Shown here piece by piece: positions 1-64,000 of a stretch of DNA of 64,000 nucleotides. The notes beneath the pieces were generated by a model. The model was not told the DNA's origin. It did not search any database and worked only from the letters and a program-made list of their open reading frames with translations. The DNA is from Flavobacteriia bacterium (lineage in GTDB: Bacteria > Bacteroidota > Bacteroidia > Flavobacteriales > Flavobacteriaceae). The stretch covers positions 1 through 64,000 of the forward strand of contig RDXY01000005.1 in the NCBI GenBank assembly GCA_004293045.1, written 5' to 3'. Both the position numbers and the translations under genes were made by a program. Every line of letters starts with the position of its first letter. Position 1 is the stretch's first letter.

Positions 1-156
1 TTAAGTGCTGGTTTTGAATATTTATTAATCGGCAGACGACATTTACGAGATAATAATTCGTGGATGCACAATTCTGAAAGGTTAGTAAAAGGCCGAAATC
101 GCTGTACGCTAATGATACACTCAGAAGATTTTGCACTAATGTTCTCGGCAATTTGA
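1..156 (+). pseudogene. C-terminal-region fragment of a molybdopterin-dependent oxidoreductase (truncated, open at left edge)
   Basis: Frame 1 reads LSAGFEYLLIGRRHLRDNNSWMHNSERLVKGRNRCTLMIHSED..., recalled as the molybdopterin oxidoreductase motif GRR-LR-NNSWMHN-RLVKG-RCTL; it stops at 154-156 shortly after the motif, where the family normally continues. Confidence 0.6.
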
Positions 157-245
157 CGGATGATTTCATTCTCAATTAATACATCGCCTTCAAAGACGCT
201 CCCTTCATTTACAATTCTTGCATTTTTAATTAAAAATGTACTCAT
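1..245 (-). CDS. pyrC: Dihydroorotase N-terminus (partial or chimeric; only about the first 40 aa look genuine)
   Basis: Minus-strand ATG at 245: MSTFLIKNARIVNEGSVFEGDVLIENEIIRQIAENISAKSS..., typical N-terminus of Bacteroidota dihydroorotase; the rest is the antisense of the molybdopterin fragment. Confidence 0.55.
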   Translation of the reverse strand, partial: MSTFLIKNARIVNEGSVFEGDVLIENEIIRQIAENISAKSSECIISVQRFRPFTNLSELCIHELLSRKCRLPINKYSKPAL

Positions 246-968
246 CTATAGTTTGTTAAATATTTTTCTAATTCGTAACATAATCACGCCAATTACAGCT
301 TCGCGAATAATCGCACCGCTCATCTTAGATTCGCCTAACGTTCTGTCTGTGAAAATAATGGGCACTTCTTCTATCTTAAATTTGTTTACAAAGGCACGGT
401 ATTTCATTTCTATTTGAAAAGCATATCCTACAAATTTAATTTTATCAATATTAATAATTTCTAAAACATTTCTTTTATAACAAATAAAACCTGCTGTAGC
501 ATCATGAATTTGCATACCCGTAATAAATTTTACATAAACAGAAGCAAAATAAGACATTAAAACTCGGTTTAAAGGCCAATTAACCACGTTTACACCTTTG
601 GAGTATCTTGAGCCAACTGCTACATCAGCACCATTTTGACAAGCCAAATATAGTTTTTCTAAATCGTTTGGATTGTGAGAAAAATCAGCATCCATTTCAT
701 AAATAAATAGATAGTTATGCGAAAGCGCCCATTTAAAACCATGCACGTATGCAGTTCCTAAACCTGATTTTTTTGTTCTAACTTCTAAAAATAATTTTTC
801 CGGATATTGTTTTTGTAATTCCACTACTTTATTAAAAGTTCCGTCTGGGGAATTATCATCCACAATTAAAACGTGGAAAGTTGAAGGCAATTGAAAAACA
901 GCATGGATAATCCGTTCTATATTTTCAATTTCATTATATGTAGGTATAATTACTATTCCTGCTGACAT
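246..968 (-). CDS. Polyprenol monophosphomannose synthase (GT2 family)
   Basis: VIIPTYNEIENIERII, DDNSPDGT, DADFSHNPNDL. Confidence 0.9.
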   Translation of the reverse strand: MSAGIVIIPTYNEIENIERIIHAVFQLPSTFHVLIVDDNSPDGTFNKVVELQKQYPEKLFLEVRTKKSGLGTAYVHGFKWALSHNYLFIYEMDADFSHNPNDLEKLYLACQNGADVAVGSRYSKGVNVVNWPLNRVLMSYFASVYVKFITGMQIHDATAGFICYKRNVLEIINIDKIKFVGYAFQIEMKYRAFVNKFKIEEVPIIFTDRTLGESKMSGAIIREAVIGVIMLRIRKIFNKL

Positions 969-1065
969 GTTATTTTCTTTACGTTACAAAATTAAGTTAT
1001 TTTTATATTTATTTTCTTAATAATTTAATAATTAATTGAGTTATTTTTTTTGCTATTTTTGTAGC

Positions 1066-1731
1066 ATGAATATCATACCATTATCAGAACGAATTTTAGT
1101 CAACAAAGATTGGGCCACCGTATTATTTGTGTTGGCAATTGCTGTTGTTGCCCTTAATAAAACTATTTTTTCGATTAGATTTAATGAATTTATAAAACTG
1201 GGTTATTCTGACAAATATAATAAAGTGTATAAAGACACTAATAATTTATTAAGTTGGTTTACTATTTCCATGTTTGTAATTCAATTAATTTCTTTTTCCT
1301 TTTTTATTTTATTGTTGTTAAGCTATTTTAATTACACAAAAGTTGATAATTATATTACTTATATTCAAATAATAACGTTTTTATTTGTTTTTATTTTATC
1401 AAAGTTTTTAATAGAAAAAATCATAGCAACAGTAATAAATTCTGAAAGTTTAGTAGATAAATTTAATCTTATTAAAGTTAATTATAGAGCTTTTTTAGGG
1501 TTTGTATTATTGCCAATTAATATTGTTATGTATTATAACTTTTGGCCCATAAAAGAAGTTTTTTTTATAATACTAAGTGTTTTTGTGCTTTACAACCTTT
1601 TCACCTATTATTTTTTAGTGAAAACATTTCAAAAGTCAATATTAAGTAAATTGTTTTATTTTATTTTGTATCTTTGCACGCTTGAAATAGTCCCGTATTA
1701 TTTCATGTATTATTGGGTAACAAAAAATTAG
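1066..1731 (+). CDS. DUF4271-type integral membrane protein
   Basis: Multi-TM protein next to hemD-like gene; start moved to MNIIPLSERI at 1066. Confidence 0.7.
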   Translation: MNIIPLSERILVNKDWATVLFVLAIAVVALNKTIFSIRFNEFIKLGYSDKYNKVYKDTNNLLSWFTISMFVIQLISFSFFILLLLSYFNYTKVDNYITYIQIITFLFVFILSKFLIEKIIATVINSESLVDKFNLIKVNYRAFLGFVLLPINIVMYYNFWPIKEVFFIILSVFVLYNLFTYYFLVKTFQKSILSKLFYFILYLCTLEIVPYYFMYYWVTKN

Positions 1732-1743
1732 GATTTTTTAGGT

Positions 1744-2502
1744 ATGTCAAATTTGAAAGTAAAAACGATTTTGGTTTCTCAACCAGAACCTAAAGTGGAT
1801 AATTCTCCATATCACGATTTGCAAAATAAATTTAAGGTTAAAATTGACTTTAGACCTTTTATTCATATTGAAGGCGTTTCGGCTAAGGAAGTAAGAGCGC
1901 AAAAAATTGATTTAAATAATTTTACGGCAATTATATTTACTAGTAAAAATGCTATAGATCACTTTTTTAGAGTTGCTGAAGAAATGAGATATAAAATTCC
2001 TGAAGATTTAAAATATTTTTGTCAATCTGAAGCGGTGGCGTTTTACTTACAAAAATATGTAGTGTACAGAAAGCGTAAAATATATGTGGGTCAGAAAGAT
2101 TTTTCTGATTTAACACCTCTCATAAAGAAATATAAAGACGAAAAATTTTTATTACCAAATACAGATCAGTTAAATCATGATGTTCCACAAACACTAGATG
2201 GTTTAAAAGTAGATTGGAAACAGGGTATTTTCTACAAAACAGTAATGAGTGACTTATCTGATTTAAAAGATGTTTACTATGATGTTTTGGCATTTTTTAG
2301 CCCAACAGGAATAAAATCTTTGTTCAAGAATTTCCCAAATTTTGAGCAAAACAATACTAGAATTGCTGTGTTTGGACCAACCACTCAGAAAGAAGCTTTA
2401 GATCACGGATTACGAGTTGATATTTTAGCTCCTGCACCAGGCACACCCTCTATGACAGGTGCTTTGGAAAAATATGTAGCAGAAGCAAATAAAGGAAAAT
2501 AA
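1744..2502 (+). CDS. hemD: Uroporphyrinogen-III synthase family protein
   Basis: VKTILVSQPEP, FTSKNAIDHFF, FFSPTGIKSL, AVFGPTTQKEALDHGL. Confidence 0.85.
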   Translation: MSNLKVKTILVSQPEPKVDNSPYHDLQNKFKVKIDFRPFIHIEGVSAKEVRAQKIDLNNFTAIIFTSKNAIDHFFRVAEEMRYKIPEDLKYFCQSEAVAFYLQKYVVYRKRKIYVGQKDFSDLTPLIKKYKDEKFLLPNTDQLNHDVPQTLDGLKVDWKQGIFYKTVMSDLSDLKDVYYDVLAFFSPTGIKSLFKNFPNFEQNNTRIAVFGPTTQKEALDHGLRVDILAPAPGTPSMTGALEKYVAEANKGK

Positions 2503-2520
2503 TATTTTTATAATTAAATT

Positions 2521-2551
2521 AAAAAAGCGTTCAGAAATGAACGCTTTTTTT
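2521..2551. terminator. Intrinsic terminator hairpin between convergent genes
   Basis: AAAAAAGCGTTCAgaaaTGAACGCTTTTTTT. Confidence 0.85.
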
Positions 2552-2562
2552 GTGCCACAAAA

Positions 2563-2589
2563 AAAAACGTCTTGTTTTCAAGACGTTTT
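2563..2589. terminator. Second intrinsic terminator hairpin
   Basis: AAAAACGTCTTGttttCAAGACGTTTT. Confidence 0.8.
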
Positions 2590-2617
2590 CAAAAGTAGGT
2601 TAATTAGGTAGATTATT

Positions 2618-4243
2618 TTATAATTTAGGACCGGCTTGAACTAAAGCGGCTCCTTCTTCATTGTCTGTATATTGAATAAAATTCTTAATAAAAAGAGTCG
2701 CTAAATCTTTAGCTTTTGAATCCCAATCGGAAGCATTTTCATAGGTATTTCTTGGATCTAAAATTGTAGCATCAACATCATGTAATGCGGTAGGTACCAC
2801 AAAATTAAAAACAGGTATAGTTGTAGTGGCTGCTTTTTCAATGGAACCATCTAAAATGGCATCAATTATAGCTCTGGTGTCTTTAATAGAAATTCGTTTT
2901 CCAGTTCCATTCCAACCTGTGTTAACCATATAAGCAGTAGCTTGGTGTTTTTCCATTTTTTTTACTAACTCTTCCCCATATTTTGTTGGATGTAACGTTA
3001 AAAAGGCTTTTCCAAAACAAGCAGAAAATGTAGGTTGCGGTTCAGTAACTCCTCTTTCAGTACCTGCTAATTTTGCTGTAAATCCGGATAAAAAATAATA
3101 TTTAGTTTGTTCTGGAGTTAATTTTGAAACTGGAGGCATCACTCCAAAAGCATCAGCTGTTAAAAAGATAACTTTAGTAGCATGTCCTGCTTTTGAAATT
3201 GGTTTTACAATATTATTAATATGATAAATTGGGTAAGAAACACGCGTATTTTGTGTTACGGAACCATCTTTAAAATCTATTTTACCATTGGCATCAACGG
3301 TAACATTTTCTAATAAGGCATCTTTTTTTATGGCTTTAAAAATATCAGGTTCGTTTGCGGCACTTAAATCTATAGTTTTTGCATAGCAGCCGCCTTCAAA
3401 ATTAAATACGCCATCATTGTCCCAACCATGTTCGTCATCGCCGATTAATTCGCGTTTTGGATCGGTTGATAACGTTGTTTTTCCTGTTCCAGAAAGCCCA
3501 AAGAAAACAGCCACATCACCCTCTTTTCCTTTATTAGCAGAACAGTGCATAGAAGAAATTCCTTGTAAGGGTAAGTAGTAATTCATCAAGGCGAATAACC
3601 CTTTTTTCATTTCTCCACCATACCAAGTACCACCAATTAATTGGATTTTTTCTGTTAAATTAAACGCAACATACACTTCAGAATTTAAATGGTGTGCGGC
3701 ATAATCTTTAAAGGTTGTTTTAGAGCCATTCATCACTACAAAATCTGGTTCGCCAAAATTTGCTAATTCTTCTGCGTTTGGTCTGATAAACATATTTGTT
3801 ACAAAATGTGCTTGCCAGGCCACTTCCATAATGAAACGAACTTTTAAACGCGTATTTTCATTTGCGCCACAAAACGCATCTATTACAAAAAGTCTTTTCC
3901 CAGATAATTGTGAGGAAGTGGTTTCTTTTAATGCGTTCCAAGTTTCTGTTGAAATTGGTTTGTTATCGTTAACCGCTTTTTCAGAATTCCACCAAATAGT
4001 ATTTTCTGTTGTGCTATCTTTAACAATATATTTGTCTTTTGGAGAACGACCTGTAAATTCACCTGTCATTACATTTACAGCGCCAAGTTCTGTTAATTGT
4101 CCTTTTTCATAACCTTGTAGGTTGTTATTTAATTCTTCGTCATAAAGTAAATCATATGAGGGGTTGTATACGATTTCTGTAACATTTTTGATTCCATATT
4201 TTTCTAACGAAATCGATTTCGTAAATTGAGCGTAGGTATCCAT
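2618..4243 (-). CDS. pckA: Phosphoenolpyruvate carboxykinase (ATP)
   Basis: [42 protein letters not shown]. Confidence 0.97.
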
Positions 4244-4315
4244 AAAATTATTAGTTATGTTGCTTTTATTTAAAGTGCAAAATTAAACAATAATTTGACA
4301 ATTAAACGGTTTCTG

Positions 4316-4699
4316 TTATTTTTTCGAAAAAATAGCGTAAAATAAATATCCCCATGATAGTATAAGAAGTAGACCTCCTATTGGAGTTACGGGGCCAATA
4401 AGTTTTGATTTTACTCCAGTTAAACCATTAGTTGTTAATACATAAATGGAACCCGAAAAAAATAATACACCTATTAAAGTCAAATAAAATATGATTGTTT
4501 TTTCCTTTAATGTAAGGATTTGCGTCGTGCCAATGAACAATAAAAATAAGGCATGATACATTTGATATTTAACACCTGTTTCAAAAGAATTTAATTGTTC
4601 AATAGAAAGTATTTTTTTTAAGGCATGCGCGCCAAAAGCTCCAAATATAATAGCTAAAAAGCCCAAAGTACAAGCTGCAAGAAGAATTTTCTTTTCCAT
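4316..4699 (-). CDS. DUF423 family small membrane protein
   Basis: FGAFGAHALKK, ETGVKYQMYHALFLLFIG, FSGSIYVL, TPIGGLLLILSW. Confidence 0.9.
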   Translation of the reverse strand: MEKKILLAACTLGFLAIIFGAFGAHALKKILSIEQLNSFETGVKYQMYHALFLLFIGTTQILTLKEKTIIFYLTLIGVLFFSGSIYVLTTNGLTGVKSKLIGPVTPIGGLLLILSWGYLFYAIFSKK

Positions 4700-4818
4700 G
4701 GATAGTGTTTTATCTCTTTACAAAGATAATCAACTTCAAATCAAGTTTTTTTATTAATGCTAGATTTTATTTTTTTGAAATATAACATTTCATTACCTTC
4801 GTGTGATATTATAGTAAA

Positions 4819-6180
4819 ATGAGAAAGATATTAATTATAGGAGCAGGTCGATCTGCTTCTTCACTTATAAAATATTTATTAGATAAATCAGAATCAGAAA
4901 ACTTGTTACTTACAATTGCTGATTTATCCGAAGCATTAGCCAATAAGAAAACGGGTAATCATAAAAATGCTCGTGCCATTTCTTTTGATGTTTGTAATGA
5001 CGAACAACGTAAACAAGAAATTCAACAAGCAGATATTGTTATTTCGATGTTACCAGCTCATCTTCATATTGAGGTAGCTAAAGATTGTATTTTTTATAAG
5101 AAAAGTATGATTACAGCATCGTACATTAGTGAAGAAATGAAAAATTTGGATTCCCAAGCTAAAGAAAACCAAATTGTATTGATGAATGAAATTGGTTTAG
5201 ATCCAGGAATCGACCACATGAGTGCCATGAAAATTATGGACGAAATTAAAAGTATAGGGGGAAAAATTATTCTTTTCGAATCTTTTTGTGGCGGATTAGT
5301 GGCTCCTGAAAGTGATACCAATTTATGGAATTATAAATTTACCTGGAATCCAAGAAATGTAGTTTTAGCAGGTCAAGGCGGCGCAGCAAAATTCATACAA
5401 GAAGGCACTTATAAGTACATTCCCTATCATAAATTATTTAGAAGAACCGAATTTTTAGAAGTTGAAGGTTTTGGACGATTTGAAGCTTACGCCAATAGAG
5501 ATTCTTTGAAATATAGAGAAATTTATGGATTACAAAATGCAGAAACCTGTTATCGTGGAACTATAAGAAGAGTAGGTTTTTCAAAAGCATGGGACGTATT
5601 TGTGCAATTAGGCATGACGGATGATACTTATATTTTAGATGATTCTGAACACTTGAGTAATCGCGATTTTGTGAATTTATTTTTACCATATCATCCAACG
5701 GATTCAGTAGAAATTAAACTCAGACATCAATTAAAAATTGATCAAGATGATGTAATTTGGGACAAACTTTTGGAGTTAGATTTGTTTAGCAAGTCGGTGG
5801 TTACGGGGCTAAAAAATGCCACTCCCGCGCAAATGTTAGAAAAAATACTATCATATAAATGGTCGCTACAACCAGAGGATAAAGACATGATTGTGATGTA
5901 TCATAAAATAGGTTATGAAATTAATGGTGAGCAAAAACAAATTGATGCTACTATGGTTTGCTTGGGAGACGATCAAACGTACACTGCGATGGCAAAAACG
6001 GTGGGGTTACCCGTAGCCATTGCCACTTTGAAAATATTAAATGGTGAGATACAAACTACAGGTGTGCAATTGCCTATTTCTAAAGAAGTTTACTTGCCCA
6101 TTTTAAAAGAATTAGAACAGTATGGTGTAGTTTTTAAAGAATTTGATGTGCCCTACTTTGGATATAATTATTATGATTAA
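4819..6180 (+). CDS. Saccharopine dehydrogenase family protein
   Basis: ILIIGAGRSASSLIKYLL N-terminal Rossmann motif; NEIGLDPGIDHMSAMKI; FESFCGGLVAPESDTNLWNYKFTWNPRNVV. Confidence 0.92.
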   Translation: MRKILIIGAGRSASSLIKYLLDKSESENLLLTIADLSEALANKKTGNHKNARAISFDVCNDEQRKQEIQQADIVISMLPAHLHIEVAKDCIFYKKSMITASYISEEMKNLDSQAKENQIVLMNEIGLDPGIDHMSAMKIMDEIKSIGGKIILFESFCGGLVAPESDTNLWNYKFTWNPRNVVLAGQGGAAKFIQEGTYKYIPYHKLFRRTEFLEVEGFGRFEAYANRDSLKYREIYGLQNAETCYRGTIRRVGFSKAWDVFVQLGMTDDTYILDDSEHLSNRDFVNLFLPYHPTDSVEIKLRHQLKIDQDDVIWDKLLELDLFSKSVVTGLKNATPAQMLEKILSYKWSLQPEDKDMIVMYHKIGYEINGEQKQIDATMVCLGDDQTYTAMAKTVGLPVAIATLKILNGEIQTTGVQLPISKEVYLPILKELEQYGVVFKEFDVPYFGYNYYD

Positions 6181-6188
6181 ATAAAAAA

Positions 6189-6222
6189 ATCCAAATTCCG
6201 AAATCATTTCGAAATTTGGATT
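6189..6222. terminator. Bidirectional terminator hairpin
   Basis: ATCCAAATTCCGAAATcatTTCGAAATTTGGAT. Confidence 0.7.
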
Positions 6223-6244
6223 TACTATTTTAGATTTATAAGAA

Positions 6245-6934
6245 TTAATCTCTAGTCGCGCCCATATATCGCATTATATAATATAATAACGTTGCTATTG
6301 AACCTAATGCGGCAACTAAATAGGTTCTGGCAGCCCATTTTAATGAATCTTCTGCGCCAGCATATTCTTCTTGACCCAACATATTTTTGTTTTTCAACCA
6401 AGCCAAAGCACGATTACTTGCATCATATTCTACAGGTAACGTAATTATAGAAAAAATAGTAGTGGCAGCAAATAAAATTATTCCGATTAGTAACAAAGAA
6501 GGAAATGTGTTTAACATTAGAATGCCTGCTAATAAAACCCATTGCATATAATTTGAAGCAATTTCCACAACAGGCACTAGTTTGGAACGCATCGTAAGCC
6601 ATTCGTAAGCCTGAGCATGTTGCACGGCATGACCCACTTCATGAGCGGCTACCGCTGCTGCTGCTGCATTTCGTTGGTTATAAACGGCCTCTGACAAATT
6701 TACGGTTTTATCAGTAGGGTTGTAATGATCCGTTAATCTTCCAGAAGTAGAAATGACTTTTACATCACGAATCCCATGATCAGCAAGCATTTTTTCTGCA
6801 ATTTCTGCACCAGACATCCCATTTCTTAGGGTAAGTTTAGAGTAATGTTCAAATTTTGATTTTAATCTATTTGAAACCAACCAGCTAAAAAGCATAATTA
6901 CTCCACCAATTATCATTGAACCTGTATCAAACAT
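6245..6934 (-). CDS. Membrane zinc metallopeptidase (YugP-like)
   Basis: AAHEVGHAVQHAQAY zinc motif, hydrophobic C-terminus. Confidence 0.9.
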   Translation of the reverse strand: MFDTGSMIIGGVIMLFSWLVSNRLKSKFEHYSKLTLRNGMSGAEIAEKMLADHGIRDVKVISTSGRLTDHYNPTDKTVNLSEAVYNQRNAAAAAVAAHEVGHAVQHAQAYEWLTMRSKLVPVVEIASNYMQWVLLAGILMLNTFPSLLLIGIILFAATTIFSIITLPVEYDASNRALAWLKNKNMLGQEEYAGAEDSLKWAARTYLVAALGSIATLLYYIMRYMGATRD

Positions 6935-7105
6935 ATTTTTAATTTTAAAAATTTAAAGTTACTAAATAAATATCAAATTATGAGCCAAAGTTAAAAAATG
7001 ACAAGTTGTCAATATTAATTTATTATTTATTTGATGAAACCAAATATTATTACAATAAATAAAAAGATTCAATTTGTATTATCCACTAAATTCAATTAGA
7101 ATGTC

Positions 7106-7774
7106 TTAAAATACTATACCTAATACAAATCGATTATTATTTCTTTCATTAATTGAATTTGCTATATTTCCGTAATCAGACTTCCATTTCCCATTGGAGA
7201 AAGCCAATTCATAGGCGCAATTTAATCTGAATTTATAAAATTTATCTTTAAATAGATAAATAGATAAAGAAGGTCCTGCATAAAACATTTGATTTCTTAT
7301 TGATAGTAATCCGCCATTTGTATTGGGGTTTAAATTATTAAAATCAATGGTATTATTTTTAGAATACAAATCTACTTCTGAAGAGGTTCCTGCTAAACTT
7401 AACCCAGAAGTAAATGCAAAATTAGTCTTATTTATCAGGTTATAATGAAAGCGAATACGTCCCGTAAAATGCATATTCTTATTCTTTGATGTTGTATTCT
7501 CTTTTTTATTTTCTCCAAATCCAAATTCAAAATCTGAAGAATATTTTTTACCAAAAACATTAAAGCCAAAAACAAATTCTGCCGGACTGTTATCTAAAAG
7601 TACAACATTTGATGCTTGTAAATTTCTATTAAGATTTAAATTGTCTTGAATATTCGCATTAACTCCAATATAAAAAGAAGCATCAACATTACTTTTGTTT
7701 TTTATTTCATTTTTTTCTTGAGCGGTTCCAAGTTGAAAAGCAACGAAAAAAGTGGCAAGTATAATTTTTCTCAT
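7106..7774 (-). CDS. Hypothetical secreted / outer-membrane beta-barrel-like protein
   Basis: Signal peptide, alternating beta-strand pattern, terminal aromatic-rich strand FVLGIVF. Confidence 0.6.
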   Translation of the reverse strand: MRKIILATFFVAFQLGTAQEKNEIKNKSNVDASFYIGVNANIQDNLNLNRNLQASNVVLLDNSPAEFVFGFNVFGKKYSSDFEFGFGENKKENTTSKNKNMHFTGRIRFHYNLINKTNFAFTSGLSLAGTSSEVDLYSKNNTIDFNNLNPNTNGGLLSIRNQMFYAGPSLSIYLFKDKFYKFRLNCAYELAFSNGKWKSDYGNIANSINERNNNRFVLGIVF

Positions 7775-7854
7775 TTTATTAAAAAATTTAATGTTATTAC
7801 TACAAAATTAAAATCAGGACAACTAAAATCTATTAATAATTTGTTAAAATAACT

Positions 7855-10731
7855 TTACCCCACCAAATTAATAATTTTGCCTGGAACTATAATCACTTTA
7901 TTTGGTGTTCTTCCTTGTAATTGCGCATGTGTGCGTTCATCTGCCATTACGATTTCTTCAATTTGAGCGGCTGTTAAGTCTAACGGTAACTTAATTGTAA
8001 ATCGCATTTTTCCATTGAATGAAACCGGATATTCTTTTTCAGATTCAACCAAATATTTTTCTTCAAATTTTGGAAAAGCAACTGTTGCAATCGAATCTTC
8101 GTGACCTAAAGCACTCCATAATTCTTCTGCAATATGCGGTGCATATGGTGAAACTAAAATGGCTAAAGGCTCTAAAATAGCTCGATGGTTGCATTTTAAT
8201 TGTTGCAATTCGTTCACGCAAATCATGAATTGAGAAACCGAGGTGTTGAAGGAAAAATTCTCAATGTCTTCGGTTACTTTTTTAATGGTTTTATGTAACG
8301 ACTTATACATTTCTGCCGTAGGTTCATCGTTTATTATAACCGAACCGTTGTCATCAAAATACAAACGCCATAATTTTTTCAAGAATCCGGAAACACCAGT
8401 AATTCCTGCCGTGTTCCAAGGTTTAGATTGCTCTAAAGGCCCTAAAAACATTTCGTACAAACGCAGTGTATCAGCTCCGTATTCTTCACAAATATCATCT
8501 GGTGAAACAACATTATACTTTGATTTCGACATTTTTTCGACTTCTCGACCAACAATGTATTTGCCCTCTTCTAAAACGAATTCGGCATTAGCATAATCAG
8601 CATATAAAGGATGTGCTTTGAATTTTTCTATATTTAATTCGTTCGTAATATCATTGATACAAGATAAATCAACGTGAATTGATTGAACATTTTTATCTTT
8701 TATCAAACCTCTTGAGAACAAAGTTTTTGAATCTTCACTTCTATACACAAAAGCACTCATCCCCAAAATCATTCCCTGATTGATTAGTTTTTTAAATGGT
8801 TCTTCAGTAGGAGCATAACCCCTATCTTTTAAGAATTTATTCCAAAAACGAGCATACAATAAATGTCCCGTAGCGTGTTCGCTTCCGCCAATGTATAAAT
8901 CTACGCTTTCCCAATATTTAAGCGTTTCTTCATTAGCAAAATCTTCTGTATTATGCGCATCCATATAACGCATCCAATACCAAGAAGAGCCTGCCCAACC
9001 TGGCATCGTGTTCAATTCTAACGGGAAAACGTTTACATTATCTATCAACTCACAACTCACAACTTGCGACTTTTCAACGTCCCAAGCCCAAACCGTTGCG
9101 TTTCCTAATGGCGGTTGCCCGTCTTCTGTTGGCAAGTATTTTTCTACTTCTGGTAAAACAATGGGTAAGTGTTTTTTGTCAATCATTTGTGGCAAGCCAT
9201 TCACATAATATACAGGAAAAGGTTCGCCCCAATAACGTTGGCGAGAAAAAACGGCATCCCGTAAGCGGTAATTTATTTTGGCATTTCCTGCACCTAACTC
9301 TTCTAATGCTTCGATGGCTTTTTTCGTTCCGTTTTTGTAATCTAATCCGTTTAAGAAATCAGAATTTACCAATTCGAATCCCCCTTTTTCACCATAAGCG
9401 GCTTCTGAAATATCTTGGTTGAAAATATTTTTTATTTCTGGCATTCCGGACGTTCCTTTGAAGAAATTCGCGAAAGCATAATCACGCTCATCGCCACAAG
9501 GAACGGCCATAACAGCACCTGTTCCGTAACCCGCCAACACATAATCGCCAATCCAAATTGGAATGGGTTCTTTTGTGAAAGGATGTTCGGCATACGCTCC
9601 AGAAAATACGCCTGAAATCGTTTTTACATCAGCCATTCTTTCGCGTTCTGAACGTTTTGCAGTGGCTTCCACATAAGCTTCCACAACAGCTTTTTGTTCT
9701 GGGGTGGTAATTTCTTTCACCAATTCGTGTTCGGGTGCCAATGTCATAAAAGTTACTCCAAAGATTGTATCAGGTCTGGTCGTAAATACTTCAACTTGAA
9801 ACTTGGAACCTAAAACTTGAAACCTAACTGTAGCTCCGACAGATTTTCCAATCCAATTGCGTTGTGATTCTTTGATAGATTCACTCCAATCGATGTCGTT
9901 TAAACCTTGTAATAATCGCTCTGCATAGGCAGAAATTCGCATACTCCATTGGGTCATTTTCTTACGAACAACTGGATGTCCACCACGTTCGGAAACGCCG
10001 TTTACAATTTCGTCATTTGCTAAAACGGTTCCTAAAGCGGCACACCAATTGACTTCGGTTTCGGCTAAATAGGTTAATCTATATTGTAATAAGATTTTTT
10101 GTTGTTGTTCGGATGAAAATGAGTTCCATTCGGTTGCTGAAAAAGGTGCGATATTTTCATCACAAACGGCATTAACTTGCGTGTTTCCATTTTTCTCAAA
10201 TTCTTGTAGTAACGTACAAATGCTTTCTGCTTTATCTGAATTTTTATTGTACCAGGATTCAAATAATTGTATGAAAATCCACTGTGTATGTTTGTAATAG
10301 TCTGGATTTGACGTACGAACTTCTCTGCTCCAATCGAAAGAAAACCCAATTCTGTCTAATTGATTTCTATATCCTTGAATTACATTTCCTGATTTATCGA
10401 CACCACCTTCAATATTCATTCGAGTTGTATCTGCAGGATGTTGCCCAGTTTGAATGGCATATTGTTCTGCAGGTAAACCAAAGGAATCGTACCCTTGCGG
10501 ATGCAATACATTAAAACCTTGATGTCTTTTATAACGCGCTACAATATCCGAAGCAATATACCCTAGCGGATGCCCCACGTGCAAACCTGCTCCCGATGGA
10601 TAAGGAAACATATCTAATACATAGTATTTAGGTAACGGGTTTTGGGCATTGAGTTCTTGGGCTTTAAACGTTTGGTTTTTTGCCCAATAGTGTTGCCATT
10701 TGGCTTCTATTTTTTCGTGGAAATATTTCAT
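7855..10731 (-). CDS. leuS: Leucyl-tRNA synthetase
   Basis: FPYPSGAGLHVGHPLGY (HIGH), KMSKSKYNVVSPDD (KMSKS), editing domain FTTRPDTIFGVTF. Confidence 0.98.
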   Translation of the reverse strand: MKYFHEKIEAKWQHYWAKNQTFKAQELNAQNPLPKYYVLDMFPYPSGAGLHVGHPLGYIASDIVARYKRHQGFNVLHPQGYDSFGLPAEQYAIQTGQHPADTTRMNIEGGVDKSGNVIQGYRNQLDRIGFSFDWSREVRTSNPDYYKHTQWIFIQLFESWYNKNSDKAESICTLLQEFEKNGNTQVNAVCDENIAPFSATEWNSFSSEQQQKILLQYRLTYLAETEVNWCAALGTVLANDEIVNGVSERGGHPVVRKKMTQWSMRISAYAERLLQGLNDIDWSESIKESQRNWIGKSVGATVRFQVLGSKFQVEVFTTRPDTIFGVTFMTLAPEHELVKEITTPEQKAVVEAYVEATAKRSERERMADVKTISGVFSGAYAEHPFTKEPIPIWIGDYVLAGYGTGAVMAVPCGDERDYAFANFFKGTSGMPEIKNIFNQDISEAAYGEKGGFELVNSDFLNGLDYKNGTKKAIEALEELGAGNAKINYRLRDAVFSRQRYWGEPFPVYYVNGLPQMIDKKHLPIVLPEVEKYLPTEDGQPPLGNATVWAWDVEKSQVVSCELIDNVNVFPLELNTMPGWAGSSWYWMRYMDAHNTEDFANEETLKYWESVDLYIGGSEHATGHLLYARFWNKFLKDRGYAPTEEPFKKLINQGMILGMSAFVYRSEDSKTLFSRGLIKDKNVQSIHVDLSCINDITNELNIEKFKAHPLYADYANAEFVLEEGKYIVGREVEKMSKSKYNVVSPDDICEEYGADTLRLYEMFLGPLEQSKPWNTAGITGVSGFLKKLWRLYFDDNGSVIINDEPTAEMYKSLHKTIKKVTEDIENFSFNTSVSQFMICVNELQQLKCNHRAILEPLAILVSPYAPHIAEELWSALGHEDSIATVAFPKFEEKYLVESEKEYPVSFNGKMRFTIKLPLDLTAAQIEEIVMADERTHAQLQGRTPNKVIIVPGKIINLVG
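9043..9074. repeat. Degenerate heptanucleotide tract inside leuS
   Basis: Minus strand AAAAGTC-GCAAGTT-GTGAGTT-GTGAGTT-GATAG, period 7. Confidence 0.7.
9791..9828. repeat. Degenerate heptanucleotide tract inside leuS editing domain
   Basis: Minus strand TAGGTTT-CAAGTTT-TAGGTTC-CAAGTTT-CAAGTTG, period 7. Confidence 0.75.
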
Positions 10732-10764
10732 TTCTATTTTCTATAGTCTATTTTCAGATTTACA
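10732..10764. repeat. Intergenic heptanucleotide tract upstream of leuS
   Basis: TTCTATT-TTCTATA-GTCTATT-TTCAGAT, period 7. Confidence 0.65.
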
Positions 10765-10889
10765 TTCTCGGGTTTAACCGAAAAATAAGGTGCAAATTTA
10801 CATTTTTATATACTAATGTTAAAACTTTGTTGTTATATTCTATGTAAACAAAATTTCTTTACTATTTTTACACCATAATTAGTAAACTT

Positions 10890-11765
10890 ATGGCACAATC
10901 ATTTGAACAATATCAACGTAGAAGATTAATTTCTTCTTATTTTTCAGTAGTTTTTAGTATTTTTTTAGTGCTGTTTTTATTAGGCGCTTTAGGATTATTT
11001 GTAATTAATTCTGAAAAAATTTCAAACGATTTTAAAGAAAACATTCCTATGACTGTCTATTTTAAAGACGAGGCGAATGATACGATTCTAAATGCCTTTG
11101 ATACTGAATTGAAAAATTCAAAATTTATTAAATCGTATGATTTTGTAACCAAAGCGGAAGCGGCTAAAAACAATCCGGATATAGTAGGTAAAGATTTTAT
11201 GGAGTTTTTAGGATTTAATCCGTTACAGAATTCTTTTGATATTCATTTAAAAAGTGATTATGTAACCAAAGAAGAAATTAAAAAAATAGAAAATAATTTT
11301 AAAAGAAATGGCAATATTTCTGACATCATTTACGATAAAGAATTGGTAGAATTGGTTAACGAAAATGTATCTGAAATTAGCTTTTGGATTTTAATTATTA
11401 GTGCGGTTTTAACTTTTGTAGCGATGTTGTTAATTAATGGCTCTATTCGTTTGTCGGTTTATTCACATCGATTTACCATAAAAACGATGCAAATGGTTGG
11501 AGCTACAAAAACATTTATCAGAAAACCTTTTATAAAAACAAGTATTTTATTAGGAATAATTGGTGCAGTGTTGGCGATTATTGGTTTGGTATTTTTAGCA
11601 TTTTACATTGATGGTTTATTTCCAACTTTAGGCATTGCAAAAGATTATGCAGCTATAGCCATTGTGGCTTTTGGTGTATTGTTAATAGGTATTATTATTA
11701 CTTGGTTGAGTACCTATTTTGCAACTACTCGTTTCTTAAATTTAAGAACCGACGATTTGTACTAG
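10890..11765 (+). CDS. ftsX: Cell division permease FtsX
   Basis: FtsX topology, NIPMTVYFKDEAND, SVYSHRFTIKTMQMVGATKTFIRKPF. Confidence 0.95.
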   Translation: MAQSFEQYQRRRLISSYFSVVFSIFLVLFLLGALGLFVINSEKISNDFKENIPMTVYFKDEANDTILNAFDTELKNSKFIKSYDFVTKAEAAKNNPDIVGKDFMEFLGFNPLQNSFDIHLKSDYVTKEEIKKIENNFKRNGNISDIIYDKELVELVNENVSEISFWILIISAVLTFVAMLLINGSIRLSVYSHRFTIKTMQMVGATKTFIRKPFIKTSILLGIIGAVLAIIGLVFLAFYIDGLFPTLGIAKDYAAIAIVAFGVLLIGIIITWLSTYFATTRFLNLRTDDLY

Positions 11766-11802
11766 TCTAGTGAAAAGGGAATAGTAATTAGTGAATAGCA
11801 TT
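11766..11802. repeat. Intergenic heptanucleotide tract (ftsX to DUF3098)
   Basis: GTGAAAA-GGGAATA-GTAATTA-GTGAATA-GC, period 7. Confidence 0.6.
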
Positions 11803-11816
11803 TTTATAAAAACATT

Positions 11817-12062
11817 ATGAAAGAAAACTCAAAAAAGCCCGAATTTTTATTCAGTGCTACCAATTATAAAATATTAATTATAGGATTAGTTGTGATTGCT
11901 TTAGGATTCATATTAATGAGTGGTGGAGCCAATGAGAATCCAAATGTATTTAATGAAGACGTATATAGCTTCAGAAGAATAAGATTAGCGCCAACAGTGG
12001 TGTTAATCGGTTTTGGAATTACAATTTATTCGATTTTAAAGAAGTCGAAATCTGAAAATTAA
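11817..12062 (+). CDS. DUF3098 domain protein
   Basis: FLFSATNYKILIIGLVVIALGFILMSGG, FRRIRLAPTVVLIGF. Confidence 0.9.
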   Translation: MKENSKKPEFLFSATNYKILIIGLVVIALGFILMSGGANENPNVFNEDVYSFRRIRLAPTVVLIGFGITIYSILKKSKSEN

Positions 12063-12070
12063 TTTATATT

Positions 12071-12118
12071 TTTTAGATTCTGTGTTTCTAAGAATCTAAG
12101 AATCTAAAAGTCTAAAAA
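12071..12118. repeat. Intergenic octanucleotide tract abutting uppP start
   Basis: CTAAGAAT-CTAAGAAT-CTAAAAGT-CTAAAAAA then TGG of the uppP start region; preceded by partly complementary TTTTTAGATTCT. Confidence 0.75.
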
Positions 12119-12928
12119 ATGGATGTATTTCAAGCTATAATCATTGCCATTATTGAAGGTATTACAGAATATTTACCGGTTTCTTCAACAGGTCATATGA
12201 TTTTTGCCAGTTCTTACTTCGGAATTGAAAAAGAAGAATTTGTAAAATTATTTCAGGTTTCTATACAATTTGGTGCCATTTTAGCAGTTGTAGTTTTATA
12301 TTGGAAAAAGTTTTTTGATTTTTCGAAACTACAATTTTTTATAAAATTAGCTTGTGCGGTTGTACCAGCTTTAATTTTAGGAAAATTATTTGATGATAAA
12401 ATAGAAGCCGTTTTAGAACATCCTACTCCTATCGCGATGGTACTAATTATCGGAGGAATAATTTTACTGTTTGTAGATAGATTTTTCAAAAATCCAACCA
12501 TTCATAAAGAAGAAGATATTACCATAAAAAAAGCAGTTACTATTGGCTTTTGGCAATGTTTAGCTATGATGCCAGGCACAAGCAGAAGTGCGGCAAGTAT
12601 CATTGGAGGGATGCAACAGGGGTTAAGTCGTCAAGCGGCTGCAGAATTTTCTTTCTTTTTAGCCGTGCCAACAATGTTAGCAGTTACTTGTTACTCGGTG
12701 TTTTTGAAAACGTATGATAAAAGTGGTTTAAAAGGTTTTGAGTTAATTTTGAAAACAGAAGACAATACTAAAATGTTTATAATTGGAAATTTAGTTGCCT
12801 TTGTGGTAGCGGTTTTAGCTATTAAATTTTTCATTGAAATCATAAAAAAATACGGATTTAAACCTTGGGGTTGGTACAGAATTATCGCAGGAATACTCTT
12901 ATTAGCTTACTTTAATTTATTCAAATAA
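12119..12928 (+). CDS. uppP: Undecaprenyl-diphosphate phosphatase
   Basis: IIEGITEYLPVSSTGHMI, MMPGTSRSAASIIGGM. Confidence 0.97.
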   Translation: MDVFQAIIIAIIEGITEYLPVSSTGHMIFASSYFGIEKEEFVKLFQVSIQFGAILAVVVLYWKKFFDFSKLQFFIKLACAVVPALILGKLFDDKIEAVLEHPTPIAMVLIIGGIILLFVDRFFKNPTIHKEEDITIKKAVTIGFWQCLAMMPGTSRSAASIIGGMQQGLSRQAAAEFSFFLAVPTMLAVTCYSVFLKTYDKSGLKGFELILKTEDNTKMFIIGNLVAFVVAVLAIKFFIEIIKKYGFKPWGWYRIIAGILLLAYFNLFK

Positions 12929-13632
12929 TGAAAGCAGAAGACTACCAAGAAGGACAAATTTTACTAATTGATAAACCACTTAAATGGTCGTCTTTTCAAG
13001 CCGTAAATAAATTAAAATTTGGCTTAATAAAGGAATTAAAATTACCCAAAAAATTCAAAATTGGTCACGCCGGAACTTTAGATCCATTGGCTTCGGGATT
13101 ATTGCTAATTTGTACCGGAAAATTCACAAAAAGAATAGAAGAATTGCAAGGTCAAGCTAAAGAATATATTGGAACTATTACGGTTGGCTCCACAACACCT
13201 TCATACGATTTAGAAACAGAAATTAACGCCACGTTTCCAACAGAACATATTACAGAAGCTTTAATTAACGAAACGTTACCGCAATTTATAGGTGAAATAG
13301 ATCAAAAACCTCCTGTTTTTTCAGCCATTAAAAAAGACGGAAAAAGGTTGTACGAATCCGCTCGTGCTGGTATAGAAGTGGAAATAAAAACCAGAAAAGT
13401 ATCAGTTTCTGAATTTGAAATTACCAGAATTGCCTTACCCGAAATAGATTTCAGAATTGTATGTAGTAAAGGAACGTACATTCGCTCCATCGCATACGAT
13501 TTTGGTTTGGCTCTTAATTCTGGAGGCCATTTAACGGCACTTCGTAGAACAAAAATCGGTGAGTATTCAGTTGAAAATGCTACGGAACCAGAGGCTTTTA
13601 TTGAAGGATTACAACAATCTCCTTCATCGTAG
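12928..13632 (+). CDS. truB: tRNA pseudouridine(55) synthase
   Basis: IDKPLKWSSFQAVNKLK, GHAGTLDPLASGLL, CSKGTYIRSIAYDFG. Confidence 0.96.
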   Translation: MKAEDYQEGQILLIDKPLKWSSFQAVNKLKFGLIKELKLPKKFKIGHAGTLDPLASGLLLICTGKFTKRIEELQGQAKEYIGTITVGSTTPSYDLETEINATFPTEHITEALINETLPQFIGEIDQKPPVFSAIKKDGKRLYESARAGIEVEIKTRKVSVSEFEITRIALPEIDFRIVCSKGTYIRSIAYDFGLALNSGGHLTALRRTKIGEYSVENATEPEAFIEGLQQSPSS

Positions 13633-14188
13633 AAATCCCTTTATCTTCCAAATACCATTTTTGTAACGCTATTTTTGCAGCTTCATCTACAATTCCATTT
13701 TTAGCTTTATAATCTATAATTATGTTTTTTGCGCCTTCTGGTCGTGGTCCCCAATGATTTATTACATTCGAGTTTTCATCTAAAATTATCAATTTTGGAA
13801 TGGATTTAGCCCCATTGGTTAAAAACAGATGGATTAATTCTTCATTTTCATCACGAAACACTAATTTCAAATCTATATTTTTAGAAGCTTCAGCCATTAA
13901 TTTGATAATTGGTAAAATTTGAGCGGCATCGCCACACCAACCTTCTGCTATAACTAACCAAGTTTGGTTTGACTTTAAATTTAGTAGCTTTTTTTCTACT
14001 TCGGCATCTAATTTTATTGTTTTTTCTAACCGATTCATTCGTACTTCATTCAATTCCGAATAGTGTAATAAATCGGCACTTTGTTCTTTTCCTGTCGATT
14101 TTCCTTCACTAATTAATTTCGAAACAATATTTCGATATTCAGTATAGGAATGACTATTTTGTAAAGCAGATTGGATGATAGATTTCAT
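13598..14188 (-). CDS. Thioredoxin family protein
   Basis: WLVIAEGWCGDAAQILPII, SIPKLIILDENSNVI; stop lies inside truB. Confidence 0.85.
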   Translation of the reverse strand: MKSIIQSALQNSHSYTEYRNIVSKLISEGKSTGKEQSADLLHYSELNEVRMNRLEKTIKLDAEVEKKLLNLKSNQTWLVIAEGWCGDAAQILPIIKLMAEASKNIDLKLVFRDENEELIHLFLTNGAKSIPKLIILDENSNVINHWGPRPEGAKNIIIDYKAKNGIVDEAAKIALQKWYLEDKGISTMKEIVVILQ

Positions 14189-14329
14189 AGCGGATGAATT
14201 GTTTTTACAAATTTAAAAATAAATTATGAGCAATTGTGCATTATATGTTATACAGAATTAGAGTTTCTAAATTAAATTGTTTTTTTGATTGCAGATTATA
14301 ATTATATTTGCAGCACAAAAAACAACACC

Positions 14330-15037
14330 ATGAGTTACAAAAGAATTCTTCTTAAATTAAGCGGAGAAGCCTTAATGGGCGAAAGACAGTACGGAATTGA
14401 TCCGAAAACTTTAGCAGATTATGCTTCAGAAATCAAGCAAATTCACGACCAAGGTGTAGAAATTGCCATTGTAATTGGCGGAGGAAATATTTTTAGAGGG
14501 GTAGCAGGCGCAAGCAATGGGATGGATAGAGTGCAAGGCGATTATATGGGTATGTTAGCCACAGTTATAAACGGAATGGCATTACAAGGTGCCTTAGAAG
14601 ATGCTGGAATGCCAACACGTTTACAAACCGCATTAAAAATTGAAGCTATTGCCGAACCTTATATCAAAAGAAGAGCTACAAGACACTTAGAAAAAGGTAG
14701 AATTGTAATTTTTGGTGCCGGAACAGGGAATCCCTATTTTACGACTGATACTGCTGCCGTTTTAAGAGGAATTGAAGTAAATTGCGATGTAATTTTAAAA
14801 GGAACTCGAGTAGATGGGGTGTATACAGCAGATCCTGAAAAAGATCCAAGCGCTGTAAAATATGACACCATAACTTTTGATGATGTGTTAGCTAAAGGAT
14901 TAAATGTAATGGACACGACAGCTTTTACATTAAGCCAGGAAAATAAATTGCCAATTATTGTTTTTGATATGAACAAAAAAGGCAATTTATCAAAAATTTG
15001 TAACGGAGAAACAGTAGGAACAACAGTGACAATATAA
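14330..15037 (+). CDS. pyrH: UMP kinase
   Basis: [42 protein letters not shown]; start MSYKRILL at 14330 preferred. Confidence 0.97.
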
Positions 15038-15112
15038 TTAGATTATTAGAATTTTAGACTACTTAGAATACATTTTAGTCTAACAATCTTTAATCTAAAC
15101 ATCTAAAAATCA
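15035..15112. repeat. Intergenic TTAGATT/AATCTAA tandem tract between pyrH and frr
   Basis: TTAGATTA-TTAGAATT-TTAGACTAC-TTAGAATAC ... TAACAATC-TTTAATC-TAAACATC-TAAAAATC; period 7-9 and overall palindromic. Confidence 0.7.
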
Positions 15113-15119
15113 TAAAAAA

Positions 15120-15683
15120 ATGACAGAAGAAATTAACTTTATTATGGATAGCGCAAAAGAATCTATGAATGGATCGGTAGCGCATTTAGAAAAAGAATTT
15201 TTAAACATTAGAGCAGGAAAAGCTTCTCCGCAAATGTTAGGTAGTGTTTTTGTAGATTATTATGGGGCACAAACGGCATTGGCTCAAGTGGCAAATGTTG
15301 TAGCTGCAGACGCAAGAACTTTAACCGTAACGCCTTGGGAAAAAGCCATGTTACAGCCTATTGAAAAAGCGATTATGATTGCTAATTTAGGATTAAACCC
15401 GATGAATAATGGGGATAATATTATCATTAGTATTCCCGCTTTAACAGAAGACAGAAGACGCGAATTAGTAAAACAAGCCAAAGCAGAAGCAGAAGATGCC
15501 AAAGTAGGTATCAGAAACGCCAGAAAAGACGCCAATAGCGACATTAAAAAAGAAGAAAAAAACGGTACATCTGAAGACATCTGTAAAATTGCGGAGGATT
15601 CCGTACAAAAACTAACAGATGCTTTTATTAAGAAAATCGATGAGGTTTTCACAGCTAAAGAAGCTGAAATTATGAAAGTATAG
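15120..15683 (+). CDS. frr: Ribosome recycling factor
   Basis: HLEKEFLNIRAGKASPQML, LTVTPWEKAMLQPIEKAI, RRRELVKQAK. Confidence 0.98.
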   Translation: MTEEINFIMDSAKESMNGSVAHLEKEFLNIRAGKASPQMLGSVFVDYYGAQTALAQVANVVAADARTLTVTPWEKAMLQPIEKAIMIANLGLNPMNNGDNIIISIPALTEDRRRELVKQAKAEAEDAKVGIRNARKDANSDIKKEEKNGTSEDICKIAEDSVQKLTDAFIKKIDEVFTAKEAEIMKV

Positions 15684-15690
15684 GTTTTGT

Positions 15691-15720
15691 TTTAGAAAAT
15701 AGAGAATAGAAAATAGAAAA
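15691..15720. repeat. Heptanucleotide tract downstream of frr
   Basis: AGAAAAT-AGAGAAT-AGAAAAT-AGAAAA, period 7. Confidence 0.7.
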
Positions 15721-15755
15721 CCCTGCAAATAATTTAATTCGCAGGGTTTTTTGTG
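15720..15755. terminator. Intrinsic terminator after frr
   Basis: ACCCTGCaaataatttaattcGCAGGGTTTTTTG. Confidence 0.75.
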
Positions 15756-15762
15756 TTTTTGA

Positions 15763-15897
15763 TTATTTTTTGTCTAAATATTTCATTAGTTTTTTATATA
15801 ATTTAACAATAGCGATAACTATAATTATCAATATAATAAACATGAGAGTTTGTAATAAAAATAAACCTAAACTAAATTCATTAAAAATTTTTCCCAT
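15763..15897 (-). CDS. 44-aa single-TM small protein (family A)
   Basis: MGKIFNEFSLGLFLLQTLMFIILIIIVIAIVKLYKKLMKYLDKK; complete short ORF below track cutoff, tail shared with 16049..16219. Confidence 0.6.
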   Translation of the reverse strand: MGKIFNEFSLGLFLLQTLMFIILIIIVIAIVKLYKKLMKYLDKK

Positions 15898-15913
15898 AAG
15901 AAAATATTGAAAT

Positions 15914-16033
15914 TTAGGATTTTTTATAAAATTTTATTAAAATTTTAATTAAATATAAGATTGCAATAATAATAAACACATACATAACAACTCTTATTGC
16001 ACCAGTTGTCGAAAAAAATAAAAATGACTTCAT
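15914..16033 (-). CDS. 39-aa single-TM small protein
   Basis: MKSFLFFSTTGAIRVVMYVFIIIAILYLIKILIKFYKKS; complete short ORF, tandem with neighbours. Confidence 0.5.
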   Translation of the reverse strand: MKSFLFFSTTGAIRVVMYVFIIIAILYLIKILIKFYKKS

Positions 16034-16048
16034 AACTATTAAATTAAT

Positions 16049-16219
16049 CTAAACATCATTCTTCTTATCTAAATATTTTGTAATTTTTCTGTAAAGTTTA
16101 ATTATATAATATATCACCACAATTAAGAGAATAATATTAATTATAGGTATTAATATTCCTAATAAATAATGAAAATAATACGAAATAGTCTCTGGATGCT
16201 GTACTTTAATTTCTTTCAT
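16049..16219 (-). CDS. 56-aa single-TM small protein (family A)
   Basis: MKEIKVQHPETISYYFHYLLGILIPIINIILLIVVIYYIIKLYRKITKYLDKKNDV; ATG 3 nt after the orphan-tip stop. Confidence 0.6.
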   Translation of the reverse strand: MKEIKVQHPETISYYFHYLLGILIPIINIILLIVVIYYIIKLYRKITKYLDKKNDV

Positions 16220-16222
16220 AAT

Positions 16223-16333
16223 CTAATATTGAATTGTTGCATAAATTGAACCATTGTTTTTAAGAAATTTAATCTGAAAATGTTCTGATGCTGAAAATAC
16301 AGTGCCAATCCCTTCAAAGATAATATTGAATAG
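16223..16333 (-). pseudogene. Orphan fragment resembling the C-terminus of the 16540..18255 lipoprotein
   Basis: LFNIIFEGIGTVFSASEHFQIKFLKNNGSIYATIQY*, no start codon and in-frame TAG just upstream; IKFLKN-NGS resembles IKFLINKSNGT of the upstream lipoprotein. Confidence 0.45.
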
Positions 16334-16358
16334 CTAGGAAAATTTAATGTTTTTAAAA

Positions 16359-16535
16359 TCATATTTTTTTATTCTCATTATTTTTTTCAAGCTCCTCTAT
16401 TTTTAGTTTATAATATTTTTTTTTAATAAAAATATAATTTCTAACTAGGAAATAAAAAGTTACAATTAAATATAATAAGCCCAATAAAATAATTGTTGGT
16501 ATAAAATAACTAAAGGTTTCAAAAATGTCTTTCAT
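16359..16535 (-). CDS. 58-aa small membrane protein
   Basis: MKDIFETFSYFIPTIILLGLLYLIVTFYFLVRNYIFIKKKYYKLKIEELEKNNENKKI; start trimmed to the internal ATG 4 nt after the lipoprotein stop. Confidence 0.65.
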   Translation of the reverse strand: MKDIFETFSYFIPTIILLGLLYLIVTFYFLVRNYIFIKKKYYKLKIEELEKNNENKKI

Positions 16536-16539
16536 AATA

Positions 16540-18255
16540 TTAATCAAGATTAGTAGTAACAGAACAACATAATGTGCCATTACTTTTGTTTATTAAAAAT
16601 TTTATCTTTTTTCTATTCTTAAAACCAAATTCAAATTCTTCGTACTTAATTCCGATATTAAGATACCCTGTCAATGTGATTTGTGCTTCATTGCTACTAT
16701 AGTTTTGATTTGTCATACTCATTGTTGTTTGCACCCAAGTGTTACCAGGTAAAAACCCATCTAAATATGAATTACTTTGATTATCTAATGTTATATTTGA
16801 ACCTTTGTTGGCAACTACTTCAACAATAATTGTATGTGTTGAACTTATTCTTATTTTCTTTGTTGAAAAAAATTGATTTTGCGTTTCTAAATTAGAAACA
16901 TCGGCGCCATCTCCTTGCGATCCGTTATTTAATGACTGAACAAAAGTGTTTAATTCTGTAATGGAATTAAAATTCATTAAATTTTGATTACTATTTGAAT
17001 TAGAAAAACTATGATAATCAAAGTTTATATTGTTTTCAGATGCAATATCAATTAATCCGTCAAGTTTTTCAATTTTTTCTAAACTTGTCAAATTTTGTAA
17101 TATACTTTGCTTTGTTGTTGCACTCTGTCCCGATAACCATTCACCATGTTGAAGTAAAAACTGAAAAGCATTATATTGAAACAAAGAAATTTGAGCTTGG
17201 GTATTTATTGTATCAGGATATTGATAAAAAACACTTGGCATATTATTAAAAGCATACGTTAAAGCATTTTGATTTGAACTACTCAATCCACCATTAACAC
17301 CAATCCAATAATTTGTATACGCTAAAAGCCATTCTGTGGATTCAACTACATTTTTAATAGCATTGTCAGAGGCATATAAATTATAAATAAATTGATTTAT
17401 CTGAAGCATATTTTGAGTAGCAGGATTGCTTAAATCATCACTATTAAAATAATTAGGTATAAATATGTCTGTATTTGAACTATTTTCACCGCCACCACCA
17501 AGACCATTATTTTCATTTCCAGATGATGGATTAGATGGGTTTTGATGGTTATTCATCCATTCCAGCACATCTGGTATAAAATCTTCGCCTCCACTAGTAG
17601 AACAATCGCTTGCAAGAACTTTAAAAACAAGAACTTTTCTTCTACTACCATCATTATTAAAACATTCTGGATTTTCACCAGGAGTAGTAAGTTCTCCCTC
17701 GCAATAATCTACTTCTTCGTAATACCCAACTTCAAGACATCCACTCGTATTGGTTACATTAGATGAAGAACTATTGAGCCTTGCAGTTGAAGTGCTAGTG
17801 ATTGAGTTCATAAACATGTCATTATTGCTAATTTGTCCTAAATGTTTGTTTAAATAATAAGTTACTAAGTACGTTTGAGGACTCTGATTTGGCTTACAAT
17901 CAATTACAATATTTTGTGAAAAAGTAGCAGTAGCTGATTGTAAAACACGAAAAGAAAAAGTTTCTTGGTTGTTAGTTTTTTTTAAGTATTGAATATTTTG
18001 TAAATCTATATCAAAATCGGAAATAGATTCAATACTATTATGTTTATCAGCAGGTAAAACTTTTTTAAGTTTAGCTGATTCAATAAATGCTTGATTGTTG
18101 ATGTTTCTCAATTCTTGAAAATTAATCTTTTTAAAGCGGTAATCTCTCGTGTCTATATTTAAATTTTCATCATAAGCATCTTTACTACAACTAAATGTAA
18201 ATAGCACAGTTACTAAAAGTAGGATGTTTTTCAATTTTTGTTTGGGGTTTTTCAT
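16540..18255 (-). CDS. Large hypothetical lipoprotein with Gly-rich linker
   Basis: Lipobox LLVTVLFTFSCSKD; linker NPSSGNENNGLGGGGENSS; no recognised domain. Confidence 0.7.
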   Translation of the reverse strand: MKNPKQKLKNILLLVTVLFTFSCSKDAYDENLNIDTRDYRFKKINFQELRNINNQAFIESAKLKKVLPADKHNSIESISDFDIDLQNIQYLKKTNNQETFSFRVLQSATATFSQNIVIDCKPNQSPQTYLVTYYLNKHLGQISNNDMFMNSITSTSTARLNSSSSNVTNTSGCLEVGYYEEVDYCEGELTTPGENPECFNNDGSRRKVLVFKVLASDCSTSGGEDFIPDVLEWMNNHQNPSNPSSGNENNGLGGGGENSSNTDIFIPNYFNSDDLSNPATQNMLQINQFIYNLYASDNAIKNVVESTEWLLAYTNYWIGVNGGLSSSNQNALTYAFNNMPSVFYQYPDTINTQAQISLFQYNAFQFLLQHGEWLSGQSATTKQSILQNLTSLEKIEKLDGLIDIASENNINFDYHSFSNSNSNQNLMNFNSITELNTFVQSLNNGSQGDGADVSNLETQNQFFSTKKIRISSTHTIIVEVVANKGSNITLDNQSNSYLDGFLPGNTWVQTTMSMTNQNYSSNEAQITLTGYLNIGIKYEEFEFGFKNRKKIKFLINKSNGTLCCSVTTNLD

Positions 18256-18610
18256 ACATTAAAATTTAAAGTTAATAAAAATGGATAATGTAAATATTAT
18301 ACTAAAGTAATACATTTTTCAAAACAAAAAACAACTATTTTTGATTTTTTCTTAAAATATATATTTTTTTGTTATAGATTATGTAAATTCTTAAAAAAAT
18401 TTGAAAGAATTCAAAAAAGAAATAGTTTGAGTAAACAAATTACTCAGGAAACAATAGATTTTGATTGTGATGTGAATGTTCTGTAATAAGCAGAAAAGAA
18501 AGTTAACATAATCAAAAGATAGATTTTGTACTTATGGATAAAATTTGTAGTGAAATTAAAGTTGACTTTGAGTATTTCAAAGAAGGTAAGCAAGTAAATA
18601 AAGTCAAAAA

Positions 18611-18765
18611 AACGGCGGTAGTGTAGGAGTTATAAGCTATAATCAAGGAACAATTAATTTATTTCCCGAGAACAAAATTGAACATCTAAAAAAATAATTG
18701 AGGAGAGTAAATTATAAGATATGAAGATTATAGAATTAGAAAAATTACTATCTTCAAAAGAATAA
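18611..18765 (+). pseudogene. Remnant of a C-terminal coiled-coil tail, possibly an XRE/HTH regulator
   Basis: NGGSVGVISYNQGTINLFPENKIEHLKK then, in another frame, IIEESKL*DMKIIELEKLLSSKE*; frame broken at a poly-A run plus a stop. Confidence 0.35.
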
Positions 18766-18775
18766 TTAGCATTTT

Positions 18776-19792
18776 TTATTTCATTTTCCCAACCAACGCT
18801 TTCAAATACACCTTCATATCTAAAAACTCAAAATCAATAGCGGTTTTAATTTTATTTGTATCGTGAGTTTCTAAATTATATAATGCGTTTATGGTAGCTT
18901 TTGTTAACATTCTTTTTCTAAAAAATAGCTTCGCCAAAACAAACTCAAAGATTCGAAGGATTTGCAATTGCCACTTCTTTATTTCAAATTTTGGTTTTTT
19001 TATTTTGTTAGCTGAGGTGCTCGATGCCAAACTATCTGCAATACTATCAAATAATTCTTTGTAAGTTACATCTTCGGCAACTAAAATAAAGCGTTCGCCA
19101 GAAATTGTGCTTTTCATTAGAGCTGTCATTGCTTTTACGACATCTTCTACAGCTACAATTCCAAGTTTACCATGCGTATAAAATAATTGTCCGTCTTTAA
19201 TATTTTTGATAAATAAAGAACTGCCTTCTGTTGGAAATCCGTTCCCGAAAATCACACCTGGATTGACAATTACCACTTCCAATCCTTCTTGAAACCCACG
19301 CCAAACTTCCATTTCTGCGCCAAATTTTGAAATAGAATAATCGCTTCTTACAGCTTCGTTGTTTCTTTCAGTTTCTTCATTTATCAATAAATTATGTTCC
19401 GTTCCGTTTCCTAAAGCCGAAATTGAACTTACATAGCACAATTTTTTTACATCAGAAGATAAGCAACAATTCACCACATTTGCGGTTCCTACCATGTTAT
19501 TTTGATAGAGTTTTTCTTCATCTTTTGGATTAAAAGAAACCAACGCCGCACAATGATATACATAAGAAATGTTAGTAAAAGCAGTTTCAAGAGCAGGAAT
19601 ATCTAAAATATCGGCTTTAACCCAATCTATTTTTTCAAAATTAGTAAGTTTGTTTTCTTTTTTAAATAATTGTTTAATGAGTTGTAGTTTTTTCTCCGAT
19701 CTATATATTGCTCGAATGGCATTCTCTTCTTGAGAAAGTTGCAATAATAAATGAAAACCAACTAAACCTGTTCCGCCTGTAATTAATATCAT
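18776..19792 (-). CDS. NAD-dependent epimerase/dehydratase family protein
   Basis: ILITGGTGLVGFHLL, YSISKFGAEMEVWRG. Confidence 0.9.
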   Translation of the reverse strand: MILITGGTGLVGFHLLLQLSQEENAIRAIYRSEKKLQLIKQLFKKENKLTNFEKIDWVKADILDIPALETAFTNISYVYHCAALVSFNPKDEEKLYQNNMVGTANVVNCCLSSDVKKLCYVSSISALGNGTEHNLLINEETERNNEAVRSDYSISKFGAEMEVWRGFQEGLEVVIVNPGVIFGNGFPTEGSSLFIKNIKDGQLFYTHGKLGIVAVEDVVKAMTALMKSTISGERFILVAEDVTYKELFDSIADSLASSTSANKIKKPKFEIKKWQLQILRIFEFVLAKLFFRKRMLTKATINALYNLETHDTNKIKTAIDFEFLDMKVYLKALVGKMK

Positions 19793-19929
19793 GTTGTAAA
19801 ATTAGTGAAAAATTGAAATACAAAGTGACTTCTAATAAATAAAAAATGAGTAAATTAAACTACAAATTCGTATTTCTAAAACTCAAAAATTCGCACTATA
19901 TTTGCACTATAAATGAATTTTACGAAAAG

Positions 19930-21381
19930 ATGAAGAAGCACATAAGAATTATAGATTTATTAGAAAACACAAAAACGTTGCAAGAAGTAAACGCAAAAGG
20001 TTGGGTAAGAACGTTTAGAAACAATCAGTTTGTAGCGTTAAATGATGGTTCAACACTTAATAATATTCAGTGTGTGGTTGATTTTGAAAACACACCTGAA
20101 GAAACGCTAAAACGCATTACTACTGGCGCGGCTATTTCTGTTACTGGAACTTTAGTGGAAAGTCAAGGTGCTGGACAAAAAGTAGAAATCCAAGTAACGA
20201 AACTTGAAATTTTAGGAGATTCTGATGCGGAAAAATTCCCAATACAACCCAAAAACAAACCAAGTTTAGATTTTCTTAGAGAAAATGCACACTTGCGCAC
20301 CCGAACCAATATGTTTGGAGCTATTATGCGTGTGCGCTCCACGTTATCTTTCGCAGTGCATAAGTATTTTCAAGAAAAAGGATTTGTGTATGTAAATACG
20401 CCAATTATTACAGGTTCTGATGCAGAAGGTGCTGGAGAAATGTTTCAAGTTTCGGCTTTGCCTTTTGATAACACACCAAGAACTGAAGACGGTAAAGTAA
20501 ATTATAAAGAAGACTTTTTCGGGAAACAAACCAATCTTACGGTTTCTGGGCAATTAGAAGCAGAAACGTATGCCATGTCTTTAGGGCAAGTGTATACTTT
20601 TGGACCTACTTTTCGTGCGGAAAATTCAAATACATCACGTCACTTAGCCGAATTTTGGATGATTGAACCAGAAGTAGCTTTTAATGATTTGGCTGCAAAT
20701 ATGGATTTAGCGGAAGATTTTATTCAAAATGTAATTAAATATACGTTAGATAAATGTTCTGAAGATTTGAAGTTTTTAGAAAACCGTTTACTAGAAGAAG
20801 AAAAAAACAAACCACAAGCGGAACGTAGCGAAATGGCTTTGTTAGAAAAATTAAATTTTGTTTTAGAGAATAATTTCAAACGTGTTTCGTATACCGAAGC
20901 TATTGATATCCTTAAAAATTCGAAACCAAATAAAAATAAAAAATTCCAATATATAATTGACGAATGGGGTGCCGATTTACAATCAGAACACGAACGTTTC
21001 TTAGTAGAAAAACATTTTAAATGTCCTGTAATTTTATTTGATTATCCTGCCAAAATTAAAGCATTTTACATGCGATTAAATGATGGAACCGAGCCAGGAA
21101 AAGAAACTGTTCGCGCTATGGATATTTTATTTCCAGGAATTGGCGAAATTGTTGGAGGTTCGCAACGTGAAGAACGTTTAGACGTATTAATTGAAAAAAT
21201 GAAAGCATTAGGTATTGATGAAGAAGAATTATGGTGGTATTTAGATACTAGAAGATTCGGTTCAGCCGTGCATTCAGGTTTTGGTTTAGGTTTTGAAAGA
21301 TTGGTATTGTTTGTTACGGGGATGACTAATATTCGCGACGTAATTCCTTTCCCAAGAACACCGGATAACGCAGAGTTTTAA
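19930..21381 (+). CDS. asnS: Asparaginyl-tRNA synthetase
   Basis: Class II motifs [54 protein letters not shown]; start MKKHIRI at 19930. Confidence 0.97.
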
Positions 21382-21446
21382 TAAGGCATTAGGCATTAGG
21401 CAATAGGCAATAGGCTTAACGCATAATGCATAAAGCTTAAAGCAAG
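21382..21446. repeat. Nine-unit heptanucleotide tract between asnS and rpoN
   Basis: GGCATTA-GGCATTA-GGCAATA-GGCAATA-GGCTTAA-CGCATAA-TGCATAA-AGCTTAA-AGCAAGA, strict period 7. Confidence 0.85.
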
Positions 21447-21451
21447 ATATA

Positions 21452-22924
21452 ATGTTAAAACACAGTTTAAATTTCAAATTATCGCAAAAATTATCGCCAC
21501 AACAAATTCAGTTGATGAAGTTGATTCAATTGCCTACGCAAGCTTTTGAGCAACGTTTGCAAGAGGAAATGGTTGAAAACCCAGCTTTAGAAGGAAGTTT
21601 AAACGACAATAACGAATCGTTAGAAGATTATAATGATACTTCAAATGATGAGGATGGTTATGATGATTACGATAACGACCAAATAGATACTGGCGATATT
21701 AATATTGATGAATATTTAAGTAACGACGATACGCCAGATTATAAATATCAAAGTAATAATTATAGCGATGATGATGAAGACCGAACGTTGCCCATGGCAG
21801 CACAAATTAGTTTTCATCAAGATTTAATTAATCAATTAAACACCTTTATACTTTCAGAGAACGATAGAGAAATTGCTGAGTTTTTAGTAGGAAGCATTGA
21901 AGATTCTGGTTATATCAGAAGAACCATTCAGGATATTGTAGACGATATGGCGTTTACGCAAGGGGTGTATACCGATGAGAAATCCGTTGAAAAAGTATTG
22001 CATATTGTGCAACAGTTAGAACCTTCTGGAGTTGGCGCAAGAGATTTACAAGAATGTTTGTTGATCCAATTAAAGCACAAAACACCTACAGAATCGGTTA
22101 ATTTAGCCATTGCTATACTTGATAAACAATTTGATGCGTTTACTAAAAAGCATTACGAGAAATTACTTCAAAAATTTAATTGCTCCAAAGAACAATTAAA
22201 AAAAGCTATTGAAGAAATAGAAAAATTAAATCCGAAACCAGGAGGCAGTTATGACAGCAATAGTAGAATTATTGAACACGTAGTTCCTGATTTTACCATT
22301 CGTATTGTTGATGGCGAATTAGAATTGCTTTTGAATGGAAGAAATGCTCCAGAATTGCACGTTTCAAAAGACTATCAAGAAATGCTGCAAACGTATAAAG
22401 TTTCTAGTGAAAAGTCGAATTCACAGAAAGATGCAGTGCAATTTATCAAGCAAAAATTAGATTCTGCCAAATGGTTTATTGATGCGATAAAACAACGTCA
22501 GGAAACACTTTTTGTTACGATGAATGCGATTATGTATTTCCAACAAGAATACTTCTTAGACGGTGAAGAATCTAAGCTAAAACCAATGATTCTAAAAGAT
22601 ATTGCTGATATGATTGGTTTAGATATTTCTACCATTTCGCGAGTAGCAAATAGTAAATATGTTGACACGCCTTACGGAACAAAACTAATTAAAGAATTTT
22701 TCTCTGAAGCGATGAAAAACGATCAAGGTGAAGATGTTTCTACCATTGAAATTAAAAATATTTTAGAACGTGTTATTGCGGAAGAAGATAAAAGCAAACC
22801 CTTGCCTGATGAAGATTTAGCAGCAATTCTTAAAGAAAAAGGATTCCCTATAGCCAGAAGAACTATTGCAAAATACCGAGAACAATTAGATATTCCTGTG
22901 GCAAGATTGAGGAAAAAAATGTAA
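21452..22924 (+). CDS. rpoN: RNA polymerase sigma-54 factor
   Basis: LKLSQKLSPQQIQLMKLIQLP, LEPSGVGARDLQECL, RPN box near ARRTIAKYREQLDIPVARLRKK. Confidence 0.97.
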   Translation: MLKHSLNFKLSQKLSPQQIQLMKLIQLPTQAFEQRLQEEMVENPALEGSLNDNNESLEDYNDTSNDEDGYDDYDNDQIDTGDINIDEYLSNDDTPDYKYQSNNYSDDDEDRTLPMAAQISFHQDLINQLNTFILSENDREIAEFLVGSIEDSGYIRRTIQDIVDDMAFTQGVYTDEKSVEKVLHIVQQLEPSGVGARDLQECLLIQLKHKTPTESVNLAIAILDKQFDAFTKKHYEKLLQKFNCSKEQLKKAIEEIEKLNPKPGGSYDSNSRIIEHVVPDFTIRIVDGELELLLNGRNAPELHVSKDYQEMLQTYKVSSEKSNSQKDAVQFIKQKLDSAKWFIDAIKQRQETLFVTMNAIMYFQQEYFLDGEESKLKPMILKDIADMIGLDISTISRVANSKYVDTPYGTKLIKEFFSEAMKNDQGEDVSTIEIKNILERVIAEEDKSKPLPDEDLAAILKEKGFPIARRTIAKYREQLDIPVARLRKKM

Positions 22925-22952
22925 CTTTTTTAAACTTTCAAAACCGCTTCAA

Positions 22953-23564
22953 TTGATAATAAAATATCTTTTACAACCATTTTCATATATTTTCCATCCT
23001 ATATTTATTTCTATGTATGGTGCAATTTTATATTTCTTTTTCACAAATAACAGCAATTATTTGGCAGAAATGTACTTGACATGCATTCAAATTTTTATTC
23101 TTACGATACTTTTACCGCTTAGTTTTTATTCGTTATTAAAAATTTTTAAAAAAATAAAATCATTTACAGAAGCTACTCTTGAAGAAAGAAGATTGCCCAT
23201 TTTTATTCAACTGGTACTGTTATATTTGCTATTACGATTTACAGTTTTAGAAACCCATTTTCCAGAATTATTTAAGTTTTTTCAAGCGGGTTTTATCAGT
23301 GCTTTTTTAGTCTTTATTTCTGTACTGTTTCGATTTAAAGCTAGTTTGCATATGATAGGTTGTACTTCTTTAGCAGTTTTTGTCTTACTGTTTACGAGTT
23401 ATTTAGAAATAGCCGCACTTAATACTGTAGCACTTTTAATACTTTGCATGGGATTTGTTGCCTCTTCACGTTTATTTATGAAGGCACATACGCCAATAGA
23501 GTTGATGGCAGGAATGCTACTTGGGGGCTTACCTCAACTCTTTATTTGGTTCTATAATATATAA
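22953..23564 (+). CDS. Integral membrane protein, weakly PAP2-like
   Basis: Multi-TM; SSRLFMKAHTPIELMAGMLLGGLPQ resembles a PAP2 C-terminal motif. Confidence 0.55.
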   Translation: MIIKYLLQPFSYIFHPIFISMYGAILYFFFTNNSNYLAEMYLTCIQIFILTILLPLSFYSLLKIFKKIKSFTEATLEERRLPIFIQLVLLYLLLRFTVLETHFPELFKFFQAGFISAFLVFISVLFRFKASLHMIGCTSLAVFVLLFTSYLEIAALNTVALLILCMGFVASSRLFMKAHTPIELMAGMLLGGLPQLFIWFYNI

Positions 23565-24196
23565 AAGATAAAACCAACATTAAAATTACTCATTTTGGAG
23601 CCTTCTTTAAAGATTGGATTTAAACCATAATAAATATATGGGTTCCAAGTATTAAATCCAACAGAAATATATGCACCATATTGCCAACGATTTATTTCGT
23701 CTGAAATAGATTCTTTAGTACTTTCTGTTGTTGACTCTAATTTTAATTTGGAATTAAATACATAACTAGTTTTTAATCCGGTATAAATTCTCCAAAAGCT
23801 GTGACTATTTTGGGTGGAATTTCGCCATCTAATTTCTAATGGAAAATCAATGCTATGCGTAGTAATTATGGTCCTAATATTTTCGGAAGTGTTATTTTCA
23901 GTAGCGCCAACAATTTCTTTAGAATTAATAAATTGTTTAATATTATTGTATGAATAGCCAATTCCTGGCGCAATAGCCCAATGTCTGTTTTTTGAAATAG
24001 GAAAATCTCTTAAAATTCCAAAAGTTATTCCAGGGGAAAAAGAAAACTGTTTAAATCCATCTGGACGATTTTGTATTAAATTATAACTTAATGAGGCGTA
24101 AAATTGGTCTTCTCTGTAAAGTGAATCCATTGCAATGGGTTTTATTTCTTGCGAGAAACAAAAAAAGGGAATCCATAAAAAAAATAATATTCTCAT
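23552..24196 (-). CDS. Outer-membrane beta-barrel protein (PorT-like)
   Basis: Signal peptide; FSPGITFGILRDFPI, PLEIRWR, FNVGFIFYIL terminal strand. Confidence 0.65.
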   Translation of the reverse strand: MRILFFLWIPFFCFSQEIKPIAMDSLYREDQFYASLSYNLIQNRPDGFKQFSFSPGITFGILRDFPISKNRHWAIAPGIGYSYNNIKQFINSKEIVGATENNTSENIRTIITTHSIDFPLEIRWRNSTQNSHSFWRIYTGLKTSYVFNSKLKLESTTESTKESISDEINRWQYGAYISVGFNTWNPYIYYGLNPIFKEGSKMSNFNVGFIFYIL

Positions 24197-24241
24197 GTGT
24201 AATAGTTATTGTTTTTAATTGTCTAAAACCACACAGTTTTG

Positions 24242-24326
24242 CAGAGAGGAAGGGATTCGAACCCTCGATATGTTGCCATATACACGCTTTCCAAGCGTGC
24301 GCCTTCAGCCACTCGGCCACCTCTCT
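24242..24326 (-). tRNA. tRNA-Ser (GGA)
   Basis: AGAGAGG...GGTGGCCGAGTGGCTGAAGGCGCACGCTTGGAAAGCGTG...GGTTCGAATCCCTTCCTCTCTG; acceptor pairs, GGA anticodon, CCA not encoded. Confidence 0.95.
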
Positions 24327-24330
24327 AGTT

Positions 24331-25368
24331 TTAATCATTCATTTCGCCTCGTAAAGATGTTTCAAAAATAGTCTTAAAAACCGAGTTAGCCACGTTTTGG
24401 CCCAACAAATACATTAATTTTGTTATTGCTGCTTCCGTTGTTATATTTTTTCCGGAAATTAAACCTATCTCTTTTAATCTTGTGCTAGTTTCATAGGCAC
24501 CCATTAAAACGCTCCCGCCACTACATTGTGTTACATTAATAATGTGTAAGCCACGTTGTATCGCGTTTTCTATTTCATCAATAAACCAATCTTCCATAGG
24601 TGCATTTCCAGATCCATAGGTTTCTAAAACTACCCCTTTTAAATTTGGAGTGTGTAAAATAGCGTGTAAAATACTTTTGTTTATACCTGGAAACAATTTT
24701 AAAATTAAAACATTATCGTCAAAACAGGTATTCACTTTTAATTTTTTAGAAACTTTTTCTTTTAGAAGCACTTCGTTATTTACATTCAAATGCACACCTG
24801 ACTCTACAAGTTCAGGAAAATTAGGTGATGTAAACGCATTAAAATGTTCGGCACTTATTTTAGTAGTTCGGTTTCCTCGGTATAATTTATATTCAAAATA
24901 AAGGGAAACTTCTTGAATAATTGGTTTTCCTTTTTCTTGCAACGAAGCAATTTGAATGGCGGTTATTAGGTTTTCTTTTGCATCTGTACGTAAATCACCA
25001 ATAGGTAATTGAGAGCCTGTAAAAACAATTGGTTTGTTTAAATTTTCGAACATAAAACTTAACGCAGAAGCACTATAAGACATGGTATCCGATCCATGTA
25101 GCACCACAAAACCATCAAAATTCGCGTAGTTTTCTTCTATAATTGCCGCTGTTTTTTGCCAATCTAAAATTTGCATATTAGACGAATCAATTGGTTTTTC
25201 AAATGAAACGGTTTCAATATTGCACTCTAACAATTTAAGTTCGGGAATGCCTTTTAGAAGTTTTTTAAAATCAAAAGCCTTTAGCGCTCCAGTATCGGCA
25301 TCTTTAATCATGCCAATAGTTCCGCCGGTATAAATTAATAAAATAGAGGGCTTTTGATTTGCTTTCAA
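24331..25368 (-). CDS. Asparaginase (type I)
   Basis: LLIYTGGTIGMI, VLHGSDTMSYSASALSFM, TGSQLPIGDLRTDAKENL. Confidence 0.95.
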   Translation of the reverse strand: MKANQKPSILLIYTGGTIGMIKDADTGALKAFDFKKLLKGIPELKLLECNIETVSFEKPIDSSNMQILDWQKTAAIIEENYANFDGFVVLHGSDTMSYSASALSFMFENLNKPIVFTGSQLPIGDLRTDAKENLITAIQIASLQEKGKPIIQEVSLYFEYKLYRGNRTTKISAEHFNAFTSPNFPELVESGVHLNVNNEVLLKEKVSKKLKVNTCFDDNVLILKLFPGINKSILHAILHTPNLKGVVLETYGSGNAPMEDWFIDEIENAIQRGLHIINVTQCSGGSVLMGAYETSTRLKEIGLISGKNITTEAAITKLMYLLGQNVANSVFKTIFETSLRGEMND

Positions 25369-25369
25369 T

Positions 25370-26497
25370 TTATTGGTATTTTAGTTTATTAATCACTGGA
25401 TTGGCATACATGGCTAAGAAACTTTCTTTCATTTTAATGTCATCCGCATTTATTCTCAATTCTAATCTACGCTCAAAAAGCTGTTTTTCCTTTTCGGTAT
25501 AATTATCAGAATAAGTGCTGGTTTGATGAAGTAGGTCGTAAGCAATATAATTAGTAGGCCAAATTTTGTAAGACTGCAAAATAGAATCGTCAATAACTTG
25601 CGCTACAGCAAACATTTGTTTGTTTGCATTTGTTGTTTCTTCAGAAATTAAGTCTAATTCATGATCTAAAATATCGCCAACATGAATATGAATACGTTTT
25701 TTCTGCCCAATAATTCCACTTAATAGCGTAATAAAATCTTCGTTTTTTTCTTTTGTATAAATTTCGTCATTTGCTTCGGCCATTAATTGAGGAATTTTTA
25801 AGGCATCCGTTGGATCGTATTCGTAAGAGATGGAAACCGGAACAATTTTAATTTTCTTAAAGAAATCCATATTGTTTTTTTCATCGGAAGCCATGGCAAT
25901 CATTTTTAATACCCCAGAGTGTGTAGCATCATTACCATCCTTAGTTCTTCCTTCTCGCTGTGCTATCCATACGGAACGATTTTCTTTTGATACCAATCGG
26001 TACATGTATTCTGAAAGTAATTTAGAACTCTCTAATAACTCTCTTGGGGAAAGATTTCTTTGGACTAAAAAATTTCTATTTAGTTTGGAAAGCATTAGTA
26101 AAAAATCTTTTTTCACTAAATTATCTCCAATGGCAGATGCGGTCATTACTAAACCATGTTCGTGTAAACATACATTTAATAACGAGGTGTCTAAAATTAT
26201 ATCTCTATGATTTGAAATGAAGAAATAAGCGGTATTTGGTTCTAATTTTTCAAAGCCAGATGTAGTAAGTCCGTCTGAACTTTTTTCCAATATTTTTTTT
26301 ATGGCGTGGTACGCAAAATTAATTTGAAAATCTCTTATAGAATGGGTACGAAGCAATTGTTCTTTCCAAACGGATTCTTCCGTATTTGGATACGCAAAAT
26401 CCACCAATGCTTTCATCATAGGATGATTTATAGAAGCACGAATTGCATCGTTTACTTCTGCATCATAAAAGGGACGTATTTTATCAAATTTCGACAT
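25370..26497 (-). CDS. Glycerol-3-phosphate/1-acylglycerol-3-phosphate acyltransferase family
   Basis: ISNHRDIILDTSLLN (HX4D-like), IAQREGRTKDGND. Confidence 0.8.
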   Translation of the reverse strand: MSKFDKIRPFYDAEVNDAIRASINHPMMKALVDFAYPNTEESVWKEQLLRTHSIRDFQINFAYHAIKKILEKSSDGLTTSGFEKLEPNTAYFFISNHRDIILDTSLLNVCLHEHGLVMTASAIGDNLVKKDFLLMLSKLNRNFLVQRNLSPRELLESSKLLSEYMYRLVSKENRSVWIAQREGRTKDGNDATHSGVLKMIAMASDEKNNMDFFKKIKIVPVSISYEYDPTDALKIPQLMAEANDEIYTKEKNEDFITLLSGIIGQKKRIHIHVGDILDHELDLISEETTNANKQMFAVAQVIDDSILQSYKIWPTNYIAYDLLHQTSTYSDNYTEKEKQLFERRLELRINADDIKMKESFLAMYANPVINKLKYQ

Positions 26498-26553
26498 ACT
26501 TTATTTTATATCTACAAAAAAACGAAAAAAATAGGAATATACATTAACAAATT

Positions 26554-27321
26554 TTAAAATCCGAAGATATCTTTGCTGTTTTGTGTGGTAATAGCCGCTA
26601 TATCTTCTACTGGCAACTGATAAATTTCGGCTAATTTTTCTGCAATTAATTTAATATAACTACTTTCATTGCGTTTCCCTCTAAAGGGTACAGGAGCTAA
26701 GTAAGGTGCGTCGGTTTCTAAAACAATATGTTTGAGGTCAATTTCATTTAAAAACTGATCAATTTTTCCATTTTTAAAAGTGGCTACACCACCAATTCCT
26801 AATTTCATACCGCAAGAAATAGCTTGTTTTGCTTGATTGAAATCTCCAGTAAAACAATGGAAAATCCCCCACAATGCTGCTGATTTTTCTTGTTCTAAAA
26901 TTTCAAAAACTTCGTAAAATGCTTCTCTACAATGAATATTTATGGGTAATTCATATTGTTTAGCTAGTTGAATTTGCTTTACAAAAACGTCTTGCTGTTG
27001 TTTTAAAAACGATTTGTCCCAGAATAAATCAATACCAATTTCGCCAATTGCTGCAAATTTTCTATGGGCTAATTCAGAAACGACATGCGCCAATTCCTCT
27101 TCATAATTTTCTTTTACATAACAGGGATGTAGCCCCATCATTAAAAATACATTTTCCGGATATTGTGCTTCTAGAGCATACATTTTCTTAGTATAACTAC
27201 TATCTATAGAAGGTACAAATAGTCGAGAAACGCCAGAATCAATAGCGCTTTGAATCATTTTTTCTCGGTCTTCAGAAAATTCTTCAGAATATAAATGAGT
27301 ATGTGTGTCAGTTAAAATCAT
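26554..27321 (-). CDS. TatD family hydrolase
   Basis: TDTHTHLYSEEF, GEIGIDLFW, ETDAPYLAPVPFRGKRNE. Confidence 0.96.
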   Translation of the reverse strand: MILTDTHTHLYSEEFSEDREKMIQSAIDSGVSRLFVPSIDSSYTKKMYALEAQYPENVFLMMGLHPCYVKENYEEELAHVVSELAHRKFAAIGEIGIDLFWDKSFLKQQQDVFVKQIQLAKQYELPINIHCREAFYEVFEILEQEKSAALWGIFHCFTGDFNQAKQAISCGMKLGIGGVATFKNGKIDQFLNEIDLKHIVLETDAPYLAPVPFRGKRNESSYIKLIAEKLAEIYQLPVEDIAAITTQNSKDIFGF

Positions 27322-27329
27322 TTTATTTT

Positions 27330-28310
27330 TTAATAAACCATTAAATTACAGCCTCTTATGTCAGAATTATCAAATCGTCCTAATACTTCAAAAGTCATAT
27401 TGTGGTGTTTTTTCCCTAAATCTTGCGTAGCAATAAAGGAACAGGAATTAATATTCGCTAAATCAATCACATTGATGCCGCCAGTTTTCCCATTCTCAAC
27501 GTATTGTAAAGCGTCTTCTGCATCTCTAATTAGTACGTCCATCCATAAGGAACATTCAAACACACCGTTTCCTAACGAGTAAGCTTGAGATAAGAGTTCG
27601 GTCATTCCGTATTCCGAATGTATGGTGTTTACTCCAAATCCTTCACAAAGCGTTTGGTGTAATTCTTCTCGAATGATTTCTTTTCGTTTGCCTTTCATAC
27701 CACCAGTTTCCATTACTATGGTATTAGTTAGATTGAATTTTTTGTATTCTATTAAGTCTAATAAAGCATAAGTAACCCCTATCAAAAGAATATTCTGTCC
27801 ATCAGTTTCAAGTTCGATAATTTTATTGGCAAGTTGTTCAAGATTATTTAAATAGAAACCACTGTCTTGATGATTACTTTTTGCGATCCAATCGTTTACC
27901 ATATAAATTAAAGAAGAACCTTCCCTTTCTAAATAAGATGGAAGTAAAGCTAAAACACAATACTCTTGAATATTCCCATAAAATTGAGCGAAAGCAATAG
28001 AATAGCTGTTCTCGTATACCGAAACATCTGTAACAAAATGCTGGCTTGTTTGTGTACCTGTTGTGCCGCTACTAGTAAAAATTGCTTGAGCTGGTTCAAA
28101 ATTAGAGACTATTGTTTCCGATTTAAAAAATTGTATGGGTAAAAATGGAATCGCATTTATTTGTTTTACATTATTTGGACTTTTGCCTAAATGATTACAA
28201 AAAGCTTGATACACTTTGTTGTTTTCATATTGATAACGAAAAACTTTTAAAGTAATTTTTTCAAATTCTTTTTTAGAGGAAATAGCAAAAATGTCATCTT
28301 GTGAAATCAT
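27330..28310 (-). CDS. LuxE-type acyl-protein synthetase / acyltransferase
   Basis: FTSSGTTGTQTSQH, METGGMKGKRKEIIREELH, HSEYGMTELLSQAYS; start MISQDDIF at 28310. Confidence 0.8.
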   Translation of the reverse strand: MISQDDIFAISSKKEFEKITLKVFRYQYENNKVYQAFCNHLGKSPNNVKQINAIPFLPIQFFKSETIVSNFEPAQAIFTSSGTTGTQTSQHFVTDVSVYENSYSIAFAQFYGNIQEYCVLALLPSYLEREGSSLIYMVNDWIAKSNHQDSGFYLNNLEQLANKIIELETDGQNILLIGVTYALLDLIEYKKFNLTNTIVMETGGMKGKRKEIIREELHQTLCEGFGVNTIHSEYGMTELLSQAYSLGNGVFECSLWMDVLIRDAEDALQYVENGKTGGINVIDLANINSCSFIATQDLGKKHHNMTFEVLGRFDNSDIRGCNLMVY

Positions 28311-28367
28311 ATTGCAAAAGTAGAAAAAGAATATTAGTTGCAAGTATCTTTTCTAGTTTTAGATATA

Positions 28368-28397
28368 AAAAAAGCACCAATTAATATTGGTGCTTTC
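28368..28397. terminator. Terminator hairpin
   Basis: AAAAGCACCAATtaATATTGGTGCTTTCTT. Confidence 0.75.
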
Positions 28398-28418
28398 TTG
28401 AATATGTTTTAAAACTAA

Positions 28419-30131
28419 TTACTGAATAATTAGTTTTTTAGTTGCCGTTTTTCCTTCTTCAGTAATTTTTACAATGTACATACCAGGAGTTAAACCAGTA
28501 ATATTTACAGAATTATTACTTACTTTCGAATTGATTACTTCTTTTCCTAAAACATTTATTATAGATACATTAATATCACTATTTAAAGCTGTTTCAATAA
28601 ATAAATTATTTTTTGTTGGATTTGGATACATTTTCAATCCGTCAATTTGAGAGAAAGATTGGTTTGCTAAAGTGAAATTAGGAGTAGTTGTAATTGATAA
28701 TTCATCTAATGTCATTGCAGGTGTGGATGTTGCGCTATCTTGTCTGAAAATAAAGTTAGCAATACTTGTTAAAGCAGTAGTAGGCGTAGTTGAAATAGTT
28801 GCGCTTGCAGAACCTCCAATGGTTGGGTTTTCATATAAAGCTAATAAATTAGATGTAAAATTATAGCCTAAAACTAAATATTGTACAGAGTTTACATTGT
28901 ATAAATTTGGAGACCAAACAATATCTGCAGTTACTGTAGTGGTGCTAATTCCATATTGAAATTGTGTTCCATTTGATTTTATCCAAATTTTACCAGAATA
29001 TACATTTGTTGCACTTGAAAAACTTGCAAAGTAGGTTGAACCTGTTGTAGATATTCCTGTTAAATCAGTAACTTTAATTAAAAATGAAGTGTAAATAGTA
29101 CCAGATGTAGTGTCTGTAAACGGTAACAAAGTGTCACTTCCTGTACCTGCTAAGGCTACTGAATTTCCTGTTGCAGTAATGCCTGTATAAGATAAATTAC
29201 CAGAAACAGCTAAAATTTCATCTGATCCAACTGAAGTATTTTTCCACATTTGAGAAAAGCTAAGCGCTGTACCGGCACTATAATTGAAAGATTCATTTAC
29301 AGGTATAGTACTTGTTCCAATACAGCTATCTGGACTTGTGACACTAAATGTAAATGAACAAGTTGGTCCAGAAGAAATTTGAACAGTAGACGTCCCTAAA
29401 GTGCTTTCATTATAGGTTAAAATAACACTTCCTATTGCAGCTGTTGAAGGATTGTCTCCAGTTATTGAAGCGCCAGGAGCTGTTATTGTATAAGTACCAG
29501 TTGCGCCACCTGTATAAGGAATTGTTACAGTATAATTATCTAAAGCTGAAGTTGAAGTTACACAAGCAATTACAGGAGTTCCTAATGATAATGTACAAGA
29601 AGCTGATACTGCAGCTAATTTAATATCGTCAATTCTCATTTGAGCAGTTGCTGGTTGTGTGAATCTTAGTGACAAAGTTGTCGATGCTGGGATTTGACCT
29701 CCAGGGATTGTAACTAAATTCCATGACGTATTTGTGTTATTTGTAAAAGTTATAGGTGTCCAAGTTGTACCGTCTGTTGACTTTTCAACTACTAATTGAG
29801 TTGCAGCTACACTTGTAAGATAACCAAATGAAAGTTGAATATCAGAAGCTGTGTAAGTAGATGTATTAATGCCGCTAATAATTAAGTTTTTTCCAGCTGT
29901 ATTGGTTAAAAAAACATTTCCACTTCCAGAAGCACCAACATATCCAGATGAAGCTAAAGAAGTTCTTACATCTCCAGAACCTGAATAGGCTATTGGAGTA
30001 CTTGCCTGCCATCCAGTATAAGCAGTAATTAGTGTCGTAGAAGCAGGAGTTCCAAAGTTTTCAGAATAAATAGTTTGTCCAAAACTAGAAATAGTTAATA
30101 AACAAGAAAGTAAAAAGTAAATTTTTTTCAT
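28419..30131 (-). CDS. Secreted protein with T9SS type A sorting domain
   Basis: Signal peptide; C-terminal LKMYPNPTKNNLFIETA...GLTPGMYIVKITEEGKTATKKLIIQ. Confidence 0.9.
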   Translation of the reverse strand: MKKIYFLLSCLLTISSFGQTIYSENFGTPASTTLITAYTGWQASTPIAYSGSGDVRTSLASSGYVGASGSGNVFLTNTAGKNLIISGINTSTYTASDIQLSFGYLTSVAATQLVVEKSTDGTTWTPITFTNNTNTSWNLVTIPGGQIPASTTLSLRFTQPATAQMRIDDIKLAAVSASCTLSLGTPVIACVTSTSALDNYTVTIPYTGGATGTYTITAPGASITGDNPSTAAIGSVILTYNESTLGTSTVQISSGPTCSFTFSVTSPDSCIGTSTIPVNESFNYSAGTALSFSQMWKNTSVGSDEILAVSGNLSYTGITATGNSVALAGTGSDTLLPFTDTTSGTIYTSFLIKVTDLTGISTTGSTYFASFSSATNVYSGKIWIKSNGTQFQYGISTTTVTADIVWSPNLYNVNSVQYLVLGYNFTSNLLALYENPTIGGSASATISTTPTTALTSIANFIFRQDSATSTPAMTLDELSITTTPNFTLANQSFSQIDGLKMYPNPTKNNLFIETALNSDINVSIINVLGKEVINSKVSNNSVNITGLTPGMYIVKITEEGKTATKKLIIQ

Positions 30132-30231
30132 TTTTTAAAAATTAAATTAGTCACAAATATAAGTACACAACCTGTTTCAATAACATGGAAGTAGTAAAGT
30201 TAATGTAAACTTAATAAAGATAAATTATTAG

Positions 30232-30570
30232 CTAGTTAATGATCAGTTTTCTAGTAGCAGATGCTTCGCCTTCTTTGATCTTAATGATATAAACACCAGG
30301 ATTTAAAGTAGAGACATTTAATTCTTTGGTATATAGAATAGTGTCAATTACTTTTTTGCCTAACACATCAAAAATTTCAACTTTTTTATCTAAATTTAAT
30401 CTTGAAGAAATGAAAACTTTGCCAGTATTGTTAGGGTTTGGGTACAAACTTAATCCTTCAATAACAGGCTCTTGCGATCTAGTAGAGCCATTATTTTTGC
30501 TTTCTTGAGCAACTGCAGCCACACTAAATAAGAAGAATAAGATGAAAGTATAAATGTAATTTTTAGCCAT
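30232..30570 (-). CDS. Short secreted protein consisting mostly of a T9SS sorting tail
   Basis: Signal peptide then LSLYPNPNNTGKVFISSRL...LNPGVYIIKIKEGEASATRKLIIN; 112 aa total. Confidence 0.85.
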   Translation of the reverse strand: MAKNYIYTFILFFLFSVAAVAQESKNNGSTRSQEPVIEGLSLYPNPNNTGKVFISSRLNLDKKVEIFDVLGKKVIDTILYTKELNVSTLNPGVYIIKIKEGEASATRKLIIN

Positions 30571-30761
30571 AATTTTAATATATGTTGTAAATTTATAAAA
30601 TAAATATCAATTAAAATGCCAAAAATGAGAAAATTATTTATTTTTCATTATTTTTTTTAGTGGTGTAAATTTATTTTTTTAAAACTATAACAATTTGTTA
30701 TTTTTTTGATGATTTCTTATTTTTTTCCAGGGTGTTTTCTTTTTTCTTAAAAAAACGCTAA

Positions 30762-32183
<1,422 letters not shown>

Positions 32184-32202
32184 TCTTATTTATATTATTA
32201 AC

Positions 32203-32238
32203 AAAAAAGCAGTTTTCCTTTTTGAAAACTGCTTTTTT
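32203..32238. terminator. Bidirectional terminator
   Basis: AAAAAAGCAGTTTTCctttttGAAAACTGCTTTTTT. Confidence 0.85.
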
Positions 32239-32262
32239 TATATTTATAATTGAAACTATTTA

Positions 32263-32907
32263 CTAAATAATTCCGTTCCATTCTCCGTAAAATTGCTCCA
32301 AATACAATTCCATAAAATCATGGCGTTTTTGGGCTAGTTTTTTTCCTGTTTGGGTATTCATTTTGTCTTTTAACAGCAATAATTTTTCGTAAAAATGATT
32401 AATTGTGGGCGCAGTGGATTTTTTATATTCTTCCTTAGACATTGATAAATTGGGTAAAATTTCAGGGTGATAAATAGCTCTATTTTTAAACCCTCCATAA
32501 TTAAACGTTCTTGCAATTCCTATAGCTCCAATAGCATCCAGTCTGTCGGCATCTTGCACAATTTCTAATTCTTTGGAATGAAAGTCTTTTTTGAAATTTC
32601 CACCTTTGAAAGATATATTTTCAATAATATTTACCACATGATGTATAGTTTCTTCTGCAACATTTTCTTTTGTTAAAAAATCACGTGCTATTTTCGGCCC
32701 AATTGTTTCATCACCATTATGAAATTTACTATCGGCAATGTCGTGCAACAAAGCGGCTAATTGAACTACTTCAATATTACAACTTTCTTCTTTAGCAATT
32801 AATATAGCATTTTTATAAACACGCTCAATATGAAACCAATCATGTCCGCCTTCTGCTGACTTTAATTGCTGTTTCACGAAATTTTCTGCGTTTTCTAGTA
32901 CTGACAT
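32263..32907 (-). CDS. HD-domain phosphohydrolase
   Basis: HDWFHIERVYKNA, ALLHDIADSKF, QDADRLDAIGAIGIAR; start trimmed to MSVLENAE, as the longer ORF start runs into a hairpin. Confidence 0.9.
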   Translation of the reverse strand: MSVLENAENFVKQQLKSAEGGHDWFHIERVYKNAILIAKEESCNIEVVQLAALLHDIADSKFHNGDETIGPKIARDFLTKENVAEETIHHVVNIIENISFKGGNFKKDFHSKELEIVQDADRLDAIGAIGIARTFNYGGFKNRAIYHPEILPNLSMSKEEYKKSTAPTINHFYEKLLLLKDKMNTQTGKKLAQKRHDFMELYLEQFYGEWNGII

Positions 32908-32973
32908 TTTAGTTTGGATAAAAAATTCCAAACTCTTTTGGAATTTGGAATTTATATTTTTAGAATTTAAATA

Positions 32974-33963
32974 TTATCTAATTAAAGCAGGTGCTACCCA
33001 TTTGAAAACCTGCCCTTCTTCAGGAATGATTATTCTTTCAGATATTTTCTTCATTCTTTCTGGTAATTTCATTAGGTAATCTCTTGCTTTTTCAGCTTCG
33101 GCGGTTAGTCCGTTGATATTAGCAATATCCCATTTTACGTTTAATTTTTCTAAAATATCAACATAATCAGCAGCTGTATACACGCCAATTCTTTGAGCGG
33201 AATCAGAAAATGCTTCAAATGCACTACCAATTTTTTCGCCAGATTCACGTAAGAAAACTGCAGGCATGGTAATTTTTTGCTTCATCATGTATTGAAAAGC
33301 CAGCATCATTTCGCTAGGATCTACTTTAAATATTTGATTTACAAATTCGCTATAGGCTAAATGATGGCGCATTTCATCACCAGCAATAAGATTGCACATT
33401 TTGAATAATTTTTTTTCTCCATATTTTTTAGCAATAAGTGCTACTCTGTTATGAGAAACAAATGTGGCTAATTCTTGAAAACTGGTATAAACAAAGTTTT
33501 TGTAGGGATCTCTTCCGGTTCCAATATCAAAACCATCATTAATTAGATGTTGCGTGGTTTGCTCTATTTCACGCATATTTACTCTTCCTGATAAGTACAA
33601 ATATTTGTTTAAAGCATCACCATGACGATTTTCTTCACCTGTCCAATGGCGTACCCATTTGCTCCATCCATTTCTTTCTACATTATCTACCCCTTCTACA
33701 TCCATTAACCACGATTCGTAGGTTGGTAAAGCTTCTTCTGTAATAGTATCTCCAACTAAAGTAACCCAAAAATCGTAGGGTAAATCTTTTGAAATTTCTC
33801 TTAGTTCTTTTACTTCTTCTAAAAAACTTTCTTGATTAGAATCGGGTAGTAAATCCGTTGGTTGCCATATTTTTTCTACTGGAATTAAAAATTCTTCCAT
33901 AAAAGAATCAATTTTCTTTTCCAATAATTGCATCACTTCAAGTCGTATGTTTTGTATTGACAT
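32974..33963 (-). CDS. Acyl-ACP desaturase
   Basis: EENRHGDALNKYLYL, GDEMRHHLAYSEF di-iron motifs. Confidence 0.93.
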   Translation of the reverse strand: MSIQNIRLEVMQLLEKKIDSFMEEFLIPVEKIWQPTDLLPDSNQESFLEEVKELREISKDLPYDFWVTLVGDTITEEALPTYESWLMDVEGVDNVERNGWSKWVRHWTGEENRHGDALNKYLYLSGRVNMREIEQTTQHLINDGFDIGTGRDPYKNFVYTSFQELATFVSHNRVALIAKKYGEKKLFKMCNLIAGDEMRHHLAYSEFVNQIFKVDPSEMMLAFQYMMKQKITMPAVFLRESGEKIGSAFEAFSDSAQRIGVYTAADYVDILEKLNVKWDIANINGLTAEAEKARDYLMKLPERMKKISERIIIPEEGQVFKWVAPALIR

Positions 33964-33968
33964 GGTTT

Positions 33969-34700
33969 TTAATTTATATGTTTTTTTATACTTTCTTCAG
34001 TTTTTTCAAAAATTTCATCAAATGAATAATCAGAAATTTTTAATGGTTGATGTATTTGAAATGTTATTTTTGTTCCTAACCCTAAAGGGAATTGTCCAAA
34101 TCTGTTCATCTTCCAGGAATTATTTATACTAATAGGAACAAAATAAGCATCTGGTGCAAATTTGTATAACATTTTCAATCCATTTGTAGCAAATTCTTTA
34201 GGCTTACCCGTTTTGCTTCTCGTACCTTCAGGAAAAATAACCATCGAACGATTTGTACTATTAATGTATTCTCCAGCTTTTTTTATTTCTGTCAAAGCTT
34301 GTTTTCCGTCTTTTCTATCAATTAATGCAGAACCACCAATTCTTAAATTTAAAGAAACACTTGGAATGCCTTTTCCTAGCTCTTTTTTACTGATAAATTT
34401 TGGATGCACATTTCTTAAAAACCAAATAATTGGAATAATATCGTGCATGCTTTGATGGTTACAAACTAAAATTAAAGGTTTGTTTTCTGGTAAATTTTCT
34501 TTGCCCACGAAGGTGTATGTTGTACCTAAAATATGAGCAGTTCTTAATAGAAAAAAATTTAAAACCGCTACAGAAATTCTATGTGCATTATACCCAAATA
34601 CATGGTAACATACCAATTGAATAGGGTGAAAAATAAGCAACCAAAATAAAAAAACTATCGCATAAAGGACCGATAATGGATACGAAATAATTTTTTGCAT
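33969..34700 (-). CDS. 1-acyl-sn-glycerol-3-phosphate acyltransferase
   Basis: VCNHQSMHDIIPI, FPEGTRSKTGKPKEF. Confidence 0.93.
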   Translation of the reverse strand: MQKIISYPLSVLYAIVFLFWLLIFHPIQLVCYHVFGYNAHRISVAVLNFFLLRTAHILGTTYTFVGKENLPENKPLILVCNHQSMHDIIPIIWFLRNVHPKFISKKELGKGIPSVSLNLRIGGSALIDRKDGKQALTEIKKAGEYINSTNRSMVIFPEGTRSKTGKPKEFATNGLKMLYKFAPDAYFVPISINNSWKMNRFGQFPLGLGTKITFQIHQPLKISDYSFDEIFEKTEESIKKHIN

Positions 34701-34742
34701 ACCTTTTTTGTATTAAACGCTGTCAAAGATATGTGTTATAAA

Positions 34743-34772
34743 TAAAAAAAACCACCTATTAGGTGGTTTTTA
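34743..34772. terminator. Terminator hairpin
   Basis: AAAAAACCACCTATTAGGTGGTTTTT. Confidence 0.75.
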
Positions 34773-34791
34773 TAGTATGCTTGCATAGTAA

Positions 34792-35202
34792 TTAGCAAAA
34801 TTCGTTGTAAGCGTCTTTTAAGTTTTCTGCGATTAGTTCTGCTGGACGGCCTTCAATATGATGGCGTTCTAACATGTGAACCAGTTCGCCGTCTTTAAAT
34901 AAAGCCATACATGGCGAAGATGGAGGAAAAGGAAACATATGTTCTCTTGCTTTGTCCACTGCTTCTTTGTCCACTCCTGCAAAAACAGTTACTAAATTAC
35001 TTGGTTTTTTTACATTTTCTAAACTCATTTTTGCACCTGGACGAGCATTTCTGGCCGCGCAACCACAAACCGAATTCACAACCACTAAAGTAGTTCCTGC
35101 TTTACTGATAGCTTGTTCCACAGTTTCAGCGGAATATAAATCTTGAAAACCTGCATCAGATAATTCTGCACGCATGGGTTTTACCATTTCTTCTGGATAC
35201 AT
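34792..35202 (-). CDS. BrxA/BrxB-family bacilliredoxin
   Basis: [43 protein letters not shown]. Confidence 0.94.
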
Positions 35203-35352
35203 ATTTTGTTTTTTAATTTGCGTTTATAAAGCACAAATTTACAAAGTTTTTACTTCTACACATATAAACTTTTCATAAAGATTTGTTATCGTGTTATAAA
35301 TTTGATTAAATCTTTAATATTGTATGTTATATTTGTAACAAGATATTAGATT

Positions 35353-36180
35353 ATGAGATATTACATTTTATTTTTTTTAGGTTTAGCCACATTTAGTTTT
35401 GCACAAGAACTAAAAGATGCAGAAATTGAAGTGGTACATATTAAAAGCAAACCTAAAATTGCAACTATTTTAAAAAGAGTAAACAAGCAATTATTAAAAA
35501 AATCCGATACTACCAGTTTTGTTTTCGATTTGCGTCAAATAAATTTAAAAAATTCGGATACCATTATAAATAGAACAGAAGCGCAAATTATTAAAATTAC
35601 CAATTTCAATAGTACATTTTCAAAAAAAAATGTGATAGAAAATAAAAACAATTGGTTTTCTAATTTTAAAGAAATCTTTAAAGAATATAGTTCAGAAGAA
35701 TCACCAATTGGTTGGCTTTCAGGTTTCCCGATTCGTAAAAATTTATCAACTGCCGAATTAGACTTTTTTATTCATCCAAACGGTTACGAATTTACTAGAG
35801 AATGGTTAGATAATGAAGAATTATTAGTCACTTTTAAATCGAATGGTTTTTATAAAGGAAATTTTATTGTGGATAAAAATTACAATTTATTACAATTAAA
35901 TTATGAAACGGAACTACCTTATCCGTTTTTTTACACTAGTGAAGCAAGCATTGGTAAGAATCATAAATTCACTTCAAATTGGATATATCAAAGGGAAAAA
36001 GTTGCCATGAAATTTGAAATTTTCAACAATAAAATGATCTTAAAATCTTTATTTATTGAAGAAAAATTACGAGATTTTACCTTTAAACGATTTGATGAAA
36101 AAGGCGTTACTTTTACCGATGTAAATCAGTTTTACACAAATATCAAATTGGTGAACAAGAAGTTTCAAGAAGTAGAATAA
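35353..36180 (+). CDS. Hypothetical secreted protein
   Basis: N-terminal signal peptide MRYYILFFLGLATFSFAQ; no recognised domain. Confidence 0.6.
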   Translation: MRYYILFFLGLATFSFAQELKDAEIEVVHIKSKPKIATILKRVNKQLLKKSDTTSFVFDLRQINLKNSDTIINRTEAQIIKITNFNSTFSKKNVIENKNNWFSNFKEIFKEYSSEESPIGWLSGFPIRKNLSTAELDFFIHPNGYEFTREWLDNEELLVTFKSNGFYKGNFIVDKNYNLLQLNYETELPYPFFYTSEASIGKNHKFTSNWIYQREKVAMKFEIFNNKMILKSLFIEEKLRDFTFKRFDEKGVTFTDVNQFYTNIKLVNKKFQEVE

Positions 36181-36208
36181 CTGGATTCTGAAACTTGTTT
36201 GATGGGTA

Positions 36209-37345
36209 TTAAAAAATTCGTTTTAGTAACGCTTTAATAAACAACCCTTTTGGGCACATCCAAATAACTTGTACATCTTCCCAAATAGTCGTTTCTTCAT
36301 CTAAGAATTTGAAAATTAACGGCGCTTTTCCAGTTTTAAACATACTCGAAAAAATGGTGCTTCCATATTGATTGGTTTGATATAAAATGTCAATCAATAA
36401 TAAATCGTAAAACCAAAATTTGTTGATTTTGTGAAATTTGGTAAAATCGTTTTCGGTCTTTAAAAACTGAACCAATTTCTTCGACTTTTTTACCGAATTT
36501 TTAAATGTATAACCCGTACTGGCTTTGCTCCATCCGCCTGCCGAACCTATATTTATTATGTTTTTACTGTTATTTTTCCAAAATGGGAAACACGTCATTG
36601 GAATATTACCTTGCTCTTTTTCTACAATTTCATATTCGGTTATGCCTAATTTTTTTATGTAGTTTTCAATTTCAGATTCATAAGCTTCTTTTGAAAGGAG
36701 CTCTTTAGAAAACAAGGTATATTCAATTAATGCTTCGGTTGAAGAAGTTGGTAGCACATACATAAATCGGGTATTCCCTTTTTGTTCTACGGAAAAATCC
36801 ATAAAAGTTGGGCAATCTTCCGTGAAAACGGCTTCTTTACTTTTGATAAACCAACCAATAAAATGTTGTTGCACCAAAGGAAATTTAGTTTGTGATGTTA
36901 CAAGTCCCGGATTGTAGATGCTATTAAAAATTTGATTGCAAGTAAACGATTTTGTTTTTGTTTGAACCACACAATGATTGCCTAATTCCGAAAAATCAAG
37001 TACTTCATCTTGAAAAATCTCTATATTTTTATGGTGACTTATTTCTTCAAAAATTAACTTATAAAAGTCCGCACTTTTAATCATTTTGTATTCGTACGGA
37101 TGTAAATTTAATGGATTCGTGAAATTGTCGTTTTTAAACCAAGCAAGTTGCCATTTTTTGGAACTAATTTCATCAAATAAATTTCCGGAATCCCAATAAC
37201 ACCACGTTCTGTCGTTTTTATTTTTTGCAACGGAATCTATCAAAAGTATTTTTTTATCAGAAAATCGACCAGCTTGAATCATTTCAAACAACGTTAATAA
37301 TGCCGACAAACCGTTTCCGGTAAATATGTAATGATAATGATTCAT
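36209..37345 (-). CDS. Lycopene beta-cyclase family protein
   Basis: YIFTGNGLSALLTLFEM, DRTWCYWDSG, GSAGGWSKASTGYTFKN. Confidence 0.88.
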   Translation of the reverse strand: MNHYHYIFTGNGLSALLTLFEMIQAGRFSDKKILLIDSVAKNKNDRTWCYWDSGNLFDEISSKKWQLAWFKNDNFTNPLNLHPYEYKMIKSADFYKLIFEEISHHKNIEIFQDEVLDFSELGNHCVVQTKTKSFTCNQIFNSIYNPGLVTSQTKFPLVQQHFIGWFIKSKEAVFTEDCPTFMDFSVEQKGNTRFMYVLPTSSTEALIEYTLFSKELLSKEAYESEIENYIKKLGITEYEIVEKEQGNIPMTCFPFWKNNSKNIINIGSAGGWSKASTGYTFKNSVKKSKKLVQFLKTENDFTKFHKINKFWFYDLLLIDILYQTNQYGSTIFSSMFKTGKAPLIFKFLDEETTIWEDVQVIWMCPKGLFIKALLKRIF

Positions 37346-37393
37346 TAATTTTTTGAAAATTTTTATAAAGATACTAAATTTATATTTTAAAAT

Positions 37394-37415
37394 ATTTTTA
37401 GATTTGTCTAAAAAT
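37394..37415. promoter_or_regulatory. Candidate DtxR/MntR-type operator
   Basis: ATTTTTAGA-TTTG-TCTAAAAAT, perfect 9-bp arms, upstream of the DtxR-family gene; TATCTTTG -7 box at 37440..37447. Confidence 0.6.
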
Positions 37416-37461
37416 TAATTTATAATTAAATAAAAATAATATCTTTGTTAGATTATAATAT

Positions 37462-38112
37462 ATGATGACCACTTCTGAAGAGAATTATTTAAAAGTTATT
37501 TATCATTTATCACATCTTTCTCCGAAAGGCGTGAATACGAATGCTATTGCGGCAATGTTAGATACAAAAGCCTCATCTGTAACAGATATGCTTAAAAAAT
37601 TATCAGAAAAAGAATGGATTCATTATCAAAAATATCAAGGTGTTTCATTAACGGATAAAGGAAAATTAAACGCGAAAATTATAGTAAGAAAACACCGTTT
37701 GTGGGAAGTTTTTTTAGTAGAAAAGCTAGGTTTCGCTTGGGATGAAGTGCATGAAGTAGCAGAAGAATTAGAACACATTAAGTCCGAAAAATTAATCAAT
37801 CAATTGGATCATTTTTTAAATTATCCAAGTTTTGATCCGCATGGCGATCCCATCCCAAATGCAAAAGGAGAAATAAAAAAAATAGAAAAACAATTAGTAT
37901 CTGAAATAGAACTAGGTAAAACCATCACTTGTGTAGGTGTAAAAGATACTTCTGTTGCTTTTTTACAATATCTAAACAAATTGAACATTTCGTTAGGGAC
38001 AAAAATGAAAGTAATAGACAAAGAACCCTTCGATGGAACTCTTAAAATTGAAGTAAATACAACTGTTATAGTTATTTCAGATAAAATTGCAAATAATTTA
38101 TATGTAAAATAA
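37462..38112 (+). CDS. DtxR/MntR-family metal-dependent regulator
   Basis: SEENYLKVIYHLS, WHTH DTKASSVTDMLKKLSEKEWIHYQKYQGVSLT, HRLWEVFLVEKLGFAWDEVHEVAEELEHI. Confidence 0.95.
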   Translation: MMTTSEENYLKVIYHLSHLSPKGVNTNAIAAMLDTKASSVTDMLKKLSEKEWIHYQKYQGVSLTDKGKLNAKIIVRKHRLWEVFLVEKLGFAWDEVHEVAEELEHIKSEKLINQLDHFLNYPSFDPHGDPIPNAKGEIKKIEKQLVSEIELGKTITCVGVKDTSVAFLQYLNKLNISLGTKMKVIDKEPFDGTLKIEVNTTVIVISDKIANNLYVK

Positions 38113-38115
38113 TAT

Positions 38116-38934
38116 ATGTATCAAGATTTAATAAAATATTTAGAAGGAATTGATCCCATATTAGCTGCTTTTTATGCTACTATGTTTACTTGGTTGGTTA
38201 CTGCTGCCGGAGCCTCTTTAGTTTTCTTTTTTAAAACCATGAATCGTGCCGTTTTGGATGGCATGTTGGGATTTACAGGTGGTGTTATGGTGGCGGCAAG
38301 TTATTGGAGTTTGCTGGCACCAGCTATAGAAATGAGTGAAGGCGAAGGTTTTACAAAAGTAATTCCAGCTGCAAGTGGTTTTTTAATAGGCGCTTTATTT
38401 TTATTTGCATTAGATAAAACACTACCACATTTGCATATTAATTTTAAAGAAACCGAAGGGATAAAATCGCCTTGGCAACGCACAACTTTATTGGTGTTGG
38501 CCATTACACTTCATAATATTCCCGAAGGTTTGGCAGTTGGAGTTTTGTTTGGTGGTGTTGCGGCGGGCATTCCAGAAGCCTCTATTGCAGGAGCCGTTAC
38601 GTTAGCAATAGGTATTGGAATTCAAAACTTTCCAGAAGGAATTGCCGTTTCTATGCCTTTAAGACGAATGGGAATGAGTCGTAAAAAAAGTTTTATGTAC
38701 GGACAATCGTCTGCTATTGTGGAACCTATTGCCGGAGTTTTAGGAGCGCTTGCTGTTACTTTTTTCACGCCAATTTTGCCTTATGCTTTAGCATTTGCTG
38801 CTGGAGCGATGATTTTTGTAGTCGTAGAAGAAGTAATCCCAGAAACCCAACAAGATAAAAACACCGATATTGCCACCTTAGGATTTATTGCTGGCTTTAT
38901 CGTCATGATGAGTTTAGATGTGGCTTTGGGATAA
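38116..38934 (+). CDS. ZIP family metal transporter
   Basis: LHNIPEGLAVGVLFGG, GIQNFPEGIAVSMPLRRMGMS. Confidence 0.96.
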   Translation: MYQDLIKYLEGIDPILAAFYATMFTWLVTAAGASLVFFFKTMNRAVLDGMLGFTGGVMVAASYWSLLAPAIEMSEGEGFTKVIPAASGFLIGALFLFALDKTLPHLHINFKETEGIKSPWQRTTLLVLAITLHNIPEGLAVGVLFGGVAAGIPEASIAGAVTLAIGIGIQNFPEGIAVSMPLRRMGMSRKKSFMYGQSSAIVEPIAGVLGALAVTFFTPILPYALAFAAGAMIFVVVEEVIPETQQDKNTDIATLGFIAGFIVMMSLDVALG

Positions 38935-38942
38935 TAGACTAT

Positions 38943-39803
38943 TTAAAAATAAATACCAGCGCCGAAAGTCACAAAATTATAACTTGGCGATGCAATTCTT
39001 AAATTTTCATAGCCTATAGAATAAAAGTAATTTTTTTGATGGTATTTTCCTCTAATTTCAAATGTATTTACGGGTTTTCCATTTATTTTACTCCAAATCA
39101 TAGCGCTAGTAAAACTCATTTTTTTAGCAGCAAAAATGTCTGTATTTAATCCATAAGAAAAACCGGCTTTGTTGACATTATTTGCAATATAAGTGGCGCC
39201 GAGTGTCCAGCCTAAATTAAATTTTTCAAAACGAATTCTATCGTAACCTAAATTAAATTGGTATAAAGATAAATTAGAATTGGTTTTATTAAAATTATTT
39301 CGTTCGAATAATGCTCTGTAATCGGTTTGAATATATAGATGTTGAAACGGTCTAAATTTCCCTTTTACATGGTTGCCAAAAGAAGCCGAATTACTATATA
39401 AAAAATGATTTTCAATTTCAAAACGAAGTTGTTTTTTTAAAATAGAGGTGTCATTTATTTTTTCAAAATTCCCTGATTTTCCATTAAAAAAAGGGTAAGG
39501 TGAAAGCGGATTGTATAAATGATTTTCGTTTCGATAATCGCCAATTGTGGTATATAAAGTAATATAAAAACCCAGTTCTACAAAAAAACCTCCAATACCA
39601 AAATGGTCTTTACTTTCTTTTGAGGGAGTTGATGGATAATCACTTTCAGGTGTTGTTGGTAAAGGCGGACGAGTGTCCTCTTTTATAGTGTTAAGCTCGT
39701 TTTTTGATTTTTCAATTTTTTGCGCATAAAAGTCGCTTGAAAATAGTACTAGAATAAGTAATGCTGTATTTTTTATCATAAAAAGTTTTCTTTTCATAAT
39801 CAA
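38943..39803 (-). CDS. Hypothetical outer-membrane beta-barrel-like protein
   Basis: Signal peptide, beta-strand repeats, terminal FVTFGAGIYF. Confidence 0.6.
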   Translation of the reverse strand: MIMKRKLFMIKNTALLILVLFSSDFYAQKIEKSKNELNTIKEDTRPPLPTTPESDYPSTPSKESKDHFGIGGFFVELGFYITLYTTIGDYRNENHLYNPLSPYPFFNGKSGNFEKINDTSILKKQLRFEIENHFLYSNSASFGNHVKGKFRPFQHLYIQTDYRALFERNNFNKTNSNLSLYQFNLGYDRIRFEKFNLGWTLGATYIANNVNKAGFSYGLNTDIFAAKKMSFTSAMIWSKINGKPVNTFEIRGKYHQKNYFYSIGYENLRIASPSYNFVTFGAGIYF

Positions 39804-39822
39804 AAATGATGCCGAGAAGTTT

Positions 39823-39948
39823 TTACTTACAATCGCATGTATCTCCGCAATTTTTTTTAGGTGCTTTTTTCTTCCAAAAGAATTTTTTAAATAAAAAACT
39901 GATGGCTAAACCTAAACAGATGTATGTTAAAATTTCTTGCAAATTCAT
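39823..39948 (-). CDS. FeoB-associated Cys-rich membrane protein
   Basis: MNLQEILTYICLGLAISFLFKKFFWKKKAPKKNCGDTCDCK, directly downstream of feoB. Confidence 0.85.
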   Translation of the reverse strand: MNLQEILTYICLGLAISFLFKKFFWKKKAPKKNCGDTCDCK

Positions 39949-39992
39949 AAATTTCAATTTTATTAATTTCTTAAATCTGTGTTTCCAAAAAA

Positions 39993-42095
39993 CTATTTCA
40001 AACTTTGATAAGCAATTAGTGCAACCAAATAAGCAAATCCGCTCATAAAAACCAATTGAATAATTGGCCATTTCCACGAGTTGGTTTCTTTTTTTACAAT
40101 AGCAAGTGTACTTACACATTGCATAGCAAAAGCATAAAATAAGAGCAATGAAATTCCGGTTGCGAAATTAAATATCTTATTTCCTTTAGCATCAATGTCT
40201 TCTGCCATTTTCATTTTTATTGTAGCTTCTTCTTCGCTCTGATTTCCTACACTATATATGGTGGCAAGTGTTCCCACAAATACTTCTCTAGCGGCAAATG
40301 AACTTACTACTGCAATTCCAATTTTCCAATCGTAACCTAATGGTTTTATAGCGGGTTCAATGGTTTTACCCATAATTCCGATATAAGAATTTTCTAATTT
40401 GTAGGCAGAAACATTATTTTCAATCACAGAAGGATTTATTTTATGGTGGCTTGAATAGACTTCTTTTTCAACGATTTCTTGCGCGTTATTAAAATTGTCT
40501 CCAGGTCCGTGTGATCCTAAAAACCAAAGAATTACTGATAAAGCTAAAATTATTTTTCCAGCCCCTGTTACAAACGCTTTGGTTTTTTCAAGAACATTTA
40601 GGGCTACATTTTTTAAAAGCGGCACTTTATAACTCGGCATTTCAACAATAAAATACGATTTGCATTTTAATTTTAGTGCCTTATTTAGCAAATATGCCGA
40701 GCCAATTGCTACCACAAAAGCCAATAAATACAATGCCATTAAAGTTAAACCTTGTAAACTGAAACCTAAAAACCGTTTTTCTGGAATAATTAATGAAATT
40801 AATATGGCGTAAACTGGTAAGCGTGCAGAACAAGTAATAAAAGGTGTGATTAAAATTGTAATTAAACGTTCTTTCCAATTTTCAATATTTCGAGCACTCA
40901 TTATGGCAGGAATAGCACAAGCCGTTCCAGAAATTAAAGGCACAATACTTTTTCCGGACAAGCCGAATTTTCGCATAATTTTATCCATTAAAAATACAAC
41001 ACGACTCATATAGCCGCTTTCTTCTAAAACAGAAATAAACAAGAACAAAAAGGCAATTTGCGGAATAAAAATGATAATGCCTCCAATTCCGGGAATGATT
41101 CCATCAGAAAGTAAATCCGTAAATTTTCCTTTAGGAAGACTTTCTTTAGTTAACGCACTAAATTTTGAAAAAGTAGTATCTATAAAATCCATTGGAATGC
41201 TACTCCAATCGAAAATAGATTGAAAGATAAGTAATAATATTCCGAAGAAAATTAAATACCCAAAGACTTTGTGTGTTAAAATATTATCCAATTTACTTTG
41301 AAAATCTGTGGCTTTAGATTTGTCAATTTTTTGGGTAATTTTCAACGTATCATTAATAAATTGATACCTTTTTATGGTTTCTTTTTGTTGCAGTTTTTTT
41401 AAATCAGAGTGCGATCGGGTAAAATTATTTTCAATTGCATTTCGTTCTAAATTTAAGAAATTAACATCTTGTGTAATTACCAACCATAATTTGTAAAGCA
41501 ACTGATTTGGAAATGCTTTTTTAAGACGATTAAAATATTCTTCATCTATAGAACTGGCATTTAAACAAGCTTCTGTAGATAGATTTTTATAATTTAGAAT
41601 TAATTCTTTTATATACTCCATTCCAATATTTTTTCTGGAACTTATTAAGGCAATTTTAGTTTTTAATTCGGTTTCGAGCAACGGAATGTTTAATTCAATT
41701 CCTTTTTGTTTCATTCGGTCACTCATATTTATTACAAGCAACGTGGGAATTTCTAAGTCTTTTATTTGTGTGAAAAGTAATAAATTTCGTTTTAAATTTT
41801 CTACTTCTGTAACCACCACAGCTACATCTGGAAAATCTTCATCGTTTTTATTTAATAGTAATTCAATTACTACATTTTCATCAATTGAATTCGCATTTAA
41901 ACTGTACGTCCCTGGTAAATCTATAATTTTAGCTTTCGTAATTTGATTGAGTTTACAAATGCCTGATTTTTTATCCACAGTAATTCCAGGATAATTTCCC
42001 ACTTGCTGATTTAATCCTGTTAACTGATTAAAAACAGAAGTTTTACCCACATTTGGATTCCCTATTAACGCAACTTTTATGGTATTAGAATACAT
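39993..42095 (-). CDS. feoB: Ferrous iron transport protein B
   Basis: LIGNPNVGKTSVFNQLTG G1 motif, DLPGTYSL, Gate domains. Confidence 0.97.
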   Translation of the reverse strand: MYSNTIKVALIGNPNVGKTSVFNQLTGLNQQVGNYPGITVDKKSGICKLNQITKAKIIDLPGTYSLNANSIDENVVIELLLNKNDEDFPDVAVVVTEVENLKRNLLLFTQIKDLEIPTLLVINMSDRMKQKGIELNIPLLETELKTKIALISSRKNIGMEYIKELILNYKNLSTEACLNASSIDEEYFNRLKKAFPNQLLYKLWLVITQDVNFLNLERNAIENNFTRSHSDLKKLQQKETIKRYQFINDTLKITQKIDKSKATDFQSKLDNILTHKVFGYLIFFGILLLIFQSIFDWSSIPMDFIDTTFSKFSALTKESLPKGKFTDLLSDGIIPGIGGIIIFIPQIAFLFLFISVLEESGYMSRVVFLMDKIMRKFGLSGKSIVPLISGTACAIPAIMSARNIENWKERLITILITPFITCSARLPVYAILISLIIPEKRFLGFSLQGLTLMALYLLAFVVAIGSAYLLNKALKLKCKSYFIVEMPSYKVPLLKNVALNVLEKTKAFVTGAGKIILALSVILWFLGSHGPGDNFNNAQEIVEKEVYSSHHKINPSVIENNVSAYKLENSYIGIMGKTIEPAIKPLGYDWKIGIAVVSSFAAREVFVGTLATIYSVGNQSEEEATIKMKMAEDIDAKGNKIFNFATGISLLLFYAFAMQCVSTLAIVKKETNSWKWPIIQLVFMSGFAYLVALIAYQSLK

Positions 42096-42335
42096 TTATT
42101 GAATAGATTCTTGTAAAATATAGATTTCTTGAGCGGTTTTTTTTCTAATAGCTACTTTCGCGTCGTTTATATTAAAAAATAAAGGATCACCCATTGGTGC
42201 CACCTGAATTAATTCGATAGTATTACCTGGTAAACATCCCATTTCAATAAGTTTCAATGGAATTTCATCGATATTAATATCTGAAATTTGAGCCATTTGC
42301 CCCTTTTTCAATACAGTAGCATTACTATTTTTCAC
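42096..42335 (-). CDS. feoA: Ferrous iron transport protein A
   Basis: LIEMGCLPGNTIELIQVAPMGDPLFF; abuts feoB. Confidence 0.93.
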   Translation of the reverse strand: MKNSNATVLKKGQMAQISDINIDEIPLKLIEMGCLPGNTIELIQVAPMGDPLFFNINDAKVAIRKKTAQEIYILQESIQ

Positions 42336-42341
42336 AAACTT

Positions 42342-42360
42342 ATTTAGATTGAATTAAAAT
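42342..42360. promoter_or_regulatory. Candidate metalloregulator site at feoAB promoter
   Basis: ATTTAGATT-G-AATTAAAAT imperfect palindrome just downstream of minus-strand TATCTTTG -7 box (42362..42369). Confidence 0.4.
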
Positions 42361-42459
42361 ACAAAGATAACATATTCCGAAAACAAAAACCTAACAAATA
42401 TCCTGTTTTACAATTGAACTATTATTTGTATATTGGTAACCCTATTATAAAAGATATAA

Positions 42460-43197
42460 ATGAGCAGAACACTAGTTATTGGCGACATACATGGCGGATT
42501 AAAAGCCTTACTTCAAGTACTACAAAAAGCAGCAATAAAACAGAATGATATTTTAATATTTTTAGGCGATTATGTAGACGGTTGGAGCGAATCGCCAGGC
42601 GTTTTAGAGTATTTAATTGCTTTATCGGAGCAACAAAAATGTATTTTCTTAAGAGGAAATCATGACGAATTGCTTTTAGATTGGTTAGAAAACCGACATG
42701 AAAATATAAAAGAAGAACTATGGTTTAAGCATGGAGGAAAGGCCACTGTTGATGCGTATTTAACTGTTTCAGAAACGGAGAAACAAAAACACATTGCCTT
42801 TTTGAAATCCTTACGAAATTATTATTTAGATGCCGAAAACAGATTATTTGTGCATGCCGGTTTTACAAATATGAATGGCGTTTCACAGGAGTTTTTTCCT
42901 AAATTATTGTATTGGGACAGAACGCTTTGGGAAGTAGCTTTGTGTTTGGATGAAAATAAGGATAAAAATTCTCCAGAATATCCCAAAAGATTAAAAATTT
43001 ATTCTGAAATATTTATCGGACATACGCCAATTTCTAAAACGGAAATAGTCGCGCCGCTTTGTAAAAATTCTGTTTGGAATTTAGATACTGGCGCCGCTTT
43101 TTCAGGCGTGTTAACCATTATGGATTGTGCTTCTAAAATGTACTGGCAAAGTGATAAATTGCGAGAGTTATATCCAAACGAAATAGGAAGAAATTAA
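42460..43197 (+). CDS. Serine/threonine protein phosphatase-type metallophosphoesterase
   Basis: VIGDIHGGLKAL, FLGDYVDGW, FLRGNHDELLLDW. Confidence 0.95.
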   Translation: MSRTLVIGDIHGGLKALLQVLQKAAIKQNDILIFLGDYVDGWSESPGVLEYLIALSEQQKCIFLRGNHDELLLDWLENRHENIKEELWFKHGGKATVDAYLTVSETEKQKHIAFLKSLRNYYLDAENRLFVHAGFTNMNGVSQEFFPKLLYWDRTLWEVALCLDENKDKNSPEYPKRLKIYSEIFIGHTPISKTEIVAPLCKNSVWNLDTGAAFSGVLTIMDCASKMYWQSDKLRELYPNEIGRN

Positions 43198-43250
43198 TTC
43201 TTATATTTGCCCAAAATTAGGAATAAATAACAGCCATAAAAACAGAAATA

Positions 43251-43826
43251 ATGAGTGTAATTGAAAGAAAATTAAAAGACAGAAGCGAGTCAAAATGTGA
43301 AATTAGTGGTGCCGAATTGGATTTAGTGGTGTACACGTTACCACCTTATACAGAAGAAAGTTTAGCACATTCGGTTTTATTGGCCAAGCATTTAAAAGAT
43401 CAAGTAGAAAACCCAGATACAATGAATCCAAATGATTGGAGAGGGTTGTCTGATAGTATGTGGAACGAAAATTTACCGGTTCAAATTCTTTCTTGGCGCA
43501 TGTTAGCACGTTTAAAAAATATCGATACATTAGAAATGATGTATTTAGACGAAGAAGCTTTAGCATGGGCAAAAGCAACAGGCGAAGGAGAAGAGGAAGA
43601 CGAAAATAAAATTGTGCATAAAGACAGCAACGGTGCCATTTTAAAAGATGGCGATTCTGTGGTTTTAATTAAAGATTTAGATGTGAAAGGTGCTACATTT
43701 ACTGCAAAACGAGGCGCAGCAGTTCACAATATTAAAGTGGTTTGGGACGATGCTAATTTAATTGAAGGTAGAGTAGAAAACCAACACATTTATATTTTAA
43801 CACAATACGTGAAGAAAACGAAGTAA
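43251..43826 (+). CDS. PhnA-domain protein
   Basis: VHKDSNGAILKDGDSVVLIKDLDVKGATFTAKRGAAVHNIKVVWDDANLIEGRVENQHIYILTQYVKKT. Confidence 0.9.
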   Translation: MSVIERKLKDRSESKCEISGAELDLVVYTLPPYTEESLAHSVLLAKHLKDQVENPDTMNPNDWRGLSDSMWNENLPVQILSWRMLARLKNIDTLEMMYLDEEALAWAKATGEGEEEDENKIVHKDSNGAILKDGDSVVLIKDLDVKGATFTAKRGAAVHNIKVVWDDANLIEGRVENQHIYILTQYVKKTK

Positions 43827-43846
43827 TTAGCCAATTAGCCGATATA
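43825..43846. repeat. Short octanucleotide tract after phnA-like gene
   Basis: AATTAGCC-AATTAGCC-GATATAGC. Confidence 0.5.
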
Positions 43847-43865
43847 GCAATGTGATACTAGAGAA

Positions 43866-43890
43866 CCTGCAAGATTTTTGCGGGTTTTTT
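43866..43890 (+). terminator. Terminator-like hairpin
   Basis: CCTGCAAgatTTTTGCGGGTTTTTT. Confidence 0.55.
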
Positions 43891-44005
43891 CTTATACTTA
43901 AATAATATTTAATAGATTTGAAAAACTAAAAAACGAAACAAAACTTTTGCATAGCCACCAAAATACGGGTGTATATAAGATGTTCTATTTTGCACATATA
44001 TAGAA

Positions 44006-44019
44006 GTTAGTGGCAATTA
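44006..44019. repeat. Left arm of 14-bp inverted repeat
   Basis: GTTAGTGGCAATTA. Confidence 0.85.
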
Positions 44020-44037
44020 ATCCTGATTAAGCTAAAA

Positions 44038-44859
44038 ATGAGTAAACTAAATTTGATAGTAGTAATTTTGATTTGCAATTTCATAAGTGCACAAAACAAA
44101 AGTAATGAACAAAACTTTAAACGAAATTCAATATCTATTGAGTTTTACAAACCTATCGAAAATTCTTTATCAGAATTTTATAATTTTAATTATGGATTTG
44201 GAAATTCAATTAACGGAATAAATAATTATTCAAAAAATAAACTTTCAAATTCTTTTGGAATAAGCTATGAAAGAATATGTATTAACAATATTATTTTCAG
44301 ACCTAGAATTGGACTTTCAAGAACAAAAACTAATGAAAATCAGTTCTCCGAAGAACTTGTAGCTAATCCAAAGAAATACACAAAGGAATACATATATAAA
44401 CAGAATAATTTAAATATTTTTGTTGGAATAGCAAAAAGGATTGACCTTACAAAAAAAATAAAATTGGATTTAGGATTAGATTTAGCTTCTATATATTATT
44501 CTAAAGGTAGTGGAAATTATAAATCTATTCAAACACAAAAAGATATAAATAATGGAGATACTTATAAACAAGAAATAAATATCATTAGCGAAATGGGAAA
44601 AGTTTATTCCTTTGGAATTGGTCCTTATTTTAAACCTGAAGTTTCAATATTTACAGATTTTACTTTGTCATTTGAAATGCAAGTTTATTTTTTAAGAACA
44701 ATATCTAGTGATCAGTCATTTCAAATAGAAATTAGTGACCAGTATACTAATGAGATAAATTTTGAACATAATGAATTAAAAACATTAATTAATAATAACT
44801 TTAAATTTTGGGAATGGACGAAAACATCACCACTCTTAAGATTGGGCTATAAATTCTAA
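44038..44859 (+). CDS. Hypothetical secreted beta-barrel-like protein, cassette-like context
   Basis: Signal peptide MSKLNLIVVILICNFISAQ; terminal LLRLGYKF; bounded by inverted repeat. Confidence 0.65.
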   Translation: MSKLNLIVVILICNFISAQNKSNEQNFKRNSISIEFYKPIENSLSEFYNFNYGFGNSINGINNYSKNKLSNSFGISYERICINNIIFRPRIGLSRTKTNENQFSEELVANPKKYTKEYIYKQNNLNIFVGIAKRIDLTKKIKLDLGLDLASIYYSKGSGNYKSIQTQKDINNGDTYKQEINIISEMGKVYSFGIGPYFKPEVSIFTDFTLSFEMQVYFLRTISSDQSFQIEISDQYTNEINFEHNELKTLINNNFKFWEWTKTSPLLRLGYKF

Positions 44860-44870
44860 TTGCCACTAAC
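44857..44870. repeat. Right arm of 14-bp inverted repeat, overlapping the stop codon
   Basis: TAATTGCCACTAAC, exact reverse complement of 44006..44019. Confidence 0.85.
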
Positions 44871-44877
44871 CCCGATA

Positions 44878-44898
44878 GCGCGGAATTGCTTTCCATGC
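44878..44898. repeat. REP-like imperfect hairpin
   Basis: GCGCGGAA-TTGC-TTTCCATGC. Confidence 0.35.
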
Positions 44899-44913
44899 TC
44901 ACAAAGTAAAATA

Positions 44914-44946
44914 AAAAACCCCTGCAAAAATTTCGCAGGGGTTTTT
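44914..44946. terminator. Bidirectional terminator
   Basis: AAAAACCCCTGCaaaaatttCGCAGGGGTTTTT. Confidence 0.85.
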
Positions 44947-44985
44947 CTCTATCTTAAAAAGTGACAAATCACTTATTACTTAATG

Positions 44986-46539
44986 CTACAAATCGAACTT
45001 AATCCCTTGCGCTAATGGCAATTGATCCGAATAGTTTACGGTGTTGGTTTGTCTTCTCATATATACTTTCCAAGCGTCTGAACCCGATTCTCTTCCGCCG
45101 CCTGTTTCTTTTTCGCCTCCAAAAGCACCGCCGATTTCTGCACCAGAAGTTCCGATATTTACGTTAGCAATTCCACAATCCGAACCAGCGAAAGATAAAA
45201 ATTTCTCTGCTTCTTTGATGCTGTTTGTCATAATAGCAGAAGACAATCCTTGTGCTACACCATTTTGTTTTTCGATCGCATTTTCTACTTCGCCTTCGTA
45301 TTTCATTAGGTATAAAATTGGGGCAAACGTTTCGTGTTGTACAATTTCAAAATGATTTTCAGCTTCAATGATGGCCGGTTTTACATAGCATCCCGATTCG
45401 TATCCTTCACCTGATAAAACACCACCTTCTACTAATACGTTTCCGCCTTCAGCTTTTGCTTTTTCAATCGCTGCTAAATACGTGTTCACCGCATCTGTAT
45501 CAATAAGCGGTCCAATATGATTTTTTTGATCTAATGGATTTCCAATAGTTAATTGCCCGTAAGCACCCACAATGGCATCTCTTACTTTATCGTATACACT
45601 TTCGTGAATAATTAATCGTCTTGTAGAAGTACATCTTTGTCCAGCCGTTCCAACCGCTCCAAATACGGCTCCAGGAACTACTACTTTTAAATCGGCAGTT
45701 GGGGTAATAATAATGGCATTGTTTCCGCCTAATTCCAATAAAGATTTTCCGAAACGTTGCGCCACAGTAGTACCAACAATTCTTCCCATTCTAGTAGAAC
45801 CTGTAGCAGAAATTAAAGGAATTCTTACGTCAGTAGTCATCATTTCGCCTACTTTGTAATCGCCGTTAATGATACAAGAAATTCCTTCTGGTAACTCATT
45901 TTCTTTTAAAATAGCAGCAATAATATTCTGACAAGCAATAGAACATAAAGGTGCTTTTTCAGAAGCTTTCCACACACAAACGTCACCACAAATCCAAGCC
46001 AATGCGGTATTCCAAGCCCAAACGGCTACTGGAAAGTTAAAAGCAGAAATAATTCCTACTACTCCAATAGAATGCCATTGTTCTCTCATTACGTGCCCAG
46101 GACGTTCAGATGGAATGGTTTGTCCGTTCAATTGTCGAGATAAACCTACGGCGAAATCACAAATATCAATCATTTCTTGTACTTCACCATACCCTTCTTG
46201 TAACGATTTTCCCATTTCATAGGAAACTAATTTACCAAGCGGTTCTTTTAATTCTCTTAATTTATTTCCAAATTGTCTAACAATCTCACCACGTTGCGGC
46301 GCTGGCATAGCGCGAAACGATTTGAAAGCAGCTGTAGCACTTTGCATTACTTTTTCGTAATCTGCTGCAGTGGTGGTTTTTACTTTTCCAATTAATTGTC
46401 CATCAACTGGTGAATAACTTTCAATGATATCTCCAGAAGAAAAACAATTAGAACCTGTTGAGGTTCCGTCATTAATTTCTTTTATTCCTAGTGCTTTTAA
46501 GGCTTCAGGCATTCCAAATTGTGAGGCTATTGTTGACAT
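44986..46539 (-). CDS. Aldehyde dehydrogenase, ALDH7-like (aminoadipate-semialdehyde/piperideine-6-carboxylate type)
   Basis: GVVGIISAFNFPVAVWAWNTALAW, ELGGNNAIII, GTAGQRCTSTRRL. Confidence 0.9.
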   Translation of the reverse strand: MSTIASQFGMPEALKALGIKEINDGTSTGSNCFSSGDIIESYSPVDGQLIGKVKTTTAADYEKVMQSATAAFKSFRAMPAPQRGEIVRQFGNKLRELKEPLGKLVSYEMGKSLQEGYGEVQEMIDICDFAVGLSRQLNGQTIPSERPGHVMREQWHSIGVVGIISAFNFPVAVWAWNTALAWICGDVCVWKASEKAPLCSIACQNIIAAILKENELPEGISCIINGDYKVGEMMTTDVRIPLISATGSTRMGRIVGTTVAQRFGKSLLELGGNNAIIITPTADLKVVVPGAVFGAVGTAGQRCTSTRRLIIHESVYDKVRDAIVGAYGQLTIGNPLDQKNHIGPLIDTDAVNTYLAAIEKAKAEGGNVLVEGGVLSGEGYESGCYVKPAIIEAENHFEIVQHETFAPILYLMKYEGEVENAIEKQNGVAQGLSSAIMTNSIKEAEKFLSFAGSDCGIANVNIGTSGAEIGGAFGGEKETGGGRESGSDAWKVYMRRQTNTVNYSDQLPLAQGIKFDL

Positions 46540-46602
46540 TTTTTAACTTTTTTAAATGTTTTTGTTAATTTTTTACAAAGGTAATAAATTGATTTTATCT
46601 TT

Positions 46603-46650
46603 TAGAACATAGAGTATAGATAATAGAATATAGAAAATAGATTTCAGACT
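46603..46650. repeat. Heptanucleotide tract between ALDH and 3-HAO genes
   Basis: CATAGAG-TATAGAT-AATAGAA-TATAGAA-AATAGAT-TTCAGAC, period 7. Confidence 0.75.
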
Positions 46651-47186
46651 TATTTATTTACAAAATTCGGATGGCTTTCCATTATCGTTCCGCATTTGTT
46701 ACACGTTCTTTTTTCTGCTGAAGCATAAAAATCATTGAAGTGGGTAAGGAAATCATTTTCAATATTGTTCAATTCAAAATATACTTCGTGAAGTTTGTGA
46801 TTACACGTCTCGCAAAACCAAAGCAATCCGTCTTTTACATCCAAATGATTTCGTTTTTTTTCAATTACCAAACCCATAGAATTTTCTGACCTGCTTGGCG
46901 AATGCGGTACTTTTGCAGGTAATAAAAACAGATCTCCAGCGGAAAGATGCATCGCTTTTTTTTCGCCATTTTCTTGAATATACACGGTAATATCACCTTC
47001 TAATTGATAAAATAATTCTTCGGTTTCGTTATAATGATAATCTTTTCGGGCATTTGGTCCAGCCACAATCATTACTATATAATCGCCAGAATCAATATAT
47101 AAATTTTTATTTGAAACCGGGGGAACCAGAAGATGTCGATTTTCTTCTATCCATTTATTTAAGTTGAACGGTTTTGTAATTGACAT
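46650..47186 (-). CDS. 3-hydroxyanthranilate 3,4-dioxygenase
   Basis: FNLNKWIEENRHLLVPPVSNKNLY, GPNARKDYHYNETEELFYQLEG, CETCNHKLHEVYF, CNKCGTIMESH. Confidence 0.95.
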   Translation of the reverse strand: MSITKPFNLNKWIEENRHLLVPPVSNKNLYIDSGDYIVMIVAGPNARKDYHYNETEELFYQLEGDITVYIQENGEKKAMHLSAGDLFLLPAKVPHSPSRSENSMGLVIEKKRNHLDVKDGLLWFCETCNHKLHEVYFELNNIENDFLTHFNDFYASAEKRTCNKCGTIMESHPNFVNK

Positions 47187-47220
47187 AAAAAGAATTTTAA
47201 AAGGTAAAGTTACAAAATTA

Positions 47221-47246
47221 AAAAAGGTACTTTAAAAAGTACCTCA
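47221..47246 (-). terminator. Terminator hairpin
   Basis: Minus strand GAGGTACTTTTTAAAGTACCTTTTTT. Confidence 0.65.
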
Positions 47247-47255
47247 ATTATTTTT

Positions 47256-48350
47256 TTATTTTTTTGCTTCTTTTATCAGGTAAATATAGGATGGAAAATG
47301 ATCGGAATATCCAGGTCCTGTGGCACCGTTTCGTAAAGCATATCCTTTGTACTGACCCGTTTGCTGAATCATAAAGGGAGCGTTATACACCCCAGCTTTC
47401 CAATATCTCCAAGAAGAATAGTCTTTTCTTAATAAGGGTTCTGAAATGATAATTTGATCGAAAAAATCCCAAGAATCTCTAAAGGCTAAGGTTCCAATTC
47501 CTTTATTCATTAATTTTTCTGCTGGATTGTAAAGTCCTAAAGGTTGAACTTCTTTTTCATCTCCTTTAGCTCCTAACACTTGTTTTATACTTTTATTAAA
47601 AGGTCCGTCATTTAAATCCCCCATGGTAAAAATTTTCGCATTTGGATTAATTACTTGTAACGAATCGATAATTTTTTTGTTCAATGCGGCGGCAGCTTCA
47701 CGAAGTGGACTACTTCTTTTTTCACCACCTCTGCGCGAAGGCCAATGGTTAACTATAAAATGCATTTCCTCGCCGTCTAATACTCCTGTCATTAGAATTT
47801 GATCTCGAGTATAAATTCTTTTTGTTTTGGTATCTACCACATTATCATCGGTATCTTCTACTTTTACTTTGTCTTTTGCTTTTTTGTCGGTTTCATCTTC
47901 GGTCACAATTAAGGCATAATTTTTATAACTTGTAGGCTGAAAATGGCCTTTTTGATATAAAAATCCTGTATCAATTCCTCTTTTATCTGGTGAATCGAAG
48001 TGAATTACGGCATATCCTTTTGCTGCCAATAAAGGTTGTTTGCATAGGTCTTCTAACACTTGTCTGTTTTCCACTTCTGCTACACCCAACACTACAGGTG
48101 AATTTTTTTGGTCGGCACTCGTTCCAAGTTGGGAAATTACGCGCTCTAATTTTTGAAGTTTGTCTTTATAATTTTCAGGGGTATAAATAAAATCTTCATC
48201 ATTTATATTTGGATCATTTATAGTATCAAATAAATTTTCTAAATTGTAGAAAGCGATTGTGTTTACAGCGTAAGTTTTTTTCTCTTGAGAAAAACTTATT
48301 GAAATGCAAAAAAATATTGCTAAAATGCTATATAATGATTTGATTTTCAT
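47256..48350 (-). CDS. Secreted endonuclease/exonuclease/phosphatase family protein
   Basis: Signal peptide; FYNLENLFDTIND, GVAEVENRQVL, VNHWPSRRGGE, TMGDLNDGPFN, YSDHFPSYIYL. Confidence 0.92.
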   Translation of the reverse strand: MKIKSLYSILAIFFCISISFSQEKKTYAVNTIAFYNLENLFDTINDPNINDEDFIYTPENYKDKLQKLERVISQLGTSADQKNSPVVLGVAEVENRQVLEDLCKQPLLAAKGYAVIHFDSPDKRGIDTGFLYQKGHFQPTSYKNYALIVTEDETDKKAKDKVKVEDTDDNVVDTKTKRIYTRDQILMTGVLDGEEMHFIVNHWPSRRGGEKRSSPLREAAAALNKKIIDSLQVINPNAKIFTMGDLNDGPFNKSIKQVLGAKGDEKEVQPLGLYNPAEKLMNKGIGTLAFRDSWDFFDQIIISEPLLRKDYSSWRYWKAGVYNAPFMIQQTGQYKGYALRNGATGPGYSDHFPSYIYLIKEAKK

Positions 48351-48392
48351 GTTTCAGATTAAGTTATAATTAAAATTCAAGTACAAAATTGA

Positions 48393-48434
48393 CAACAAAG
48401 GTAAATAATTTAATTTATTGTTTTACCTTTGTTG
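48393..48434. promoter_or_regulatory. Inverted repeat carrying divergent -7 boxes
   Basis: CAACAAAGGTAAA ... TTTACCTTTGTTG, perfect 13-bp arms; each arm contains TACCTTTG reading outward. Confidence 0.7.
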
Positions 48435-48486
48435 GCTTTTTAGTTTATCACTAAATTGCTTGTAAGGTATTAATTAATAATTAAGT

Positions 48487-51252
48487 ATGAAAAAACTTGT
48501 ATTAAGTCTATTGTTTTTGTTTCAAGTGATATTTGTTTTGGCACAAAATCAATCCACCGTTAAAGGAAAAGTAGTGGATTCAAAATCGCAAAGCCCTTTG
48601 GGTAGCGTTAAAGTAATGATTCAGTCCAATGAACAATTTGTTACAACCAATAGTTTGGGAGAATTTCAAATTAGTGGCATATCAGATGGAAATCAAATTT
48701 TAGTTATTTCTGTTGATGGCTATACCACCCAAAATTTTGCCATTGAAGTGGTGGCAAATCAAACTTTAGATGTTGGTTTGTTATTTTTAGATGAAGATAT
48801 TACTTCCGAACAACAATTAAGTTTGGTTACTATTACAGAAAACGATTTAAGTGATGATAACAGTGGTTCGGAAAGTACGGCTGGATTATTACAATCATCA
48901 AGAGATGCCTATCAACAAGCGGCTGCTTTCAATTGGGGTCAAGCTCGTTTTAGAATGAGAGGATTAGATAATGAATATGGAATAACCATGATAAATGGAA
49001 TTTCTATGAATAAAATCTATGATGGAAGACCGCAATGGAGCAACTGGGGCGGATTAAATGACGCTACAAGAAATCAAGAATTTACTTTAGGTTCTGCACC
49101 TTCCGATTATACTTTTGGAGGCATTTTAGGAACGCAAGAAATAAACACAAGAGCTTCTTTATACAGAAAAGGAACAAGAATTTCTCAATCGGGTACGAAT
49201 ACGAACTATTCCTGGCGATCTATGGTTACGCATAATTCGGGATTAATGGAAAATGGTTGGGCCTATAGTATTTCTGGTTCAAGAAGATGGGCACAAGAAG
49301 GCTATTTTGAAGGTACAGATTATGGAGCTAACTCTTTTTTTGCAAGTGTAGAGAAAAGATTTAATAAAAAACATAGTTTAAATTTTACAAGTATCTATGC
49401 TCAAAATACGAGAGGAAAATCTTCTCCAAACACTAATGAGGTAAATAATTTAATGGGAATTAAATACAATTCATATTGGGGATGGCAAGATGGGAAAAAA
49501 CGTAATTCTAGAGATAAAGATGTAGAAGAACCAATTTTAATGTTAAGCCATTATTGGAAAATGTCTGATAGAACTACATTAAATACTAATATAGCTTATC
49601 AAACGGGTTCAATTGGAAACAGTAGATTAGATTATCAAACAGCAAATAGCCCAGATCCAACGTATTATAAAAACTTACCAAGTTATTTTACTAATTTAGG
49701 TGATATTGCAGGTGCTAATGCTGCTCAAAATTATTTTTTAAATAACAGTCAAATTAATTGGAATGCGATGTATTATGCAAACCAATTTAGTAGTGTTGAT
49801 CCTGGAAAGAGTGTTTATGCATTATATGAAGACAGAACGGATGACAAACAAATCACTGCTAATTCCATATTATTTTCAGATTTATCTGATAATGTAAAAT
49901 TAAATGCAGGTGCTAGTTTTAAAAAATTAAAATCGCATAATTTTCAACATATGTTGGATTTGTTAGGGGGTCAATATTTTGAAGATATCGATCCGTTTTA
50001 TTCTGGAGATCAAACGCAATCTGATTTAAATAATCCTAACAGACAAATTAAAGTAGGTGATGAATATGGATACAATTATAATTTAAATGCTATTGTTGCG
50101 GATGCATTTACACAATTTAAATTCACCTATAAAAAAGTAGATTTCTACTTGGCACAATCTTTCTCAAGAACTCAATATCAAAGAGAAGGTTTGTACAGAA
50201 ACGGAATTTATGCCAACACGTCTTTTGGAAAAGGATCAAAACAAATTTTTGAGAATTTTGGATTCAAAGGGGGACTAACATATAAAATTACAGGTCAGCA
50301 TTTATTAGATTTCAATGGGGTGTATATGACAAAAGCACCAAATATGAGAAATACTTTTGCTAATGCTCGTATAAATAATAATATTACTCCGGATTTAAAT
50401 AGCGAAACAATTGCGAGTTTAGATGCTTCTTACGTAGTAAGAACACCAAAATTTAAAGCTCGTGTAACAGGATTTGCATCAAGAGTACAAAATGCAACAG
50501 AAATTTCATTCTTTTACGCTGAAGGTATAGGGGAGGATGTAGATGGAAACGACCAAGATTCGTTTATATCTGAACTTTTAACAGGAATTGAAAAGAGAAA
50601 TTTCGGTGCAGAAATTGGTTTAGAATATCAAATCACATCAACAATTAAAGCAACCGCTGCCGCATCATACGGTCAATATTTGTATGGGAACAATCCAAAC
50701 TTAAAAATTAATGATGATGCACAAGCTACCTTAACCAATACGCAACCAGTAGTTGATTTTGGAAAAGCGTATTTAAAAAATTACAGATTACCAGGTATGC
50801 CTCAAACAGCCGCCTCTTTAGGATTAGAATATAGAGATCCAAATTTTTGGTGGGTGGGTGCAAATATTAATTATTTAGCCGATTCGTATTTAGATGTTTC
50901 AAATATCACTAGAACAGATAATTTTTCATTAAATAATATTGGAATTTCTTACCCAGGCGCTACTGAAGAAGCTGTAAGACAAGCGTTAAAACAAGAAAAA
51001 TTTGCTAATTTTAATTTATTAAATCTTACTGGTGGAAAATCATGGCGAGTAGATACTACTACAATAGGATTTTTTGCTTCAATTAATAATGTGTTAGATA
51101 CAACCTATAAAACAGGTGGTTTTGAACAATCAAGAAAAGCTACTTTCCCAGATTTACAAGCAGATAATGCAAACGGAACACCTGCATTCGGTCCGAAATA
51201 TTTTTACGGATATGGAAGAACTTATTTTATAAATGTATACGTTAACTTTTAA
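48487..51252 (+). CDS. TonB-dependent receptor with CarboxypepD_reg-like N-terminal domain
   Basis: STVKGKVVDSKSQSPLGSVKVMI, plug-like RFRMRGLDNEYGITMINGISMNK, C-terminal YFINVYVNF. Confidence 0.93.
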   Translation: MKKLVLSLLFLFQVIFVLAQNQSTVKGKVVDSKSQSPLGSVKVMIQSNEQFVTTNSLGEFQISGISDGNQILVISVDGYTTQNFAIEVVANQTLDVGLLFLDEDITSEQQLSLVTITENDLSDDNSGSESTAGLLQSSRDAYQQAAAFNWGQARFRMRGLDNEYGITMINGISMNKIYDGRPQWSNWGGLNDATRNQEFTLGSAPSDYTFGGILGTQEINTRASLYRKGTRISQSGTNTNYSWRSMVTHNSGLMENGWAYSISGSRRWAQEGYFEGTDYGANSFFASVEKRFNKKHSLNFTSIYAQNTRGKSSPNTNEVNNLMGIKYNSYWGWQDGKKRNSRDKDVEEPILMLSHYWKMSDRTTLNTNIAYQTGSIGNSRLDYQTANSPDPTYYKNLPSYFTNLGDIAGANAAQNYFLNNSQINWNAMYYANQFSSVDPGKSVYALYEDRTDDKQITANSILFSDLSDNVKLNAGASFKKLKSHNFQHMLDLLGGQYFEDIDPFYSGDQTQSDLNNPNRQIKVGDEYGYNYNLNAIVADAFTQFKFTYKKVDFYLAQSFSRTQYQREGLYRNGIYANTSFGKGSKQIFENFGFKGGLTYKITGQHLLDFNGVYMTKAPNMRNTFANARINNNITPDLNSETIASLDASYVVRTPKFKARVTGFASRVQNATEISFFYAEGIGEDVDGNDQDSFISELLTGIEKRNFGAEIGLEYQITSTIKATAAASYGQYLYGNNPNLKINDDAQATLTNTQPVVDFGKAYLKNYRLPGMPQTAASLGLEYRDPNFWWVGANINYLADSYLDVSNITRTDNFSLNNIGISYPGATEEAVRQALKQEKFANFNLLNLTGGKSWRVDTTTIGFFASINNVLDTTYKTGGFEQSRKATFPDLQADNANGTPAFGPKYFYGYGRTYFINVYVNF

Positions 51253-51262
51253 TTTTTTAGAT

Positions 51263-51877
51263 ATGAAAAATATAGTATTAAAAATTACACTAGTCGTATT
51301 CTCAATGACAATTTTATTAAGTTGTTCTGAAGACGAAACTGCATTACCAACAACTACAGTAACTATTTCAAATGAAGATTTTCAAACGGCAGTAAACAGC
51401 ACAGATTTAGATATTGCATCTTGGACAAATTTTAACGAAACAGGTGCGTGGAAGTGGAGAGAAAAAACGTTTTCTGGAAATGGATATGCTGAATTTAGCG
51501 CTTTTAACTCAGGGAGTACAAACATAGCCTGGTTAATTTCTCCAGAAATTAATTTAGATGTAGCACAGAAAAAAGGAGTAGCATTCGAAGTAGCGCAACA
51601 TCACTTAGATGTTGATTCGCCAAATAATAGCCTACAAGTATTTATTTCAACAAATTATGATGGCACTAATGTTTTAGCTGCTACTTGGACGCCTTTACAA
51701 GCAAATATCCCTACAAAAAGTGTGGCTTGGTATCAGTTTGTAGCAAGCAATATTGATTTATCAGCGTATAACGGGAAAGCACATATTGCCTTCAAATTCA
51801 AAGGCTCTGGAACAGACACTACTTTAGATGGTGCCTTTCAAGTAGATAATTTTTTATTTTACAAATTAAATAATTAA
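51263..51877 (+). CDS. Lipoprotein with choice-of-anchor J-like domain
   Basis: Lipobox MTILLSCSED; WLISPEINLDVAQKKGVAFEVAQHH; start trimmed to 51263. Confidence 0.75.
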   Translation: MKNIVLKITLVVFSMTILLSCSEDETALPTTTVTISNEDFQTAVNSTDLDIASWTNFNETGAWKWREKTFSGNGYAEFSAFNSGSTNIAWLISPEINLDVAQKKGVAFEVAQHHLDVDSPNNSLQVFISTNYDGTNVLAATWTPLQANIPTKSVAWYQFVASNIDLSAYNGKAHIAFKFKGSGTDTTLDGAFQVDNFLFYKLNN

Positions 51878-51882
51878 GCGTT

Positions 51883-53268
51883 ATGAAAAAATTAAACATA
51901 TTATTAGCAACGGTACTATTTTCAACACTTTTTAGTTGTATTAATAGTGACAATTATGACGCACCAAATTTATCTGGCGAGTGTAGTGATTTATCTGCAA
52001 CTATTACGGTGCCGGCTTTAATTGCTACCTCTACAGCAACATATCAAAAATATGTTCCAAATGATATTATTGAAGCATTTGTAACTTCGAGTGACGAAGG
52101 AGGAAATTTTTATAAATCCATTTCATTAGTATCGGTTGATGGCACGAAAGGTTTTAGTATGCCTATAGACGCTTATAATTTATATACAAAGTATGAGCCA
52201 GGTAGAAAAGTATATGTAAATTTAAAAGACAGATATTTTGTTACAGAAAATGGCGCTATGGTTTTGGGTTCATTATACAATAACGGAACACCAGCTATTT
52301 TAACTGATGATGAAGTAGGTAGAATTTCTGGCGTTGAATATGAAGCAATTATTAAACGTGGCTGTACTAAAGTAAATGAAAATACTTTGGTAAATAGTTT
52401 AACTGTTTTAGCTACATTAAACAATGCTAATTTAAATAAACTTATCGAATTGGATAATGTACAATTTACAGATGCATCAATGGGTAAAAAATATTTTGAT
52501 GCTACTCTAAATAATTTGGGAGGTGCTACAAATCACGAAATTACAGATCAATTTGGAAATAAAATTATTGTAAGAATTTCTGAATTTGCAAACTTTGCAT
52601 CAAAACCAGTTCCAAATAAAAGTGGAAAAATACGTGGTGTATTAACTAAATTCGGAAGTACTTTCCAATTTATGGTTCGTACGGAAAATGATATTATGTT
52701 AACTAATCCAAGATTAACGGTTGATTTTGCTCCTCCAATTGTAGGTTCAGCATTAACTTATGACGCTACTTTAAATGAGCCTTTTACATCATACACTACA
52801 ACAAATCAACAAATATTCCCAAAATATATTAATGATGCTGCAATTGGAACTAGATATTGGCAAGTAAAAACGTTTGGTGGTAATAAATACATTCAAATGA
52901 CTTCTTTTGGAGGAACAGCAGAAGCTAATAGAAGTTTGTTTTTTGTGCCAATAAACCTTACAAGCGCCTCAACAGTTTCATTTAAAACCAAAGCAGGGTT
53001 TGCAAATGGAGCTTGTTTAAAAGTATATTACACTACAAATTATGTAGCAGGTTCTAATATTACAACAGCTACATTGACAAATATCACGTCAAGTTTTACG
53101 ATAGACCCAGGTTTGTCTTCAGGATACCCTACTAATTTTACCGATAGTGGAAATTGGGCTATTCCCGGAACTTTAACAGGTAATGGCTTTTTAGTTTTTG
53201 AATATATTGGAAATGGTAGTGGTGGTGTAACTACCACAATGCAAATAGATGATATAGTAATTAACTAA
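51883..53268 (+). CDS. DUF5689-type lipoprotein
   Basis: Lipobox FSTLFSCINSD; FVTSSDEGGNFYKSISLVSVDGTKGFSMPIDAYNLY. Confidence 0.8.
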   Translation: MKKLNILLATVLFSTLFSCINSDNYDAPNLSGECSDLSATITVPALIATSTATYQKYVPNDIIEAFVTSSDEGGNFYKSISLVSVDGTKGFSMPIDAYNLYTKYEPGRKVYVNLKDRYFVTENGAMVLGSLYNNGTPAILTDDEVGRISGVEYEAIIKRGCTKVNENTLVNSLTVLATLNNANLNKLIELDNVQFTDASMGKKYFDATLNNLGGATNHEITDQFGNKIIVRISEFANFASKPVPNKSGKIRGVLTKFGSTFQFMVRTENDIMLTNPRLTVDFAPPIVGSALTYDATLNEPFTSYTTTNQQIFPKYINDAAIGTRYWQVKTFGGNKYIQMTSFGGTAEANRSLFFVPINLTSASTVSFKTKAGFANGACLKVYYTTNYVAGSNITTATLTNITSSFTIDPGLSSGYPTNFTDSGNWAIPGTLTGNGFLVFEYIGNGSGGVTTTMQIDDIVIN

Positions 53269-53284
53269 TTCAAATAATATTCAT

Positions 53285-53322
53285 AAAAAATGCCTTCTTA
53301 AATTTAAGAAGGCATTTTTTTT
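53285..53322. terminator. Bidirectional terminator
   Basis: AAAAAATGCCTTCTTAAATTTAAGAAGGCATTTTTT. Confidence 0.9.
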
Positions 53323-53344
53323 AAACCCAACAGGTTAAAAAAAA

Positions 53345-56179
53345 TTAATGTGCTTCTAACCAGTTTTTTCCACTGCCAATTTCTACTTCTAACGGAACAA
53401 TCATTTTAAAAGCATTTTCCATTTCGAATTTAATCATCGGTTGAATTTTTTCTAATTCACTGTTATGCACATCAAAAACCAATTCATCATGTACTTGTAA
53501 CAACATTTTGGATTGCCAATTTTCCGATTTTAGTTTTTTATGAATATTTATCATCGCAATTTTAATTATGTCCGCAGCCGAACCTTGAATTGGCGCGTTT
53601 ACGGCATTTCTTTCTGCCCCCCCACGTACTATTGCATTTGCAGAATTTATATCTTTTAAATAACGTCTTCTTCCCGAAATGGTTTCTACATAACCGTTTT
53701 CTCTTGCAAAATCTACTTGCTCTGAAATAAATGATTTCAATTTCGGATAGGTTTTGTAATAGGCGTCAATCAACTCAGCACTTTCTTTACGTGATAAATT
53801 GGTTTGATTGCTCAATCCGAAAGCTGAAACCCCATAAACAATTCCAAAGTTGACGGTTTTGGCGTGACTTCTTTGCTCTTTTGTTACTTCATCTAATGGA
53901 ATATTAAAGACTTTAGCCGCTGTACTTTTATGAATGTCTTCGTTGTTTTTAAACGCAGCAATCATATTTTCTTCACCACACAAAGCAGCAATAATTCGCA
54001 ATTCAATTTGAGAATAATCGGCAGAAACTAAGGTGTAGTTTTCATCTCTGGCAATAAATGCTTTTCTAATTTGTCTTCCTCTTTCGGTACGAATAGGAAT
54101 ATTTTGTAAATTCGGATTATTAGAGCTCAAACGACCTGTCGCAGCAACGGTTTGCATATAATCGGTATGCACGCGTCCTGTTTTTGAATCCACTTGATTG
54201 GGTAATGCATCAATGTAAGTACTTTGTAATTTTACCATTTGACGCCATTCTAAAATGTCTTTTACAATCGGATTGTCATTAGCCAAATAACTCAAAATGT
54301 CTTCCCCAGTAGCGTATTGACCGGTTTTGGTTTTCTTTTGTTTTGCCCCACCAATTTTCATTTTCTCAAACAAAACGTCTCCTAATTGTTTTGGAGAGGC
54401 TAAATTGAACGTTTCGCCAGCGGTTTCGTATATTTTTTGCTCTAAAGCTTTACTTTCAGCCGTCATGTCAATTGACATTTTTTGCAAGAAATCGACATCT
54501 AAGTTAATTCCCTCTTTTTCCATATCGGCCAAAACAGGTACTAACGGAATTTCAATTTCATCATATAATTTTTTCGTACCCACTTTTTCTAAAATAGGTA
54601 AAAAATGATTTTTCAATTGAATGGTAACATCGGCGTCTTCTACCGCATATTCTTTAATTTCATCCAATGGAATATCGCGCATATTACCTTGATTTTTTCC
54701 TTTTTTACCAATTAATTCGGTAATAGATTTTGGTGAATATTTCAAATACGTTTCACTCAATACATCCATATTATGGCGCATATCGGGATTAATCAAATAA
54801 TGCGCTATCATCGTATCGAATAAATTTCCTTTGACTTCAATTCCGTATTGAGAAAGAATTTTTAAATCGTATTTAATATTTTGACCGACTTTTTCGATGT
54901 TTTCATTTTCGAAAAAAGGCTTGAATTTTTCAATTAATACTTGAGCTTCTTCTCTGTTTTCTGGAAATGGCACATAAAATCCTTTTCCTTTTTCCCAAGA
55001 AAAGGCCAAGCCTACTAATTCGGAATTTAAGGCGTCTAAACCTGTGGTTTCTGTATCAAAACATACCGAAGTTTGTTTCAATAAATTTTGCACAAACATT
55101 TTTGTAGGTAAATCGCCTTGTACGTTTTGATAAAAATGTTCCGTATTTTCTAAAGTCGCATAATATGATGTGGTGGTTTCTGTGGCGTCTTCACCATCTG
55201 AAAAACCAAATAAATCATATTGTTCCTCGTTAGATTTTTTTACAATTTGTTTTTTTGGTTCTGTTTGAAAATTGTCATTGTTATTACTATTTTCATTGCC
55301 ATTGTAAAGTTTATCAAACTGTGCTTTCATTTGACGGAATTCTAATTCCATAAATAACGCATCAGTTTTCTCTACATCTGGTGTAGCTAATTCGTAATCT
55401 TTTTCATCAAAAGTTACTGGGCAATCTAGTAAAATTGTAGCTAATTTCTTAGATAATATGCCTTGTGCTTTATTGGCTTCAATTTTGTCTTTTAAGGCAC
55501 CTTTTAATTTATCCGTATTGTCTAAAAGATTTTCCATGGAACCGAATTCGGCCAATAATTTTTTTGCTGTTTTTTCTCCAACACCTGGTAATCCAGGAAT
55601 ATTATCTACGGCATCGCCCATCATTCCTAGATAATCTATAACTTGTAATGGATGTTCTACTTCAAACTTCGCTTGTACCTCAGGAATTCCCCAAATTTCA
55701 ATGTCATTTCCCATTCTGGCGGGACGATACATAAAAATATTTTCCGAAACTAATTGCGCAAAATCCTTATCAGGTGTCACCATAAAGACTTTAAAATTTT
55801 CTTTTTCAGCTTGTTTAGCAATCGTTCCAATTAAATCATCGGCTTCAAAACCTGCTACTTCTATAATTGGAATGTGCATGGCGCGCAATAAATCTTGAAT
55901 ATAAGGTACTGCAATTTTTATGGCTTCTGGTGTGGCATCTCGGTTGGCTTTATATTGTTCAAACATTTCCAAACGAAACGTACTACCTCCTTTATCAAAA
56001 GCCACCGCTAAATGATCTGGTTTTTCTCGTTTAATCACATCCATTAAGGCATTCATAAATCCCATTATGGCAGACGTATCCATGCCTTTAGAGTTAATTC
56101 TTGGGTTTTTTATAAAAGCATAATAGCCTCGAAAAATAAGTGCGTAAGCGTCTAAAAGAAATAAGCGTTTTTGTGACAT
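53345..56179 (-). CDS. polA: DNA polymerase I
   Basis: LFLLDAYALIFRGYYAF, GVGEKTAKKLL, RQIRKAFIARDENYTLVSADYSQIELR, LLQVHDELVFDV; start MSQKRLFL at 56179. Confidence 0.98.
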   Translation of the reverse strand: MSQKRLFLLDAYALIFRGYYAFIKNPRINSKGMDTSAIMGFMNALMDVIKREKPDHLAVAFDKGGSTFRLEMFEQYKANRDATPEAIKIAVPYIQDLLRAMHIPIIEVAGFEADDLIGTIAKQAEKENFKVFMVTPDKDFAQLVSENIFMYRPARMGNDIEIWGIPEVQAKFEVEHPLQVIDYLGMMGDAVDNIPGLPGVGEKTAKKLLAEFGSMENLLDNTDKLKGALKDKIEANKAQGILSKKLATILLDCPVTFDEKDYELATPDVEKTDALFMELEFRQMKAQFDKLYNGNENSNNNDNFQTEPKKQIVKKSNEEQYDLFGFSDGEDATETTTSYYATLENTEHFYQNVQGDLPTKMFVQNLLKQTSVCFDTETTGLDALNSELVGLAFSWEKGKGFYVPFPENREEAQVLIEKFKPFFENENIEKVGQNIKYDLKILSQYGIEVKGNLFDTMIAHYLINPDMRHNMDVLSETYLKYSPKSITELIGKKGKNQGNMRDIPLDEIKEYAVEDADVTIQLKNHFLPILEKVGTKKLYDEIEIPLVPVLADMEKEGINLDVDFLQKMSIDMTAESKALEQKIYETAGETFNLASPKQLGDVLFEKMKIGGAKQKKTKTGQYATGEDILSYLANDNPIVKDILEWRQMVKLQSTYIDALPNQVDSKTGRVHTDYMQTVAATGRLSSNNPNLQNIPIRTERGRQIRKAFIARDENYTLVSADYSQIELRIIAALCGEENMIAAFKNNEDIHKSTAAKVFNIPLDEVTKEQRSHAKTVNFGIVYGVSAFGLSNQTNLSRKESAELIDAYYKTYPKLKSFISEQVDFARENGYVETISGRRRYLKDINSANAIVRGGAERNAVNAPIQGSAADIIKIAMINIHKKLKSENWQSKMLLQVHDELVFDVHNSELEKIQPMIKFEMENAFKMIVPLEVEIGSGKNWLEAH

Positions 56180-56303
56180 AAATGGTTTTTTATCTATTTG
56201 TTTGTAAAAATACAATTCTTTAAATAAAAAATCTTTGTTAAATTTCAATAAATATTTATGTTAATTGTGAACTTGTTAGTTAATTTGTAAAAAATAAAAA
56301 CAA

Positions 56304-57533
56304 ATGAAAGGTTTACTACCACTTCTCATATTACTAATTGTTGAATTTTATTCGTTTCAAGCGGTAAAAACAATTACCAAAAACAAATGGATTTTATTGA
56401 TTTATTTAATCATTTCTATCGTTTTAATGCTTTTTATCGTATATTCTTTCATGAGTTTTGATAGAGGAAAAGGTCAAAATAAAACAAGTTTGTTAGTTAT
56501 TGGTTTGACTTTACTTATTTATGTTCCTAAAATTTTAATTTTTTTAATTTTATTTATAGAAGATGTTTCACGCTTGGTGGAAGCCTCAATTATGAGCTTT
56601 GTGGATGAAAATAGGGAACAATTTTTTAGTCCAAGAAGACGTTTTGTAAGTCAAATTGCCTTAGGAATTGCGACTATTCCTTTTGCGTCTTTACTTTACG
56701 GAATGACTATTGGAAAATATAATTTTAAAGTACTCCGACAACAAATCTTTTTCGACGATTTACCTGAAGAATTTGACGGCACAACAATTACGCAAATTTC
56801 GGATATTCACAGCGGTAGTTTTGACGAAGATACAGATAAAATTAAATATGCGGTAGATTTAATCAACCAACAAAATTCCGATTTATTATTGTTTACAGGT
56901 GATATTGTAAATACACACGCCAAAGAAATGGATCCCTGGATTGATACGTTTAAAGGTTTGTATCAACCAAAATTAGGTAAGTTTTCCATTTTAGGGAATC
57001 ATGATTACGGGAAATATTTCGATTGGGATTCGGAAAAAGAAGAAAATCAAAATTTTGAAGATGTGAAAGGCATTCATGAAAAATTAGATTTTACCTTGTT
57101 ACTGAATGAAAATGTAAAGTTGAAAAAAGGCTCTTCCGAGATTGTGTTGGTTGGTGTAGAAAATTGGGGAGTACATTTTGGCAAAAAAGGAGATTTAAAA
57201 AAGGCGACATTAGGAGTGAAACCTGAAGATTTTAAAATACTTATGAGTCACGATCCAAGTCATTGGGAAAATGAAATTAAAAATCATGAAACTCATTATC
57301 ATTTAACGTTATCGGGTCACACGCATGGTTTGCAATTTGGAATTGAAATTCCGGGTTGGTTCAAATGGAGTCCTGTGCAGTATGTTTACAAACAATGGGC
57401 GGGATTGTATGAAAATGCTGGAAGATATATTTATGTAAATCGGGGTTTTGGCTTTCACGCCTATCCTGGTAGAGTAGGAATTATGCCTGAAATTACCGTA
57501 ATTGAGTTAAAAAAAACCAAAAAAGAGGCGTAA
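56304..57533 (+). CDS. Membrane-anchored metallophosphoesterase
   Basis: TQISDIHSGSFD, FTGDIVNTHAKEM, LGNHDYGKYF, LSGHTHGLQFG. Confidence 0.93.
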   Translation: MKGLLPLLILLIVEFYSFQAVKTITKNKWILLIYLIISIVLMLFIVYSFMSFDRGKGQNKTSLLVIGLTLLIYVPKILIFLILFIEDVSRLVEASIMSFVDENREQFFSPRRRFVSQIALGIATIPFASLLYGMTIGKYNFKVLRQQIFFDDLPEEFDGTTITQISDIHSGSFDEDTDKIKYAVDLINQQNSDLLLFTGDIVNTHAKEMDPWIDTFKGLYQPKLGKFSILGNHDYGKYFDWDSEKEENQNFEDVKGIHEKLDFTLLLNENVKLKKGSSEIVLVGVENWGVHFGKKGDLKKATLGVKPEDFKILMSHDPSHWENEIKNHETHYHLTLSGHTHGLQFGIEIPGWFKWSPVQYVYKQWAGLYENAGRYIYVNRGFGFHAYPGRVGIMPEITVIELKKTKKEA

Positions 57534-57607
57534 TCGCTTAAAAAATCTGGTTTTTTGTTTGATATATTAAAAAAATATATACATTTGTTTAATAAACAAT
57601 TCGGTCT

Positions 57608-57904
57608 ATGTCGAAATTTGGAGAACTTATAGATGCACAAGTGCCAGTATTAATTGATTTTTTTACAGAATGGCATGAGCAATCAATGATTATGAATGAA
57701 ACAATTCGTCACGTTGCAGCAGCCTTAGGCGACAAAGCAAAAGTGATTAAAATTGATGTAGATAAAAATAAAGAATTAGCGGAAGCACTTCGTATTAAGG
57801 GTCTACCAACTTTTATGATTTATAAAGATGGTCAAATGGTTTGGAGACAAAGTGGTGAATTTGATGCCAATACTTTAATTTCTCTTATTCAAGAACAAGC
57901 TTAG
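57608..57904 (+). CDS. Thioredoxin-family protein with non-canonical active site
   Basis: VPVLIDFFTEWHEQSMIMNETIRHVA (no CxxC), KIDVDKNKELAEALRIKGLPTFMIYKDG. Confidence 0.9.
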   Translation: MSKFGELIDAQVPVLIDFFTEWHEQSMIMNETIRHVAAALGDKAKVIKIDVDKNKELAEALRIKGLPTFMIYKDGQMVWRQSGEFDANTLISLIQEQA

Positions 57905-58530
57905 GCGATTTTTTCAAAATTAAATCCTTTACGTTTTAATGTTTCAATGGTTTTTTCTAAACTATTGAGTACATTTTCTTTTGCCTTATGGCTATCATGA
58001 AATACAATTATACTTCCAGAAGAAACATTTTGTATTACATTTTCGTAACACATTTCTGCCGAAATACTTGCGTTATAATCTTTACTTACTACATCCCACA
58101 TAATTATTTTATAACCTAATTTTCTTAATTTGTAGGATTGCCACGGTGTAATTTTACCATAAGGCGGTCTGAAAATTTGTGAATTTTGAATGGTAAATTG
58201 TGAATTTAGTTTCATTCTACAAGCTTCTGTATTACTTATGTATATTTTTGTAGGTGTATTCCAACCCTTTAAATGACTATAGGTATGATTTCCTACAGCA
58301 TGCTGTTTGGAAAGAATTTTCTGAACGATTTCTGGGTGTTTTCTAACATTGTCACCAATACAAAAAAAGGTAGCTTTGATGTGATGTTTGTCTAAAATTT
58401 CTAAAACTTTTTCAGTTATTTCAGGCGTTGGTCCGTCATCAAAAGTTAAATAAATAGTATTTTCAGTATTCGGAATATTCCAAACCTGATTGAAAAATAA
58501 GTGTTTTATTATTTTAGGAACTTTTATCAT
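57901..58530 (-). CDS. Polysaccharide deacetylase family protein
   Basis: YLTFDDGPTPEITEKVLEIL, HAVGNHTYSHLKGW, FRPPYGKITP; start trimmed to MIKVPKII because the longer ORF start crosses a terminator. Confidence 0.92.
   Translation of the reverse strand: MIKVPKIIKHLFFNQVWNIPNTENTIYLTFDDGPTPEITEKVLEILDKHHIKATFFCIGDNVRKHPEIVQKILSKQHAVGNHTYSHLKGWNTPTKIYISNTEACRMKLNSQFTIQNSQIFRPPYGKITPWQSYKLRKLGYKIIMWDVVSKDYNASISAEMCYENVIQNVSSGSIIVFHDSHKAKENVLNSLEKTIETLKRKGFNFEKIA
58171..58214. repeat. Heptanucleotide tract inside polysaccharide deacetylase gene
   Basis: Minus strand AAATTCA-CAATTTA-CCATTCA-AAATTCA-CAAATTT, period 7. Confidence 0.8.
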
Positions 58531-58561
58531 AAAAAAAGCCATTCTATGGAATGGCTTATGT
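58530..58561 (-). terminator. Terminator of the DUF2723 gene
   Basis: Minus strand CATAAGCCATTCCATAGAATGGCTTTTTTTATG. Confidence 0.75.
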
Positions 58562-58567
58562 ATTTGT

Positions 58568-61500
58568 TTATTCAATTTCTCTTTTGTATTCGCCCATCAT
58601 ATTGTTAAAATTATTGAATTTTACACGTTGTGAAAAATAAAACTCAAAATCTCCATTTTCCTGAGCTAATAATAATAACGAACGATAAATATCAATTTCT
58701 CTATGAATTTCCCTACGATAAAATGCTTTCTGTTTTTCGGATTGCGAATGAAAGAAAGTTAATTTTTCTTGATATTTTTTAATCAGTTGATTTAAGATTT
58801 TTCTCGCTTCTTCTTTTTTACCAATTTTATAATATCCTTCTGCAAAGGGTTCTACCGTTGTGTAATATTCAAAGTAATCAATTGGCATATTTTTCATAGC
58901 AATTTCAATTACTTTTTTAGCTTTATCAAATTTCTTTTCTTCAATTAAAGCTGTCATTAATCGAGATAAGTTATTTCTATAAGATAGGGCGTTTTTGCGC
59001 GTTTCTGGATCGTGATAAATTTTATCGCTTCCTGCGTTACCCCAAGTCCATTGGTTGATGATTTTGAAGGTTTTTTCTGTGTCAATATAGCCCATATCGT
59101 AAGAATTTCCTTCTTTTAGTTTGGTTCTTACGGGAACTAATTTATACACCATGCCGTCTAACTGAAGGTATTCTTTCATCCAAATATAATCGTCGGCACC
59201 AAAACTTCCTGGAGAGAAATAGATAGGTCGTTTCCAGTTGTTTTCGTTAAAAATATCTAACATTAAAATTCTGTTTTTGTAAATCGCGCCGCCTTTTAAT
59301 TTTAAATTAATTTGTGGCACAATTGAATCGTAATATTTTTTATCTACAACTTTATTTTTGATGATGTTTTGCTTGTCAATTTTAACTTTCAAATGTTCAC
59401 TTGGATAAAAATGTACAAATTGACCGTTTTTCATTTCTCTTTTAGAACAATCGTCTTTTAAGAAATCTAAAGTTAATCCTAAATCCAACGTGTCGGTTGT
59501 TCTTTCGTCAAATAAACAGTAATTTCTTTTGTCGCCCACATATTGATCATGTGTAAACGAAATAGGTACTGCATCTGATTGATTTGATTTGATTTTCATC
59601 TCATCAATATACCAATCTGTAGCTAACAAACTGGTGTTTACAATTCTAACATCCGTTCTGTATCCTTCAATTTCTTGCAAATACCACATTGGGAATGTAT
59701 CATTATCGCCAATGGTAAATAATATAGCATTAGGCTCGCAGGAATCTAAATAGGCTTTTGCCATAGCAACTGCTGTATATTTTCCGCTTCTATCATGGTC
59801 ATCCCAGTTTTCAGTTGCTAATAGTACTGGCGAAGCTAATAAAGTAGTGGCTAAAACGGCTGGAAGTGCTACTTTAGGCGATATATATTTTAAAATATAT
59901 TGATAAATGGCATATATTCCAACGCCAATCCACATCGCAAAAATATAAAACGAACCTACTAGGGCATAATCTCTTTCTCTTGGTTCAAAAGGTCTTTCGT
60001 TTAAGTAAATTTTCAAAACTAAACCGGTGAATAAAAATAAGAGTAATAAAACATAAAACGATTTCCATTCTTTTTGTGCGTGATACACCATTCCGATCAC
60101 CGCTAAAATGAATGGTAAAAAGAAATACGTATTTCTACCTTTATTATTTTTCATATCGGTAGTTAATTCGCTTTGATTATCTAAATGTAAGTTGTCAATA
60201 AAGCGGATGCCACTTAACCAATTTCCTTCTAAACTTTCATAATTTCCTTGTAAATCATTTTGTCTTCCCACAAAATTCCACATTAAATATCGAAAATACA
60301 TGTAGCCAAATTGGTATTCAAACATAAATTTCATATTGTCTGAAAACGATGGTTTTTCAATTGTTAAATAGTCACCATAGTTTTTTAGAAATTCTTCGTA
60401 TTCGTCTAATCCAAGTTTGTTTGATGCAAATTGACTTCTAAAATCAGAAACAATTTCAGTAAATTGACCTAATTTTTCTTCATTCGTTTCGCCAGTTTCT
60501 TCATCATAAAAGGCTTCATGATTTACACTAAATTCTAATGGTTTGGTAAATGTCATGTAATTTTTAGCGTGTTCTTCACTCCAAAGTCTTGGTAAAAACG
60601 CATTGTGTTTAGAATTTGGATTGTGATTGGCGTTTTTATAATTGTTGGTGATAATATATTTACCTGTTTTTTCGTCTCTTTCGTAATTTGGTTTGTCATC
60701 AGAATACGGATTTTCTTCATCAGCCCCAGCATAAGTATTAGAAAATTGAGGGCCATAAAACAACTTGGTTTCTCCGTATTGTTCTCTGTTATAGTAGGCT
60801 AAAACTTCGGCAGCATCACTAGGTTTGTTTTCATTGATATTGATATTAGAATTAGCTCTTACAGGAAGCATGATCCATGTTGAAAATCCAATTAAGATAA
60901 ATAATATGCTTAATAATAGCGTATTAAACTTTACTAATTCTTTTTTCTTGGTATATGTCAAACCATAATAAAAACCAGCTACAATTAGTAAAAAGGCAAT
61001 AATAGTTCCAGAATTAAAAGGCAATCCCATGGAATTTACTGCGAAAATTTCTGTTTTCGCAAAAAATGATAAAGTATAAGGCAATAGAAATTTAAAAATA
61101 AACATCAAAATTGATACTATCACTACATTGGCAATGATAAAGTTTTTAACTGTAATATTTTTTTGAGTTTTAAAGTAATATAGCATTCCAATTGATGGCA
61201 AAGCTAATAAGGCCAAGAAGTGCACCCCAAAAGAAAGTCCAATTACCAATGAAATTAAAATTACCCATTTATTTCCTCTTTCCGTTTCCAGTTCTTCTTC
61301 CCATTTTAGACCCAACCAAAATAATAATGCAATAAATAAAGAAGCCATAGAATATACTTCAGCTTCTACCGCATTGAACCAAAAACTATCTGTAAACGCA
61401 AAGGATAAGGCAGCAATTAATGACGCGCCTAATGTAAGTTTTGATGTTTCATTATTCCATTCAGAAGTAGCTATAACAATTTTTCGTATGATTTTTGAGG

Positions 61501-61795
61501 CCGACAAAAACATAAATAAAATGGTAAAAGCACTAGAAAACACAGAAACCATATTTACCATTAAAGCAATTTGGCTATTATCTGTGGCAAACATAGCAAA
61601 AAACGCACCTATCATTTGGTATAATGGTGCTCCCGGCGGATGTCCTACTTCTAATTTGGCAGCTGTGGCAATATATTCACCACAATCCCAAAAACTCATT
61701 GTAGGTTCTACGGTTAAAGTATAGGTAACTAATGCAATTATAAAAGCAAACCAACCCAAGTAGGTGTTCCATTTGCTGTAATTAAATGAAGTCAT
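58568..61795 (-). CDS. DUF2723 family membrane glycosyltransferase-like protein
   Basis: LTVEPTMSFWDCGEYIATAAKLEVGHPPGAPLYQMIG; multi-TM with C-terminal helical region. Confidence 0.93.
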   Translation of the reverse strand: MTSFNYSKWNTYLGWFAFIIALVTYTLTVEPTMSFWDCGEYIATAAKLEVGHPPGAPLYQMIGAFFAMFATDNSQIALMVNMVSVFSSAFTILFMFLSASKIIRKIVIATSEWNNETSKLTLGASLIAALSFAFTDSFWFNAVEAEVYSMASLFIALLFWLGLKWEEELETERGNKWVILISLVIGLSFGVHFLALLALPSIGMLYYFKTQKNITVKNFIIANVVIVSILMFIFKFLLPYTLSFFAKTEIFAVNSMGLPFNSGTIIAFLLIVAGFYYGLTYTKKKELVKFNTLLLSILFILIGFSTWIMLPVRANSNININENKPSDAAEVLAYYNREQYGETKLFYGPQFSNTYAGADEENPYSDDKPNYERDEKTGKYIITNNYKNANHNPNSKHNAFLPRLWSEEHAKNYMTFTKPLEFSVNHEAFYDEETGETNEEKLGQFTEIVSDFRSQFASNKLGLDEYEEFLKNYGDYLTIEKPSFSDNMKFMFEYQFGYMYFRYLMWNFVGRQNDLQGNYESLEGNWLSGIRFIDNLHLDNQSELTTDMKNNKGRNTYFFLPFILAVIGMVYHAQKEWKSFYVLLLLFLFTGLVLKIYLNERPFEPRERDYALVGSFYIFAMWIGVGIYAIYQYILKYISPKVALPAVLATTLLASPVLLATENWDDHDRSGKYTAVAMAKAYLDSCEPNAILFTIGDNDTFPMWYLQEIEGYRTDVRIVNTSLLATDWYIDEMKIKSNQSDAVPISFTHDQYVGDKRNYCLFDERTTDTLDLGLTLDFLKDDCSKREMKNGQFVHFYPSEHLKVKIDKQNIIKNKVVDKKYYDSIVPQINLKLKGGAIYKNRILMLDIFNENNWKRPIYFSPGSFGADDYIWMKEYLQLDGMVYKLVPVRTKLKEGNSYDMGYIDTEKTFKIINQWTWGNAGSDKIYHDPETRKNALSYRNNLSRLMTALIEEKKFDKAKKVIEIAMKNMPIDYFEYYTTVEPFAEGYYKIGKKEEARKILNQLIKKYQEKLTFFHSQSEKQKAFYRREIHREIDIYRSLLLLAQENGDFEFYFSQRVKFNNFNNMMGEYKREIE

Positions 61796-61935
61796 ATATT
61801 TGCCAAATTAATTTAGATTACAAAGAAACTATTTATTGGAGAGAATACCAATTTATTTTTTCTTAAAAATTATTTAAAAATTATTTGCAGAGTATAAAAT
61901 ATGTATTACATTTGCACTCGCAATTACAAAATAAT

Positions 61936-62006
61936 TGGTTCATGGTGTAATGGTAACACTACTGTTTTTGGTGCAGTCATTCAAGGTTCGAGTCCTTGTG
62001 AACCAA
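61936..62006 (+). tRNA. tRNA-Gln (TTG)
   Basis: TGGTTCATGGTGTAATGGTAACACTACTGTTTTTGGTGCAGTCATTCAAGGTTCGAGTCCTTGTGAACCAA. Confidence 0.95.
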
Positions 62007-62007
62007 C

Positions 62008-62040
62008 AAAAAATCCCGCTTTTTCAAGTGGGATTTTTTA
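62008..62040 (+). terminator. Terminator after tRNA-Gln
   Basis: AAAAAATCCCgctttttcaagtGGGATTTTTT. Confidence 0.7.
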
Positions 62041-62058
62041 TTTTAAAAATATTTTACA

Positions 62059-62883
62059 TTAAATTTTAAATGCAATAACGGGTCTTTTTGCGTGGTTAAC
62101 TAAGTCTTCAGAAATACTTCCGTTTAAAAAGTGAGAGATTCCTTTTCTTCCATGCGTACAAACGGCAATAACATCAGAACTTGAATCTTTTGCAAAATGT
62201 AAAATTCCTTTTTCCACATCAATGTCATTGTAAAGATGTATAGAATAATCAGAAAAGTGAAATTCTTCAATAAAGTCTTTAACTTTTTCATTTGCCATTC
62301 TAGTAGTAGTGAAATTGTTTGGCGTAATAATATGTAATAAGTTAATGTGAGCTCCAAAATATTTGGCAAAATCAACTACTTTTTCAAAAGGTTTTTTGAT
62401 TTCACTTGAAAAATCAGAGGCAAAAGTAAGTGTGTCCACTTTAAAATTGTCTTCTTCTTTTTTAATAACTAATACTGGAATTTCTGAATTTCTCACCACT
62501 TTTTCGGCATTGGAACCCACAAACATTTCGTGAAAACCACTTGCTCCATGAGAACCCATAACTACTAAATCAGCATGATGCTTTTTTCCATTTTCAATAA
62601 TTCCTTCAAAAGCCATATTAAATTGCACGATGCTTGAAACTTTAATATCATTTAAAAAATCAGCGTTTTCTAATTCTTCTAATTTGGCTACAGCTGCATT
62701 TTTAAAGAAAATTAATTCAGGAATTTCATGAGAGGTATTTAGTGCGTCATTTCCTGAAGTTGATAATTCTAACATATGAAGTAGTAGTATTTCACCATTA
62801 TTTTTTTTGGCAATTTGTGCAGCAACTTTTAAAGCATTTTCAGCATGTTTTGAAAAATCGGTAGGGACTAAAATTGTTTTCAT
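62059..62883 (-). CDS. Universal stress protein (tandem UspA domains)
   Basis: ILVPTDFSKHAENALKVA, VVMGSHGASGFHEMFVGSNAEKVVRNSEIPVLVIK, VCTHGRKGISHFLNGSISEDLVNH. Confidence 0.96.
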   Translation of the reverse strand: MKTILVPTDFSKHAENALKVAAQIAKKNNGEILLLHMLELSTSGNDALNTSHEIPELIFFKNAAVAKLEELENADFLNDIKVSSIVQFNMAFEGIIENGKKHHADLVVMGSHGASGFHEMFVGSNAEKVVRNSEIPVLVIKKEEDNFKVDTLTFASDFSSEIKKPFEKVVDFAKYFGAHINLLHIITPNNFTTTRMANEKVKDFIEEFHFSDYSIHLYNDIDVEKGILHFAKDSSSDVIAVCTHGRKGISHFLNGSISEDLVNHAKRPVIAFKI

Positions 62884-63007
62884 AGATATAAATTTAATTA
62901 CGATTTAATTATAGTATAAAGTTACAATTTTTTTTTGAATTGTTTAACTTTTTTGGAAAAATGAAATATTTGGACATTTTAAAAAAAATGTTGTATATTT
63001 GCGAAGT

Positions 63008-63062
63008 TATTTAGTAAACAACCAAATAATGAGGCACGCATTGCGTGCCTCTTTTTATAAAG
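63008..63062 (+). promoter_or_regulatory. rimP leader with terminator-like hairpin
   Basis: TATATTTG -7 box at 62994..63001; GAGGCACGCA-T-TGCGTGCCTC followed by T5 (63031..63056), immediately before rimP ATG. Confidence 0.6.
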
Positions 63063-63530
63063 ATGACATTTAAAGAAAAAGTAAAAAACCTGCTTGACAA
63101 AGCATTAGAGGATAACCCACAATTGTTTCTGATAGATTTAGATTTCTCAGAATCAAACAAAATTTCCGTTATTTTAGACGGTGATTCTGGTGTGAATTTA
63201 CAAGATTGTATTCATGTAAATAAGTTTTTAGATAGCGGTTTAGAAGCCGAAGATGTAGAATATTCTATTGAGGTTGCCTCGGCAGGTGTTTCTTCGCCAT
63301 TAAAATTGGTTAGACAATATAAAAAAAATATAGGAAGAACAGTAAAAGTAAAAACCATTTCTCAAGGTGATTTTGAAGCTTCATTATCTGATGCAGATGA
63401 AGATACTGCTACATTAACTTGGAGCGCCAGAGAACCAAAAGAAATAGGTAAAGGAAAAGTAACCGTACAAAAAACACGCTCAATTCCTTACACAGACATA
63501 AAAGAAGCAGTAGTAATAATATCATTTTAA
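63063..63530 (+). CDS. rimP: Ribosome maturation factor RimP
   Basis: SVILDGDSGVNLQDCIHVNKFLD, YSIEVASAGVSSPLKLVRQYKKNIGRTVKV; start MTFKEKVK at 63063. Confidence 0.95.
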   Translation: MTFKEKVKNLLDKALEDNPQLFLIDLDFSESNKISVILDGDSGVNLQDCIHVNKFLDSGLEAEDVEYSIEVASAGVSSPLKLVRQYKKNIGRTVKVKTISQGDFEASLSDADEDTATLTWSAREPKEIGKGKVTVQKTRSIPYTDIKEAVVIISF

Positions 63531-63544
63531 AAATAAAGCATACC

Positions 63545-64000
63545 ATGGAGAATATTGCATTAATAGATTCATTTTCAGAATTTAAAGACGACAAACTAAT
63601 CGACAGAGTTACCTTAATGGCAATTTTGGAAGACGTGTTTAGAAATGCGTTAAAAAAGAAATATGGTTCAGATGACAATTTCGATATTATCATAAATCCA
63701 GATAAAGGAGATATGGAAATTTGGAGAAACCGTGTAGTTGTAGCCGATGAAGATTTAGATCTTGAAAACGAAGAAATCACATTAACAGAAGCTAGAAAAA
63801 TCGAACCTGATTTTGAAATTGGAGAAGAAGTATCGGAAGAAGTAAAATTAATCGATTTAGGTAGAAGAGCTATTTTAGCGTTACGCCAAAATTTGATTTC
63901 TAAAATTCATGAACATGATAACACCAATCTTTACAAACAATTTAAAGATTTAATAGGTGATATATATACTGCCGAAGTACACCATGTCCGACCAAAAATG
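63545..64000 (+). CDS. nusA: Transcription termination/antitermination factor NusA (partial, runs off window)
   Basis: MENIALIDSFSEFKDDKLIDRVTLMAILEDVFRNALKKKYGSDDNFDIIINPDKGDMEIWR. Confidence 0.95.
   Translation, partial: MENIALIDSFSEFKDDKLIDRVTLMAILEDVFRNALKKKYGSDDNFDIIINPDKGDMEIWRNRVVVADEDLDLENEEITLTEARKIEPDFEIGEEVSEEVKLIDLGRRAILALRQNLISKIHEHDNTNLYKQFKDLIGDIYTAEVHHVRPKM

Follow-up and report, generated by a model that had tools for sequence, protein, structure and literature searches.

A predicted polymorphic-toxin array of Flavobacteriaceae with a lipoprotein carrier, an all-beta tip and tiny transmembrane partners

Layout and insertion site of the array

Within a window of 64,000 nt (the whole stretch of DNA that was analysed, taken from a Flavobacteriia bacterium assembly of 1.68 Mb that is 75.6% complete), the interval between frr and an epimerase gene holds a compact minus-strand array, consisting of a lipoprotein gene, several very short ORFs with one transmembrane (TM) segment each, and the start-less remnant of a further C-terminus. 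The features are:

16540..18255, (-): 571-aa lipoprotein with signal peptide and lipobox Cys23, carrier module (aa ~5-387) and C-terminal tip
16543..16899 (aa 453-571), (-): the C-terminal tip, a predicted toxin domain of subfamily A, all-beta in its model
16359..16535, (-): 58-aa single-TM protein (MKDIF), predicted cognate immunity protein, class A, 4 nt past the lipoprotein stop
16223..16333, (-): orphan start-less C-terminal tip remnant of another subfamily, ending in FQIKFLKNNGSIYATIQY and a stop (profile E 1.3e-4)
16049..16219, (-): 56-aa single-TM protein (MKEIK), predicted immunity protein of the orphan tip, class B, 3 nt past the orphan stop
15914..16033, (-): 39-aa single-TM ORF, possible spare immunity gene by position and topology only, unclassified
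15763..15897, (-): 44-aa single-TM protein, predicted spare immunity protein, class C (class C profile, 44 bits)
15717..15750, (-): terminator-like stem-loop between the array and frr (one found against 0.5 expected in shuffles)
15760..18762, strand not assigned (.): 3.0-kb insertion with the whole array, reaching from frr to the epimerase gene, from comparison with genome G040

The original prediction had placed here a 571-aa lipoprotein with a Gly-rich linker, followed after 4 nt by the 58-aa TM ORF, and, 3 nt past the orphan stop, the 56-aa TM ORF with single-TM ORFs of 39 and 44 aa behind it; all of this was confirmed, with coordinates exact to the base. The linker occupies aa ~240-260. 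A longer, 73-aa version of the MKDIF ORF overlaps the end of the lipoprotein gene; the start of the 58-aa version is the one conserved in relatives. The promoter pattern of Bacteroidota (-33/-7) occurred with no excess over chance.

The closest relative, G040 (87% protein identity in the neighbouring epimerase), is devoid of the array; there, the corresponding interval measures ~74 bp (5998/6073 in L078) versus 3.0 kb in the window (15759/18763), which, as judged from genome comparison, shows a recent gain or loss of the cassette. The terminator-like stem region (15717-15750) is also present in G040. In genome G476, a carrier lipoprotein ending in Tae4 lies downstream of pyrH-frr together with a class A TM gene and an orphan tip A, on the same side of these genes as the array of the window. 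The frr side and an interval between tsf and a yhhQ-like gene look like preferred sites, although the number of cases is small.

Two further observations concern the surroundings. About 30 kb away, G040 encodes a lipoprotein (L079:4942-7444) that shares its first 14 residues with the window lipoprotein and ends in DUF6973, in an interval equivalent to positions 43826-44986 of the window, where the latter has a different gene (44038-44859). The interval between the lipoprotein and epimerase genes contains, on the plus strand (18460-18775), scraps resembling a frame-shifted gene end (DKICSEIKVDFEYFKEGKQVNKVKK and NGGSVGVISYNQGTINLFPENKIEHLKK, the latter followed by a stop), together with an ORF of 14 codons (MKIIELEKLLSSKE); the scraps may be what is left of an earlier insertion.

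Modularity of carrier and tip

Relatives of the whole 571-aa protein were found in 8 of 199 genomes, its own included, and different relatives match different halves of it. The L004 protein aligns with about aa 5-387 of the window lipoprotein and has an AHH nuclease at its C-terminus (2.1e-5, exceeding the curated cut-off), and the gene after it encodes Imm11 (1.8e-10, over the cut-off); L007 has the first ~150 aa in common with the window lipoprotein and a C-terminal DUF6973 (5e-18), L008 the middle part (aa 264-369) and a C-terminal Tae4 amidase (1e-18). The proteins of L005, L006 and L015, on the other hand, match only the C-terminal part, from about aa 389-459 on, and the window tip is common to these three and L016, each time on a different N-terminus. 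Because different halves are matched, carrier and tip are taken to be exchanged modules, which is a trait of polymorphic toxins (PMC3482391, PMC5562445); one carrier family is joined to an AHH, DUF6973, Tae4 or beta tip, and the alignments thus show, at the level of sequence, that carrier and tip are modular.

Scans of the lipoprotein and the small ORFs against Pfam, NCBIfam and PADLOC gave nothing above the cut-offs; weak matches to Guanylate_kin, SecY2 and DUF5684 were dropped as compositional. A pattern search of genome contigs returned no relative with the whole lipoprotein and four loci with a narrower tip alignment. Two lipoproteins with tip A and dissimilar N-termini (L080 and L081) lie at the same place between tsf and the yhhQ-like gene, these gene names being read from the sequences. 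Carriers with a possible M15-peptidase-like tip and orphan beta tips downstream were seen at L017, L024/L047 and L088; the tip of the L088 lipoprotein is weakly like peptidase M15, below the cut-off, and no intact TM partner was seen at L017 and L024.

The tip itself comprises the last ~115 aa of the lipoprotein. Its profile detected it in 12 of 400 genomes of the genus Flavobacterium, a wider profile in 19 of the 400. Of 238 genera sampled within the family, 11 have it, and its occurrences among 348 genomes drawn from across the phylum all fall in that same family. One Trp, one Gln and two Gly residues are nearly invariant. AlphaFold2 models the window tip (subfamily A) as all-beta (pLDDT 89.1, pTM 0.79), and a second subfamily, also confidently, as all-beta (pLDDT 87.7). 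The tip matched no Pfam family and shows no recognised catalytic motif, in particular none of a nuclease or peptidase; Foldseek comparison of two tip models with the PDB and of one with BFVD gave nothing at E <= 1e-3. The tips are an all-beta family that is undescribed in the databases searched here. The best Foldseek match, that of a subfamily C tip (L023), is to Zea of Listeria (4k15; E 7e-3, prob 1.00, TM 0.46, rmsd 6.4), a ring-shaped secreted RNA-binding protein (PMC6907008); this resemblance between a model and a structure is weak and may serve as a lead only. NTF2-like matches of the tip models were not used.

Small membrane proteins and the orphan tip

In most loci, a tiny single-TM ORF starts 2-19 nt after the stop codon of the tip. 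When an ORF of 35-75 aa with a hydropathy of at least 2.2 was sought within 30 nt downstream, it was present behind 12 of 14 tip genes versus 0 of 83 control long-ORF genes; the two remaining tip genes are L039, where the ORF lies at 42 nt, and L037, where it was missed by the search. Other genomes, mostly of other genera, also have a tiny TM ORF after the tip (L090, L091, L093-L095, L102 and L103). Downstream of the distant tips L096 and L101, a lipoprotein of ~150 aa takes the place of the tiny TM protein, as if the type of immunity had been exchanged; no tiny TM ORF lies close to the distant tips L092 and L097-L100.

The TM partners, mostly of 37-58 aa, read as one hydrophobic segment each, and in 22 of 22 partners and small ORFs examined the C-terminus is more basic than the N-terminus, which by the positive-inside rule predicts an N-out, C-in orientation. 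Class profiles built from other genomes assign the 58-aa protein to class A (52 bits), the 56-aa protein to class B (46 bits) and the 44-aa protein to class C (44 bits), scores reached by 0 of 99 unrelated TM segments; the 39-aa ORF scores only 10.1 bits with the class B profile and stays unclassified. In L005, L006, L015 and L016, tip A is followed at the equivalent position by a class A protein, and a homologue of the 44-aa ORF is the second ORF after tip A in L006/L082. The only close pair available (L020/L031) gives dN/dS values of 0.25 (carrier), 0.33 (tip) and 0.41 (partner, over 44 codons), which indicates coding selection, in a single pair and a short sample. Coding selection on the small ORFs, which the original prediction implied, is supported by homologues in independent genomes and by the partner value of this single pair.

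Partner and tip also vary together. Over 19 pairs, partner similarity follows tip similarity with a Mantel rho of 0.73 (0 of 20000 permutations); among 12 full-length pairs the values are 0.84 for tip and partner (0/5000), 0.35 for N-terminus and partner (31/5000) and 0.20 for N-terminus and tip (352/5000), where the permutation ignores shared ancestry and the N-termini of the same genes provide the internal comparison. These values show a tight link of tip and partner in the sampled sequences, the partner following the tip far more than the N-terminus; the linkage of the lipoprotein C-terminus to the small TM ORFs that had been proposed for the window therefore holds across genomes. As in polymorphic toxins, the partner gene lies directly downstream of the tip and is specific to it in the sense that it co-segregates with the tip and not with the N-terminus.

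The orphan fragment had been taken to resemble the C-terminus of the neighbouring lipoprotein, as if a unit of tip and partner had been duplicated and one tip had decayed. An HMM made exclusively from tips of other genomes, run on 1669 six-frame segments of the window, gave E-values of 4e-27 for the lipoprotein and 1.3e-4 for the orphan, with the next segment at 0.35, and the orphan outscores 2000 of 2000 shuffles of itself. By profile, then, it is a genuine tip remnant, homologous to the lipoprotein tip at the level of the superfamily; it belongs, however, to a different subfamily, and inspection of the alignment by eye places it nearest the L022/L086 orphan (GVGTIFEKERHFRLKINKLTGQI), not the neighbouring tip. 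Since the array has no long DNA repeat and the orphan is of another subfamily, duplication of the unit was rejected, and the fragment is to be regarded as a displaced tip, not as a decayed duplicate.

How such a displacement may leave its mark is seen in the sister locus L086, where the active gene and the orphan share 108 bp at 98.1% identity (2 mismatches) just before their tips and then diverge; a class B TM protein stands directly behind each of the two different tips, the orphan unit being equivalent to the orphan and class B gene of the window. Near-identity followed by divergence is what recombination leaves behind when it displaces a tip, and the L086 alignment shows such an event at sequence level; displacement of this sort has been described for Rhs (PMC3967940). 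Mixed arrays are found in L082 (tip A, A, C), L087 (tip, B, A), L086 (tip, B, C, orphan tip, B) and L088 (orphan tip, C, B behind the lipoprotein); within arrays, TM genes of other classes persist where the matching tips are absent. Orphan modules of tip and immunity gene that stem from tip displacement are a further trait shared with polymorphic toxins.

Proposed function and known systems

The locus is very probably a polymorphic-toxin locus with a lipoprotein carrier, a beta toxin tip and TM immunity proteins. Its contents are best read as an active pair of toxin and immunity gene, a displaced tip that has kept its own immunity gene, and one or two further immunity genes that are spare. This agrees with the toxin/immunity roles originally proposed, to which the AHH and Tae4 tips on the same carrier family (once beside Imm11), the link of tip and partner and the homology of the orphan lend support from comparative data. 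By inference, the tip would be toxic, the TM proteins protective, the lipoprotein displayed at the surface and the target in the membrane or periplasm; the predicted topology of the partners points to the periplasm or the inner membrane as the site of action.

In the proposed sequence of events, the N-terminal module, lipid-anchored and probably on the outer surface of the producing cell, would present the beta-rich C-terminal domain of ~115 aa, which would be delivered to a neighbouring cell and act there as a toxin. The 58-aa protein, sitting N-out/C-in in the inner membrane, would intercept and neutralise its cognate tip before the latter acts on that membrane or on a protein within it. Recombination upstream of the tip would replace the tip and leave the 3' end of the old one and its immunity gene downstream, presumably as the orphan (16223-16333) and the 56-aa protein; spare immunity against other tip subfamilies met in kin may be the role of the 44-aa protein and possibly also of the 39-aa one.

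As to delivery, a lipobox like that of the window protein is found in most relatives, and the D/E-rich sequence after the Cys (C-SKDAYDE) is only loosely like the published surface-export signal C-X-K-(D/E)2 or SDDFE (PMC5080379). The T6SS sheath PF05943 (TssC/VipB) was detected in 0 of 19 tip-bearing genomes, with a model whose sensitivity for Bacteroidota-type T6SS is uncontrolled; the T9SS component SprA was detected in 19 of 19, and Pfam/NCBIfam scans revealed no T9SS C-terminal sorting domain (CTD) in the lipoprotein.

Other explanations were weighed against this reading. It is hardly credible that mere chance in an AT-rich spacer produced both the small hydrophobic TM ORFs and the resemblance of the orphan to a tip: such DNA does yield hydrophobic ORFs and the 39-aa ORF has no clear homologue, but none of the 83 controls has a tiny hydrophobic ORF downstream, the class profiles score far above shuffles and the 99 TM controls, the orphan reaches its E-value of 1.3e-4 over the window, and a partner dN/dS of 0.41 was obtained in one pair. 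Rather improbable, too, is a non-toxic tip with a role in binding or adhesion (as the whole domain or as its receptor-binding part), with the TM protein as its anchor, chaperone or export helper. An all-beta tip without recognised active site would suit this role, and linkage of tip and TM protein is expected here as well; however, the same carriers end elsewhere in an AHH nuclease or Tae4 amidase, one of them beside Imm11, an anchor or helper should track the carrier and yet the partner tracks the tip, and TM genes of other classes persist in arrays that lack the matching tips, like spare immunity genes.

Somewhat less remote, though still unlikely, is a toxin/immunity set whose tip has its target in the cytoplasm or the wall, the TM protein guarding a specific inner-membrane import receptor and not a membrane target. 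The wall- and nucleic-acid-acting tips on the same carriers fit with it, as does the use of inner-membrane proteins as receptors by CDI toxins (PMC11630599); against it, the nuclease tip of L004 has a large immunity protein, Imm11, while the tiny TM proteins accompany the beta tip family in the loci seen, and the tip has no nuclease or peptidase motif.

The predicted set of weapon and shield is of a known general kind, but its family of toxin and protector is not described in the databases searched here. The SitA/SitI system of myxobacteria is alike in its lipoprotein carrier, swappable C-terminal toxin and downstream immunity gene, and SitA toxins have been called the first polymorphic toxins that are lipoproteins (PMC5562445). 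SitA tips, however, are nucleases with immunity proteins of, for example, the SUKH family, in place of a beta domain with a tiny TM partner, and their transfer is by TraA/B-dependent outer-membrane exchange. In orphan modules of Rhs (PMC3967940), too, a displaced start-less C-terminal fragment follows the main pair together with an immunity gene of its own, and nearly identical DNA precedes the two tips (522 bp at 95%, compared to 108 bp at 98% in L086), but the carrier is an Rhs protein and not a short lipoprotein. The CDI ionophore toxins (PMC11630599) are polymorphic toxins which also have small, very hydrophobic and highly variable immunity proteins; they are five-helix bundles with CdiI proteins of 72-100 aa that form two-helix hairpins, whereas no alpha-helical ionophore domain and no two-helix immunity protein were found here, the tip models being all-beta and the partners having one TM segment.

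Within the Bacteroidetes, TANFOR toxins (PMC7073777) likewise bear AHH and other tips with immunity genes just downstream; their description makes no mention of lipoproteins, and scans of the present carriers reported no TANFOR domain. BSAPs (PMC12853789) resemble the present proteins as surface lipoproteins used against related Bacteroidota, but are MACPF pore formers, and no MACPF domain was found here.

Lipoprotein weapons of Bacteroidota are thinly described. The locus family joins an undescribed carrier, an undescribed tip family and very small putative immunity proteins of the membrane, and keeps a visible record of tip displacement. Tentatively, and with more doubt than conviction, it may be proposed that the tips represent a new class of beta-rich, membrane-acting toxins checked by single-pass peptides of ~37-58 aa, and that surface lipoproteins serve Flavobacteriaceae as a general chassis for contact delivery without T6SS or a T9SS sorting signal. 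As ORFs this short are easily missed by gene callers, immunity genes of similar size may be widely unannotated.
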